From an uncultured Neglectibacter sp. (GTDB taxonomy: Bacteria > Bacillota > Clostridia > Oscillospirales > Acutalibacteraceae): a stretch of 35,826 nucleotides of DNA. The notes beneath the pieces were generated by a model. It saw only the letters and a list, made by a program, of their open reading frames with translations. It was not told the DNA's origin and did no database searches. The position numbers and the translations under genes are program-made. Of this stretch, positions 1-35,826 are shown piece by piece. The DNA lies in the NCBI GenBank assembly GCA_946554335.1, contig CAMNSA010000019.1:1-35826 (forward strand), written 5' to 3'. Positions within the stretch are counted from its first letter, which is position 1, and every line of letters starts with the position of its first letter.

Positions 1-7
1 AAGTCCT

Positions 8-35
8 GGGGCGCGAAGCGCCCCTCTTTTCTTTC
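8..35 (+). terminator. Rho-independent terminator
   Basis: GGGGCGC (8-14) and GCGCCCC (18-24) pair around a GAA loop and are followed by a T-rich stretch. It probably ends a plus-strand gene lying before the window. Confidence 0.6.
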
Positions 36-116
36 AGAAAAGCACCGGACTTCTTAAAATTCAGATAGTTTTTTTAACGGCAAAGCCGTTGTTTGTGAGA
101 AGTCTATAGAAAAATT

Positions 117-149
117 GCCCCCGGAAGAATATTCCGGGGGCTTTTGTGC
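117..149 (+). terminator. Rho-independent terminator
   Basis: A perfect 10-bp stem (117-126 with 132-141) closes a GAATA loop and is followed by TTTTGTGCT. It may be a second terminator for the gene upstream of the window. Between it and the previous hairpin there is only a small AACGGC-AAA-GCCGTT palindrome (76-90) of unknown role; no gene is visible in 1-218. Confidence 0.65.
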
Positions 150-190
150 TGCTGTGCTTTATTTGTGAGAGATGTCCTAAATGCTCTTGC

Positions 191-239
191 CTTTATCCAA
201 CCATCTAATGTCCAACATCTAATAACTGCCATCTGACAA
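191..239 (-). repeat. Heptanucleotide array at anti-sigma gene 3' end
   Basis: Read on the minus strand, seven consecutive 7-mers follow each other: TTGTCAG, ATGGCAG, TTATTAG, ATGTTGG, ACATTAG, ATGGTTG, GATAAAG. The third unit supplies the TAG stop codon of the anti-sigma gene, and the first two encode its last residues. The first two units nearly match the array at the end of azlC (TTGTCAG ATGTCAG). Confidence 0.7.
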
Positions 240-1253
240 CTTTTCCCCTGCGCTCTGTATACTCAGCTCCGGGGAGAGCTTCGGGAAGCTGTCTTTCTCA
301 TAAAGCAGGCCGTCGCCGCCTTCCAGGATCAGAAGCGTAAGCTCTTCCTCGTCCAGCAGGAAATCTGCCAGGTCGCTCCAGCACAAAACGGCTCCGTTCT
401 TTTCCGTGACCTTTCCCGGAGCGAAGCGAAGAGAGAAGATTCCCCTTTGGCCTGCCTTTGGCAGCTCCCAGGGGCCTTCCGAGAGGGAAAGCCTTTTGAG
501 CACCGCTTCCGGCAGGGCGGCTGTCACGGTTCCCTCCTGCATTTCCCCGGCAAGAGAGGAAAGAACTTCTATCGTGATCACTGCGGTGTGGGAGAAGTGC
601 GAGCCGTCCTCCCGCTGAAGCTCCAGGTACTGGACGGAGACGATCTCGCCCAGAATTCTTACATCATACGCTCCTCTATCTTCTGACAGGGATTGGGAGG
701 CCGCGGCGGTGGGTCGTTTTGGATCGGCGGAGCCGAAGGCCTCCGGCTGTTCTTCAAAATAGGCGTGAAGACCTGTGGAATCCCGCAAAACAAGCGCTGT
801 CTTTCCCTCTCCGGCAACGGCTCCCGGTGCGGCGAATTCCGAAACCATATCTTCCGGGACTGCTTCCGACGCTGTTTCCAAACCCTGGAAGTCTTCTGCG
901 CTGCTTTCCGGGGCGCTCATGGCTGCCGGGAAGCTTTCCGCGTTGTCTGCTTCCAGTCCGCCGGTTTCCTGACCCTCCGCGGAACGAGGCGCTCCATCGG
1001 TCTCGAAAGCGGGGGAGAAAACGCCCGCAAGGGGAAGCAGACAGCAGCACAGCAGCAGACAGCTCAGAGCCAGGATCCAGGCGTTTCGCGGGTTGGAAGC
1101 ACGGGGGGCGGGGGCGTCCTTTTTTTCCAGGATCCGGGCGAGCATCCGATCTTTTGTCTTATCATCAGGCGTGAGCCTTTCCCAGGCGTCGTGCAGGCGT
1201 TCCTGTTCCGGGAAAGCTTTTTGGGAGCCCCGGTCAAAACGATCATCCTTCAA
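219..1253 (-). CDS. Membrane anti-sigma factor-like protein
   Basis: A protein of about 344 residues with a charged cytoplasmic-looking N-terminus, one strong hydrophobic segment (roughly residues 58-80, rich in L and C) and a long acidic extracytoplasmic region with no domain I recognise. The overlap with the upstream ECF sigma gene, which it follows, suggests it is the cognate membrane-anchored regulator; this is inferred from context and topology, not from a recognised anti-sigma motif. I chose TTG at 1253 because a perfect GGAGGTGAT Shine-Dalgarno (1266-1258) sits 8 bases before it. A GTG at 1262 is also open but lies inside that site. The last codons fall in a heptanucleotide repeat, so the C-terminus may be repeat-derived. 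Confidence 0.65.
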   Translation of the reverse strand: MKDDRFDRGSQKAFPEQERLHDAWERLTPDDKTKDRMLARILEKKDAPAPRASNPRNAWILALSCLLLCCCLLPLAGVFSPAFETDGAPRSAEGQETGGLEADNAESFPAAMSAPESSAEDFQGLETASEAVPEDMVSEFAAPGAVAGEGKTALVLRDSTGLHAYFEEQPEAFGSADPKRPTAAASQSLSEDRGAYDVRILGEIVSVQYLELQREDGSHFSHTAVITIEVLSSLAGEMQEGTVTAALPEAVLKRLSLSEGPWELPKAGQRGIFSLRFAPGKVTEKNGAVLCWSDLADFLLDEEELTLLILEGGDGLLYEKDSFPKLSPELSIQSAGEKLSDGSY

Positions 1254-1737
1254 AAAGATCACCTCCCAGTTTGCTGCGAAGCAGTTCTCTGCCTTTTTGC
1301 AGATAAGTGCGAACGGTGGAGGGCGGCTTTTTCAGAAGCTGAGCGATCTCCCCGCTGCGGTAGCCCTCATAGTAGAAAAGATAGAGGGGAAACCTGTATT
1401 TTTCCGGGAGAGACAGCAGCGCTTCCAGGGTCTCGTCCAGCTCTGTTGGGGGAGCGGCCTCCGTCTGTTCGTGCCATTCTAACGGCTCCCGCTTTTTCCA
1501 CCAATGGCGCAGCTGATCCCGGCACAGGTTGGAGGCGGTGACGATCAGCCAAGCCTTTTCATGCTCCTGATCCTGAAACTTGGGATCGGAGGACAGCAGG
1601 CGCAAAAAGGTGTTCTGTACCGCGTCCTCCGTGTCCGCCGGATTCTTGAGGAAGGAAAAACAGACGCGGTAAACCAGATCTGCCCTGCGCAGGTAGATCT
1701 CCAGAAAACGGTCCTGTTCCCGCTGTATCTTACTCAC
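1243..1737 (-). CDS. ECF-type RNA polymerase sigma factor
   Basis: A 164-residue sigma-70 family protein of extracytoplasmic-function size. Region 2 is visible near residues 20-60 (DAVQNTFLRL, the core-binding and -10 recognition helices). Region 4 is near residues 105-155, ending in a helix-turn-helix (EIAQLLKKPPSTVRTYLQKGR). The GTG start at 1737 has a GGGGGG Shine-Dalgarno 8 bases upstream. Its 3' end overlaps the anti-sigma gene by about 11 bases with that gene's TTG start, implying translational coupling. It should direct polymerase to a stress or envelope regulon, but the target promoters cannot be told from this window. Confidence 0.92.
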   Translation of the reverse strand: MSKIQREQDRFLEIYLRRADLVYRVCFSFLKNPADTEDAVQNTFLRLLSSDPKFQDQEHEKAWLIVTASNLCRDQLRHWWKKREPLEWHEQTEAAPPTELDETLEALLSLPEKYRFPLYLFYYEGYRSGEIAQLLKKPPSTVRTYLQKGRELLRSKLGGDLFEG

Positions 1738-1800
1738 CGATCATTCCCCCCATAGAAAAAACGAAGGACCCGTGGCTTTTGTCGAGGATTCGCCGAAATT

Positions 1801-1837
1801 TGAAAAAAGGGGGTAAGAGGGTGCGCCCCTCTTACCC
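1801..1837 (-). terminator. Terminator of the nif3-like gene
   Basis: A perfect 11-bp stem (1811-1821 with 1827-1837) with a 5-base loop. Read on the minus strand it is followed by CCTTTTTTC. It lies 32 bases beyond the nif3-like stop codon and separates that gene from the sigma factor gene. Confidence 0.85.
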
Positions 1838-1868
1838 GTGTGACAGTTGAAAGAAGATAGGGAAGCTT

Positions 1869-2684
1869 TTAAAATACATACCGGTAAAGGTCTGCCGAGG
1901 GAACAAACTGTACCCGGACATCAGGCCCCACAAGCTCCTTGACCCACACGGCGGCATATTTCATGCCCAGCTCCTCCGAATTGATATGTCCCAAGTGGAT
2001 GATCGCCTTGTTTTTCCCCAGCTGGGCGGCGTCTCTGGCGAAGCAGGCGGTGGTCCAGTCGATCATTTCGCCGGGGATCAGCACATCCACATCGTCCCCC
2101 ATAAGCAGGCGGGTAGTGGACTTTTCCTTCTCCTCGTCTCCCGGGAGAATATGGCCGCACACCACCACGTTCTGCACCTTCGCGTCCAGGTTTCCAATGA
2201 CCCTCACGCCGTTTAAGCCGATCTTTTCCTTTAAGTTGAGGGCAAGCTCCCTGACGGTAGTCTGGGGAAGATGGAACCGGATTGGCTTGTCGCCGTCCTC
2301 AAGGAGATACTCTTCCCAGTGAAGCTCCTTCATCAGTCCATAGCTGATACCGTCCGGCTTGTGGGTGTGAATGTGGTCGTGATCCCGCCAGATGGCGATG
2401 CGGTGCTCCTCACAGAGACTGCGCTTTTCGTCATACACCTGGTTTTTTCCCTCCAGCCAATCGGTGGGATCCATGTGCAGATAGTAGGCGGGCTCGTGGC
2501 AGATGATCAGGTTTGCGCGAAGCTCGATGGCCTTTCTGATCACCTCTACGCTGGCGCAGCAGGTGGTGACGATACCGGTGACCTCGTCCTCCGGATAGCC
2601 GCATTTGAAGCCGTCGCAGGTTTCTTCCCGCTGCAGGGGCGGATGGTAGGCGAGGATCTTGTCGATCACAGTCTGAATTGTCAT
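1869..2684 (-). CDS. Nif3-like dinuclear metal centre protein
   Basis: A 271-residue protein of the Nif3/DUF34 (GTP cyclohydrolase I type 2-like) family, which forms toroidal hexamers with a two-metal site. Family landmarks are a DLIISHHP-like block (NLIICHEPAYY, about residues 58-68), the N-terminal metal-site loop around IWRDHDHIHTH (about 98-108) and the C-terminal block GEMIDWTT...LGHINSEE (about 205-240), which carries the second set of metal ligands. Length matches the short bacterial form without the inserted PII-like domain. The cellular role of the family is unsettled. It follows the AbrB-type transporter gene by 87 bases on the same strand and may be co-transcribed. Confidence 0.85.
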   Translation of the reverse strand: MTIQTVIDKILAYHPPLQREETCDGFKCGYPEDEVTGIVTTCCASVEVIRKAIELRANLIICHEPAYYLHMDPTDWLEGKNQVYDEKRSLCEEHRIAIWRDHDHIHTHKPDGISYGLMKELHWEEYLLEDGDKPIRFHLPQTTVRELALNLKEKIGLNGVRVIGNLDAKVQNVVVCGHILPGDEEKEKSTTRLLMGDDVDVLIPGEMIDWTTACFARDAAQLGKNKAIIHLGHINSEELGMKYAAVWVKELVGPDVRVQFVPSADLYRYVF

Positions 2685-2733
2685 GTCGGACGCCTCATTT
2701 CTTGATTCTATTCTTTCAAAAGCCGTAATCCGG

Positions 2734-2763
2734 TCTTTAAAGTTTTTAAAAACTCTTTGTCAA
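2734..2763 (-). promoter_or_regulatory. Possible promoter for nif3-like gene
   Basis: On the minus strand a perfect TTGACA (2763-2758) is followed after 17-18 bases by TTAAAG or TAAAGA. The -35 is convincing and the -10 poor, so this is a weak call. Confidence 0.3.
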
Positions 2764-2771
2764 ATGCCCTC

Positions 2772-3836
2772 TCAGCCGGAAAAGGCATCCACCAGTGAGA
2801 TCAGCGCCTGGATCAGCAGGGGAAACAGCAGGACCACGCTCATGTTTCTCGCGGTGTGCATCACGGCCACCTTAGGGGTGTCTGCGCCCAGCTCGTCAGA
2901 AAGCAGAGACATCTCCTGGATCCCGCCCGGAGTGGAGGCCAGCATGGCGGTGCAGCGGTCCGTTTTCGCAAGGCGGCGGATCAGCGCGGAGGTGAGGAAG
3001 GTAAAGGCGAAGATCCCAAAAAGCATGACCAAAACTGGGAAAAGCAGCTTCTGCGGCTCCGACAGGATCTCACGGTTTAGCCTCATGCCCACATAGGCGC
3101 CGCTGAGTATCTGCAAAACCGATTTCAACAGTTTGGGATACCGCTGTTTTCCCAGCTTCACACAGTAGAGTGTGCTGCCGATCATGGAGCCTATCATGGC
3201 TCCGGCGTTGACCTTCAGGAAGTAGAGGATCATCCCGCCTGCAGTGCCTGCCAGCAGCATGAGAAACAGGCTCTTCCTCCAAACAGAAAGCCCCTCTCTC
3301 TGCGCGGCAGCCTTCTTTTTTTCCGTGATCTGTCCGGTCTCCCGGCGATCCAGAAAGCGGATGAGGGGGGGAATGAACAGGTAGATCAGAATAAGACGGC
3401 AGACCTGCAAAATGGCCACCATTCCCACATCTGCGCCGAAATCGGCGGACATGATGGTCATATCCTGGCTGCTGCCAGGAGCGGCGGCAAACAGGGAGGT
3501 TTCAAAGCTCAGCCCCGCGAACAGAGAAAGCAGAGTGGCGAACGCCAGGTCTAAGAAGACCATGGAGGCGATGAGCACCAGCACGGCCTTCCACAGGCTT
3601 TTCATGTCCCGAAGCTCTTCCTTCCCGATGCGGGAGCCCACCATCGCTCCGGAAAAGATCTGCAGCGCCACCCGGACGCTGCTGTAGAACTTGCCCATTC
3701 CGGTGAGAAGATGAAAGGCGGCCACAAAGACCATGGCGCCCACCAGGAGCCCGCCGGGAAAATGCAGCTTCTTTCCCAGAAAGCCGCCCAAAGAGGCGAT
3801 CAGCACGGTGAGAAGAAATTTCAGCAGCTCCTGCAT
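2772..3836 (-). CDS. AbrB-family membrane protein (putative transporter)
   Basis: About 354 residues, highly hydrophobic, with an internal duplication: two halves each start with a G-x(3)-P-G-G/G-A-M type segment (LHFPGGLLVGAMV near residue 22; VNAGAMIGSMIGS near 215). Each half also has a P-G-S/G-x-Q-x-M/E-M motif (AAPGSSQDMTIM and ASTPGGIQEMSLL). That is the pattern of the AbrB/ammonia-monooxygenase-like duplicated membrane family, often annotated as a transporter of unknown substrate. I start it at ATG 3836, which has AAGGAG 7 bases upstream. An ATG two codons earlier is too close to that site, and a longer upstream frame has no ribosome site. No clear promoter was seen. Confidence 0.85.
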   Translation of the reverse strand: MQELLKFLLTVLIASLGGFLGKKLHFPGGLLVGAMVFVAAFHLLTGMGKFYSSVRVALQIFSGAMVGSRIGKEELRDMKSLWKAVLVLIASMVFLDLAFATLLSLFAGLSFETSLFAAAPGSSQDMTIMSADFGADVGMVAILQVCRLILIYLFIPPLIRFLDRRETGQITEKKKAAAQREGLSVWRKSLFLMLLAGTAGGMILYFLKVNAGAMIGSMIGSTLYCVKLGKQRYPKLLKSVLQILSGAYVGMRLNREILSEPQKLLFPVLVMLFGIFAFTFLTSALIRRLAKTDRCTAMLASTPGGIQEMSLLSDELGADTPKVAVMHTARNMSVVLLFPLLIQALISLVDAFSG

Positions 3837-3990
3837 AGGCATGCTCCTTTTTGAGTTTTTGATAAGAAAAAAGAGCCGCCTCCTGGAGGTCAACTCATTC
3901 TGTGCGGTATTCATGATCAGCCCTGCTCTGTGAGGCAAAGCCGCCGCTTCTCTTCATTTTTCACCGGAAACGGCATTTTAAATGAAAAGT

Positions 3991-4030
3991 GAAAAGAAAC
4001 GGCACTTGCCAAGGCAAATTGCCGTTTCTT
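3991..4030 (-). terminator. Terminator of tRNA-Pro transcript
   Basis: On the minus strand AAGAAACGGCA pairs with TGCCGTTTCTT around a 15-base loop just after the tRNA CCA end, and the 3' arm runs into TTTTCACTTTTC. Confidence 0.75.
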
Positions 4031-4032
4031 TC

Positions 4033-4109
4033 TGGTCCGAGTGGCGAGACTTGAACTCACGGCCTCTTGACCCCCAGTCAAGCGCGCTACCAGCTGCGCC
4101 ACACCCGGA
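4033..4109 (-). tRNA. tRNA-Pro (anticodon GGG)
   Basis: The minus strand folds as a full cloverleaf. The acceptor arm TCCGGGT pairs with ACTCGGA (one G-U pair), and a D arm with AGCTGGTAGC follows. The anticodon stem CTTGA/TCAAG holds the loop CTGGGGG, giving anticodon GGG. The T arm contains GTTCAAGTC, and a CCA end is encoded. Decodes CCC and CCU. It has its own strong promoter and terminator. Confidence 0.95.
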
Positions 4110-4120
4110 CAACATGCTAT

Positions 4121-4149
4121 ATTATATCCGATATCCTTCTAAATTGCAA
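4121..4149 (-). promoter_or_regulatory. Sigma-70-type promoter of tRNA-Pro
   Basis: On the minus strand TTGCAA (-35) and a perfect TATAAT (-10) are 17 bases apart, placing the start about 5 bases before the tRNA. Confidence 0.85.
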
Positions 4150-4283
4150 GAACTTTCTAAAAAGAAAAGAGAAAAAATTTTGTGGAGAGAAAAGTTTTCT
4201 TTGAAAAGAGAAATTTTCTCTTTTTGTGCGGTGCCTCTTCCTGTTGTATTGTTTCTTTGCGACATTCTCCAGTCAGAAAAAAC

Positions 4284-4312
4284 TTGCTTTTCTTTTCCGT
4301 CCGCGGTATACT
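4284..4312 (+). promoter_or_regulatory. Promoter of azlCD
   Basis: TTGCTT, 17 bases, TATACT. It diverges from the tRNA promoter and lies 35 bases before the azlC start. Confidence 0.75.
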
Positions 4313-4347
4313 TTGCGCTGGACAAAAAATGAGGGGAGGAAGGCCAG

Positions 4348-5073
4348 TTGGGAAGCAGACGCACTGTTTTGCTGCGCGGGGCCCGGGATGGGGCGCCCAT
4401 CGCCGTGGGCTATTTTGTGGTGGCCTTTACCCTGGGCTTCGCCGCGAAAAACGCGGGATTTTCCCCTGTGCAGGCCATGGTGGAAAGCCTTTTGAACAAC
4501 GCCTCCGCCGGAGAGTACGCAGTATTTTCCCTGGTGGCCGCCGGCGCGGAGTATTGGGAGGTGGCGGTGATGACCCTGGTGGCCAACGCCCGCTATCTTT
4601 TGATGAGCTGTGCGTTAAGTCAGAAGCTTTCCCCGAAAACCCCGCTTTTTCACCGGCTCCTTCTGGCCTTTGACCTGACGGACGAGCTGTTTGGGATCTC
4701 CATCGCTTATCCCGGGGCTTTGGATCCCTTTTACACCTACGGCGCTATGGCGCTGGCCATACCCGGCTGGGGGCTGGGCACTTTTTTGGGAGTGGCAGTG
4801 GGAAATGTGCTGCCCCTAAGGCTCGTCAGCGCTTTGAGCGTAGGTCTTTACGGGATGTTTTTGGCCATCATCATGCCCCCCGCGAAACAGGACCGGGTGG
4901 TGCTCATACTGGTGCTTCTCAGCTTCGCTCTAAGCTTTTTCGCCTCCCGTGCGCCTTTTCTCTCCGGCATTTCTCCGGGGATCAAAACCATCTGCCTTAC
5001 CGTGATAATCTCCTTTGGGGCGGCGATCGTAAAGCCGCGGGAGATCAGTTGTCAGATGTCAGTGGATGGATAA
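4348..5073 (+). CDS. azlC: AzlC: branched-chain amino acid exporter, large subunit
   Basis: A 241-residue polytopic membrane protein of the AzlC (LIV-E) family. With AzlD it forms an exporter of branched-chain amino acids and analogues. Family features are the N-terminal G-x-P-I-A-x-G-Y/F-x-x-x-x-x-x-x-G block (residues 16-30), the NARYLLM motif (about 90-96) and the DE-F-G segment (about 110-118). The start is TTG at 4348 behind GGGGAGG with 7-base spacing; no ATG or GTG fits as well. azlD follows after 45 bases. The last residues (CQMSVDG) are encoded by a heptanucleotide repeat, so the ancestral C-terminus may have been replaced. Confidence 0.92.
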   Translation: MGSRRTVLLRGARDGAPIAVGYFVVAFTLGFAAKNAGFSPVQAMVESLLNNASAGEYAVFSLVAAGAEYWEVAVMTLVANARYLLMSCALSQKLSPKTPLFHRLLLAFDLTDELFGISIAYPGALDPFYTYGAMALAIPGWGLGTFLGVAVGNVLPLRLVSALSVGLYGMFLAIIMPPAKQDRVVLILVLLSFALSFFASRAPFLSGISPGIKTICLTVIISFGAAIVKPREISCQMSVDG

Positions 5074-5076
5074 GAG
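5049..5076 (+). repeat. Heptanucleotide array at azlC 3' end
   Basis: Four 7-mers (TTGTCAG ATGTCAG TGGATGG ATAAGAG) overlap the end of azlC; the TAA stop (5071-5073) is inside the last unit. Short and degenerate, but the first two units nearly repeat the array at 226-239. Confidence 0.5.
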
Positions 5077-5118
5077 CTTTTGTTTTCAGAAGAAATTTTT
5101 GAATAGGGAGAGAGAAGC

Positions 5119-5421
5119 GTGAAAAATATCTGGATCTATATTTTGATCTCCGCTCTGGTCTCCTATCTGATCCGGGTGACCCCTCTGGTGCTGATCCGAA
5201 GAGAGATCACCAACAGGACCCTGCGCTCCTTTCTCTATTATGTCCCCTATGTCACCCTTTCCGTAATGACCTTTCCCGCCATCATGGACGCAACCTCCAG
5301 CCCTGCTGCGGGGCTGCTCGCCCTGCTTGCGGGGGCCATTCTCGCCTGGAAGGGAAAGAGCCTGTTTTTGGTGGCGGTATCCTGCTGCGCAGTGGTGTTC
5401 CTTTTCGAGCTCTTTTTGTGA
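5119..5421 (+). CDS. azlD: AzlD: branched-chain amino acid exporter, small subunit
   Basis: A 100-residue protein with four hydrophobic segments, matching the AzlD family in size. The N-terminal pattern is typical: an aliphatic helix, then TYLIR-like residues (SYLIRVTPLVLIRR), then a P-x-x-T-L/A-S-x-M-T-F-P segment (YVPYVTLSVMTFP). It is the partner of AzlC in the two-component LIV exporter. The GTG start at 5119 is preceded by AGGGAGAG. It sits directly upstream of the liv import operon but is separated from it by a promoter. Confidence 0.9.
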   Translation: MKNIWIYILISALVSYLIRVTPLVLIRREITNRTLRSFLYYVPYVTLSVMTFPAIMDATSSPAAGLLALLAGAILAWKGKSLFLVAVSCCAVVFLFELFL

Positions 5422-5510
5422 GGGCGTTCCTCCGGCTTTTGTTCACTTGCTCTAAATTTCTTAACATCAGAAAAGAATTTATTAGATATGACTGTTTCAA
5501 ATTTTTCGTT

Positions 5511-5543
5511 TGCCCTTCTTACAGGGGGGGCGTTTCTTTTTTG
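5511..5543 (+). terminator. Weak terminator-like hairpin after azlD
   Basis: TGCCC (5511-5515) can pair with GGGCG (5528-5532), followed by TTTCTTTTTTG. The stem is short and one pair is G-U, so termination here is only plausible. Confidence 0.35.
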
Positions 5544-5553
5544 CGATTTTTCC

Positions 5554-5582
5554 TTGACAAATCTGCAATTTCGCGGTATATT
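5554..5582 (+). promoter_or_regulatory. Promoter of the liv operon
   Basis: A perfect TTGACA and TATATT are separated by 17 bases, about 80 bases upstream of the livJ start. Confidence 0.85.
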
Positions 5583-5660
5583 TGCAAACAGTAGTTTTCC
5601 TTTTGAACATTAAAAATTGAAGGGAACACTTTCTAAACTTGCAAAAAGAAGGGTATCGGT

Positions 5661-6821
5661 ATGAAAAAATTTTTGAGAGCGGCAGCGCTTTTGTTAGCAG
5701 CTGTCCTGGTGTGTGCGAGCTTTGCCGCCTGCGGTTCGGCGGGGCATACAGCCAATAATACGGAATATGTGATCGGCCTGTCCGGCCCCCTGACCGGCGG
5801 TGCGGCCGTGTACGGCGTGGCGGTTCAGAATTCCGCCCAGATGGCCGTGGATGAGATCAACGCGGCCGGAGGCCTTAATGGAGTACGGTTCAAGGTGATT
5901 GCCAAGGACGACACCCATGACGCCGCCAAGGTGGCCGCCAACTACTCCTCTCTGATGGAGGAGGGGATGCAGGTGTCTCTGGGCACCGTCACCACCGCTC
6001 CCGGTTTGGAGTTTTCCAATCTTTCCAAGGAGGACAACCTGTTCTTTCTGACGCCCTCCGCCTCCGGCAACGACATCCCGAAGAACGACAACGGCTTCCA
6101 GATGTGCTTCGCCGACGGCAACCAGGGCGCTGTGGCCGCGGGCTATGTGAATTCCACGGGCCTGAAAAACATCGGCATTTTCTATAAGTCTGACGATCCC
6201 TATTCCAAGGGCATTTACGAGCAGTTCATGGAGAATCTTGACAGTTCCATCGAGACGGTGGAGGCCGTATTCACCGACGCCAACACCTCCGACTTCTCCG
6301 CGCAGATCAGCACCCTGAAGGACTGCACCTTCATCTTTATGCCCATCTATTACACGCCGGCCTCCCTGTTCATGACCCAGGCAAAGTCCATTGTAAGCCC
6401 CACCGCCACCTATTACGGCTGCGATGGCTTTGACGGCATCGAGTCCGCGGAGGGCTTTGACATCACTGCCATTCCCCAGGAGGTCACCATGCTGTCCCAC
6501 TTCAATTCCAAGGCCACCGACGGCGCCGCCGCGGAATTTGTGAAGAAGTACACGGAGAAGTATGGCGCGGATACGCTCAATCAGTTCGGCGCTTCCGCCT
6601 ATGACTGCGTCTATGCCATTTACAACGCCATGAAGGAGATCGCGGAGGGCGGCAAGGAGATCCCCGTGACCATCTCTCCCTCTGAGCTGTGCGATCTTCT
6701 CAAGGGGAAATTTACCGGCGGCTTTACCTATTCCGGCGTCACTGGCAGCGAGATCAAGTGGGAAGCAAACGGCTATGTTTCCAAGGAAGCCGTGAAATAT
6801 GTGATCAAAGAGGCAGACTGA
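5661..6821 (+). CDS. livJ: Branched-chain amino acid ABC transporter, binding lipoprotein
   Basis: A 386-residue periplasmic-binding-type receptor of the Leu/Ile/Val family. It has a lipoprotein signal peptide: K-rich start, hydrophobic core, lipobox S-F-A-A-C with the lipidated Cys at residue 24. The mature protein opens with the family hallmark IGLSGPLTGGAAVYG, followed by AVDEINAAGGLNG and DDTHDAAKVAAN. It would capture branched-chain or related amino acids at the outer membrane face and hand them to LivHM. The start ATG follows AGAAGGG. Its stop is followed by a large stem-loop before livH, which may let this gene be expressed above the rest of the operon. Confidence 0.93.
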   Translation: MKKFLRAAALLLAAVLVCASFAACGSAGHTANNTEYVIGLSGPLTGGAAVYGVAVQNSAQMAVDEINAAGGLNGVRFKVIAKDDTHDAAKVAANYSSLMEEGMQVSLGTVTTAPGLEFSNLSKEDNLFFLTPSASGNDIPKNDNGFQMCFADGNQGAVAAGYVNSTGLKNIGIFYKSDDPYSKGIYEQFMENLDSSIETVEAVFTDANTSDFSAQISTLKDCTFIFMPIYYTPASLFMTQAKSIVSPTATYYGCDGFDGIESAEGFDITAIPQEVTMLSHFNSKATDGAAAEFVKKYTEKYGADTLNQFGASAYDCVYAIYNAMKEIAEGGKEIPVTISPSELCDLLKGKFTGGFTYSGVTGSEIKWEANGYVSKEAVKYVIKEAD

Positions 6822-6850
6822 ACAGAATCAAAAAGTCTTGAGGACTGAAC

Positions 6851-6963
6851 GCTTCGGAGAGGAACACCTGAAAGGGGAGAAAGCTCCCAAAAGACAACTG
6901 ACCCTTCGAACAGGTGTCCTTTCTGAAGCATACCGGCGCCGGCGGGGAAACCCTAACCGGCGC
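6851..6963 (+). promoter_or_regulatory. Large stem-loops between livJ and livH
   Basis: Bases 6851-6862 and 6864-6870 pair with 6911-6929, giving a 19-bp stem broken only by one bulged A. Its 40-base apical loop contains a GGGAG-AAAG-CTCCC hairpin (6875-6888). A second hairpin, GCGCCGG (6936-6942) with CCGGCGC (6957-6963), follows. There is no T-tract, so it is not a simple terminator. A role in protecting the livJ mRNA 3' end or damping livHMGF is inferred. Confidence 0.6.
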
Positions 6964-6989
6964 ACTGCGTTATAGAGGATGGGGAAGCT

Positions 6990-7862
6990 ATGGAAATTTT
7001 GGAGACCTTGATCAACGGCCTGAGCTCCGGCGGCACCTATGCCATGATCGCCCTGGGGTATACGATGGTCTACGGCATCGCAAAGATGCTGAACTTCGCC
7101 CACGGCGATATCATCATGGTGGGCGGATATACGATTTTTGTGACCATGGGACTGACGGGAAACCCTATTCTGGGGCTTCTGGCTGCCGTCCTGTTCTGCG
7201 TAGTCCTGGGGGTCGTGGTAGAGCGCGTCGCCTACAAGCCCTTACGGGGCGCCACGCCCCTTGCCGTGCTCATCACTGCCATCGGCGTCAGCTACCTGCT
7301 GCAAAGCGTGGCCCAGATGATCTTTAAATCCTCGCCGAAAATGGTGATGATCGCCGATTTGGGCAATGTGGAGTTTTTGGGGCTTTACATCCCCATGTAT
7401 GTCATCGTCACCCTGATCTGCTCTGTGATTATCATGGTGGTCTTGAGCCTGTTCGTGCGCTTTACCAGAACGGGGCGGGCGATGGTGGCCGTGTCAGAGG
7501 ACCGGGGCGCTGCCCAACTGATGGGGATCAGCGTCAATCGGATCATCACCGTCACCTTCGCCATCGGCTCGGCGCTGGCGGCTTTTGCCGGCTTCTTTAT
7601 GCTGATGAAGTCCCCAAGCCTCACTAATACTATGGGCGCCATGCCCGGCATCAAGGCTTTTACGGCCGCGGTGATCGGCGGGATCGGGTCTATTCCCGGA
7701 GCCATGGTGGGCGGCATCGTGCTGGGGCTCATCGAGGCCTGTTCCTATAAGATCACGGTGATTGCCCCCTATACTGACGCCATCGAGTTTCTGATCCTGA
7801 TCCTGCTTTTGCTGGTGCGTCCCACCGGCATTTTGGGCAAGAAGAGGAGGGAGAAGGTGTGA
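6990..7862 (+). CDS. livH: LivH: branched-chain amino acid ABC permease
   Basis: A 290-residue membrane permease of the LivH family, with about eight hydrophobic segments. Recognisable blocks are the N-terminal NGLSSGGTYAMIALGYTMVYG, the LNFAHGDI motif (residues 35-42) and the C-terminal cytoplasmic loop AVIGGIGSIPGAMVGG with LGLIE that docks the ATPases. It pairs with LivM to form the channel. The ATG start follows a GGGGAAG ribosome site. Its stop overlaps the livM start. Confidence 0.95.
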   Translation: MEILETLINGLSSGGTYAMIALGYTMVYGIAKMLNFAHGDIIMVGGYTIFVTMGLTGNPILGLLAAVLFCVVLGVVVERVAYKPLRGATPLAVLITAIGVSYLLQSVAQMIFKSSPKMVMIADLGNVEFLGLYIPMYVIVTLICSVIIMVVLSLFVRFTRTGRAMVAVSEDRGAAQLMGISVNRIITVTFAIGSALAAFAGFFMLMKSPSLTNTMGAMPGIKAFTAAVIGGIGSIPGAMVGGIVLGLIEACSYKITVIAPYTDAIEFLILILLLLVRPTGILGKKRREKV

Positions 7863-9010
7863 TGACAGAGAAATTGAAGCGTCTCAAATGGAAAAACTTT
7901 CTCAACTGTGTGGTGGTGGCGGCCTTCACTCTGGTGTTCGGCGTCCTTTCCCTCACAGGCAGTCTGAACGGCTCCTCCATCATCCTCATCGAGCGCATTG
8001 CCATCTCCATTCTGCTGGCGGTATCTTTAAGTGTCGTGGTGGGCTTTCTGGGAGAGCTCTCCCTGGGACATGCCGGCTTTATGTGTATCGGCGCGTATCT
8101 GGGCGGCAAGGCGGCGGCACTTCTGGATCCCGTGCTGGGCACAGGCGTGCTCTCACTTTTGATCTCTCTTCTGGTGGGCGGCGTTTGTGCCGCGGTGTGC
8201 GGTCTGATCATCGGTCTGCCCGCTTTAAGGCTTCGGGGCGATTATCTCGCCATCGTCACCCTGGCCTTCGGGGAGATCGTGCGCTCGCTGTTTATGAATT
8301 CCTCCGATGAAAGCTTCGGCGGCGCGCTGGGTCTGGAGACCCCCCGCTTTGACAAGCAGAGCTTGTTTATCTACGCCTTTTTGCTGGTGCTTCTGTGCCT
8401 TGTGGTGATTCAGAACCTGCTGCGCTCCAAGCACGGCAGAGCCATCACCGCCATCCGGGACAACGAGATCGCGGCCAGGGCTACGGGCATCAATGTCACC
8501 TATTACAAGCTGCTGGTGTTCTCCGTTTCCGCATTCTTTGCCGGGCTTGCCGGGGTGCTTTACAGCTTCAGCAATTTCACGGTGCAAAGCGGCAAATTCG
8601 GCTATAATTACTCCATCGAAATTCTGGTGATGGTGGTGCTGGGCGGCATGGGCAGCATCAACGGCTCCATGATCTCCGCGGCCCTCATCACCTTCCTGGA
8701 TGTGAACCTGCAAACGCTGCTCACCGGCGATATGGCGGTGCTGAAAAACTTCCTTTACGCCCTGATCCTCATCGGCCTGGTGTTGTACAACAATGCCCCC
8801 GCCCTCAAGGGCTTCCGGGAAAAATACCGGCTGCGGGCGGTGATGGAGCGGATCCGGGAGAGAAAGCCGGACCCCTCAAAGGAACGGGACGACGAGGCCA
8901 AGTGGGACCGGGTGCCCACAAAGATCGATATGGACGAGGTGCTTTCGGTTTCTCCTCTGAAGTCTCAGGGGGATGAGACTTCAGAGCCCGGAGAGGAGGA
9001 GCGGCCATGA
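7862..9010 (+). CDS. livM: LivM: branched-chain amino acid ABC permease
   Basis: About 382 residues, the second permease of the Liv transporter. Family blocks include GFLGELSLGHAGFMCIGAY (about 62-80), AIRDNEIAARATGI (about 198-211) and VLGGMGSINGSMISAA (about 260-275). After the last membrane segment there is a charged hydrophilic tail of roughly 60 residues (KPDPSKERDDEAKWDR...), longer than I expect for the family. I prefer ATG 7862, overlapping the livH TGA; a GTG one codon earlier is equally open. AGGAGGGAG lies upstream. It ends in a 4-base ATGA overlap with livG. Confidence 0.93.
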   Translation: MTEKLKRLKWKNFLNCVVVAAFTLVFGVLSLTGSLNGSSIILIERIAISILLAVSLSVVVGFLGELSLGHAGFMCIGAYLGGKAAALLDPVLGTGVLSLLISLLVGGVCAAVCGLIIGLPALRLRGDYLAIVTLAFGEIVRSLFMNSSDESFGGALGLETPRFDKQSLFIYAFLLVLLCLVVIQNLLRSKHGRAITAIRDNEIAARATGINVTYYKLLVFSVSAFFAGLAGVLYSFSNFTVQSGKFGYNYSIEILVMVVLGGMGSINGSMISAALITFLDVNLQTLLTGDMAVLKNFLYALILIGLVLYNNAPALKGFREKYRLRAVMERIRERKPDPSKERDDEAKWDRVPTKIDMDEVLSVSPLKSQGDETSEPGEEERP

Positions 9011-9777
9011 GCGAACTGATGCTGGAAACCAGAGAGTTGGGCATTACCTTCGGCGGACTGAAGGCCGTAGAGAATGTAAATCTGAAGGTGGAAAAGGGAT
9101 GCCTTTACGGGCTGGTGGGCCCCAATGGAGCGGGGAAGACCACGGTCTTCAACCTCATTACCGGCGTGTACCAGCCCACCTTCGGCACCTTCCTTTTGGA
9201 TGGAGAAGAGCTGAAGGGCAAAGGGCAGGAGACCATCTGCCGCAAAGGCATTGCCCGCACCTTTCAGAATATCCGCCTGTTCAACAATATGACGGTGATC
9301 CGCAATGTGATGGTGGGGCTTCACAATCTTCCGGAATATGCCTACAGCCCCTTTACCGGGATGCTGCGCCTGCCCAAATACTTTGAGGCGGAGCGGAAAA
9401 TGCGGGACAAGGCCAAGGAGATCCTGAAAATTTTCGACCTTTATGAAGAGCGCAACGGCCTTGCCTGCAACCTGCCCTACGGCAAACAGCGCAAGCTGGA
9501 AATGGCGAGAGCTCTGGCCACAAACCCCAAGCTTCTTCTGCTGGACGAGCCTGCGGCGGGCATGAATCCCAACGAGACCGCCTCTTTGATGGAGACCGTG
9601 CGCTATGTGCGGGATCATTTTCAGGTGACCATTCTGCTCATCGAGCATGATATGAAGTTTGTGTCCGGACTGTGCGACGAGATCACGGTACTGAATTTCG
9701 GTACAGAGCTTGCCAGCGGCCGGCCTGAGGAGGTCCTGAAGGATTCTCAGGTGGTGGCGGCCTATCTGGGCGAATAA
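9007..9777 (+). CDS. livG: LivG: branched-chain amino acid ABC ATPase
   Basis: A 256-residue ABC ATPase. Walker A is GPNGAGKTT (residues 38-46). The LivG-specific block GIARTFQNIRLFNNMTV follows, then a degenerate signature (LPYGKQRKLEMARAL) and Walker B LLLLDEPAAGMNP. The signature lacks the usual LSGGQ, reading YGKQR, which is normal for this subfamily. The C-terminal VLNFGTELASGRPEEV block is typical. It hydrolyses ATP to drive LivHM, together with LivF. Confidence 0.95.
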   Translation: MSELMLETRELGITFGGLKAVENVNLKVEKGCLYGLVGPNGAGKTTVFNLITGVYQPTFGTFLLDGEELKGKGQETICRKGIARTFQNIRLFNNMTVIRNVMVGLHNLPEYAYSPFTGMLRLPKYFEAERKMRDKAKEILKIFDLYEERNGLACNLPYGKQRKLEMARALATNPKLLLLDEPAAGMNPNETASLMETVRYVRDHFQVTILLIEHDMKFVSGLCDEITVLNFGTELASGRPEEVLKDSQVVAAYLGE

Positions 9778-9792
9778 AAGGAGGGAGAGGTC

Positions 9793-10503
9793 GTGGCATT
9801 ATTAGAGGTCAAAGATCTCGCGGTATATTATGGAGTGATTAAGGCCCTGGACGGGGTTTCTTTTACGGTGGATGAGGGAGAGATCGTTGCGCTCATCGGC
9901 GCCAACGGAGCCGGGAAAACCACCACTTTGCACACGGTGACCGGTCTGCTTCCCCCGAAAAGCGGCACAGTCACCTATCATGGGCAGGATATCACCAACC
10001 TGCCCGCCCATAAGATCGTGACTCTGGGGATCGCCCATGTGCCGGAGGGCAGGCGGATCTTCCAGCAGCTTTCCGTGCTGGAGAATTTGAAAATGGGCGC
10101 CTATACCAGAAAGGACAAGAAGGAGATCGCGGAGAGCCTGGAGCAGGTATACGCTCATTTTCCCCGGCTGAAGGAACGGAAAAACCAGGTGGCGGGCACC
10201 CTTTCCGGAGGCGAGCAGCAGATGCTTGCCATGGGCAGGGCCATGATGTCCCGCCCCAAGCTCATTGTGATGGACGAGCCCTCTATGGGCCTTTCGCCTT
10301 TGCTCGTAAAAGAGGTGTTCAAGATCATTCTGGACCTGCACAAGACGGGAGCCACCATCCTTCTCGTCGAGCAGAACGCCCAGATGGCCCTTTCCATCGC
10401 GGACCGGGCCTATGTCCTGGAAACCGGCCGCATCGTCTCCGAGGGCTCCGGCCAGGAGCTGCTGCAAAGCGACGAGATCAAGAAGGCTTACTTGGGCGGG
10501 TAG
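9793..10503 (+). CDS. livF: LivF: branched-chain amino acid ABC ATPase
   Basis: A 236-residue ABC ATPase, the second nucleotide-binding subunit of the Liv importer. It carries Walker A GANGAGKTT (from residue 36), the LivF-typical GIAHVPEGRRIFQQLSV, signature LSGGEQQM and Walker B LIVMDEPSMGLSP. The GTG start at 9793 has GGAGGGAG upstream and lies 15 bases after livG. The TAG stop is the first unit of a heptanucleotide array (10501-10535), which runs straight into the operon terminator. Confidence 0.95.
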   Translation: MALLEVKDLAVYYGVIKALDGVSFTVDEGEIVALIGANGAGKTTTLHTVTGLLPPKSGTVTYHGQDITNLPAHKIVTLGIAHVPEGRRIFQQLSVLENLKMGAYTRKDKKEIAESLEQVYAHFPRLKERKNQVAGTLSGGEQQMLAMGRAMMSRPKLIVMDEPSMGLSPLLVKEVFKIILDLHKTGATILLVEQNAQMALSIADRAYVLETGRIVSEGSGQELLQSDEIKKAYLGG

Positions 10504-10535
10504 TTGTTAGCTGTGAGTAGTTGGTTGTTAGAGAA
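10501..10535 (+). repeat. Heptanucleotide array starting at the livF stop codon
   Basis: Five 7-mers: TAGTTGT TAGCTGT GAGTAGT TGGTTGT TAGAGAA. The first TAG is the livF stop codon. The array ends exactly where the terminator stem begins. Confidence 0.8.
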
Positions 10536-10567
10536 AGCCTCTCCTTGGGAACAGGGAGAGGCTTTTA
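10535..10567 (+). terminator. Terminator of the liv operon
   Basis: AGCCTCTCC (10536-10544) pairs with GGAGAGGCT (10555-10563), followed by TTTATG. Confidence 0.8.
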
Positions 10568-10609
10568 TGTCATTTGGTTCCCCACTAACTTCCCTTGGCT
10601 CCCCTTTGG

Positions 10610-10644
10610 TAGTTGTTAGCCATTAGTAATTAGTTGTTAGAAAG
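10610..10644 (+). repeat. Heptanucleotide array
   Basis: Five in-register 7-mers: TAGTTGT TAGCCAT TAGTAAT TAGTTGT TAGAAAG. It lies in the gene-free 870-base region after livF, not directly at a gene end. Confidence 0.75.
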
Positions 10645-10664
10645 CCCTTGGCTCCCCCTTAATA

Positions 10665-10832
10665 CCCTTGGCTCTCCCTCTGGGGTGAGTACGCCCCGGT
10701 GGGGCGTTGCCACGAACTGACCGAACCGGCAGGTGAGACGCTGTCACCGTAGGTGACTGAGAGGGTAAACTTCATCTCTTTTCTACTCAACATCCCCTCC
10801 GTCAAAATCTTCGATTTTGCCACCTCCCCTTA
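10665..10832 (+). repeat. 168-bp modular hairpin repeat, copy 1
   Basis: Differs by one base (C in CTACTCAAC) from the copy at 11049-11216. It contains in order a partial CTCTCC outer arm, hairpin CGCCCC-GGT-GGGGCG, adaptor CCGAACCGGCAGGTGAGACG (10721-10740), hairpin GTCACC-GTA-GGTGAC, TGAGAGGG, a spacer, and hairpin AAAATC-TTC-GATTTT between CTCCGTC and GCCACCTC. No coding potential is credible. Confidence 0.85.
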
Positions 10833-10835
10833 ATA

Positions 10836-10958
10836 CCCTTGGCTCCCCTTGTTCCCAAGGGGAGCTGTCAGCGAAGCTGACTGAGGGGATACGGGAAAGC
10901 TTCTTACCTCTCCGTCAAAATCTTCGATTTTGCCACCTCCCCTTAGAAAAGGGGAGGC
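10836..10958 (+). repeat. Modular hairpin repeat, GGCTCCCC type
   Basis: Four successive hairpins: GCTCCCCTT/AAGGGGAGC, GTCAGC-GAA-GCTGAC, AAAATC-TTC-GATTTT, and CCTCCCCTT/AAGGGGAGG. It shares its fixed spacer with the element at 18503-18623 but has a different third hairpin. Confidence 0.8.
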
Positions 10959-11048
10959 AAGAAGGAGGGGAGCAAGGGAGAGGCAAGCGGTTTCTGCGGT
11001 TCGCTGTTTAGTTTTCCTGAAGTAAACCGAGAAGGAATTTGCAGCTAC

Positions 11049-11216
11049 CCCTTGGCTCTCCCTCTGGGGTGAGTACGCCCCGGTGGGGCGTTGCCACGAA
11101 CTGACCGAACCGGCAGGTGAGACGCTGTCACCGTAGGTGACTGAGAGGGTAAACTTCATCTCTTTTCTACTTAACATCCCCTCCGTCAAAATCTTCGATT
11201 TTGCCACCTCCCCTTA
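11049..11216 (+). repeat. 168-bp modular hairpin repeat, copy 2
   Basis: Direct repeat of 10665-10832 with a single mismatch (CTACTTAAC). Here the element continues into its closing CCTCCCCTT/AAGGG(A)AGG hairpin to about 11231, whereas copy 1 is cut off and abuts the next element. Confidence 0.85.
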
Positions 11217-11281
11217 GAAAAGGGAAGGCAAGAGGAAGTAAGCGTTCGCCGCTCCCAACAGACTGTGAAACAGTCTGTTTT

Positions 11282-11309
11282 CTAACGACTAAGCTCTAAC
11301 TTCTAACAA
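11282..11309 (-). repeat. Heptanucleotide array, reversed
   Basis: Four 7-mers in CTAANNN form (CTAACGA CTAAGCT CTAACTT CTAACAA), that is TTAG units on the minus strand. The only array here that points away from the next gene and has no upstream gene in its own orientation. Confidence 0.7.
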
Positions 11310-11329
11310 CGAATCACGGGGAGAAGGAG

Positions 11330-11358
11330 TTGATTTTCCCGCTTAGTTATGCCATAAT
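11330..11358 (+). promoter_or_regulatory. Promoter of ABC exporter-murD-rnr
   Basis: TTGATT, 17 bases, CATAAT, about 37 bases before the ATG of the exporter gene. Confidence 0.7.
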
Positions 11359-11394
11359 ATTCCTGTATGTATTTTGGGAAAAGGTAGGTTGTTT

Positions 11395-13206
11395 ATGTCT
11401 TTGTCAAATTCACAAAAAAGAAAGAAAGGGCTGATCCGCAGATTCCTGCCCTATTTCAAAAAGTATAAGCTGGTGCTGCTTTTTGACCTGTTCTGCGCTG
11501 CCCTCACCACGGTCTGCGAGCTGCTTTTGCCCATGCTGGTGCGGTATATCACCAATATGGGCATCAACCATTTGGAGGCTCTCACTGCCGAGATCATTTT
11601 GAAGATCGGCGTTTTGTATCTGTTTCTGCGCCTGGTGGACGCCGCCGCCGACTTCTTTAGGGCCTCCGTGGGGCATATTATGGGCACAAAGATCGAAACG
11701 GATATGCGCTCTGACCTGTTCGCCCATCTGCAGAAGCTGTCCTTCAATTATTTTGACAACCACAAGATCGGGCAGATCATGTCCCGTATCACCTCCGACC
11801 TTTTCGATGTGACGGAGTTCGCCCATCACTGCCCGGAGGAGATCTTCATTTCCGGCATTAAGATCATCGGCGCCTTTGTGATCCTGTGCGGGATCAACCC
11901 CGTGCTTACGCTGGTGGTGTTCTCCGTGGTGCCCTTTATGCTTTTGGCCGCCGCCTTTTTCAACTCCAAAATGAGAGAGCAGTTCCGCCGCCAGCGGGTG
12001 CAGATCGGTGAGATCAACGCCCAGGTGGAGGACAGTCTTTTGGGCGTGCGGGTGGTAAAGTCCTTTGCCAACGAGGATCTGGAAACGGGAAAATTTGAAA
12101 AAGGCAATAAGGTTTTTTATGACATCAAGCGGAAAAGCTACCTCTATATGGGCGGCTTCGACGCCTCCAACCGGATGTTTGACGGCCTGATGAATCTTCT
12201 GGTTTTGATCGTGGGGGCGCTGTTTATGATCAACGGCTGGATACAGCCCGCCGACCTGGTGGCCTACATGATGTATGTGAGTACTTTGATCAGCTCCATT
12301 CGCCAGCTGGTGCAGTTTGCCGAGCAGTTCCAGCGGGGCATGACGGGCATTGAGCGGTTCTTCCAGATCATGGACGCGGATGTGGAGATCTTCGACGAGC
12401 CTGACGCCAAGACCCTTCAGGTGAAAAAGGGCGATATCGATTTTGAAAACGTGAGCTTCAGCTATGCTGACGACGACAAGCAGGTGCTTTCTCAGATCTC
12501 CCTTTCCGTAAGGGCCGGGGAGAACGTGGCGCTGGTAGGTCCCTCCGGCGGAGGCAAGACCACCCTTTGCAACCTGATCCCCAGGTTCTATGATGTGACT
12601 CAAGGAAAGATCCTTATTGACGGCCAGGATATCCACGGCGTCACGCTGGATTCCCTGCGCTCTCAGATCGGCTTTGTGCAGCAGGATGTGTACCTGTTTT
12701 CCGGCACGGTGTTTGAGAACATCCAGTACGGAAAGCCCGGCGCTTCTAAAGATGAGGTGGTAGACGCGGCAAAGCAGGCGGGGGCGCACGAGTTCATCAT
12801 GGGGCTTTTAAATGGATATGATACTTATGTGGGCGAGCGAGGCGTCAAGCTTTCCGGCGGACAGAAGCAGCGCATCAGCATTGCCAGAGCATTTTTGAAG
12901 AATCCGCCCATTATGATTTTAGATGAGGCCACCTCCGCGTTGGATAACGAAAGCGAGCGGATTGTGCAGGCCTCTCTGGAAAAGCTTTCCAAGGGGCGCA
13001 CCACCTTTACCATTGCCCACCGGCTGACCACCATTAAAAACGCCACCATGATCCTGGTGCTCACAGACAAAGGCATCGAGGAGAAGGGCACCCATCAGGA
13101 GCTGATGGCGAAAAAGGGGATCTATTATCATCTCTATAACAGCTATTCTGACGAACCGGGGCAGCAAAGCGCCCCAAACTCAAACAGAGAGGAAGCGCCT
13201 GCGTGA
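11395..13206 (+). CDS. ABC exporter half-transporter (MsbA/multidrug type)
   Basis: About 603 residues: an N-terminal six-helix transmembrane domain (residues about 20-310) fused to an ABC ATPase. Walker A GPSGGGKT is at 382-389, LSGGQKQR starts at about 486, and Walker B has D510 and E511 (ILDEATSAL); an H-loop AHRLTT follows. It would act as a homo- or heterodimer exporting a lipid, drug or peptide; the substrate is unknown. I use ATG 11395 with AGGTAGG upstream rather than TTG 11374, which lacks a ribosome site. The stop overlaps the murD GTG by 4 bases, so the exporter is translationally coupled to a peptidoglycan gene. Confidence 0.9.
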   Translation: MSLSNSQKRKKGLIRRFLPYFKKYKLVLLFDLFCAALTTVCELLLPMLVRYITNMGINHLEALTAEIILKIGVLYLFLRLVDAAADFFRASVGHIMGTKIETDMRSDLFAHLQKLSFNYFDNHKIGQIMSRITSDLFDVTEFAHHCPEEIFISGIKIIGAFVILCGINPVLTLVVFSVVPFMLLAAAFFNSKMREQFRRQRVQIGEINAQVEDSLLGVRVVKSFANEDLETGKFEKGNKVFYDIKRKSYLYMGGFDASNRMFDGLMNLLVLIVGALFMINGWIQPADLVAYMMYVSTLISSIRQLVQFAEQFQRGMTGIERFFQIMDADVEIFDEPDAKTLQVKKGDIDFENVSFSYADDDKQVLSQISLSVRAGENVALVGPSGGGKTTLCNLIPRFYDVTQGKILIDGQDIHGVTLDSLRSQIGFVQQDVYLFSGTVFENIQYGKPGASKDEVVDAAKQAGAHEFIMGLLNGYDTYVGERGVKLSGGQKQRISIARAFLKNPPIMILDEATSALDNESERIVQASLEKLSKGRTTFTIAHRLTTIKNATMILVLTDKGIEEKGTHQELMAKKGIYYHLYNSYSDEPGQQSAPNSNREEAPA

Positions 13207-14576
13207 AGAAGGTAGAAGAGTATTTTCAGAAGCTTGAGGGGAAGGAAGTGGCGTTTTGCGGTATTGGCCGCAGCCATCTGCCCCTGATGGAGCTGTTTCG
13301 CGAGAGAGGGATCTCAGTCACTGCCAGAGACCGCCGCACTGAGGAGGAGCTGGGGGAGACCGCCGGAAAGTTAAAGGAGCTGGGTGTCAAGCTGATTTTG
13401 GGAGACGGCTATCTTTCCGGGCTTTCGGAGGATGTGATCTTCCGCACCCCGGGCATGAAGTATTTCCTCCCCGAGCTCACAGCGGCCAGAGAGCGGGGCG
13501 CACAGGTCACCAGCGAGATGGAGGTCTTTTTCCGGCTTTGCCCCTGCAAGATCTATGCCGTTACCGGCAGCGACGGGAAGACCACTACTACCACCATCCT
13601 CTCCGAGTTTTTAAAGGCTCAGGGAAAACGGGTGCATCTGGGGGGGAATATCGGAAAGCCTTTGCTGCCTGAGATCGAGTCTGTCACACCGGAGGACGCG
13701 GCGGTGGTGGAACTAAGTAGTTTCCAGCTGATCTCCATGCGCCAAAGCCCCCAGGTGGCCGTGATCACCAATCTCTCTCCCAACCACCTGGACATGCACA
13801 AGGATATGCAGGAATATATCGATGCGAAGAAAAATGTGTTCCTCTATCAGGGAGAAAATTCCCGCACGGTGCTGAACCTGGACAATGAGATCACCGCCTC
13901 CTTCCAAGACGAGGTCAAGGGGGAGCTTTGGGGCTTCAGCCGGAAGCAGCCTCCCGAAAACGGCGTGTTCTGCGACGGCGAAAATATTCTTGTCAACGGG
14001 GAGAAGCTGATGTCCGTAAAAGAGATCAAGATTCCCGGCTGGCACAATGTGGAAAACTATATGGCGGCTATCGCCGCCGTGTGGGGCGAGGTGGAGACGG
14101 AGAAGCTTCGTCGGGTGGCCGCCTCCTTCGGGGGCGTGGAGCATCGGGCGGAGCTGGTCCGCGAGGTGGACGGCGTGCGCTATTATAACGATTCCATCGC
14201 AAGCTCTCCCACCCGAACGATCTCCGGCACTTTGTCCCTCTACGACAAAAAGATCATTCTCATCTGCGGGGGCTATGACAAAAAGATCCCCTATGACCCG
14301 CTGGGGCCGGTGATCTGCAAAAAGGTTAAGGTGCTGATCACTATGGGCGCTACCGGGGAGAAGATCCGGCAGGCGGTGGAGAACGCCCCTGAGTTTCAGG
14401 GAAGCGGCCTGAAGCTATTGCGGGCGGAAAATATGGAAGAGGCGGTCAGCCTTGCAAAAAGCCAGGCTCAGCCGGGGGATATCGTATCCCTGTCGCCCGC
14501 CTCCGCCGCCTTTGACCTCTATCCCAATTTCGAGGTGCGGGGCAGACATTTTAAGGAACTGGTAAACCGGCTGTAA
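13203..14576 (+). CDS. murD: MurD: UDP-MurNAc-L-Ala--D-Glu ligase
   Basis: A 457-residue Mur ligase that adds D-glutamate to UDP-MurNAc-L-alanine in the cytoplasm. The N-terminal Rossmann-like domain (residues 1-100) holds GIGRSHLP. The ATP loop TGSDGKTTTT spans 121-130. Mur-ligase landmarks VELSSFQL, TNLSPNHLDMH (catalytic carbamylated-Lys region following) and the C-terminal YNDSIASSPT and GGYDK blocks are all present. The GTG start overlaps the preceding stop. It is uncommon for murD to sit outside a division-cell-wall cluster; here it lies between an ABC exporter and rnr. Confidence 0.95.
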   Translation: MKKVEEYFQKLEGKEVAFCGIGRSHLPLMELFRERGISVTARDRRTEEELGETAGKLKELGVKLILGDGYLSGLSEDVIFRTPGMKYFLPELTAARERGAQVTSEMEVFFRLCPCKIYAVTGSDGKTTTTTILSEFLKAQGKRVHLGGNIGKPLLPEIESVTPEDAAVVELSSFQLISMRQSPQVAVITNLSPNHLDMHKDMQEYIDAKKNVFLYQGENSRTVLNLDNEITASFQDEVKGELWGFSRKQPPENGVFCDGENILVNGEKLMSVKEIKIPGWHNVENYMAAIAAVWGEVETEKLRRVAASFGGVEHRAELVREVDGVRYYNDSIASSPTRTISGTLSLYDKKIILICGGYDKKIPYDPLGPVICKKVKVLITMGATGEKIRQAVENAPEFQGSGLKLLRAENMEEAVSLAKSQAQPGDIVSLSPASAAFDLYPNFEVRGRHFKELVNRL

Positions 14577-14602
14577 GGGGGAGCTTCCCCGGAAAGGATT
14601 TT

Positions 14603-16822
14603 ATGCCGAAAGAGAAAAGAAAAAGACGCTCGTCCTTCCTCTCCGGAAAGGGCGTGAAAAAGGCGGGAAGAGGGACGAAAGGGAAAGGCGCCCGAGCTTC
14701 CCATAAAAGAGGAGAGCCCTTTTCCTCTCTGGAAAGAGCCCTGCTTCTGCGCCTGGAAAAGGCGGGGGAAACAGACCTCAGAGGCCTCAAAAAAGGACTT
14801 CAGGCCTCTCCCCGGGAACTGGACTTCGCTTTGAAGTCGCTGATGAGAAAGGGAAAGGTAAAACGGGCGGGGGACCGCTTCCTCCTTTCCGCCGAAGCCC
14901 AGGGCCCCTCTTTGAAGGGACAGATCGTCTCCCTCTCAGAGAACTTTGCCTTTGTAAGGCCTTTGGAGGGGGACGGGGAGGATATCTTCATTCCCGGGCG
15001 CTTTCTTTCCGGCGCTTTTCTGGGGGACGAGGTGCTGATCTCTCACTTGGAAAGCCAGGAAAAAGGGCCAAGCGGCAGGGTAGAGCAGATCCTTTCCGCC
15101 GCTTCCAGAGCTTTGACCGGCACCGTCCGTCTGGACGCCTCCGGAGCGAGAGCCGTTTTGGACCACGCGGTGCGCTATGACCTTACCCTGCGCCCCGGCT
15201 CCCTCCTGGGGGCGAAGGACGGGGACAAGGTGCTTTTGGAGGTTCAGCAGGACCGCTTTGGAGAGTGGACTCTGGGAGAGGTCAAAAAGGTGTTTGGCAG
15301 CGGAAACCGGGCGAGAGTGTGCGCGGACGCGGTGATCCAGCGCTTTGAGATCCCCACGGAGTTCTCATCCGAGGCGCTGAAAGAAGCGGAAAAGCTTTCC
15401 GCTTGCTCGGTCACTTCCCGGGAGCTTGCGGGCAGGCTCGACCTGCGGGAGGAGCCTGTTTTCACGGTGGACAGCGAAAGCGCCAAGGATCTGGACGATG
15501 CCATTTCTGTGAAAAAAAGCCGCTGGGGCTATCAGCTGGGGGTGCATATCGCGGATGTGTCCCACTATGTGAAGGCGAAAAGCGCCTTGGACCGGGACGC
15601 CTTTGAACGGGGCACCTCGGTGTATTTCGCGGACCGGGTGATCCCCATGCTGCCCGAGGCCCTTTCCAACGGGGTCTGCTCCTTAAACGCAGGGGAGGAC
15701 AAGCTCACCTTTTCCGCTCTGCTCTCCTTTGACAAAGAGGGGAATATGACGGCTTACCGCTTCCAAAAAAGCGTGATCCGCTCCAAGGTGCGGGGCGTCT
15801 ACCGGGAGGTCAACAGCCTGTTTGAGGGGACGGCCTCCGGGGAGCTGAAAGAGAAATATGAGCCGGTGAAGAACAGCCTGAAAAACGCCAGAGAGCTGGC
15901 CGCTCTGCTTCGGGAAAACGCCCGGGCAAGAGGGGAAATGGAGCTTTCCAGCACAGAACTGCAATTTGAGCTCAACGAGGAGGGCGTCTGCACCGACATT
16001 GTTCCCCGCACCTCGGGGGAAGCCCAGGAGATGATCGAGCAGCTGATGATCAGCGCCAACCGGGCCGCCGCCAAAACGGCTTTAGACTATGAGCTTCCTT
16101 TTTTGTACCGGGTCCATGAGAAGCCCCGGCCGGAAAGGGTGGAGGAGCTTTCCGCGCTGCTTTTGCGGTTGGGGATCTCCTGCAGGGAGCTGCAAAAGGG
16201 AAGCCCCGCCACGGCGGACTTCAAAGCGGTGCTGGAACGGGTAAAGGGTACGCCCAAGGAAGCCCTGGTCTCCCAGCGGGTGCTGCGCACCATGGAAAAG
16301 GCCCGTTACTGTGAGGAAGAGCTGGGACATTTCGGCCTGAACCTTTTGGAATACAGCCATTTCACCTCTCCCATCCGCCGGTATCCGGATACCCTGATCC
16401 ACCGGATTTTAAGCGGCCTGTGCGAGGGAGAGGAGTTGGGGACCCTCAAAAGGCGGTTCGGAGCTTTTGTGGGGGAAAGCGCCGCCCAGTGCTCCAAAAA
16501 TGAGCTGAGGGCTGTCTCGGCAGAACGGGCGGCAGAGGACTGCTATGTGGCGGAATATCTTCATGCCCATCTGGGAGAAAAAGCTGTGGGCATCATCAGT
16601 GGAGCCACGGCACGAGGCGTTTTCGTCCGCCTGAAAAACGGGGCGGAGGGCTTTGTGAGTCTCCAAAGCTTTGAAAATGCCCGGTTCCAGTTTGACGGAG
16701 AGGTGTCCCATCGGGACCCTGTTTCCGGGCGGGTGCTGATGGTGGGGGAAGAGCTGTCTGTGATCATCGCTTCCGCGGATGTGGCCACCGGCCGGGTGGA
16801 TTTTCTGCCTCAGAACCCCTAA
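14603..16822 (+). CDS. rnr: RNase R (3'-5' exoribonuclease)
   Basis: A 739-residue RNase II/R family enzyme. A Lys/Arg-rich N-terminus (first 35 residues) is followed by a winged-helix-like segment, cold-shock domains (about 100-240), and the RNB catalytic domain. The Mg-binding acidic cluster includes D290, D296, D298 and D299 in DSESAKDLDDAI, and the RNB C-terminal block is YSHFTSPIRRYPD. A C-terminal S1 domain (about residues 655-735) completes the RNase R order. It degrades structured RNA and helps in rRNA and tmRNA-related quality control. The ATG has GGAAAGGA upstream. It follows murD by 26 bases, and a terminator lies directly after it. Confidence 0.95.
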   Translation: MPKEKRKRRSSFLSGKGVKKAGRGTKGKGARASHKRGEPFSSLERALLLRLEKAGETDLRGLKKGLQASPRELDFALKSLMRKGKVKRAGDRFLLSAEAQGPSLKGQIVSLSENFAFVRPLEGDGEDIFIPGRFLSGAFLGDEVLISHLESQEKGPSGRVEQILSAASRALTGTVRLDASGARAVLDHAVRYDLTLRPGSLLGAKDGDKVLLEVQQDRFGEWTLGEVKKVFGSGNRARVCADAVIQRFEIPTEFSSEALKEAEKLSACSVTSRELAGRLDLREEPVFTVDSESAKDLDDAISVKKSRWGYQLGVHIADVSHYVKAKSALDRDAFERGTSVYFADRVIPMLPEALSNGVCSLNAGEDKLTFSALLSFDKEGNMTAYRFQKSVIRSKVRGVYREVNSLFEGTASGELKEKYEPVKNSLKNARELAALLRENARARGEMELSSTELQFELNEEGVCTDIVPRTSGEAQEMIEQLMISANRAAAKTALDYELPFLYRVHEKPRPERVEELSALLLRLGISCRELQKGSPATADFKAVLERVKGTPKEALVSQRVLRTMEKARYCEEELGHFGLNLLEYSHFTSPIRRYPDTLIHRILSGLCEGEELGTLKRRFGAFVGESAAQCSKNELRAVSAERAAEDCYVAEYLHAHLGEKAVGIISGATARGVFVRLKNGAEGFVSLQSFENARFQFDGEVSHRDPVSGRVLMVGEELSVIIASADVATGRVDFLPQNP

Positions 16823-16825
16823 CGG

Positions 16826-16866
16826 CCGGAAAAAGCCCTGCAAGCGGGCTCACGGCTTTTTTGCCG
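16826..16866 (+). terminator. Terminator after rnr
   Basis: CCGG-AAAAAGCC can pair with GGCTTTTTT-GCCGG, enclosing the inner hairpin AGCCC-TGCAAGC-GGGCT (16834-16850). It starts 4 bases after the rnr stop and ends in a T-run. Confidence 0.7.
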
Positions 16867-16938
16867 GGAATAACCGGGGCTTGTTTTTCATAAGTTATAA
16901 ACAAAACTTGGAAAAACAAAAAAAGAGAGGATCCCGCC

Positions 16939-17112
16939 ATGAAAAGCTTTCTGCTGTCCGCGTTTTTCGGCTTCTGCGCTCTTATTGTTCTGAACCTGTT
17001 GGGCCCTTACACCGGGGTGACTCTTCCCGTAAGCCGCCTGACCCTGGCCGTGACGGGAGGACTGGGCGTGCCCGGCGTCACGCTGCTTGTGTTGTTAGAT
17101 CTGTTTTTGTAA
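16939..17112 (+). CDS. bofA: BofA-like pro-sigmaK processing inhibitor (57 aa)
   Basis: A 57-residue membrane protein. Residues 3-22 form one hydrophobic helix. The C-terminal half carries the BofA family signature: L-P-V-S/N-x-L-T-x-x-x-x-G-x-L-G-V-P-G-V-x-L-L, ending in hydrophobic residues. In Bacillus, BofA holds the SpoIVFB protease inactive in the mother cell until SigK is needed. Here it is shorter than the 87-residue Bacillus protein, keeping the conserved C-terminal part. AGAGAGG precedes the ATG. It lies between rnr and nagA, with a possible weak terminator after it. It supports a spore-forming host. Confidence 0.75.
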   Translation: MKSFLLSAFFGFCALIVLNLLGPYTGVTLPVSRLTLAVTGGLGVPGVTLLVLLDLFL

Positions 17113-17137
17113 TGCCTTTGGGGAAACAATAAAAATC

Positions 17138-17172
17138 GGAAACGGACCGCCCTGTGTGAGGGGCCGGTTCCT
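17138..17172 (+). terminator. Imperfect hairpin after bofA
   Basis: GGAAACGGACC can pair imperfectly with GGCCGGTTCC, with an inner GCCC/GGGC, followed by TTATC. Mismatches and the short T-tract make this uncertain. Confidence 0.35.
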
Positions 17173-17208
17173 TATCAAAGAATCAGGAAGAAAAAAGGGA
17201 GTGGTAAT

Positions 17209-18333
17209 ATGATTTTTCGCGGCGCTTCTTATCTTGACGGAGACTTTCAGCTGGTGTCGGGAGATATCGAGATCGACAATGGGCGGATCCTTCGGGTGGG
17301 AAAAGAGCTTCCCTCAACGCAGGAGGAGCTGGTGATCGACTCAAAGGGATATACCATCGTTCCCGGCTTTGTGGATATCCATATCCACGGCTGTATGGGC
17401 GCGGACGCCTGCGACGGCAGCCGGGAGGCCATCGACACCATGGCCCGGTTTCTGTTGGGCCACGGGATCACCTCTTTTTGCCCCACCACGATGACCACAG
17501 GGGTGGAGGTGATCGAAAAGGCTCTGATGGCGGCCAAAGAGTGCGCGGATTCCCCCCTGGAGGACGGAGCCAGAGTGGTGGGCGTGCACATGGAGGGCCC
17601 CTTTATCTCCAAGGAAAAGAAGGGGGCGCAGCGGGAAAGCGCCATCCTGCCCCCGAACTATTCCCTTCTCTCCCGACTGCACAAAGAGAGCGGCGGGCTT
17701 GTGAAGCTGATCGCCGCCGCGCCGGAGGTGGAGGGGGCCATCGAATTTGGGGAAAGGGCCTCTGAGCTCTGCACGGTTTCAGTCGCCCATACCACGGCTG
17801 ATTACGAGATGGCAAAGAAGGCTTTTGCCCATGGCTTTACTCACGCCACCCATCTCTTCAACGCCATGACTGGCCTCAGCCACCGCGCTCCCGGGGTAGT
17901 GGGAGCGGTTTTGGACGAGCGGGATGTGACCGCGGAGCTGATCTGCGACGGGATCCATGTGCATCCCGCTGTTTTGCGCACGGTATTTCGGCTTCTGGGA
18001 GACCGGGCCGTGATCGTCAGCGATTCCATGCGGGCAAATGGTCTGGAAGAGGGGGTGCCCTTTGACCTGGGCGGCCAGCAGGTCACGGTAAAAGACGGCA
18101 AGGCCACTCTGTCAGACGGCACCATCGCGGGAAGCGTGACCAACCTGCACCAGGAGGTGAAAAACCTGGTGAGCTGGGGAGTTCCCTTCCCCCAGGCGGT
18201 AAAGGCGGCCACCCTCACTCCGGCAAAGGTCATCGGCATGGATCATGAGATCGGCAGCATCGTTCCCGGAAAGCGCGCGGATCTGCTGGTGATGGACGAC
18301 GCCCTGGAGATCGTGGGAGTTTACCGTGGGTAG
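17209..18333 (+). CDS. nagA: NagA: N-acetylglucosamine-6-phosphate deacetylase
   Basis: A 374-residue amidohydrolase that removes acetate from GlcNAc-6-P to give GlcN-6-P, feeding amino sugar catabolism or cell wall recycling. Metal and catalytic motifs are in order: HIH (H58, H60), E129 in VHMEGPF, AHTTA, THLFNAM, ICDGIHVHP and VSDSM with the catalytic Asp. Length is normal. The ATG follows AGGGAGTGG. No nagB is adjacent. Its TAG stop is the first unit of a heptanucleotide array (18331-18365). Confidence 0.95.
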   Translation: MIFRGASYLDGDFQLVSGDIEIDNGRILRVGKELPSTQEELVIDSKGYTIVPGFVDIHIHGCMGADACDGSREAIDTMARFLLGHGITSFCPTTMTTGVEVIEKALMAAKECADSPLEDGARVVGVHMEGPFISKEKKGAQRESAILPPNYSLLSRLHKESGGLVKLIAAAPEVEGAIEFGERASELCTVSVAHTTADYEMAKKAFAHGFTHATHLFNAMTGLSHRAPGVVGAVLDERDVTAELICDGIHVHPAVLRTVFRLLGDRAVIVSDSMRANGLEEGVPFDLGGQQVTVKDGKATLSDGTIAGSVTNLHQEVKNLVSWGVPFPQAVKAATLTPAKVIGMDHEIGSIVPGKRADLLVMDDALEIVGVYRG

Positions 18334-18365
18334 TTGTTAGACTTTAGATATTAGATGTTAGAAAG
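18331..18365 (+). repeat. Heptanucleotide array starting at the nagA stop codon
   Basis: TAGTTGT TAGACTT TAGATAT TAGATGT TAGAAAG: five perfect TAGNNNN units, the first being the stop codon of nagA. It mixes both unit types seen elsewhere (TAGTTGT and TAGATNN). Confidence 0.85.
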
Positions 18366-18403
18366 GGCTTTTATCCCTTTGGCTCTCCTTGTCCCTCCTT
18401 CTT

Positions 18404-18451
18404 GCCTCTCCCTTTGGGAGAGGTGGCGCGGCTTTGCCGCGACGGAGAGGG
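18404..18451 (-). repeat. Modular hairpin repeat fragment, reversed
   Basis: On the minus strand CTCTCCGTC, a palindrome CGCGGC-AAA-GCCGCG, then GCCACCTC and hairpin CTCTCCC-AAA-GGGAGAG. It is the second half of the elements at 10836 and 18503, with the variable palindrome exchanged. Confidence 0.7.
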
Positions 18452-18458
18452 CGGCTTT

Positions 18459-18493
18459 TAGCTGTTGTTTTTTAGTCGTTAGTTGTTAGAAAG
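18459..18493 (+). repeat. Heptanucleotide array
   Basis: TAGCTGT TGTTTTT TAGTCGT TAGTTGT TAGAAAG, five units in register; the second is degenerate. Confidence 0.65.
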
Positions 18494-18502
18494 GGCTTTC
18501 AT

Positions 18503-18623
18503 CCCTTCGGCTCCCCTTATTGTAAGGGGAGCTGTCAGCGAAGCTGACTGAGGGGATACGGAAAAGCTTCTTACCTCTCCGTCATGGCTTTACCATGCCA
18601 CCTCCCCTTAGAAAAGGGGAGGC
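18503..18623 (+). repeat. Modular hairpin repeat, GGCTCCCC type
   Basis: Outer hairpin GCTCCCCTTA-TTG-TAAGGGGAGC, then GTCAGC-GAA-GCTGAC, TGAGGGG, a conserved spacer, CTCCGTC, variable hairpin CATGG-CTTTA-CCATG, and closing hairpin CCTCCCCTT/AAGGGGAGG. It is nearly identical to 10836-10958 outside the first loop and the third hairpin. Confidence 0.8.
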
Positions 18624-18662
18624 AGGGTGGGGAGCAAGGAAAGGCAAAAAGAAGCGGATGAC

Positions 18663-18693
18663 AAAAAAGGTTCCCCTGCCGGGGAACCTTTTT
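18663..18693. terminator. Bidirectional terminator
   Basis: AAAAAAGGTTCCCC-TGCC-GGGGAACCTTTTT is symmetrical and can end transcription both from nagA and from the minus-strand SLH gene. Confidence 0.85.
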
Positions 18694-18696
18694 AAT

Positions 18697-18738
18697 CTAA
18701 TATCCAACATCTAGAATCTAACAACTATCATCTAAAAA
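18697..18738 (-). repeat. Heptanucleotide array at SLH-protein 3' end
   Basis: On the minus strand: TTTTTAG ATGATAG TTGTTAG ATTCTAG ATGTTGG ATATTAG. The TGA stop of the SLH gene lies in the second unit, so its last three codons are repeat-derived. The terminator follows at once. Confidence 0.75.
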
Positions 18739-20398
18739 TCAATAGATTATTCAGCGCCCGGGATGGAACGCCCAACAGCCAGAAGCCGTCTACATAAAGG
18801 GTGGAGGAGCCGCCGCCGTCCAGATTCATGGCGTCCTGGCAGCCCAGGGAGACCAGCAGAGAGGAAAGTTCCCCTAAGGTACAGTAGGCGCTGACGATCA
18901 TCAGAGAGCCGTCCTTCTTGATGCCGATGCTCACTCTTCTGGCGGAATAGGTGGTGATGTTGGGGTCGGTAAAGCCCTCCTTCTGATAGGTGGAAAGGTC
19001 TCCGTAAGCCTTCCCGGCCTTCACCAGCCGGGGTCCCGCGCCGATGGAAAGCTCCGGTGTTCCGGAGTCCAGTCCCTCATAGGTGTGAGAAAGCTCCACA
19101 AAATCTCCCACCTCACTGCCGGTAAAGAAGCTCCCTTCCTCCTGACGTTTTGCCCGCTGGGCAAGCACATAGCCCTTGGAAAGCTCCGGAATGGGAATCT
19201 CAGAGCCCTTCTTGTTCTCATATTTTGCCGTGATCTGGCCCGCCTCATCCACTTGCAGGGCGCACCAGGCGGGGAAGGCCAGATCCCGTCCCCAGTCTCT
19301 GGTAAAGACGATCCGGGTGCCGTCCGTGTTGGTCACGGGCCAGCGGTTGAAGCCCACCTCCTGCACGGTGGAAACGCTGCCGTCCTGACCGTACCGGGTG
19401 GCGGTGTACCGCAGGGCGAAGCTCTCGATGGAAAAGTTGCCCAGGGCGTCCATGGTAAAGGAGGGGCGGTCCGGCGCGTGGCCGTTATCCACGGTAAGGA
19501 CCCGCCCGTGCTTGATGATGGTGGAGTAGGGCATATAGCTGCTCATGTCGAAAAAGGCCGCGTCTACGGCGATCTTCGCGCTGCTGCGGGAAACCATGGA
19601 GGTGGCGCTTTCCCTGCCGTCCACCAGGTCGTTGCCCATGAGCACATCCGCCTGATAGAGGGCGGGGTCGAATTCCAGCGAGCAGTAGGAAACACCGTTT
19701 AGGCGCTTGCGGGTGATCTTGTAATCGTCGGAGACGCGGCTGGAGGAGAGAAAGCGGGAGAAAAGAGCCGCGGCCTCCGCACGGGTGGCCAGACCCTTCG
19801 GGCGGAAGGAGCCATCCTTGTAGCCGTTGATGATCTCGCAGCGCTGGCACAAGGCCACGCTGTCCTTCGCCCAGGAGGCGATCTTCCCGCTGTCCGTAAA
19901 GGAGGCGGAGGGAAGGGAGGGAGTGAGCTTTCTGCCCACGGCATTGGCGAAATTCGTCACCATCTTGGCAAGCTCCTGCCTTGTGATCCTGCGATTGGGC
20001 TGGAAGGTGCCGTTTTCGTAGCCGGACACCACGCCATTTTCCGCGCACCAGTTCACTGCGCTGTTATACCATTTGGAAGGAGCCACATCCTTGAAGCTGC
20101 CTCGGAAGTCAAAGGCGGAAAGCTCCTGCTTTGTCAGGACCGTCTTGGCCAGAATGTTCGCAAAGGCTCCGCGGGTCAGATACCCCTTTGGGGAAAAGGT
20201 GGTAGGAGTGGTGCCGGAGATGATGTTCTTTTCCGTCAGCTCCAGCACATAGGGGGCGTACCAGGCCCCCGGGGGCACGTCGGAAAACCCTGCCGCCTTC
20301 GCTTCCTGGGGCAGGACCGGAACCAGGAGGAGGCAGGATAACAAGAGGGAGAGAAAGCGTCTTTTTAAGTGGTGAGTGATCCTTTTTGTCTGTTTCAA
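18728..20398 (-). CDS. SLH-domain phosphodiester glycosidase (NAGPA-like), secreted
   Basis: A 556-residue secreted protein. A basic N-terminus and hydrophobic segment (residues 14-30) end in a signal peptidase-like AKA-A site (about 33-36). Three SLH repeats follow (about 37-80, 100-145, 163-208; motifs FSDVPP..WY, GSFKDV..WY, YKDGSFRPKG..TRAEAA), which anchor proteins to secondary cell wall polymers. Residues about 230-556 resemble the NAGPA/DUF2233 phosphodiester glycosidase domain, with the typical AVDAAFFD-type and C-terminal NLDGGGSSTLYV motifs. It probably acts on a wall glycan or glycolipid phosphodiester. The start is TTG at 20398 behind GGAGGAG. No convincing promoter is seen in 20399-20500. 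Confidence 0.85.
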   Translation of the reverse strand: MKQTKRITHHLKRRFLSLLLSCLLLVPVLPQEAKAAGFSDVPPGAWYAPYVLELTEKNIISGTTPTTFSPKGYLTRGAFANILAKTVLTKQELSAFDFRGSFKDVAPSKWYNSAVNWCAENGVVSGYENGTFQPNRRITRQELAKMVTNFANAVGRKLTPSLPSASFTDSGKIASWAKDSVALCQRCEIINGYKDGSFRPKGLATRAEAAALFSRFLSSSRVSDDYKITRKRLNGVSYCSLEFDPALYQADVLMGNDLVDGRESATSMVSRSSAKIAVDAAFFDMSSYMPYSTIIKHGRVLTVDNGHAPDRPSFTMDALGNFSIESFALRYTATRYGQDGSVSTVQEVGFNRWPVTNTDGTRIVFTRDWGRDLAFPAWCALQVDEAGQITAKYENKKGSEIPIPELSKGYVLAQRAKRQEEGSFFTGSEVGDFVELSHTYEGLDSGTPELSIGAGPRLVKAGKAYGDLSTYQKEGFTDPNITTYSARRVSIGIKKDGSLMIVSAYCTLGELSSLLVSLGCQDAMNLDGGGSSTLYVDGFWLLGVPSRALNNLLIFR

Positions 20399-20600
20399 TG
20401 CCTGCTCCTCCTGTGGAAATATGATTTTTTAAATTGCTTTTGGCCGATCCTGTTTTACCGTTTTGACAAGGAGAGGATCTTGCGAAAATAGTTCTTTTTG
20501 GAAAAATTCCCGGAAAAAACTCAATATTCCTTATTCTACTCTGCTTTACATAATTTGTCCAGCCCTCCGGGAAGAAAAGAGGGGTTTCTGCTTTTTCCGG

Positions 20601-20629
20601 TTGCTTTTTCCTGCCGGTTCCTGTATGAT
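20601..20629 (+). promoter_or_regulatory. Promoter of first zinc-ribbon gene
   Basis: TTGCTT, 17 bases, TATGAT. It shares TTGCTTTTTC and TTCCTGTA with the promoter of the next gene (21596-21624). Its position rules out the longer reading frame starting at 20498 as the real gene. Confidence 0.7.
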
Positions 20630-20698
20630 AGGGTCAGAAATCCCTGGAAAACGCCGGGAGCACTTCTTGGCTTGGGAGAAATTTTTGGGGGAGAGAAA

Positions 20699-21592
20699 AT
20701 GATTTGTCCAGACTGTAAAAAAACGGTGCCCGATGACGCCATATGTCCCTGTGGGGTTGCGGACCCCATTCTCTCCTCCAACCAGGTGATCAACGCCATG
20801 AAGCAGCTGGGGTCTTCACGGCTGTTTCTCGGGGGAGCCTTTCACTGTCTCATCGCTTTCGCGGTGATCGCGGCGTGGGGTGCGCTCGGCTTGTCCGTGG
20901 ATCCGGAGCTGAGCGCCTTTACCATCCTGTGCGCTTTTGTTCTGCCCGCCTTTTACGCCGTCATGACCCTGGGACTCTTTTGCCACTATTTTGCCAGCAG
21001 GCGTAAGAATACGGGGGAGCTTCCCACCTTTGGGCTGAGCATTTTGTGGGTGCTGTTCCTGGCGGCGGCGGTGTGCTGCGGCTGCTTGATCCTTTGGCAG
21101 GGGATAGAGCTTTTTTCAAAAGCCAGCCTGGGCAGTGCGCCCCAGACCTCCGGCGGAGAAATGGATCACTCCTTGTCGGCTGGGCTTTTCCTGATCGCTG
21201 TCCTCATCTTTTTCCTGGTGCTGTTGATTCTGAGCACAAAGCAGGTGGGGGCCATCCGGGATACGGCGAAAAGCGGCATGGCGGATTCCGTGGTGTTTCC
21301 CTTTTTGAGCAAGGTGCTGCTGGTTGCCGGGATTATGGGGTCTCTGGTTGTGCTGGTGTCGATCCGCCGGGCTGGGCTGAGCTTTGCCCTGCTCTTCTAC
21401 CTGGCCCTGCTGTCTCCTCTTGCTACTCTGTCCGTCATTCTGGATCACTACCGGCAGCGGATGGAGGCCCTCGTCGACCTGCGCAGGAAGTCCCCGGAGG
21501 AAGCAAAAAAGGAGATTTTCGGCGCGCCGGGGTACGGGCTCCCTTCCATCCTGGATAGAAGCACGATCCTCGTAGACGAGAAAAAGAAATAA
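20699..21592 (+). CDS. Zinc-ribbon membrane protein, paralog 1
   Basis: A 297-residue protein I cannot assign to a named family. It opens with a small Cys motif, C3-x2-C6-x9-C16-x-C18 (second knuckle CPC instead of CxxC), then SSN and five or six hydrophobic segments (first about residues 41-65). A short charged C-terminus follows. It looks like a membrane protein with a cytoplasmic zinc ribbon. The ATG at 20699 is preceded by GGGGGAGAG and by its own promoter. The next gene is a clear paralog: the first 60 residues align (MICP-C, PD-A-CPCG, LSSN, A-K, SS-FL). Function unknown; perhaps a membrane sensor or envelope protein. Confidence 0.75.
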   Translation: MICPDCKKTVPDDAICPCGVADPILSSNQVINAMKQLGSSRLFLGGAFHCLIAFAVIAAWGALGLSVDPELSAFTILCAFVLPAFYAVMTLGLFCHYFASRRKNTGELPTFGLSILWVLFLAAAVCCGCLILWQGIELFSKASLGSAPQTSGGEMDHSLSAGLFLIAVLIFFLVLLILSTKQVGAIRDTAKSGMADSVVFPFLSKVLLVAGIMGSLVVLVSIRRAGLSFALLFYLALLSPLATLSVILDHYRQRMEALVDLRRKSPEEAKKEIFGAPGYGLPSILDRSTILVDEKKK

Positions 21593-21595
21593 CCT

Positions 21596-21624
21596 TTGCT
21601 TTTTCTCATCGTTTCCTGTAGAAT
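21596..21624 (+). promoter_or_regulatory. Promoter of second zinc-ribbon gene
   Basis: TTGCTT, 17 bases, TAGAAT, starting 4 bases after the stop of paralog 1. Sequence resembles the upstream paralog's promoter, including part of the spacer. Confidence 0.7.
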
Positions 21625-21685
21625 AAAGACGAGATTTTCCCCCTCCTTTCTTTTGGAAGGAGAATTTAGCTTGGAGGTATTTACC

Positions 21686-22861
21686 ATGATTTGTCCGAAT
21701 TGCGGCAGACAGTTGCCGGACGGGGCCATGTGCCCCTGCGGCGGGACCCAGCGGCTGCTTTCATCCAACCCCGCCTTGCACGCTTTGAAATCGGTTTGGT
21801 CCTCTCCGGCCTTTCTGGCTATGGTGATCCTGAACACCGTTGCCCTGGCGCTTTCCCTGATCTCACTGTTTTCTACCGGGTCTGTGGATTACGGCGCTTA
21901 CTACTATTATGTGGAGGACGGCGGCTATCTTGTGGGCCGGGTGCTGGGCATTTTGCTGGGCAGCGTTCCCTCGATCCTGATGACCATCGGTCTGTGGATC
22001 CACTACTCCACCTGCCGTCAGATCCAGTCCGGCAATATCTCCACCGCCGGCCTTACCCTGTGGAGAGTGGCCCAGATCATTCTGGCCTGCCTGTGCGGGT
22101 TGTTGATCCTGATGCTTTTTATCCTGATGATCTTTGTCAACCCCTTTTCCTCGCGCTATTCCAATGCCTTTTATGACTTGCCCTTTGGCTCTTTCTACGG
22201 TGAGGCATTGGTACTTGTTTTCCTTATTCTGATTCTTGTCTGCGTTCTGATGCTGTGTTATGAGATCGCCTACGCGAAAACCCTGGGCAGGCTCCGCCGC
22301 ACGGCGCTCTCCGGCGTGGCGGACAACAGAGTTTCCGGCTTCGTCATCGGGATGCTCTGGTTTTTGGGCTGTGGAAGCGGCTTGATGGGGCTGATCAATC
22401 TTTTTGACATGGATACCTTCCTGGGCGGAGTTTCTTCCTGCTGCTCTGCGGCAAGTATGATCCTGCTGGCCATTCTGTTTTCCCGGTACAAGAAGCGCAT
22501 GGCTTTAGTGATGTATCCTCCGGTACAGCCGGTGTATCCTGCCGGCTACGGCGGGGCTCCCAATGCCTATCAGGCGCCGGGGGTTCCGCAAAGCTATCAG
22601 GTCCCGCAGAGCTATCCGGTGCAGCCGCCCCAGGTGCCCCAGCCTCCTGTGCCTCAAGTGCCGCAGAGCTATCCGCCTCAGACAGCGGCTCCCCAGCCGG
22701 AAGCTCCTGCTCAGGCAGCGCAGGCCCCGGTTGTGCCGAACGCTCCTCAGCCGGAGAGTTCCGTACAGGGTCCCGAGGCTCCGGTTTCTCAGCCTGAAGC
22801 AGCTCAGCCTGAGACCGTACAGCAGGACGCTGCACAGCCCCCGGAAGACGGGAATGAGTAG
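21686..22861 (+). CDS. Zinc-ribbon membrane protein with Pro/Gln-rich tail, paralog 2
   Basis: A 391-residue relative of the preceding protein. The N-terminal ribbon is C3-x2-C6-x9-C16-x-C18, followed by LLSSN and about six hydrophobic segments up to residue 285. Unlike its neighbour it ends in about 105 residues of low complexity, rich in P, Q, A and V, with three VPQSY units (about 312-345), an otherwise disordered, probably exposed tail. The ATG at 21686 has GGAGG 8 bases upstream, and a CTCCTT/AAGGAG hairpin sits just before that site. The stop (GAG TAG) falls in the first unit of a heptanucleotide array. Function unknown. Confidence 0.75.
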   Translation: MICPNCGRQLPDGAMCPCGGTQRLLSSNPALHALKSVWSSPAFLAMVILNTVALALSLISLFSTGSVDYGAYYYYVEDGGYLVGRVLGILLGSVPSILMTIGLWIHYSTCRQIQSGNISTAGLTLWRVAQIILACLCGLLILMLFILMIFVNPFSSRYSNAFYDLPFGSFYGEALVLVFLILILVCVLMLCYEIAYAKTLGRLRRTALSGVADNRVSGFVIGMLWFLGCGSGLMGLINLFDMDTFLGGVSSCCSAASMILLAILFSRYKKRMALVMYPPVQPVYPAGYGGAPNAYQAPGVPQSYQVPQSYPVQPPQVPQPPVPQVPQSYPPQTAAPQPEAPAQAAQAPVVPNAPQPESSVQGPEAPVSQPEAAQPETVQQDAAQPPEDGNE

Positions 22862-22890
22862 TTAGTAATTAGGTATTAGTCGTTAGAGAA
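22856..22890 (+). repeat. Heptanucleotide array at paralog 2 stop codon
   Basis: GAGTAGT TAGTAAT TAGGTAT TAGTCGT TAGAGAA. The first unit (also present at 10515) supplies the last Glu codon and the TAG stop of the zinc-ribbon gene. The rest of 22891-23024 holds only short C/G-rich hairpin fragments. Confidence 0.8.
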
Positions 22891-23024
22891 AGCCTCCCTT
22901 TCCCCTTCTCATTCTACGCAAGGGGGGCCTAAGGGCACGAAAATCTCCCTTGCATAGGAGAGGTGAAAGGGCGATCCCCTGAGGCTTTTGATTTGAGTTT
23001 GTTCCCATGTTTTGGAGGAAAACC

Positions 23025-23780
23025 ATGCCCTATCGTAAATTGAACGATCTAAATTTATATTACGAGGAATTTGGCAGGGGAGAGGCTTTGTTGTTTCTTC
23101 ACAGCCATTTCAGCCGTGGTTTGCTTGCGTTCTCCGGACAAATTCTTCCTTTTCAGGGACATTATCGCTGCTTTTTCCCTGATTTTCGTGGACACGGACG
23201 AACCATTTGTCAAAGTCTTGACTGGGACTGTCGCCAGATAGCGGACGATATGGCGGATTTTCTCGATATTATGGGAATTGAGCGCGCTCATTTGGTCGGA
23301 TACAGCTGCGGTGCTTATGTGGGATGCTACATGGCGGCGAAATATCCTGAGAAAGTTAAAAGCCTTGTGACGATTGGCGGTGGCGCTTATCCCAGACCGG
23401 AGGATGCGGAGGAATTTTTGCCGGAAAATCTGATTGCCGATCGTAAGCTGGATTTTATTGAAGATATGAAAGTGCGTCATTATGAAGCACACCGTGGTGA
23501 TTGGCAGACTTATCTGAAAACCACTGTGGCTGATTGCAGGGCTCATCCCAGTCTTACCGAGGAAGAGTGGGCGGCTATAAAATCGCCGGTTCTTTTTATC
23601 AATGGAGAGCATGATCCCCTTGGCACCTGCGGGGAATTACAGGAAAAAGTGCCTCACGGAAAGGTTTATGAGGCGAAAGGCGGCAGTCATCGCCCACACT
23701 TTGTGGACGAACAGGCAAAGGAGCTCAATCAAATCATGCTTGACTTCTTGTCCTCTGTCGACCGGCAAACCGTTGATTGA
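23025..23780 (+). CDS. Alpha/beta hydrolase
   Basis: A 251-residue single-domain alpha/beta hydrolase. The oxyanion region is FLHSHFS (24-30), followed by DFRGHGRT (53-60), nucleophile elbow GYSCGA with S94, the acid in NGEHDP (D197), and the catalytic His in GGSHRPHF (H222 or H225). That is a complete triad for an esterase, lactonase or C-C hydrolase; the substrate is unknown. GGAGG lies 6 bases before ATG 23025, which I prefer over ATG 23007. By eye its base composition is clearly more AT-rich than its neighbours. It stands alone between heptanucleotide arrays, consistent with later acquisition. Confidence 0.88.
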   Translation: MPYRKLNDLNLYYEEFGRGEALLFLHSHFSRGLLAFSGQILPFQGHYRCFFPDFRGHGRTICQSLDWDCRQIADDMADFLDIMGIERAHLVGYSCGAYVGCYMAAKYPEKVKSLVTIGGGAYPRPEDAEEFLPENLIADRKLDFIEDMKVRHYEAHRGDWQTYLKTTVADCRAHPSLTEEEWAAIKSPVLFINGEHDPLGTCGELQEKVPHGKVYEAKGGSHRPHFVDEQAKELNQIMLDFLSSVDRQTVD

Positions 23781-23807
23781 AACAAATGGGATAAGTGCCC
23801 CGATAGG

Positions 23808-23849
23808 TAGCAGTTAGTTGTTAGTAATTAGCTATTAGTCGTTAGAAAG
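23808..23849 (+). repeat. Heptanucleotide array, left arm of inverted pair
   Basis: TAGCAGT TAGTTGT TAGTAAT TAGCTAT TAGTCGT TAGAAAG, six perfect TAGNNNN units, 28 bases after the hydrolase stop. Confidence 0.85.
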
Positions 23850-23857
23850 GACTTTTT

Positions 23858-23892
23858 CTAACAACCAAATTCTAACAACTAACAACTAAAGC
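23858..23892 (-). repeat. Heptanucleotide array, right arm of inverted pair
   Basis: CTAACAA CCAAATT CTAACAA CTAACAA CTAAAGC. It is an imperfect inverted copy of 23808-23849 in the same heptad register, so the two arms could form a long stem closed by TAGAAAG-GA-CTTTTTCTA. Confidence 0.8.
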
Positions 23893-23893
23893 G

Positions 23894-23924
23894 AAAAAAG
23901 GCTCCCCAACCGGGGAGCCTTTTT
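23894..23924. terminator. Bidirectional terminator
   Basis: AAAAAAGGCTCCCC-AACC-GGGGAGCCTTTTT. It serves the convergent alpha/beta hydrolase and serC-serA transcripts. Confidence 0.88.
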
Positions 23925-23930
23925 GATGTC

Positions 23931-23975
23931 CTTGGCTCTCCTACATAAGGAGAGCTGGCGCAAAGCGCCTGAGAG
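23931..23975 (+). repeat. Short modular hairpin repeat
   Basis: CTTGGCTCTCCT-ACAT-AAGGAGAGCTG, then variable hairpin GGCGC-AAA-GCGCC, then TGAGAGG. It has the same layout as the first half of 10836 and 18503, but both hairpins have different sequences. Confidence 0.7.
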
Positions 23976-24002
23976 GTCGTGCCTTTTACATCTTTTCTCT
24001 AA

Positions 24003-24114
24003 CATCCAGCATCTAGAATCTAGCATCCAGCATCCAGCATCTAGAATCTAGCATCCAGCATCCAGCATCTAGAATCCAGCATCTAGAATCCAGCATCCAG
24101 CATCCAGAATCTAT
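24003..24114 (-). repeat. Longest heptanucleotide array (16 units) after serA
   Basis: Sixteen uninterrupted 7-mers on the plus strand, each CATCCAG, CATCTAG, AATCTAG, AATCCAG or the terminal AATCTAT. On the minus strand these are TAGATTC, TAGATGC, TGGATGC and TGGATTC. The first minus-strand TAG (24113-24111) is the serA stop codon. Nothing separates the units, so it is not a CRISPR array. Confidence 0.92.
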
Positions 24115-25277
24115 CGAATCACCCTGACGCGGATATTGGATTCCAGCGCCTCCAAAGCGGCGATGGCGGCCTCTGTTACCGTGCTGGAAACGTCCAGAAT
24201 AGTGTAGGCAAACTCGCCTTTTGACTTGCTCTGCATGTTTTCAATATTGATCCCGGCGTCGCCGCAGGTAGAGGTAAACAGGCCGATGGTGTGAGGCACG
24301 TTTTTGTGCAGGATACAGATGCGCTCTGTGCCCGGTTCCCGCTCCATGGAGATGGCGGGAAGGTTCACGGAGTTGACGATATTGCCCCGCTCCAGGTATT
24401 CCTTGAGCTCATCTACCGCCATCTGGGCACAGTTATCTTCGCTTTCCGGGGTGGAAGCGCCCAGGTGGGGAATGGCGATCACGTTTTCGGCCCCCAGGAG
24501 GCTGTCGTCCGGGAAATCGGTGGCATAGGCCGCCACTTGGCCGTCTGTGAGGGCGGAAAGCAGGGCGGGAGAATCCACCAGCTCGCCTCTGGCGAAATTC
24601 AAGATGCGCACGCCGTTCTTCATCTTGGCGATGGACTCGCTGCCGATCATGCCCCGGGTGTCGCCGGTCAGCGGCAGGTGCAGGGTGATATAGTCGCAGT
24701 TTTGATAGATCTCATCCAGTGAACGGGCGTGATTGACGGCTCTGGAAAGATTCCAGGCAGAATCTACCGAAAGGTAGGGGTCAAAGCCATAGACCTCCAT
24801 GCCCAGACTCTTAGCGGCGTTTGCCACCAGAATGCCGATGGCGCCCAAGCCCACAACACCCAGGGTCTTTCCCTTGATCTCAGGGCCTGCAAAGGCGCTT
24901 TTGCCCTTTTCCACCAGCTTGCTCACTTCCGCTCCCTTGCCCTTGAGGGTCTTGACCCAATCCATGGAGGCGGCGATCTTACGGGAGGTGAGGAACAGGG
25001 CGCACAGCACCAGTTCCTTCACGGCGTTGGCGTTGGCTCCGGGGGTGTTGAACACCACGATGCCCTGTTTCGCGCACTCCTCGATGGAGATATTGTTGAC
25101 GCCTGCTCCGGCGCGGGCAATGGCCAGCAGCTCCTTGTTAAACTCCATCTCGTGCATGGAGGCGGAGCGCACCAGGATCCCTTCAGGGGAATCCATTTCC
25201 GTGGAGAAGCTGTAATCCTCTCCCAGGCGGTCGGTTCCGATGGGGCTGATCTTATTCAGGCATAAAATCTTGTGCAT
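24111..25277 (-). CDS. serA: SerA: D-3-phosphoglycerate dehydrogenase
   Basis: About 388 residues. It oxidises 3-phosphoglycerate to phosphohydroxypyruvate with NAD, the first step of serine synthesis. Visible features are the N-terminal substrate region (RAGAGVNNI), NAD fingerprint GLGAIG (about 143-148), LHLPLT, the catalytic Arg in NFARGELVD, and His in IPHLGAST. A C-terminal ACT domain (about 315-388) suggests allosteric control, typically by serine. It lacks the long intervening domain of Bacillus-type enzymes. I prefer ATG 25277, since ATG 25286 abuts the AAAGG ribosome site. It follows serC by 41 bases in one operon. The stop codon is part of a 16-unit repeat. Confidence 0.93.
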   Translation of the reverse strand: MHKILCLNKISPIGTDRLGEDYSFSTEMDSPEGILVRSASMHEMEFNKELLAIARAGAGVNNISIEECAKQGIVVFNTPGANANAVKELVLCALFLTSRKIAASMDWVKTLKGKGAEVSKLVEKGKSAFAGPEIKGKTLGVVGLGAIGILVANAAKSLGMEVYGFDPYLSVDSAWNLSRAVNHARSLDEIYQNCDYITLHLPLTGDTRGMIGSESIAKMKNGVRILNFARGELVDSPALLSALTDGQVAAYATDFPDDSLLGAENVIAIPHLGASTPESEDNCAQMAVDELKEYLERGNIVNSVNLPAISMEREPGTERICILHKNVPHTIGLFTSTCGDAGINIENMQSKSKGEFAYTILDVSSTVTEAAIAALEALESNIRVRVIR

Positions 25278-25318
25278 CAGGATCATCCTTTCTCAAAGTG
25301 AACTTCTCAGGGAGAAGC

Positions 25319-26404
25319 TTACAGATTGTTCTTCTCAAATTCCTTCATAAAGGCTACCAACTTTTCCACGCCCTCGACCGGCATGGCGTTGTAAATGGAG
25401 GCTCTCATGCCGCCCACGCTGCGGTGGCCCTTCAGGTTGACAAAGCCCGCCGCCGTGCTCTCCTTGACGAATTTCGCGTCCAGGTCGGCGTCTCCCGTGA
25501 CAAAGGTCACGTTCATAATGGAGCGGCTGTCCTTCTGAGCGCAGCCCTTGAAGAGCTTGGAGGAATCCAGAAAATCGTAGAGCATCTGCGCCTTTTTCAC
25601 ATTGCGCTCCTCCATCTTTTTCAGACCGCCGATCTCGTCTTTGATCCACTCCAGCACCAGCTTGCAGATGTAGATGGGGTAGCAGGGAGGCGTGTTGTAC
25701 ATGGACTCGTTTTCCGCCATCACCTGGTAATTGAGCATGGTGGGGGTACCCTTCTGAGGCTCGCCCAAAAGATCTTCCCGCACGATGACGATGGTAAGCC
25801 CGGCGGGAGCCACGTTTTTCTGGGCCCCGGCGTACAGCAGGCCAAATTTCGACACATCGATGGGGCGGCTCAGGATACAGGAGGAAATATCCGCCACCAG
25901 AGGCACGTTGCCCGTTTCGGGAAGGGTATTCCACACGGTGCCATAGATGGTGTTATTCAGGCAGATGTGGAAATAGTCCGCGTCCGGGCGAAACTCCTTT
26001 TTGTCCAGCACCGGAATATGGGAGAAGGTGTCCTCCTTGGAGGAGGCCACCGCTTTGCAGTCGCCGTACTGCTGGGCTTCCTTGTAGGCCTTGGTGGAGA
26101 ACTGGCCGGAAAGCACATAGTCCGCCTTGTGGGACTTGGTCATCAGATTGAGAGGCACCGCGGCGAACTGGGTGGAGGCGCCGCCCTGTAAAAACAGCAC
26201 CTTATAGTTTTCCGGGATCTCCATCACTTCCCGCAAAAGGCGCTGGGCCTCCGTGATGATGCCGTCGTATACCTTGGAGCGATGGGACATCTCCATGACA
26301 GACTGGCCGCTTCCCTCATAATCCAACATCTGGTCCGCGGCCTTTCTGAGGACGCTTTCGGGCAGCATGGACGGCCCGGCGGAAAAGTTATAAACGCGAG
26401 ACAT
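25319..26404 (-). CDS. serC: SerC: phosphoserine aminotransferase
   Basis: A 361-residue class-V-fold PLP aminotransferase converting 3-phosphohydroxypyruvate and glutamate to phosphoserine (also used in PLP synthesis in some bacteria). Landmarks are the N-terminal YNFSAGPSMLP, HRSKVYD, FLQGGASTQF (residues 71-80), ADISS and the PLP lysine K196 in YAGAQKNVAPAG, then GGMRASIYNAM near the end. Length is normal. ATG 26404 follows CAGGAGG with 7-base spacing. It is the first gene of serC-serA, with its own promoter; no serB is present. Confidence 0.95.
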   Translation of the reverse strand: MSRVYNFSAGPSMLPESVLRKAADQMLDYEGSGQSVMEMSHRSKVYDGIITEAQRLLREVMEIPENYKVLFLQGGASTQFAAVPLNLMTKSHKADYVLSGQFSTKAYKEAQQYGDCKAVASSKEDTFSHIPVLDKKEFRPDADYFHICLNNTIYGTVWNTLPETGNVPLVADISSCILSRPIDVSKFGLLYAGAQKNVAPAGLTIVIVREDLLGEPQKGTPTMLNYQVMAENESMYNTPPCYPIYICKLVLEWIKDEIGGLKKMEERNVKKAQMLYDFLDSSKLFKGCAQKDSRSIMNVTFVTGDADLDAKFVKESTAAGFVNLKGHRSVGGMRASIYNAMPVEGVEKLVAFMKEFEKNNL

Positions 26405-26460
26405 ATTCTGTACCTCCTGAAAATAATTTATCGGATTAAATTCTTAAAGCGATTTTTCTT

Positions 26461-26489
26461 ATTATATCTGGAATCCCCCGGAAAAGCAA
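26461..26489 (-). promoter_or_regulatory. Promoter of serC-serA
   Basis: On the minus strand TTGCTT, 17 bases, TATAAT. TTGCTT is also the -35 of the azlC and both zinc-ribbon promoters. Confidence 0.85.
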
Positions 26490-26590
26490 GAGAAAATCCC
26501 CCGGAAACAGGAAGAAAAAGGAGAAAAGGCGAAAAAAAGAGAAAGCGCGGGAAAATATCAAAAAGCTCGATACAATTTCTTCCAAAATAT

Positions 26591-26620
26591 TTGATTTGCC
26601 GGAAATGTTTGTGTTATAAT
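26591..26620 (+). promoter_or_regulatory. Promoter of the sensory hydrogenase operon
   Basis: TTGATT, 18 bases, perfect TATAAT with an extended TG at the -15 position (TGTTATAAT). It starts a leader of roughly 215 bases. Confidence 0.8.
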
Positions 26621-26628
26621 CTCCTCAA

Positions 26629-26842
26629 GGCCGAAGCCGGGAAAATAGCTTTCCATTTATACCTATCGCGGGAAGCTTCGGCAATAACCGCGAAGCTGTC
26701 ATTGCCCAAAGCCCGGAGCAGTACGGCAATTCTCTTTTACTTGGGAAAAGCGCCGGTCTTCTTCAAAACAGTGTCATGTCATATTGTCATTTGCGATTGG
26801 AAGAGAAACTTCCGGTCTGCATCAAATAGCAAGGAGGAACGC
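26629..26842 (+). promoter_or_regulatory. Structured 5' leader of the sensory hydrogenase operon
   Basis: Alternative stems compete. GCCGAAGC (26630-26637) can pair with GCTTCGGC (26675-26682). AGCTTCG (26674-26680) can instead pair with CGAAGCT (26691-26697), and GGCAAT (26680-26685) with ATTGCC (26701-26706). Local hairpins GGAAA/TTTCC (26640-26654) and GGAAG/CTTCC also form. Shared arms make these mutually exclusive, as in riboswitches or attenuators. I recognise no known riboswitch class. The ribosome site AAGGAGG sits at the end. Confidence 0.5.
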
Positions 26843-26844
26843 AT

Positions 26845-27195
26845 ATGAAGGTAAAAGAAATCGTAGAGATCTTAAAGGCAGAGATCCTCTGTGAAGGGAA
26901 TCTGGAGGAAGAGGTGAAAACCGCCTGCGGAAGCGACATGATGAGCGATGTGCTGGCCTTTGTAAAGGACCAGTCCGTGCTGCTGACGGGGCTGATGAAC
27001 CCGCAGGTGGTGCGTACCGCAGAGATGATGGATATGCACTGCATCATTTTTGTGCGGGGCAAGAAGACCGACAACTCTGTGGTGGATCTCGCGAGGCAAA
27101 AGGATATCACCGTACTCGCCACGCCTTACCGGATGTTTACAGCCTGCGGGCTGCTCTTTTCCAACGGCTTGCGGGGAGGATGTGATATTTCATGA
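26845..27195 (+). CDS. DRTGG-domain protein (hydrogenase-associated)
   Basis: A 116-residue single-domain protein resembling the DRTGG fold found beside HPr kinase and phosphotransacetylase-like proteins. It has an N-terminal helix MKVKEIVEILKAEIL, then SDMMSDVLAFVKDQSVLLTG, a repeated beta-alpha pattern and a C-terminal ITVLATPYRMFTACGLL. It probably binds a small ligand or partner; no catalytic residues are evident. It leads the hydrogenase-linked cluster and overlaps the next gene by 4 bases. A second DRTGG protein occurs at 28982. Such pairs accompany [FeFe] hydrogenase operons in Clostridia and Thermoanaerobacter, from what I know of that family. Confidence 0.75.
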   Translation: MKVKEIVEILKAEILCEGNLEEEVKTACGSDMMSDVLAFVKDQSVLLTGLMNPQVVRTAEMMDMHCIIFVRGKKTDNSVVDLARQKDITVLATPYRMFTACGLLFSNGLRGGCDIS

Positions 27196-27623
27196 GTATG
27201 CTGCATTTGACCTATCAAGTCCCCGGAGATGATTTTACCCGGGCGGGAGAGGCCTCCAGTGATGTAAAGCACAAGCTGAAAAAGCTGGGGTATGATCCGG
27301 ACGCCATTCGGCGGGTAGCCATCGCCATGTACGAGGGGGAGATCAACATGGTCATCCACGCAGGCGGCGGAGAGGCCATTGTGGATATCGATCCGGACCG
27401 GGTGGAGATCCGCCTGGAGGATCAGGGTCCCGGCATCGCCGATGTGGAGCAGGCCATGCAGGCCGGATGGTCCACGGCCCCGGACAATGTGCGCACTCTG
27501 GGCTTCGGGGCGGGCATGGGGCTTCCCAATATGAAAAAGTACACCGACGAGATGACTGTGGACTCTCAGGTGGGAGTAGGAACCACCGTGTTTATGAAGG
27601 TGTTCCCCGGAAAAAAAGAATGA
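27192..27623 (+). CDS. RsbW-like HATPase (anti-sigma-type Ser/Thr kinase)
   Basis: A 143-residue GHKL ATPase domain alone. Motifs are the N-box EGEINMVIHAGGG, G1 EDQGPGI and G2 GFGAGMGLPNMKKY, with a final GVGTTVFMKV strand. It matches the RsbW/RsbT class of Ser/Thr kinases that bind sigma or anti-anti-sigma factors, but could be another partner-switching kinase. It is translationally coupled (ATGA overlap) to the DRTGG gene and precedes the sensory hydrogenase by 46 bases. A link from hydrogenase sensing to protein phosphorylation is inferred from this order. Confidence 0.8.
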   Translation: MSMLHLTYQVPGDDFTRAGEASSDVKHKLKKLGYDPDAIRRVAIAMYEGEINMVIHAGGGEAIVDIDPDRVEIRLEDQGPGIADVEQAMQAGWSTAPDNVRTLGFGAGMGLPNMKKYTDEMTVDSQVGVGTTVFMKVFPGKKE

Positions 27624-27669
27624 AGGAAAGCGGCGGCAGATCCGGCCGCCGTCACGGAGGTACAGATCA

Positions 27670-28992
27670 GTGGCTGAATTTTATCATGCGGTAACACTGA
27701 ACGAAGAGATGTGCGTAGGCTGCACCAACTGCATCAAGCGCTGTCCCACGGAGGCGATCCGGGTGCGAAACGGCAAGGCCGTCATCTCTTCCGAGAGGTG
27801 CATCGACTGCGGAGAGTGTATCCGTATCTGCCCTCATCACGCCAAACGAGCGCATTTTACCCATTTGACGAAGCTGTCTGAATATACATATAAAATAGCC
27901 CTTCCCGCCCCCACCCTTTACGGACAGTTCAACAATTTGGACGATATCGACTATGTGTTGACAGGGCTCAAGGAAATGGGCTTCGACAGTGTGTTCGAGG
28001 TGTCCCGGGCGGCGGAACTGGTCAGCGAGGCCACCCGGAAGCTGATGGAGGAGGGCAGGCTCAAGCGCCCGGTGATCAGTTCTGCCTGCCCCGCCGTAGT
28101 GCGGCTGATCCGGGTGCGCTTCCCGGATCTGTGCGACCATGTGCTGCCTTTGAAATCTCCGATGGAAACGGCGGCCGCCATGGCCAAGGAAGAGGCGGTC
28201 AGGGAGACTGGCCTGCCCATAGAGCAGATCGGCTGCTTTTTCCTGACCCCCTGTCCCGCCAAGGTGACGGATATCAAAATGCCTCTGGGCATCGAGAAAT
28301 CCATGGTGGACGGAGCCATCGCCATCAGCGAGGTGTTCCCGGAGCTCTCTCACAAGATGGATCATCTGAAATCGGTGGAGCCTATTGCCAATTCCGGCAT
28401 CATCGGCGTGGGCTGGGCCACCAGCGGAGGAGAGTCCGCCGCGCTGCTCAACGAGAAGTATCTGGCCGCGGATGGCATTGAAAATGTGATCCGGGTGTTG
28501 GAGGAGATCGAAGACGAGCGCATCGGCGACCTGGACTTTATCGAGCTTAACGCCTGCTCCGGCGGCTGTGTGGGCGGTGTGCTGTGCGTGGAGAACCCCT
28601 ATGTGGCCAAGGCCCGCATCCAGAAGTTGAGGAAGTATCTGCCGGTGTCCCAGAACCATCTGGCCGGCGGGCCCATCCCTCCGGTGATGGAGTGGAACAG
28701 CGAGCTGGAATTTTCCGATGTGCTCACTTTGTCCAGCGACCTGAACCAGGCCATGCAGATGATGCAGAAGATCGACGAGATCGAATCACAGTTCCCGGGC
28801 CTGGACTGCGGCGCCTGCGGCGCGCCTACCTGCCGAGCCTTCGCAGAGGACGTGGTCAAGGGCGTGAGCAGAAAAACAGACTGTGTGTTCGTCTACCGGC
28901 AGCAGATGAAGAAGGTGGCCAGCACCCTTTCCCAGCTGGAGGGGGACGCCGCCATCCTTCCAAAAAAAGGAGAGGATGAGGATGCAGATTAA
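27670..28992 (+). CDS. hydS: Sensory-type [FeFe] hydrogenase (HydS, group D-like)
   Basis: A 440-residue iron-sulfur protein. Two [4Fe-4S] ferredoxin motifs have C15, C18, C21, C25 and C44, C47, C50, C54. The H-cluster domain keeps all four cluster cysteines: C140 (SSACPA), C195 (TPCPAK), C296 and C300 (NACSGGC). Residue 139, normally the proton-relay Cys, is Ala. A C-terminal C380-x2-C383-x4-C388-x16-C405 motif adds one more Fe-S cluster. There is no PAS domain. These traits match the putative sensory group D enzymes such as Thermoanaerobacter HydS. It probably reports H2 or redox state rather than turning over fast. GTG start with GGAGG 9 bases upstream. Confidence 0.82.
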   Translation: MAEFYHAVTLNEEMCVGCTNCIKRCPTEAIRVRNGKAVISSERCIDCGECIRICPHHAKRAHFTHLTKLSEYTYKIALPAPTLYGQFNNLDDIDYVLTGLKEMGFDSVFEVSRAAELVSEATRKLMEEGRLKRPVISSACPAVVRLIRVRFPDLCDHVLPLKSPMETAAAMAKEEAVRETGLPIEQIGCFFLTPCPAKVTDIKMPLGIEKSMVDGAIAISEVFPELSHKMDHLKSVEPIANSGIIGVGWATSGGESAALLNEKYLAADGIENVIRVLEEIEDERIGDLDFIELNACSGGCVGGVLCVENPYVAKARIQKLRKYLPVSQNHLAGGPIPPVMEWNSELEFSDVLTLSSDLNQAMQMMQKIDEIESQFPGLDCGACGAPTCRAFAEDVVKGVSRKTDCVFVYRQQMKKVASTLSQLEGDAAILPKKGEDEDAD

Positions 28993-29314
28993 GGAGATGG
29001 CTGAGCGCTGCGGCTGGAAGCTGCTGTGCGGCAAGGCCGGAGAAGAGAGAGAGGCAGAGGGCTGCTATATCGGAGACCTGCTCAGCTGGGTCATGTCCAG
29101 GGCGGGGGAAAACAATGTGTGGCTCACGGTGATGGGGAATATCAACGCCATTGCCGTGGCGGCGCTCACAGAAGTCTCCGCCATCGTGCTGACGGAGAGC
29201 GCCTCTCTGGACGAGGAGGCAAAAAACCGGGCCGAGACCCAGGGAATTCCGGTTTACTCCTGCGAGGAAAACACTTATGACACCGCCGTCAAGGTGTATG
29301 AGATGCTGAAATGA
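28982..29314 (+). CDS. DRTGG-domain protein, second copy
   Basis: A 110-residue protein with the same fold pattern as the DRTGG protein at 26845: YIGDLLSWVMSRAGENNVWLTV, then NAIAVAALTEVSAIVLTE and a final GIPVYSCEENTYDTAVKVYEML. It overlaps the 3' end of hydS by 11 bases and the PHP gene by 4, so the three are tightly coupled. ATG 28982 has GGAGAGG at good spacing; ATG 28976 lies only 3 bases from the core of that site. It is probably a ligand-binding or interaction partner of the HydS signalling module. The role is unknown. Confidence 0.72.
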   Translation: MQIKEMAERCGWKLLCGKAGEEREAEGCYIGDLLSWVMSRAGENNVWLTVMGNINAIAVAALTEVSAIVLTESASLDEEAKNRAETQGIPVYSCEENTYDTAVKVYEMLK

Positions 29315-30027
29315 CCGGGGAGTTTTTTTACGATCTGCACATTCATTCCTGCCTGTCGCCCTGCGGGAGCGACGATATGACCCCCTCGAATCTGGTGAAT
29401 ATGGCGGCTCTTTCCGGCTGTGAGATCATCGCCATCACAGACCACAACACCTGCAAAAACGCCCCGGCCGCTTTGAAGGCGGGGGAGGAGGCAGGGGTGC
29501 TGGTCATTCCGGGCATGGAGCTGTGTACTGCGGAGGAAGCCCATGTGGTGTGCCTTTTTGAAACGCTGGAGGGGGCGCTGGGGTTCGGCGACTATGTGTA
29601 TGACCATATGCCCCATGTGAAGAACCGGCCGGAGATCTTCGGAGAACAGAATATCCTCAATGAGTGCGACGAGCTCCTGGGGGTGGAGGAAAACCTTTTG
29701 CTGGTGTCCTCCTTCATCGGGGCCAATGAGGTGATGGAGCTTGCGGGCAAGTTCGGCGGGGCTGCCTTTCCCGCCCATGTGAACCGGGATTCCTATAGTC
29801 TCATCGCCTCCTTGGGCGTCATCCCGGAGGAGGCGGGCTTCTTCGCCGCCGAGGTGACAAGGGACTGCGATCTGGAAGCTCTTGCAAAAACCAACCCGGA
29901 GCTTTTAAAGCTTCGGATCTTTCGGGATTCCGACTCCCATTACCTGGAATCTTTAGCAGGGGAGCCGCTCAGCCTTTCACTCCCGGAGAAAAGCCGCCGG
30001 GCGGTGCTTGACCTGCTTTGCGGATGA
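29311..30027 (+). CDS. PHP-domain phosphoesterase
   Basis: A 238-residue PHP superfamily protein. Metal-binding motifs are D8-L-H10-I-H12 (DLHIHS), ITDHN (D44, H45), GMEL (E70), FPAHVN and the C-terminal RDSDSHYL. PHP enzymes hydrolyse phosphoesters, including nucleotides and phosphohistidinol; the substrate here is unknown. As the last gene of the regulatory cluster it could reset a phosphorylated or nucleotide signal. The ATG overlaps the previous TGA. PHP proteins often accompany sensory [FeFe] hydrogenases. Confidence 0.85.
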   Translation: MTGEFFYDLHIHSCLSPCGSDDMTPSNLVNMAALSGCEIIAITDHNTCKNAPAALKAGEEAGVLVIPGMELCTAEEAHVVCLFETLEGALGFGDYVYDHMPHVKNRPEIFGEQNILNECDELLGVEENLLLVSSFIGANEVMELAGKFGGAAFPAHVNRDSYSLIASLGVIPEEAGFFAAEVTRDCDLEALAKTNPELLKLRIFRDSDSHYLESLAGEPLSLSLPEKSRRAVLDLLCG

Positions 30028-30064
30028 GCGGTTTTTTATATTCGGTAATTCGTTATCGATATTA

Positions 30065-30079
30065 TGATAATCATTTACA
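30065..30079 (+). promoter_or_regulatory. Fur/PerR-like operator candidate
   Basis: TGATAAT-C-ATTTACA compared with the 7-1-7 Fur box TGATAATNATTATCA: the left half is perfect and the right half matches 5 of 7. It lies 144 bases before the hndA ATG. Iron control of an iron-rich enzyme would make sense, but this is inference. Confidence 0.4.
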
Positions 30080-30121
30080 GAATTGGAAGATATTTCCGTG
30101 AAAAAATTGTCATTTTCAAAG

Positions 30122-30146
30122 TTATAATTCTTTTAAAGAATTATAA
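30122..30146 (+). promoter_or_regulatory. Perfect 25-base palindrome upstream of hndA
   Basis: TTATAATTCTTT, one T, AAAGAATTATAA. Both arms contain TATAAT, and the half-sites TTATAAT/ATTATAA resemble those of a PerR box but are farther apart (11 bases between them instead of 1). No T-tract follows. A dimer-binding operator is the simplest reading. Confidence 0.55.
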
Positions 30147-30158
30147 TTGCACAGCTCT

Positions 30159-30176
30159 TTGTTATATTTTAACTAA
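30159..30176 (+). promoter_or_regulatory. Rex-like site (weak)
   Basis: TTGTTATATTTTAACTAA matches about 10 of the 14 defined bases of the clostridial Rex consensus TTGTTAANNNNTTAACAA. The left half is good and the right half is shifted by one. Rex, an NADH sensor, would be a fitting regulator. Confidence 0.3.
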
Positions 30177-30222
30177 TGCTTAAATGCAGAAACCATTAAA
30201 ACTATCCTCAGGAGGAACCATC

Positions 30223-30720
30223 ATGCAGAAGCGTATCAGTAATTTGCCGTTTCACGATACTCCCGAGCAGGCTCAGAAGCTCGACGAGGTCATTGAAGGG
30301 CTGAAGGGACAGCCCGGCGCTGTGATGCCTGCCCTTCACGAGGCACAGGAGATCTACGGTTATCTGCCCATCGAGGTGCAGAAAAAGATCGCCGAGGGTC
30401 TGGATGTCTCTTTGGAGGAGGTGTACGGCGTCTCCACCTTCTATTCTCAGTTTTCTCTGACGCCCAAGGGACGCAACCACATTTCCGTGTGTCTGGGCAC
30501 TGCCTGCTATGTCAAGGGCTCGGATAAGGTTCTGGAGCGGCTGACGCAGCGCTTGGGGATCCAGCCCGAGGAATGTACGGAAGACGGAGCCTTTTCTCTC
30601 ACGGCCTGCCGTTGCATCGGCGCCTGCGGTCTTGCTCCTGTCATGACGGTAAACGAGGATGTATACGGCCGTCTGGTGCCGGAGGACGTGGACCAGATCC
30701 TGGCGAAGTATACAGAGTAA
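30223..30720 (+). CDS. hndA: HndA: NAD-linked [FeFe] hydrogenase, NuoE-like subunit
   Basis: A 165-residue NuoE/24-kDa family protein. An N-terminal helical region is followed by a thioredoxin-like [2Fe-2S] domain with ligands C90, C95, C131 and C135 (CLGTAC ... CRCIGAC). It passes electrons between the flavin subunit and the hydrogenase core. The ATG at 30223 has a strong CAGGAGG site; an upstream in-frame ATG at 30184 has none. It is the first gene of the catalytic hydrogenase operon, behind the 195-base AT-rich control region. It corresponds to HydC of trimeric enzymes. Confidence 0.9.
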   Translation: MQKRISNLPFHDTPEQAQKLDEVIEGLKGQPGAVMPALHEAQEIYGYLPIEVQKKIAEGLDVSLEEVYGVSTFYSQFSLTPKGRNHISVCLGTACYVKGSDKVLERLTQRLGIQPEECTEDGAFSLTACRCIGACGLAPVMTVNEDVYGRLVPEDVDQILAKYTE

Positions 30721-30725
30721 GGCTC

Positions 30726-31292
30726 ATGCGGGAGCTCTCTTTGAATGTGATGGACATCGCTCAGAACTCTATCTCCGCCAGGGCGACTCTGATCACCCTG
30801 CGGGTGGAGGAGGATGTTCGGGAAGATGTGCTTTCCATCACGGTAGAGGATAACGGCTGCGGCATGACGCCCCAGCAGGTCCAGCATGTGATCGACCCCT
30901 TCTATACCACCCGCACTACCCGCAGCGTGGGTTTGGGAGTGCCGCTTTTCAAGATGGAGGCGGAGATGACGGGAGGGGATTTTACCATCCGGTCCCAGGT
31001 GGGCGAGGGCACGGCTCTCACCGCCCGCTTTAAGCCCTCCAGCGTGGATATGATCCCCCTGGGGGACATCAACGGTACCTTGCAGCTTTTGATCACCTGC
31101 AACCCTGATCTCGACTTTCTCTACACCCGCAGCTATCGGGGAGAGACAGGGGAGAAGAGGGAGTTCTCTCTTTCCACCAGGGAGCTCAGAGAGGTGCTGG
31201 GGGAAGAGGTCCCGCTGGATTCGCCCGATGTGGCGCTGTGGATCCGGGACTACTTAAAGGAGCAGACCCAAGAGCTGCTGGGCCTTTCCTAA
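30726..31292 (+). CDS. GHKL ATPase, histidine-kinase-like domain protein
   Basis: A 188-residue protein with a HATPase_c domain in its first 110 residues: N-box MDIAQNSISARA (N14), G1 motif EDNGCGMT (D42 to T48) and G2 motif GLGVPLFKMEAEMTGG. There is no dimerisation/phospho-acceptor His domain and no sensor, so it is not a standard histidine kinase. A C-terminal part of about 75 residues is unassigned. It sits between hndA and hndB, as in several clostridial hydrogenase operons. It may phosphorylate or switch a partner. ATG 30726 has AAGG close upstream; the longer frame from 30573 overlaps hndA and is not credible. Confidence 0.78.
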   Translation: MRELSLNVMDIAQNSISARATLITLRVEEDVREDVLSITVEDNGCGMTPQQVQHVIDPFYTTRTTRSVGLGVPLFKMEAEMTGGDFTIRSQVGEGTALTARFKPSSVDMIPLGDINGTLQLLITCNPDLDFLYTRSYRGETGEKREFSLSTRELREVLGEEVPLDSPDVALWIRDYLKEQTQELLGLS

Positions 31293-31355
31293 GGCTTATT
31301 GTATTCTAAGGAAAAAACGGGGGCATCCCGATAAAAGGCACGATTATTCTAGGAG

Positions 31356-31376
31356 AAAGGAAGGGCGCTTTCCTTT
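31356..31376 (+). promoter_or_regulatory. Small hairpin before hndB
   Basis: AAAGGAA (31356-31362) pairs with TTCCTTT (31370-31376) in the 104-base gap between the ATPase gene and hndB. There is no T-run after it. It may tune or process the operon mRNA. Confidence 0.35.
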
Positions 31377-31396
31377 GGAAAACAGGAGAGCGTTTG

Positions 31397-31789
31397 GTGA
31401 AGAGCATCATGAAATCGTTAGCAGAACTTCAGGCGATCAGAGACAAGGCCCGCGGCTCCCTCAATATTCGGGAGAATGCCGAGGCGCAGACCAGGATCCT
31501 GGTAGGTATGGCCACCTGCGGCATCGCCGCCGGCGCGAAGCCCGTTTTGAACGCCTTTGTGGAGGAAGTGGCCAAGAGAGAGCTCAAGGATGTTATGGTC
31601 ACGCAGACAGGCTGCATCGGCATCTGCCAGTACGAGCCCGTGGTGGAAGTGATCACCCCCGGCAAGGAGAAGGTCACTTATGTGAAGATGACGGCGGAAA
31701 AGGCCCTGCGGGTGGTCAACGACCATATCGTCAACGGCAATGTGGTGAGCGAGTACACCATCGGAGCCAACGCCATCGGCGCGAAATAA
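31397..31789 (+). CDS. hndB: HndB: thioredoxin-like [2Fe-2S] ferredoxin subunit
   Basis: About 130 residues. An N-terminal helix (MKSLAELQAIRDKARG) leads into a thioredoxin-like fold with C41 (MATCGIAAGAKPV), C73 and C77 (GCIGIC). Only three of the four usual [2Fe-2S] cysteines are seen in this reading. It is found beside HndC in NAD(P)-dependent [FeFe] hydrogenases and is thought to help electron transfer. The start is GTG 31397 with AGGAG 8 bases upstream; ATG 31409 is too far from that site and TTG 31394 is an alternative. Confidence 0.85.
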   Translation: MKSIMKSLAELQAIRDKARGSLNIRENAEAQTRILVGMATCGIAAGAKPVLNAFVEEVAKRELKDVMVTQTGCIGICQYEPVVEVITPGKEKVTYVKMTAEKALRVVNDHIVNGNVVSEYTIGANAIGAK

Positions 31790-31804
31790 GGGGGAGGGAA
31801 ATCA

Positions 31805-33595
31805 ATGTATCGTTCAAATGTGCTGGTTTGCGGAGGTACGGGCTGTACCTCTTCTCACAGTGAACAGATCATCGAGAGGCTCAACGAGGAGATCAAGGCG
31901 CAGGGGCTGGAAAAGGAAGTCAATGTAATTCGCACCGGCTGCTTTGGTCTGTGCGCGTTAGGCCCTATCATGGTGGTATATCCGGAAGGCGCTTTCTACA
32001 GCCGCGTCACACCGGAGGATGTGCCGGAGATCGTCTCCGAGCATCTTTTGAAGGGCCGTATCGTCAAGCGTCTGCTGTATCAGGAGACCGTGGTGGACGA
32101 CAATACCACCAAGAGCCTCAATGAGACCACCTTCTACGCCAAGCAGATGCGTATTGCCCTTCGCAACTGCGGCGTGATCAATCCGGAGAAGATCGACGAG
32201 TACATCGCTCTGGACGGCTACGCCGCTCTGGGCAAGGTGCTTACCGAGATGACTCCCCAGGAGGTCATCGACCTGATGCTGGCTTCCGGCCTTCGCGGCC
32301 GCGGCGGAGCCGGCTTCCCCACGGGCCTCAAGTGGAAGTTTGCCGCTGCCAATGACGCGGACCAGAAGTATGCCTGCTGCAATGCGGACGAGGGCGACCC
32401 CGGCGCGTTCATGGACCGCTCCGTGCTGGAGGGCGACCCCCACAGCGTGCTGGAGGCCATGGCCATCGCGGGTTACGCCATCGGCGCTTCCCAGGGCTAC
32501 ATCTACATCCGTGCGGAGTATCCCATCGCCGTGAAGAGATTGCAGATCGCCATTCAGCAGGCCAGAGAGTACGGCCTTTTGGGCAAGAATATCTTTAACT
32601 CCGGTTTTGACTTTGATATCGACATCCGTCTGGGCGCGGGCGCTTTCGTGTGCGGCGAAGAGACGGCTTTGATGACCTCCATCGAGGGCAAGCGCGGCGA
32701 GCCCAGAGTCCGCCCGCCCTTCCCGGCCCTCAAGGGCCTGTTCGGTAAGCCCACGGTGCTGAACAATGTGGAGACCTACGCCAATATCCCTCAGATCATC
32801 CTGAAGGGTGCAGACTGGTTCCGTTCCATCGGCACGGAGAAGTCCCCCGGCACCAAGGTGTTCGCCCTGGGCGGAAAGATCACCAACACGGGCCTCGTGG
32901 AAGTGCCTATGGGCACCACCCTGAGAGAAGTGGTGGAAGAGATCGGCGGCGGCGTGCCCGGCGGCCACACCTTTAAGGCTGCCCAGACCGGCGGCCCCTC
33001 CGGCGGCTGCATCCCGGCTAAGCTCATCGATACCCCCATCGACTATGACAATCTGATCGCCATCGGCTCCATGATGGGCTCCGGCGGACTGATCGTCATG
33101 GACGAGACCACCTGTATGGTGGATATCGCCAAGTTCTTCCTGGAGTTCACCGTTGACGAGTCCTGCGGCAAATGTACTCCCTGCCGCGTGGGCACCAAGC
33201 GCCTTTTGGAGATCCTCAACAAGATCACCTCCGGCAACGGCACCCTGGAAGACATCGACAAGATGGAAGAGCTGTGCTATTACATCAAGGAAAACTCCCT
33301 GTGCGGCCTGGGCCAGACAGCGCCCAACCCCGTACTTTCCACACTCAAGTATTACCGCGACGAGTATGTTGCCCATGTCACCGAGCACCGCTGCCCGGCG
33401 GGAGCCTGTAAGGCCCTGACCAACTACACCATCGATGCCGACAAGTGCAAGGGCTGTACCCTGTGCGCCCGCAACTGTCCGGTAGGGGCTATCAGCGGCA
33501 CCGTAAAGCAGCCTCATGTGATCGACACCAACAAGTGTATCAAGTGCGGCGTGTGTATGGAGAAGTGTAAGTTCGGCGCAGTGGTAAAGAAATAA
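31805..33595 (+). CDS. hndC: HndC: NuoF-like flavin/Fe-S subunit, NADH site
   Basis: A 596-residue subunit equal to HydB of electron-bifurcating hydrogenases. It starts with a thioredoxin-like [2Fe-2S] domain (C9, C14, C46, C50). The NuoF domain carries FMN and NADH motifs (LRGRGGAGFPTGLKW about residue 163; GAGAFVCGEETAL about 278). The SCGKCTPCRVGT cluster site starts at about 453 (C454, C457, C460). Two C-terminal [4Fe-4S] motifs follow (CKGCTLCARNC; CIKCGVCMEKC). It takes electrons from NADH and is the likely bifurcation site. ATG follows GGGGGAGGG. Confidence 0.95.
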   Translation: MYRSNVLVCGGTGCTSSHSEQIIERLNEEIKAQGLEKEVNVIRTGCFGLCALGPIMVVYPEGAFYSRVTPEDVPEIVSEHLLKGRIVKRLLYQETVVDDNTTKSLNETTFYAKQMRIALRNCGVINPEKIDEYIALDGYAALGKVLTEMTPQEVIDLMLASGLRGRGGAGFPTGLKWKFAAANDADQKYACCNADEGDPGAFMDRSVLEGDPHSVLEAMAIAGYAIGASQGYIYIRAEYPIAVKRLQIAIQQAREYGLLGKNIFNSGFDFDIDIRLGAGAFVCGEETALMTSIEGKRGEPRVRPPFPALKGLFGKPTVLNNVETYANIPQIILKGADWFRSIGTEKSPGTKVFALGGKITNTGLVEVPMGTTLREVVEEIGGGVPGGHTFKAAQTGGPSGGCIPAKLIDTPIDYDNLIAIGSMMGSGGLIVMDETTCMVDIAKFFLEFTVDESCGKCTPCRVGTKRLLEILNKITSGNGTLEDIDKMEELCYYIKENSLCGLGQTAPNPVLSTLKYYRDEYVAHVTEHRCPAGACKALTNYTIDADKCKGCTLCARNCPVGAISGTVKQPHVIDTNKCIKCGVCMEKCKFGAVVKK

Positions 33596-33612
33596 GAGAG
33601 GAGTGTGTGAAA

Positions 33613-35352
33613 ATGGAACTGGTAAACATCAAGATCAACGGCGTATCCTATGAAGTACCCGCGAATGCTACCATTCTCGAGGCTGCCCGGGAAGCCGGAA
33701 TTGATATTCCCACCCTTTGCTACCTGAAGGATATCAACCAGATCGGCGCCTGCCGGATGTGCATGGTGGAGGTCAAGGGCGCAAGAAGCCTGGTGGCCGC
33801 CTGCGTGTATCCTGTCAACGAGGGGATGGAGGTCCTTACAAACTCCCCCAAGGTACAGGAATCCAGAAAGATGACTCTGGAGCTACTGCTTTCCGTTCAC
33901 GAGCGCAAGTGTCTGACCTGTGACCGCAGCGGAAACTGCGAGCTGCAGAAGCTGTGCAACGATATGGGAATCGAGGAGGAGGACCGCTTCCAAGGCGTTA
34001 TGCCTGCCGGCAGCAAGGACGACTCCACCCTGTATCTGAGAAGAAACAACGCGAAGTGCGTGCTTTGCCGCCGCTGTGTGGCCGCTTGCCAGAATCAGCA
34101 TGTTTCGGTGATCGGCGCCAATAACCGCGGCTTCGATACGGAGATCGGCTGCGCCTTTGAGCAGCCTCTGGGCTATGTTTCCTGCGTGGCCTGCGGCCAG
34201 TGTATCGTCAGCTGCCCAACCGGCGCATTGACGGAAAAGGACAACACCCAGGAAGTGATCGACGCCATCAACGATCCCGAGAAGATCGTCATCGTCCAGA
34301 CGGCTCCCGCCGTGCGCGCGGCTCTGGGCGAAGAGTTCGGCCTGCCCATCGGCACCAATGTGGAGGGCAAGATGGCTGCCGCTCTGCGCCGCCTGGGCTT
34401 TGACAAGGTGTTTGATACCGATTTCGGCGCGGATATGACCATTATGGAGGAGGCCAACGAGTTTATCTCCCGTGTGAAGAACGGCGGCACTCTTCCCATG
34501 ATTACCTCCTGCTCTCCCGGATGGATCAAGTTCTGCGAGCACTACTATCCGGATCTCATCGACAATCTTTCCACCTGCAAGTCTCCTCAGAATATGACCG
34601 GCGCTCTCATCAAGACCTGGTATGCCCAGAAGGAGGGCATCGATCCCAGCAAGATCGTCTCTGTCTCGGTGATGCCCTGCACGGCCAAGAAGTTTGAGAT
34701 CATGCGTGAGGATGAGAATGCCGCCGGGCTTCCCGATGTGGACATCAGCCTGACCACCCGTGAGCTTGCCAAGCTGATCAAGAAGGCTCAGCTCAACTTC
34801 AACCGTCTGCCGGACGAGAAGTTTGACGACGCCATGGGCGTATCCACCGGCGCTGCCGTGATCTTCGGCGCCACCGGAGGCGTGATGGAGGCCGCTTTGC
34901 GCACGGCCGCCGACCTGCTGGAGGGCAAGGATCTGGAGTCTGTGGATTACAAAGAGGTCCGCGGCGTAGAAGGCTTCAAGGAGGCCGTCTACAAGGTAGG
35001 CGGCATGGATGTGAAGGTCGCGGTAGTCAGCGGCCTGAAGAATGCCGACGCTCTGCTGAAGAAGGTGCGCGCGGGAGAGGCGGATTATCACTTCATCGAA
35101 GTGATGTGCTGCCCCGGCGGCTGTGTCAACGGCGGCGGACAGCCTATTCAGCCTTCCAGTGTGCGCAGCACCATCGACCTGCGTGCCGAGCGTGCCAAGG
35201 CCCTTTACAACCAGGACAAGAATATGCCCCTGAGAAAGAGCCACCAGAACCCCGTGGTGCAGAAGTGCTACGAGGAGTTCCTCACCGAGGGCCCCGGCGG
35301 TCACACCGCCCACAAGATCCTGCACACCTCTTATGTGAAGAGAGGCAAATAA
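33613..35352 (+). CDS. hndD: HndD: catalytic [FeFe] hydrogenase subunit
   Basis: A 579-residue subunit (HydA of trimeric enzymes). Domains in order are a plant-type [2Fe-2S] ferredoxin (C36, C47, C50, C64), a His-ligated [4Fe-4S] (H96, C100, C103, C109), two [4Fe-4S] motifs (CVLCRRCVAAC; CVACGQCIVSC) and the H-cluster domain. The latter has L1 TSCSPGW (C300, S301), L2 MPCTAKK (C356) and L3 EVMCCPGGC (C500, C504), then the small-subunit-like tail. L1 has Ser where many enzymes have a second Cys. It makes H2 from NADH plus ferredoxin electrons. I chose ATG 33613 because GAGAGGAG is 9 bases away; GTG 33607 is only 3 away. Confidence 0.95.
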   Translation: MELVNIKINGVSYEVPANATILEAAREAGIDIPTLCYLKDINQIGACRMCMVEVKGARSLVAACVYPVNEGMEVLTNSPKVQESRKMTLELLLSVHERKCLTCDRSGNCELQKLCNDMGIEEEDRFQGVMPAGSKDDSTLYLRRNNAKCVLCRRCVAACQNQHVSVIGANNRGFDTEIGCAFEQPLGYVSCVACGQCIVSCPTGALTEKDNTQEVIDAINDPEKIVIVQTAPAVRAALGEEFGLPIGTNVEGKMAAALRRLGFDKVFDTDFGADMTIMEEANEFISRVKNGGTLPMITSCSPGWIKFCEHYYPDLIDNLSTCKSPQNMTGALIKTWYAQKEGIDPSKIVSVSVMPCTAKKFEIMREDENAAGLPDVDISLTTRELAKLIKKAQLNFNRLPDEKFDDAMGVSTGAAVIFGATGGVMEAALRTAADLLEGKDLESVDYKEVRGVEGFKEAVYKVGGMDVKVAVVSGLKNADALLKKVRAGEADYHFIEVMCCPGGCVNGGGQPIQPSSVRSTIDLRAERAKALYNQDKNMPLRKSHQNPVVQKCYEEFLTEGPGGHTAHKILHTSYVKRGK

Positions 35353-35365
35353 AAAGCTGTGCTGT

Positions 35366-35393
35366 TAGTTGTCAGTGTTTAGCTGTTAGAAAA
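35366..35393 (+). repeat. Heptanucleotide array after hndD
   Basis: TAGTTGT CAGTGTT TAGCTGT TAGAAAA, 13 bases after the hndD stop and running into the terminator stem. Confidence 0.75.
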
Positions 35394-35420
35394 GGCTCCC
35401 CGGTGGGGAGCCTTTCCTTT
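35391..35420 (+). terminator. Terminator of the hnd operon
   Basis: AAAGGCTCCCC-GGT-GGGGAGCCTTT with CCTTTT following; perfect 8-bp GC core at 35394-35401 and 35405-35412. Confidence 0.88.
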
Positions 35421-35476
35421 TAGTTGTTAGTTATTAGTTGTTAGATACTGGATTCTAGATGCTGGATATTGGATAG
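35421..35476 (+). repeat. Heptanucleotide array, mixed unit types
   Basis: Eight units: TAGTTGT TAGTTAT TAGTTGT TAGATAC TGGATTC TAGATGC TGGATAT TGGATAG. It passes from the TAGTTGT type into the TRGATNY type found after serA. Confidence 0.85.
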
Positions 35477-35502
35477 GCCGTCCTTGACCTCCTTGTTTCA
35501 CT

Positions 35503-35760
35503 CCTTGGCTCTCCCTTTGGGGTGAGTACGCCCCGGTGGGGGGAAGATTGCCGGTGGCAATCGTTCTGACCCGACCGAGCCGGCAGGCGAGACCGTTGCC
35601 ACGAACTGTTCTACGCTTCCGCTCCGGTCGTTGCTGGGCATGCCCCACTGGGGCATAGCAACCGAGCCGGCAGGCGAGACCGCTGGTCTCCGGTGGAGAT
35701 CGTTCAGCGCTGACCGAACCGGCAGGTGAGACGCTGTCACCGAAAGTGACTGAGAGGGTA
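35503..35760 (+). repeat. Expanded modular hairpin repeat with three adaptor units
   Basis: Begins and ends like the 168-bp repeats (CTTGGCTCTCCC ... GTCAC/GTGAC, TGAGAGGGTA) but carries the adaptor CCGA(G/A)CCGGCAGG(C/T)GAGAC three times (35575, 35662, 35714). Each copy follows a different hairpin: GATTGCC-GGT-GGCAATC, TGCCCC-ACT-GGGGCA and GGTCTCC-GGT-GGAGATC. The last 66 bases of the window hold a truncated GGCTCCCC-type element (arms CCCCTTG/CAAGGGG). No gene is seen in 35477-35826. Confidence 0.8.
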
Positions 35761-35826
35761 AAAAAGGCTCCCCTTGATAAAAACAAGGGGAAGCTTCTTT
35801 TGCCTCTCGATTTGTTTCAGCCTGAT

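Follow-up and report, generated by a model that had tools for sequence, protein, structure and literature searches.

Arrays of a heptanucleotide with the core TTAG are scattered through the intergenic DNA of three genomes of one genus and point inwards from the edges of the spacers that hold them: read on the strand that carries TAG, their 5' ends frequently lie over the stop codon of the adjacent gene, and their 3' ends never do. These arrays may well be the outer-end modules, i.e., inverted and imperfect terminal repeats, of short non-coding elements that disperse among the spacers of the genome, a reading in which we have moderate confidence. The window from which the analysis starts, i.e., the whole stretch of 35,826 nucleotides, is contig 19 of the 37 contigs of genome G000 (2.53 Mb).

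Arrays were located by a simple scoring of how a T-T-A-G core recurs at 7-nt spacing (threshold score 14), a scan that is biased to TTAG and under-counts TCAG, CTGG and other heptamers, and genes were called with a simple hexamer script. The sample read from G000 comprises 826 kb, about one-third of the genome with the window included; G013 and G015, whose assemblies run to hundreds of contigs, were each read in part, and the pooled layout counts cover 214 arrays from the three genomes. In the window, the pattern (TAGNNNN)x3+TAG with up to two mismatches matches 54 times, compared with 0.56 expected from dinucleotide shuffles, and the 826 kb of G000 contain 97 arrays where about 0.2 are expected by chance. 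The same scan returned no array in one Markov copy of the 826 kb and 10 in the reversed sequence, while 20 Markov copies of the G000 intergenic DNA gave four arrays in total; among lags of 4–14, only 7 and its multiple 14 stand out. No such periodicity was found in a small sample of nagA- and serA-adjacent spacers from other genomes of the genus (93 spacers, 20 kb). The arrays are genome-wide in G000 and recur in two other genomes of the genus; they exceed random DNA and are not confined to one contig, the two points on which the preliminary description had let its case stand or fall. A scan of the window against Rfam at gathering thresholds gave no match at the arrays. Its sole match is a tRNA, tRNA-Pro(ggg), at 4033–4108 on the minus strand (Rfam match at 4036–4108).

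The 14 arrays originally listed for the window are given below; 13 of them score at least 14, and the list stands except for the entry at 5049, a short TCAG-type run with a score below 9.

191..236, minus strand: degenerate array; overlaps the 3' end of the minus-strand gene 219–1262.
5049..5073, plus strand: weak TCAG-type run at the end of gene 4369–5073; below the scan threshold.
10501..10531, plus strand: array whose first TAG is the stop of the livF-like gene 9793–10503.
10610..10640, plus strand: second plus array of the spacer 10504–11394.
11282..11313, minus strand: array closing the spacer 10504–11394.
18331..18361, plus strand: array whose first TAG is the stop of nagA (17209–18333).
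18459..18489, plus strand: second plus array in the spacer of the 18331 array; one unit has TTGT for TTAG.
18697..18742, minus strand: array closing the spacer of the 18331 and 18459 arrays; overlaps the stop of the minus-strand gene 18728–20344.
22856..22886, plus strand: array at gene 21671–22861, whose stop is the TAG at 22859–22861, within the variable part of the first unit.
23808..23845, plus strand: array forming the left end of a compact 83-bp convergent pair.
23858..23889, minus strand: array forming the right end of the 83-bp pair with 23808..23845, with a 12-bp core between them.
24003..24114, minus strand: with 16 intervals the longest array of the window; supplies, with its first TAG, the stop of the phosphoglycerate-dehydrogenase-like gene 24111–25286 (minus strand).
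35366..35389, plus strand: array 13 nt past the stop of the [FeFe]-hydrogenase gene 33613–35352.
35421..35472, plus strand: second plus array there; its TTAGNNN units pass into CTGGATNC units.

The units of the longest array, 24003–24114, are CTAGATGC, CTGGATGC and CTAGATTC. A second array type with CTGGATGC/CTAGATTC units is seen in the window at 24003–24114 and 35445–35472 and at loci L065, L067 and L068; such arrays are partly fused head-to-tail with TTAGNNN arrays and form a separate class in clustering.

Within the unit, TTAG is near-constant, as the scan selects for it, and the NNN letters are variable with the positional consensus TTG, ATT, ATA, TCG. In G000, array length is exactly four intervals in 59 of 94 cases, and the sequence 3' of the arrays is often A-AAGG. 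None of the 214 arrays lies inside a called gene. On the TAG strand, the 5' end faces a gene stop in 133 arrays and overlaps the stop codon in 56 of these (G000 17/60, G013 27/54, G015 12/19), whereas the 3' end faces a gene stop in 98 and overlaps it in none (0/51, 0/32 and 0/15, respectively; Fisher P about 7e-17). A start codon is faced by the 5' end in 75 of the 208 arrays with a called 5' gene and overlapped by none. Of the 35 spacers that carry both orientations, 32 have every plus array before the first minus array (G000 17/20, G013 11/11, G015 4/4). The 5' ends at gene edges and this convergent order together mean that the arrays point inwards from the spacer edges. Their orientation does not follow transcription, a possibility rejected on the 30 sense and 24 antisense arrays at codirectional junctions.

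Ten convergent pairs with a core of at most 70 bp have a total length of 83–134 bp, three of them, in G000, being exactly 106 bp long. Three compact pairs have a common type of hairpin core, CAAGGGAAAGGGC followed by its near complement and ending in TTGACCTTCT, and longer pairs enclose other dispersed repeats. The NNN letters differ between left and right arrays. Distinct classes of left and right ends were rejected, as a division into two classes gave fewer mixed pairs than expected; with three and four classes P was 0.07 and 0.02, values on which no main claim rests. Paired arrays are the minority: the 136 array-bearing spacers of the three genomes comprise 86 with a single array, 15 with several of one orientation and 35 with both, and the 101 spacers with one orientation only argue against an element that simply has two ends. 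Hidden partners were looked for in 75 single-array spacers, just four of which proved to contain another 7-periodic stretch. Visual inspection of the sequences flanking 28 pairs showed no target-site duplication, and in the sampled parts no carrier gene of a parent or autonomous transposon was recognised by eye between facing arrays.

Other repeats accompany the arrays. A dispersed repeat, CTTGGCTCTCCC...GAGCTGTCAnCGAAGnTGACTGAG, is mixed with arrays in the window (cores at 10862–10888 and 18529–18555; related stretches at about 10660–11170 and 35490–35760), and the strict core of this family, searched in 29 genomes of the genus, matches G000 alone. A hairpin element, GAGCTGTCA..TGACTGAG, was considered as an explanation for the arrays and rejected: it too matches only G000 of the 29 and therefore leaves those of G013 and G015 unaccounted for. 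In G013, a different dispersed repeat, TGTCATCCTGAGG...GAAGGATCTCG, lies between arrays (L136–L155), with a variant in G015 (L157, L158). At G000:C7:85770-85985, three plus arrays 67 bp apart are each followed by half a hairpin, with one minus array last, as if new copies began at the loop of the previous hairpin.

On the preferred reading, convergent array pairs would flank a hairpin or another dispersed repeat as the core of an element, and such elements would enter or replace spacer DNA by means of some enzyme, the many unpaired arrays being probably truncated or decayed copies. An element end that falls within the last codons of a gene would be tolerated, since a TAG that recurs every 7 nt halts translation after at most three units, whatever the frame. 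Such tolerance would make the stop logic a feature that permits landing, or a lucky consequence of the unit, and not the reason for the arrays.

A simpler origin is slippage, in which the polymerase slips by 7 nt in spacers and leaves microsatellites of the LSSR/STRR kind without any mobility. The single array in most array-bearing spacers (86/136) and the uniform (TTAGTTG)n runs of a Chitinophagaceae metagenome-assembled genome agree with it; moreover, the long repeats of many bacteria are most often heptamers, for which slippage has been proposed (PMC4679880, PMC4692102). We nevertheless regard slippage as rather unlikely, since the units are heterogeneous and often in one order (TTG-ATT-ATA-TCG), length clusters at four intervals, flanks recur, pairs converge, and 5' and 3' ends behave differently.

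The preliminary description had understood the arrays as cassettes that place stops in all frames. Its arithmetic of the 7-nt step is borne out: stops occur in all three TAG-strand frames of 172 of the 214 arrays, compared with 2–6 % of matched spacer pieces, and in 11 of the 14 listed for the window (all except 191, 5049 and 35366). The other strand, for which stops had likewise been claimed, has them in all frames in 159 of 214 arrays and in 11 of the window's 14 (all except 5049, 10501 and 18697), yet no 3' end lies over a gene stop (0/98). On the TAG strand the stops are put to use. In the 56 arrays that overlap a stop codon, the gene stop is a TAG of the array in 44 (unit 1 in 29, unit 2 in 11 and unit 3 in 4), and the remaining 12 genes use a different stop, within the array or close to it; TAG terminates 45 of the 56 array-overlapped genes compared with 112 of 708 genes of the G000 sample.

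Individual genes illustrate the exchange of stops. The nagA gene ends GVYRG-TAG at its array, and TAA or TGA terminates all 25 readable homologues from the genus (three of 28 were unreadable), 12 of them exactly after VYH. The phosphoglycerate-dehydrogenase-like (serA-like) gene ends VRVIR-TAG; of its 26 homologues in the genus one was unreadable, and the other 25 comprise 23 with TAA or TGA and two with TAG. The livF-like gene reaches the very end of its family profile before the array TAG, with a score below the family cut-off. Protein tails differ by at most three residues from those of homologues in the sampled genomes in 13 of 16 comparisons, which involve 15 of the 56 genes (the others are −10, +4 and +5); the comparisons use hits of at least 50 % identity aligned within 25 residues of the end and thereby favour conserved tails. 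The array thus re-terminates most such genes near their former end.

That the arrays are selected as stop cassettes, and kept at gene ends against readthrough and frameshifted ribosomes, is nonetheless clearly unlikely. The stops that they supply to 44 of 56 overlapped genes, in all three frames and far above the level of the control pieces, are what such selection would require, but the layout is left unexplained: stops are nearly as frequent on the reverse strand, yet none of the 98 stop-facing 3' ends overlaps a stop, and the 75 arrays that face starts stand where stops are useless. Furthermore, the stop comes from unit 1 much more often than from unit 2 or 3 (P about 1e-5), a preference that random insertion frames alone would not give and that could reflect selection that keeps tails short, or a targeting of sites close to the stop. 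The GGGAATC repeats of Xanthomonas, which are alike in layout (PMC4692102), have a unit without a stop codon.

Array sites turn over between relatives. Among 84 gene junctions common to G000, G013 and G015, 18 carry arrays, 15 of these in one genome only, and most array sites thus differ between relatives. The array-bearing spacer is the longer one at 13 of the 15 single-genome junctions, where the alignments are too diverged for clean borders. Three junctions have arrays in two genomes; position and orientation differ in two of them, and the third has its arrays in the same orientation and nearly the same position after contig reversal, so that some arrays may be inherited.

The distribution is patchy. 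Strict (TTAGNNN)x3TTAG matches number 86 in G000, 211 in G013 and 115 in G015, and none is found in the other 22 of the 25 genus genomes in the genome-wide array test (four further members, G040–G043, lie outside it). The strict pattern occurs in one of 15 genomes of the order, as a single match, and a TTG-specific form in three of 391 genomes sampled from the class, again as a single match in two of the three. A longer exact pattern gave 21 stretches in a named collection. Nine and eight of these come from the Clostridia metagenome-assembled genomes S21_Bin8 and SRR14862904_bin.6, whose counts and listed positions are identical to those of G013 and G015; one stretch each belongs to the Bacteroidota members Bacteroidia ES-bin-35, Capnocytophaga periodontitidis, Chitinophagaceae RYN_299 and Prevotellaceae RUG14468. 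A Prevotellaceae genome, G047, has five arrays in 400 kb, too few for use, and one of their 3' ends touches a gene start. In viral contigs, 34 stretches (L072–L105) match TAGTTGTTAGNNNTTAGNNNTTAG, several of them with long (TTAGTTG)n runs.

The layout recurs in a second phylum, Bacteroidota. In 293 kb of RYN_299 there are 19 arrays, 12 of the 13 stop-facing ones begin at most 7 nt from the stop, 3' ends that face a stop overlap it in 0 of 13, and spacers with both orientations have plus before minus in seven of seven; five spacers hold a single array. Upstream of a gene read by eye as guaA, RYN_299 has a 101-bp array-terminator-array. At this site the close relatives G442 and G444 have about 260–315 bp of other sequence between the gene end and the motif GGAAAACAG, which is shared with some change, and a third relative, G443, is also without TTAG arrays. 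At three further syntenic junctions the relatives have other heptamers at the same gene edges, or none; the former are TTAGACG, TAAGTGG, TCAGTGA or GTGATCA, and GARAACT, the non-TTAG units being read by eye. The orthologous spacer at L214:12703-12822 and its counterparts in L285, L286 and L287 contain three kinds of heptamer, TTAGTTG, GARAACT and GTGATCA, and the terminator between the arrays is kept in three of the four species. A change of heptamer around a conserved terminator looks like turnover of the unit in place as much as insertion, and a single fixed mobile-element model is weakened by a layout that outlives its unit sequence in Chitinophagaceae.

These spacers bear on the view that the arrays are arms of quasi-palindromes around terminators, matched to each other by template switching or selected as RNA structure. 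Several heptamer types symmetric about a conserved terminator in the Chitinophagaceae relatives (non-TTAG types by eye), and terminator-like hairpins between three of seven RYN_299 pairs, are in its favour. Such hairpins lie between only 3 of 17 pairs in G000, for which a terminator cassette was rejected on this count, and between none of four in G015, a frequency no higher than in array-free spacers (82/318 in G000); moreover, the NNN letters differ from left to right, and most array-bearing spacers lack a partner array altogether, which makes the quasi-palindrome view highly doubtful for the arrays as a whole.

Several kinds of dispersed repeat invite comparison. STRR is a name for heptanucleotide repeats, MITE ends are closely matched repeats, and REP/BIME are dispersed palindromes near gene ends, in opposite orientations, that are moved by RAYT (Y1) enzymes. 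The arrays resemble REP/BIME in gene-end dispersal and opposite orientations, but no Y1 transposase was found in G000 or G013 and one in G015, and a RAYT/Y1 mover was rejected on these counts. DDE_Tnp_1, also considered, was not found in the three array genomes. The MITEs RUP and NEMIS/Correia (PMC2229807) and MITEAba12 (PMC6382973) are dispersed elements of about 100–200 bp with inverted ends, and RUP, the 155-bp NEMIS and MITEAba12 have stops in all frames like the arrays. One trait of MITEs is seen here, presence or absence at orthologous sites (arrays in one genome at 15 of 18 array junctions; one filled site). As to inverted ends, pairs converge (32/35) and can be compact (83–134 bp), but 101 of 136 spacers have a single orientation. 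The arrays are unlike MITEs in that the ends are heptamer arrays with differing NNN letters and most spacers are one-ended; by eye, neither a target duplication (28 pairs) nor a parent element (sampled parts) was recognised.

Heptanucleotide repeats (LSSR/STRR, TAACTGA, GGGAATC) are a further parallel: like them, the arrays consist of 7-nt tandem units above chance and are intergenic, present at many loci and patchy. The TAACTGA repeats of Beggiatoaceae, cyanobacteria and Bacteroidetes (PMC4679880) share the 7-nt period, the intergenic position, a patchy occurrence across phyla and stops in all frames; forward TAACTGA heptamers are stated to lie at the ends of ORFs because they give stops in each of the three frames, some sets overlap these ends, and the complement of the unit, TCAGTTA, has the T-Y-A-G-NNN form of the units here. 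In contrast, they lie mostly upstream of start codons in the Guaymas strain, are defined by a single unit sequence, and in the text read have no convergent pair architecture, one inverted repeat being noted (PMC4679880). The GGGAATC and GGGGA(C/T)T heptamers of Xanthomonas and Nostoc (PMC4692102) have heterogeneous units, mostly four, convergent pairs (70 and 75 in two Xanthomonas species) and a position nearer the 5' ORF (28 nt) than the downstream ORF (160 nt) in Xanthomonas, and the same strand rule is given there for each of the three organisms examined, including Nostoc. They differ in being G-rich, with a quadruplex as explanation; the TTAG arrays have the same layout without G-tracts, so the quadruplex reason cannot be general. 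Xanthomonas repeats also lie mostly between the same genes in both species (PMC4692102), whereas the arrays here are mostly at differing sites. The statement that no family with this stop logic had been described concerned Clostridia, for which no TTAGNNN arrays were found in the open-licence papers searched; for other lineages, TAACTGA is in print (PMC4679880). Heptamers with all-frame stops are thus already published, and the TTAGNNN arrays in Clostridia are a variant of such repeats. No work that joins such heptamer families by layout was found in these open-licence papers.

A lead to an enzyme that might make or move the arrays came from a survey of reverse transcriptases (RTs). The survey comprised 51 RT rows from 29 genomes of the genus, with 45 loci fetched and scanned; PADLOC covered five RTs (those of the three array genomes, G022 and G005), and the rest were judged by BLAST and motifs. 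G000, G013 and G015 have one RT each, all three matching PADLOC RT_Ec107-like best and carrying a [YF]CDD active site and NAXXH, whereas the RTs of G022 and G005 are type III-A and type II-A (PADLOC). No other RT among the 51 rows is close to the three, a stray NAXXH string appearing in two loci. Among the 25 genomes tested for both arrays and RT, the Ec107-like RT is present only in the three that bear arrays; a distribution of 3/3 with and 0/22 without has a chance of 1 in 2300, a figure uncorrected for relatedness and for the trial of three families. G015 looks close to G013, a closeness that their RTs, 42 % identical, do not follow. In G000 the Ec107-like retron RT lies at L290:4590-6125 (contig 8, 14.6–16.1 kb; ORF 4752–5855). 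An msr-msd-like inverted-repeat ncRNA precedes it (about 4603–4745), with a second copy downstream (about 5945–6105).

Such an RT could make or move the arrays, e.g., by extending or capping DNA ends with repeats. According to a review, retron-Eco5 (Ec107) took the place of a 34-bp intergenic palindrome in E. coli (PMC6868368), and a preprint describes DRT10, a bacterial RT that makes tandem-repeat DNA with a short realignment motif (PMC12632851). Even so, a role for the RT is very unlikely on present evidence: it is an association, it comes from the second of three families tried, and G013 and G015 look closely related. Retron msDNA was rejected as the source sequence, with only 14–15-nt matches and no msr-msd copy elsewhere in 826 kb, and no array lies within the 9–11 kb around the three retrons. 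A tblastn search with the RTs found nothing in 1.35 Mb of other loci, in which the Chitinophagaceae genome is represented by only a small part, and no retron RT relative was confirmed in the viral contigs scanned.

A wider idea, and a long shot, is that TTAGNNN (Clostridia, Bacteroidota), GGGANTN (Xanthomonas) and TCAGTTA (Beggiatoaceae) are one phenomenon: repeat caps that a repeat-making enzyme, perhaps an RT such as that of the Ec107-like retron, would add to broken DNA ends, 5' to 3' in the direction away from genes and with about four steps of 7 nt. If capping were true, one end would give a single array flush with a gene border, both ends joined would give a convergent pair, and a unit that bears TAG would bring about harmless re-termination.

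Returning to the reading of the arrays as element ends, its meaning lies in the layout. Heptamer repeats are known from unrelated bacteria without an accepted function, and the arrays here have a definite anatomy, which recurs in another phylum and, by a published description, in Xanthomonas and Nostoc (PMC4692102). It is this layout that explains how dispersed DNA can land on gene ends, such as those of nagA and serA, without damaging them.
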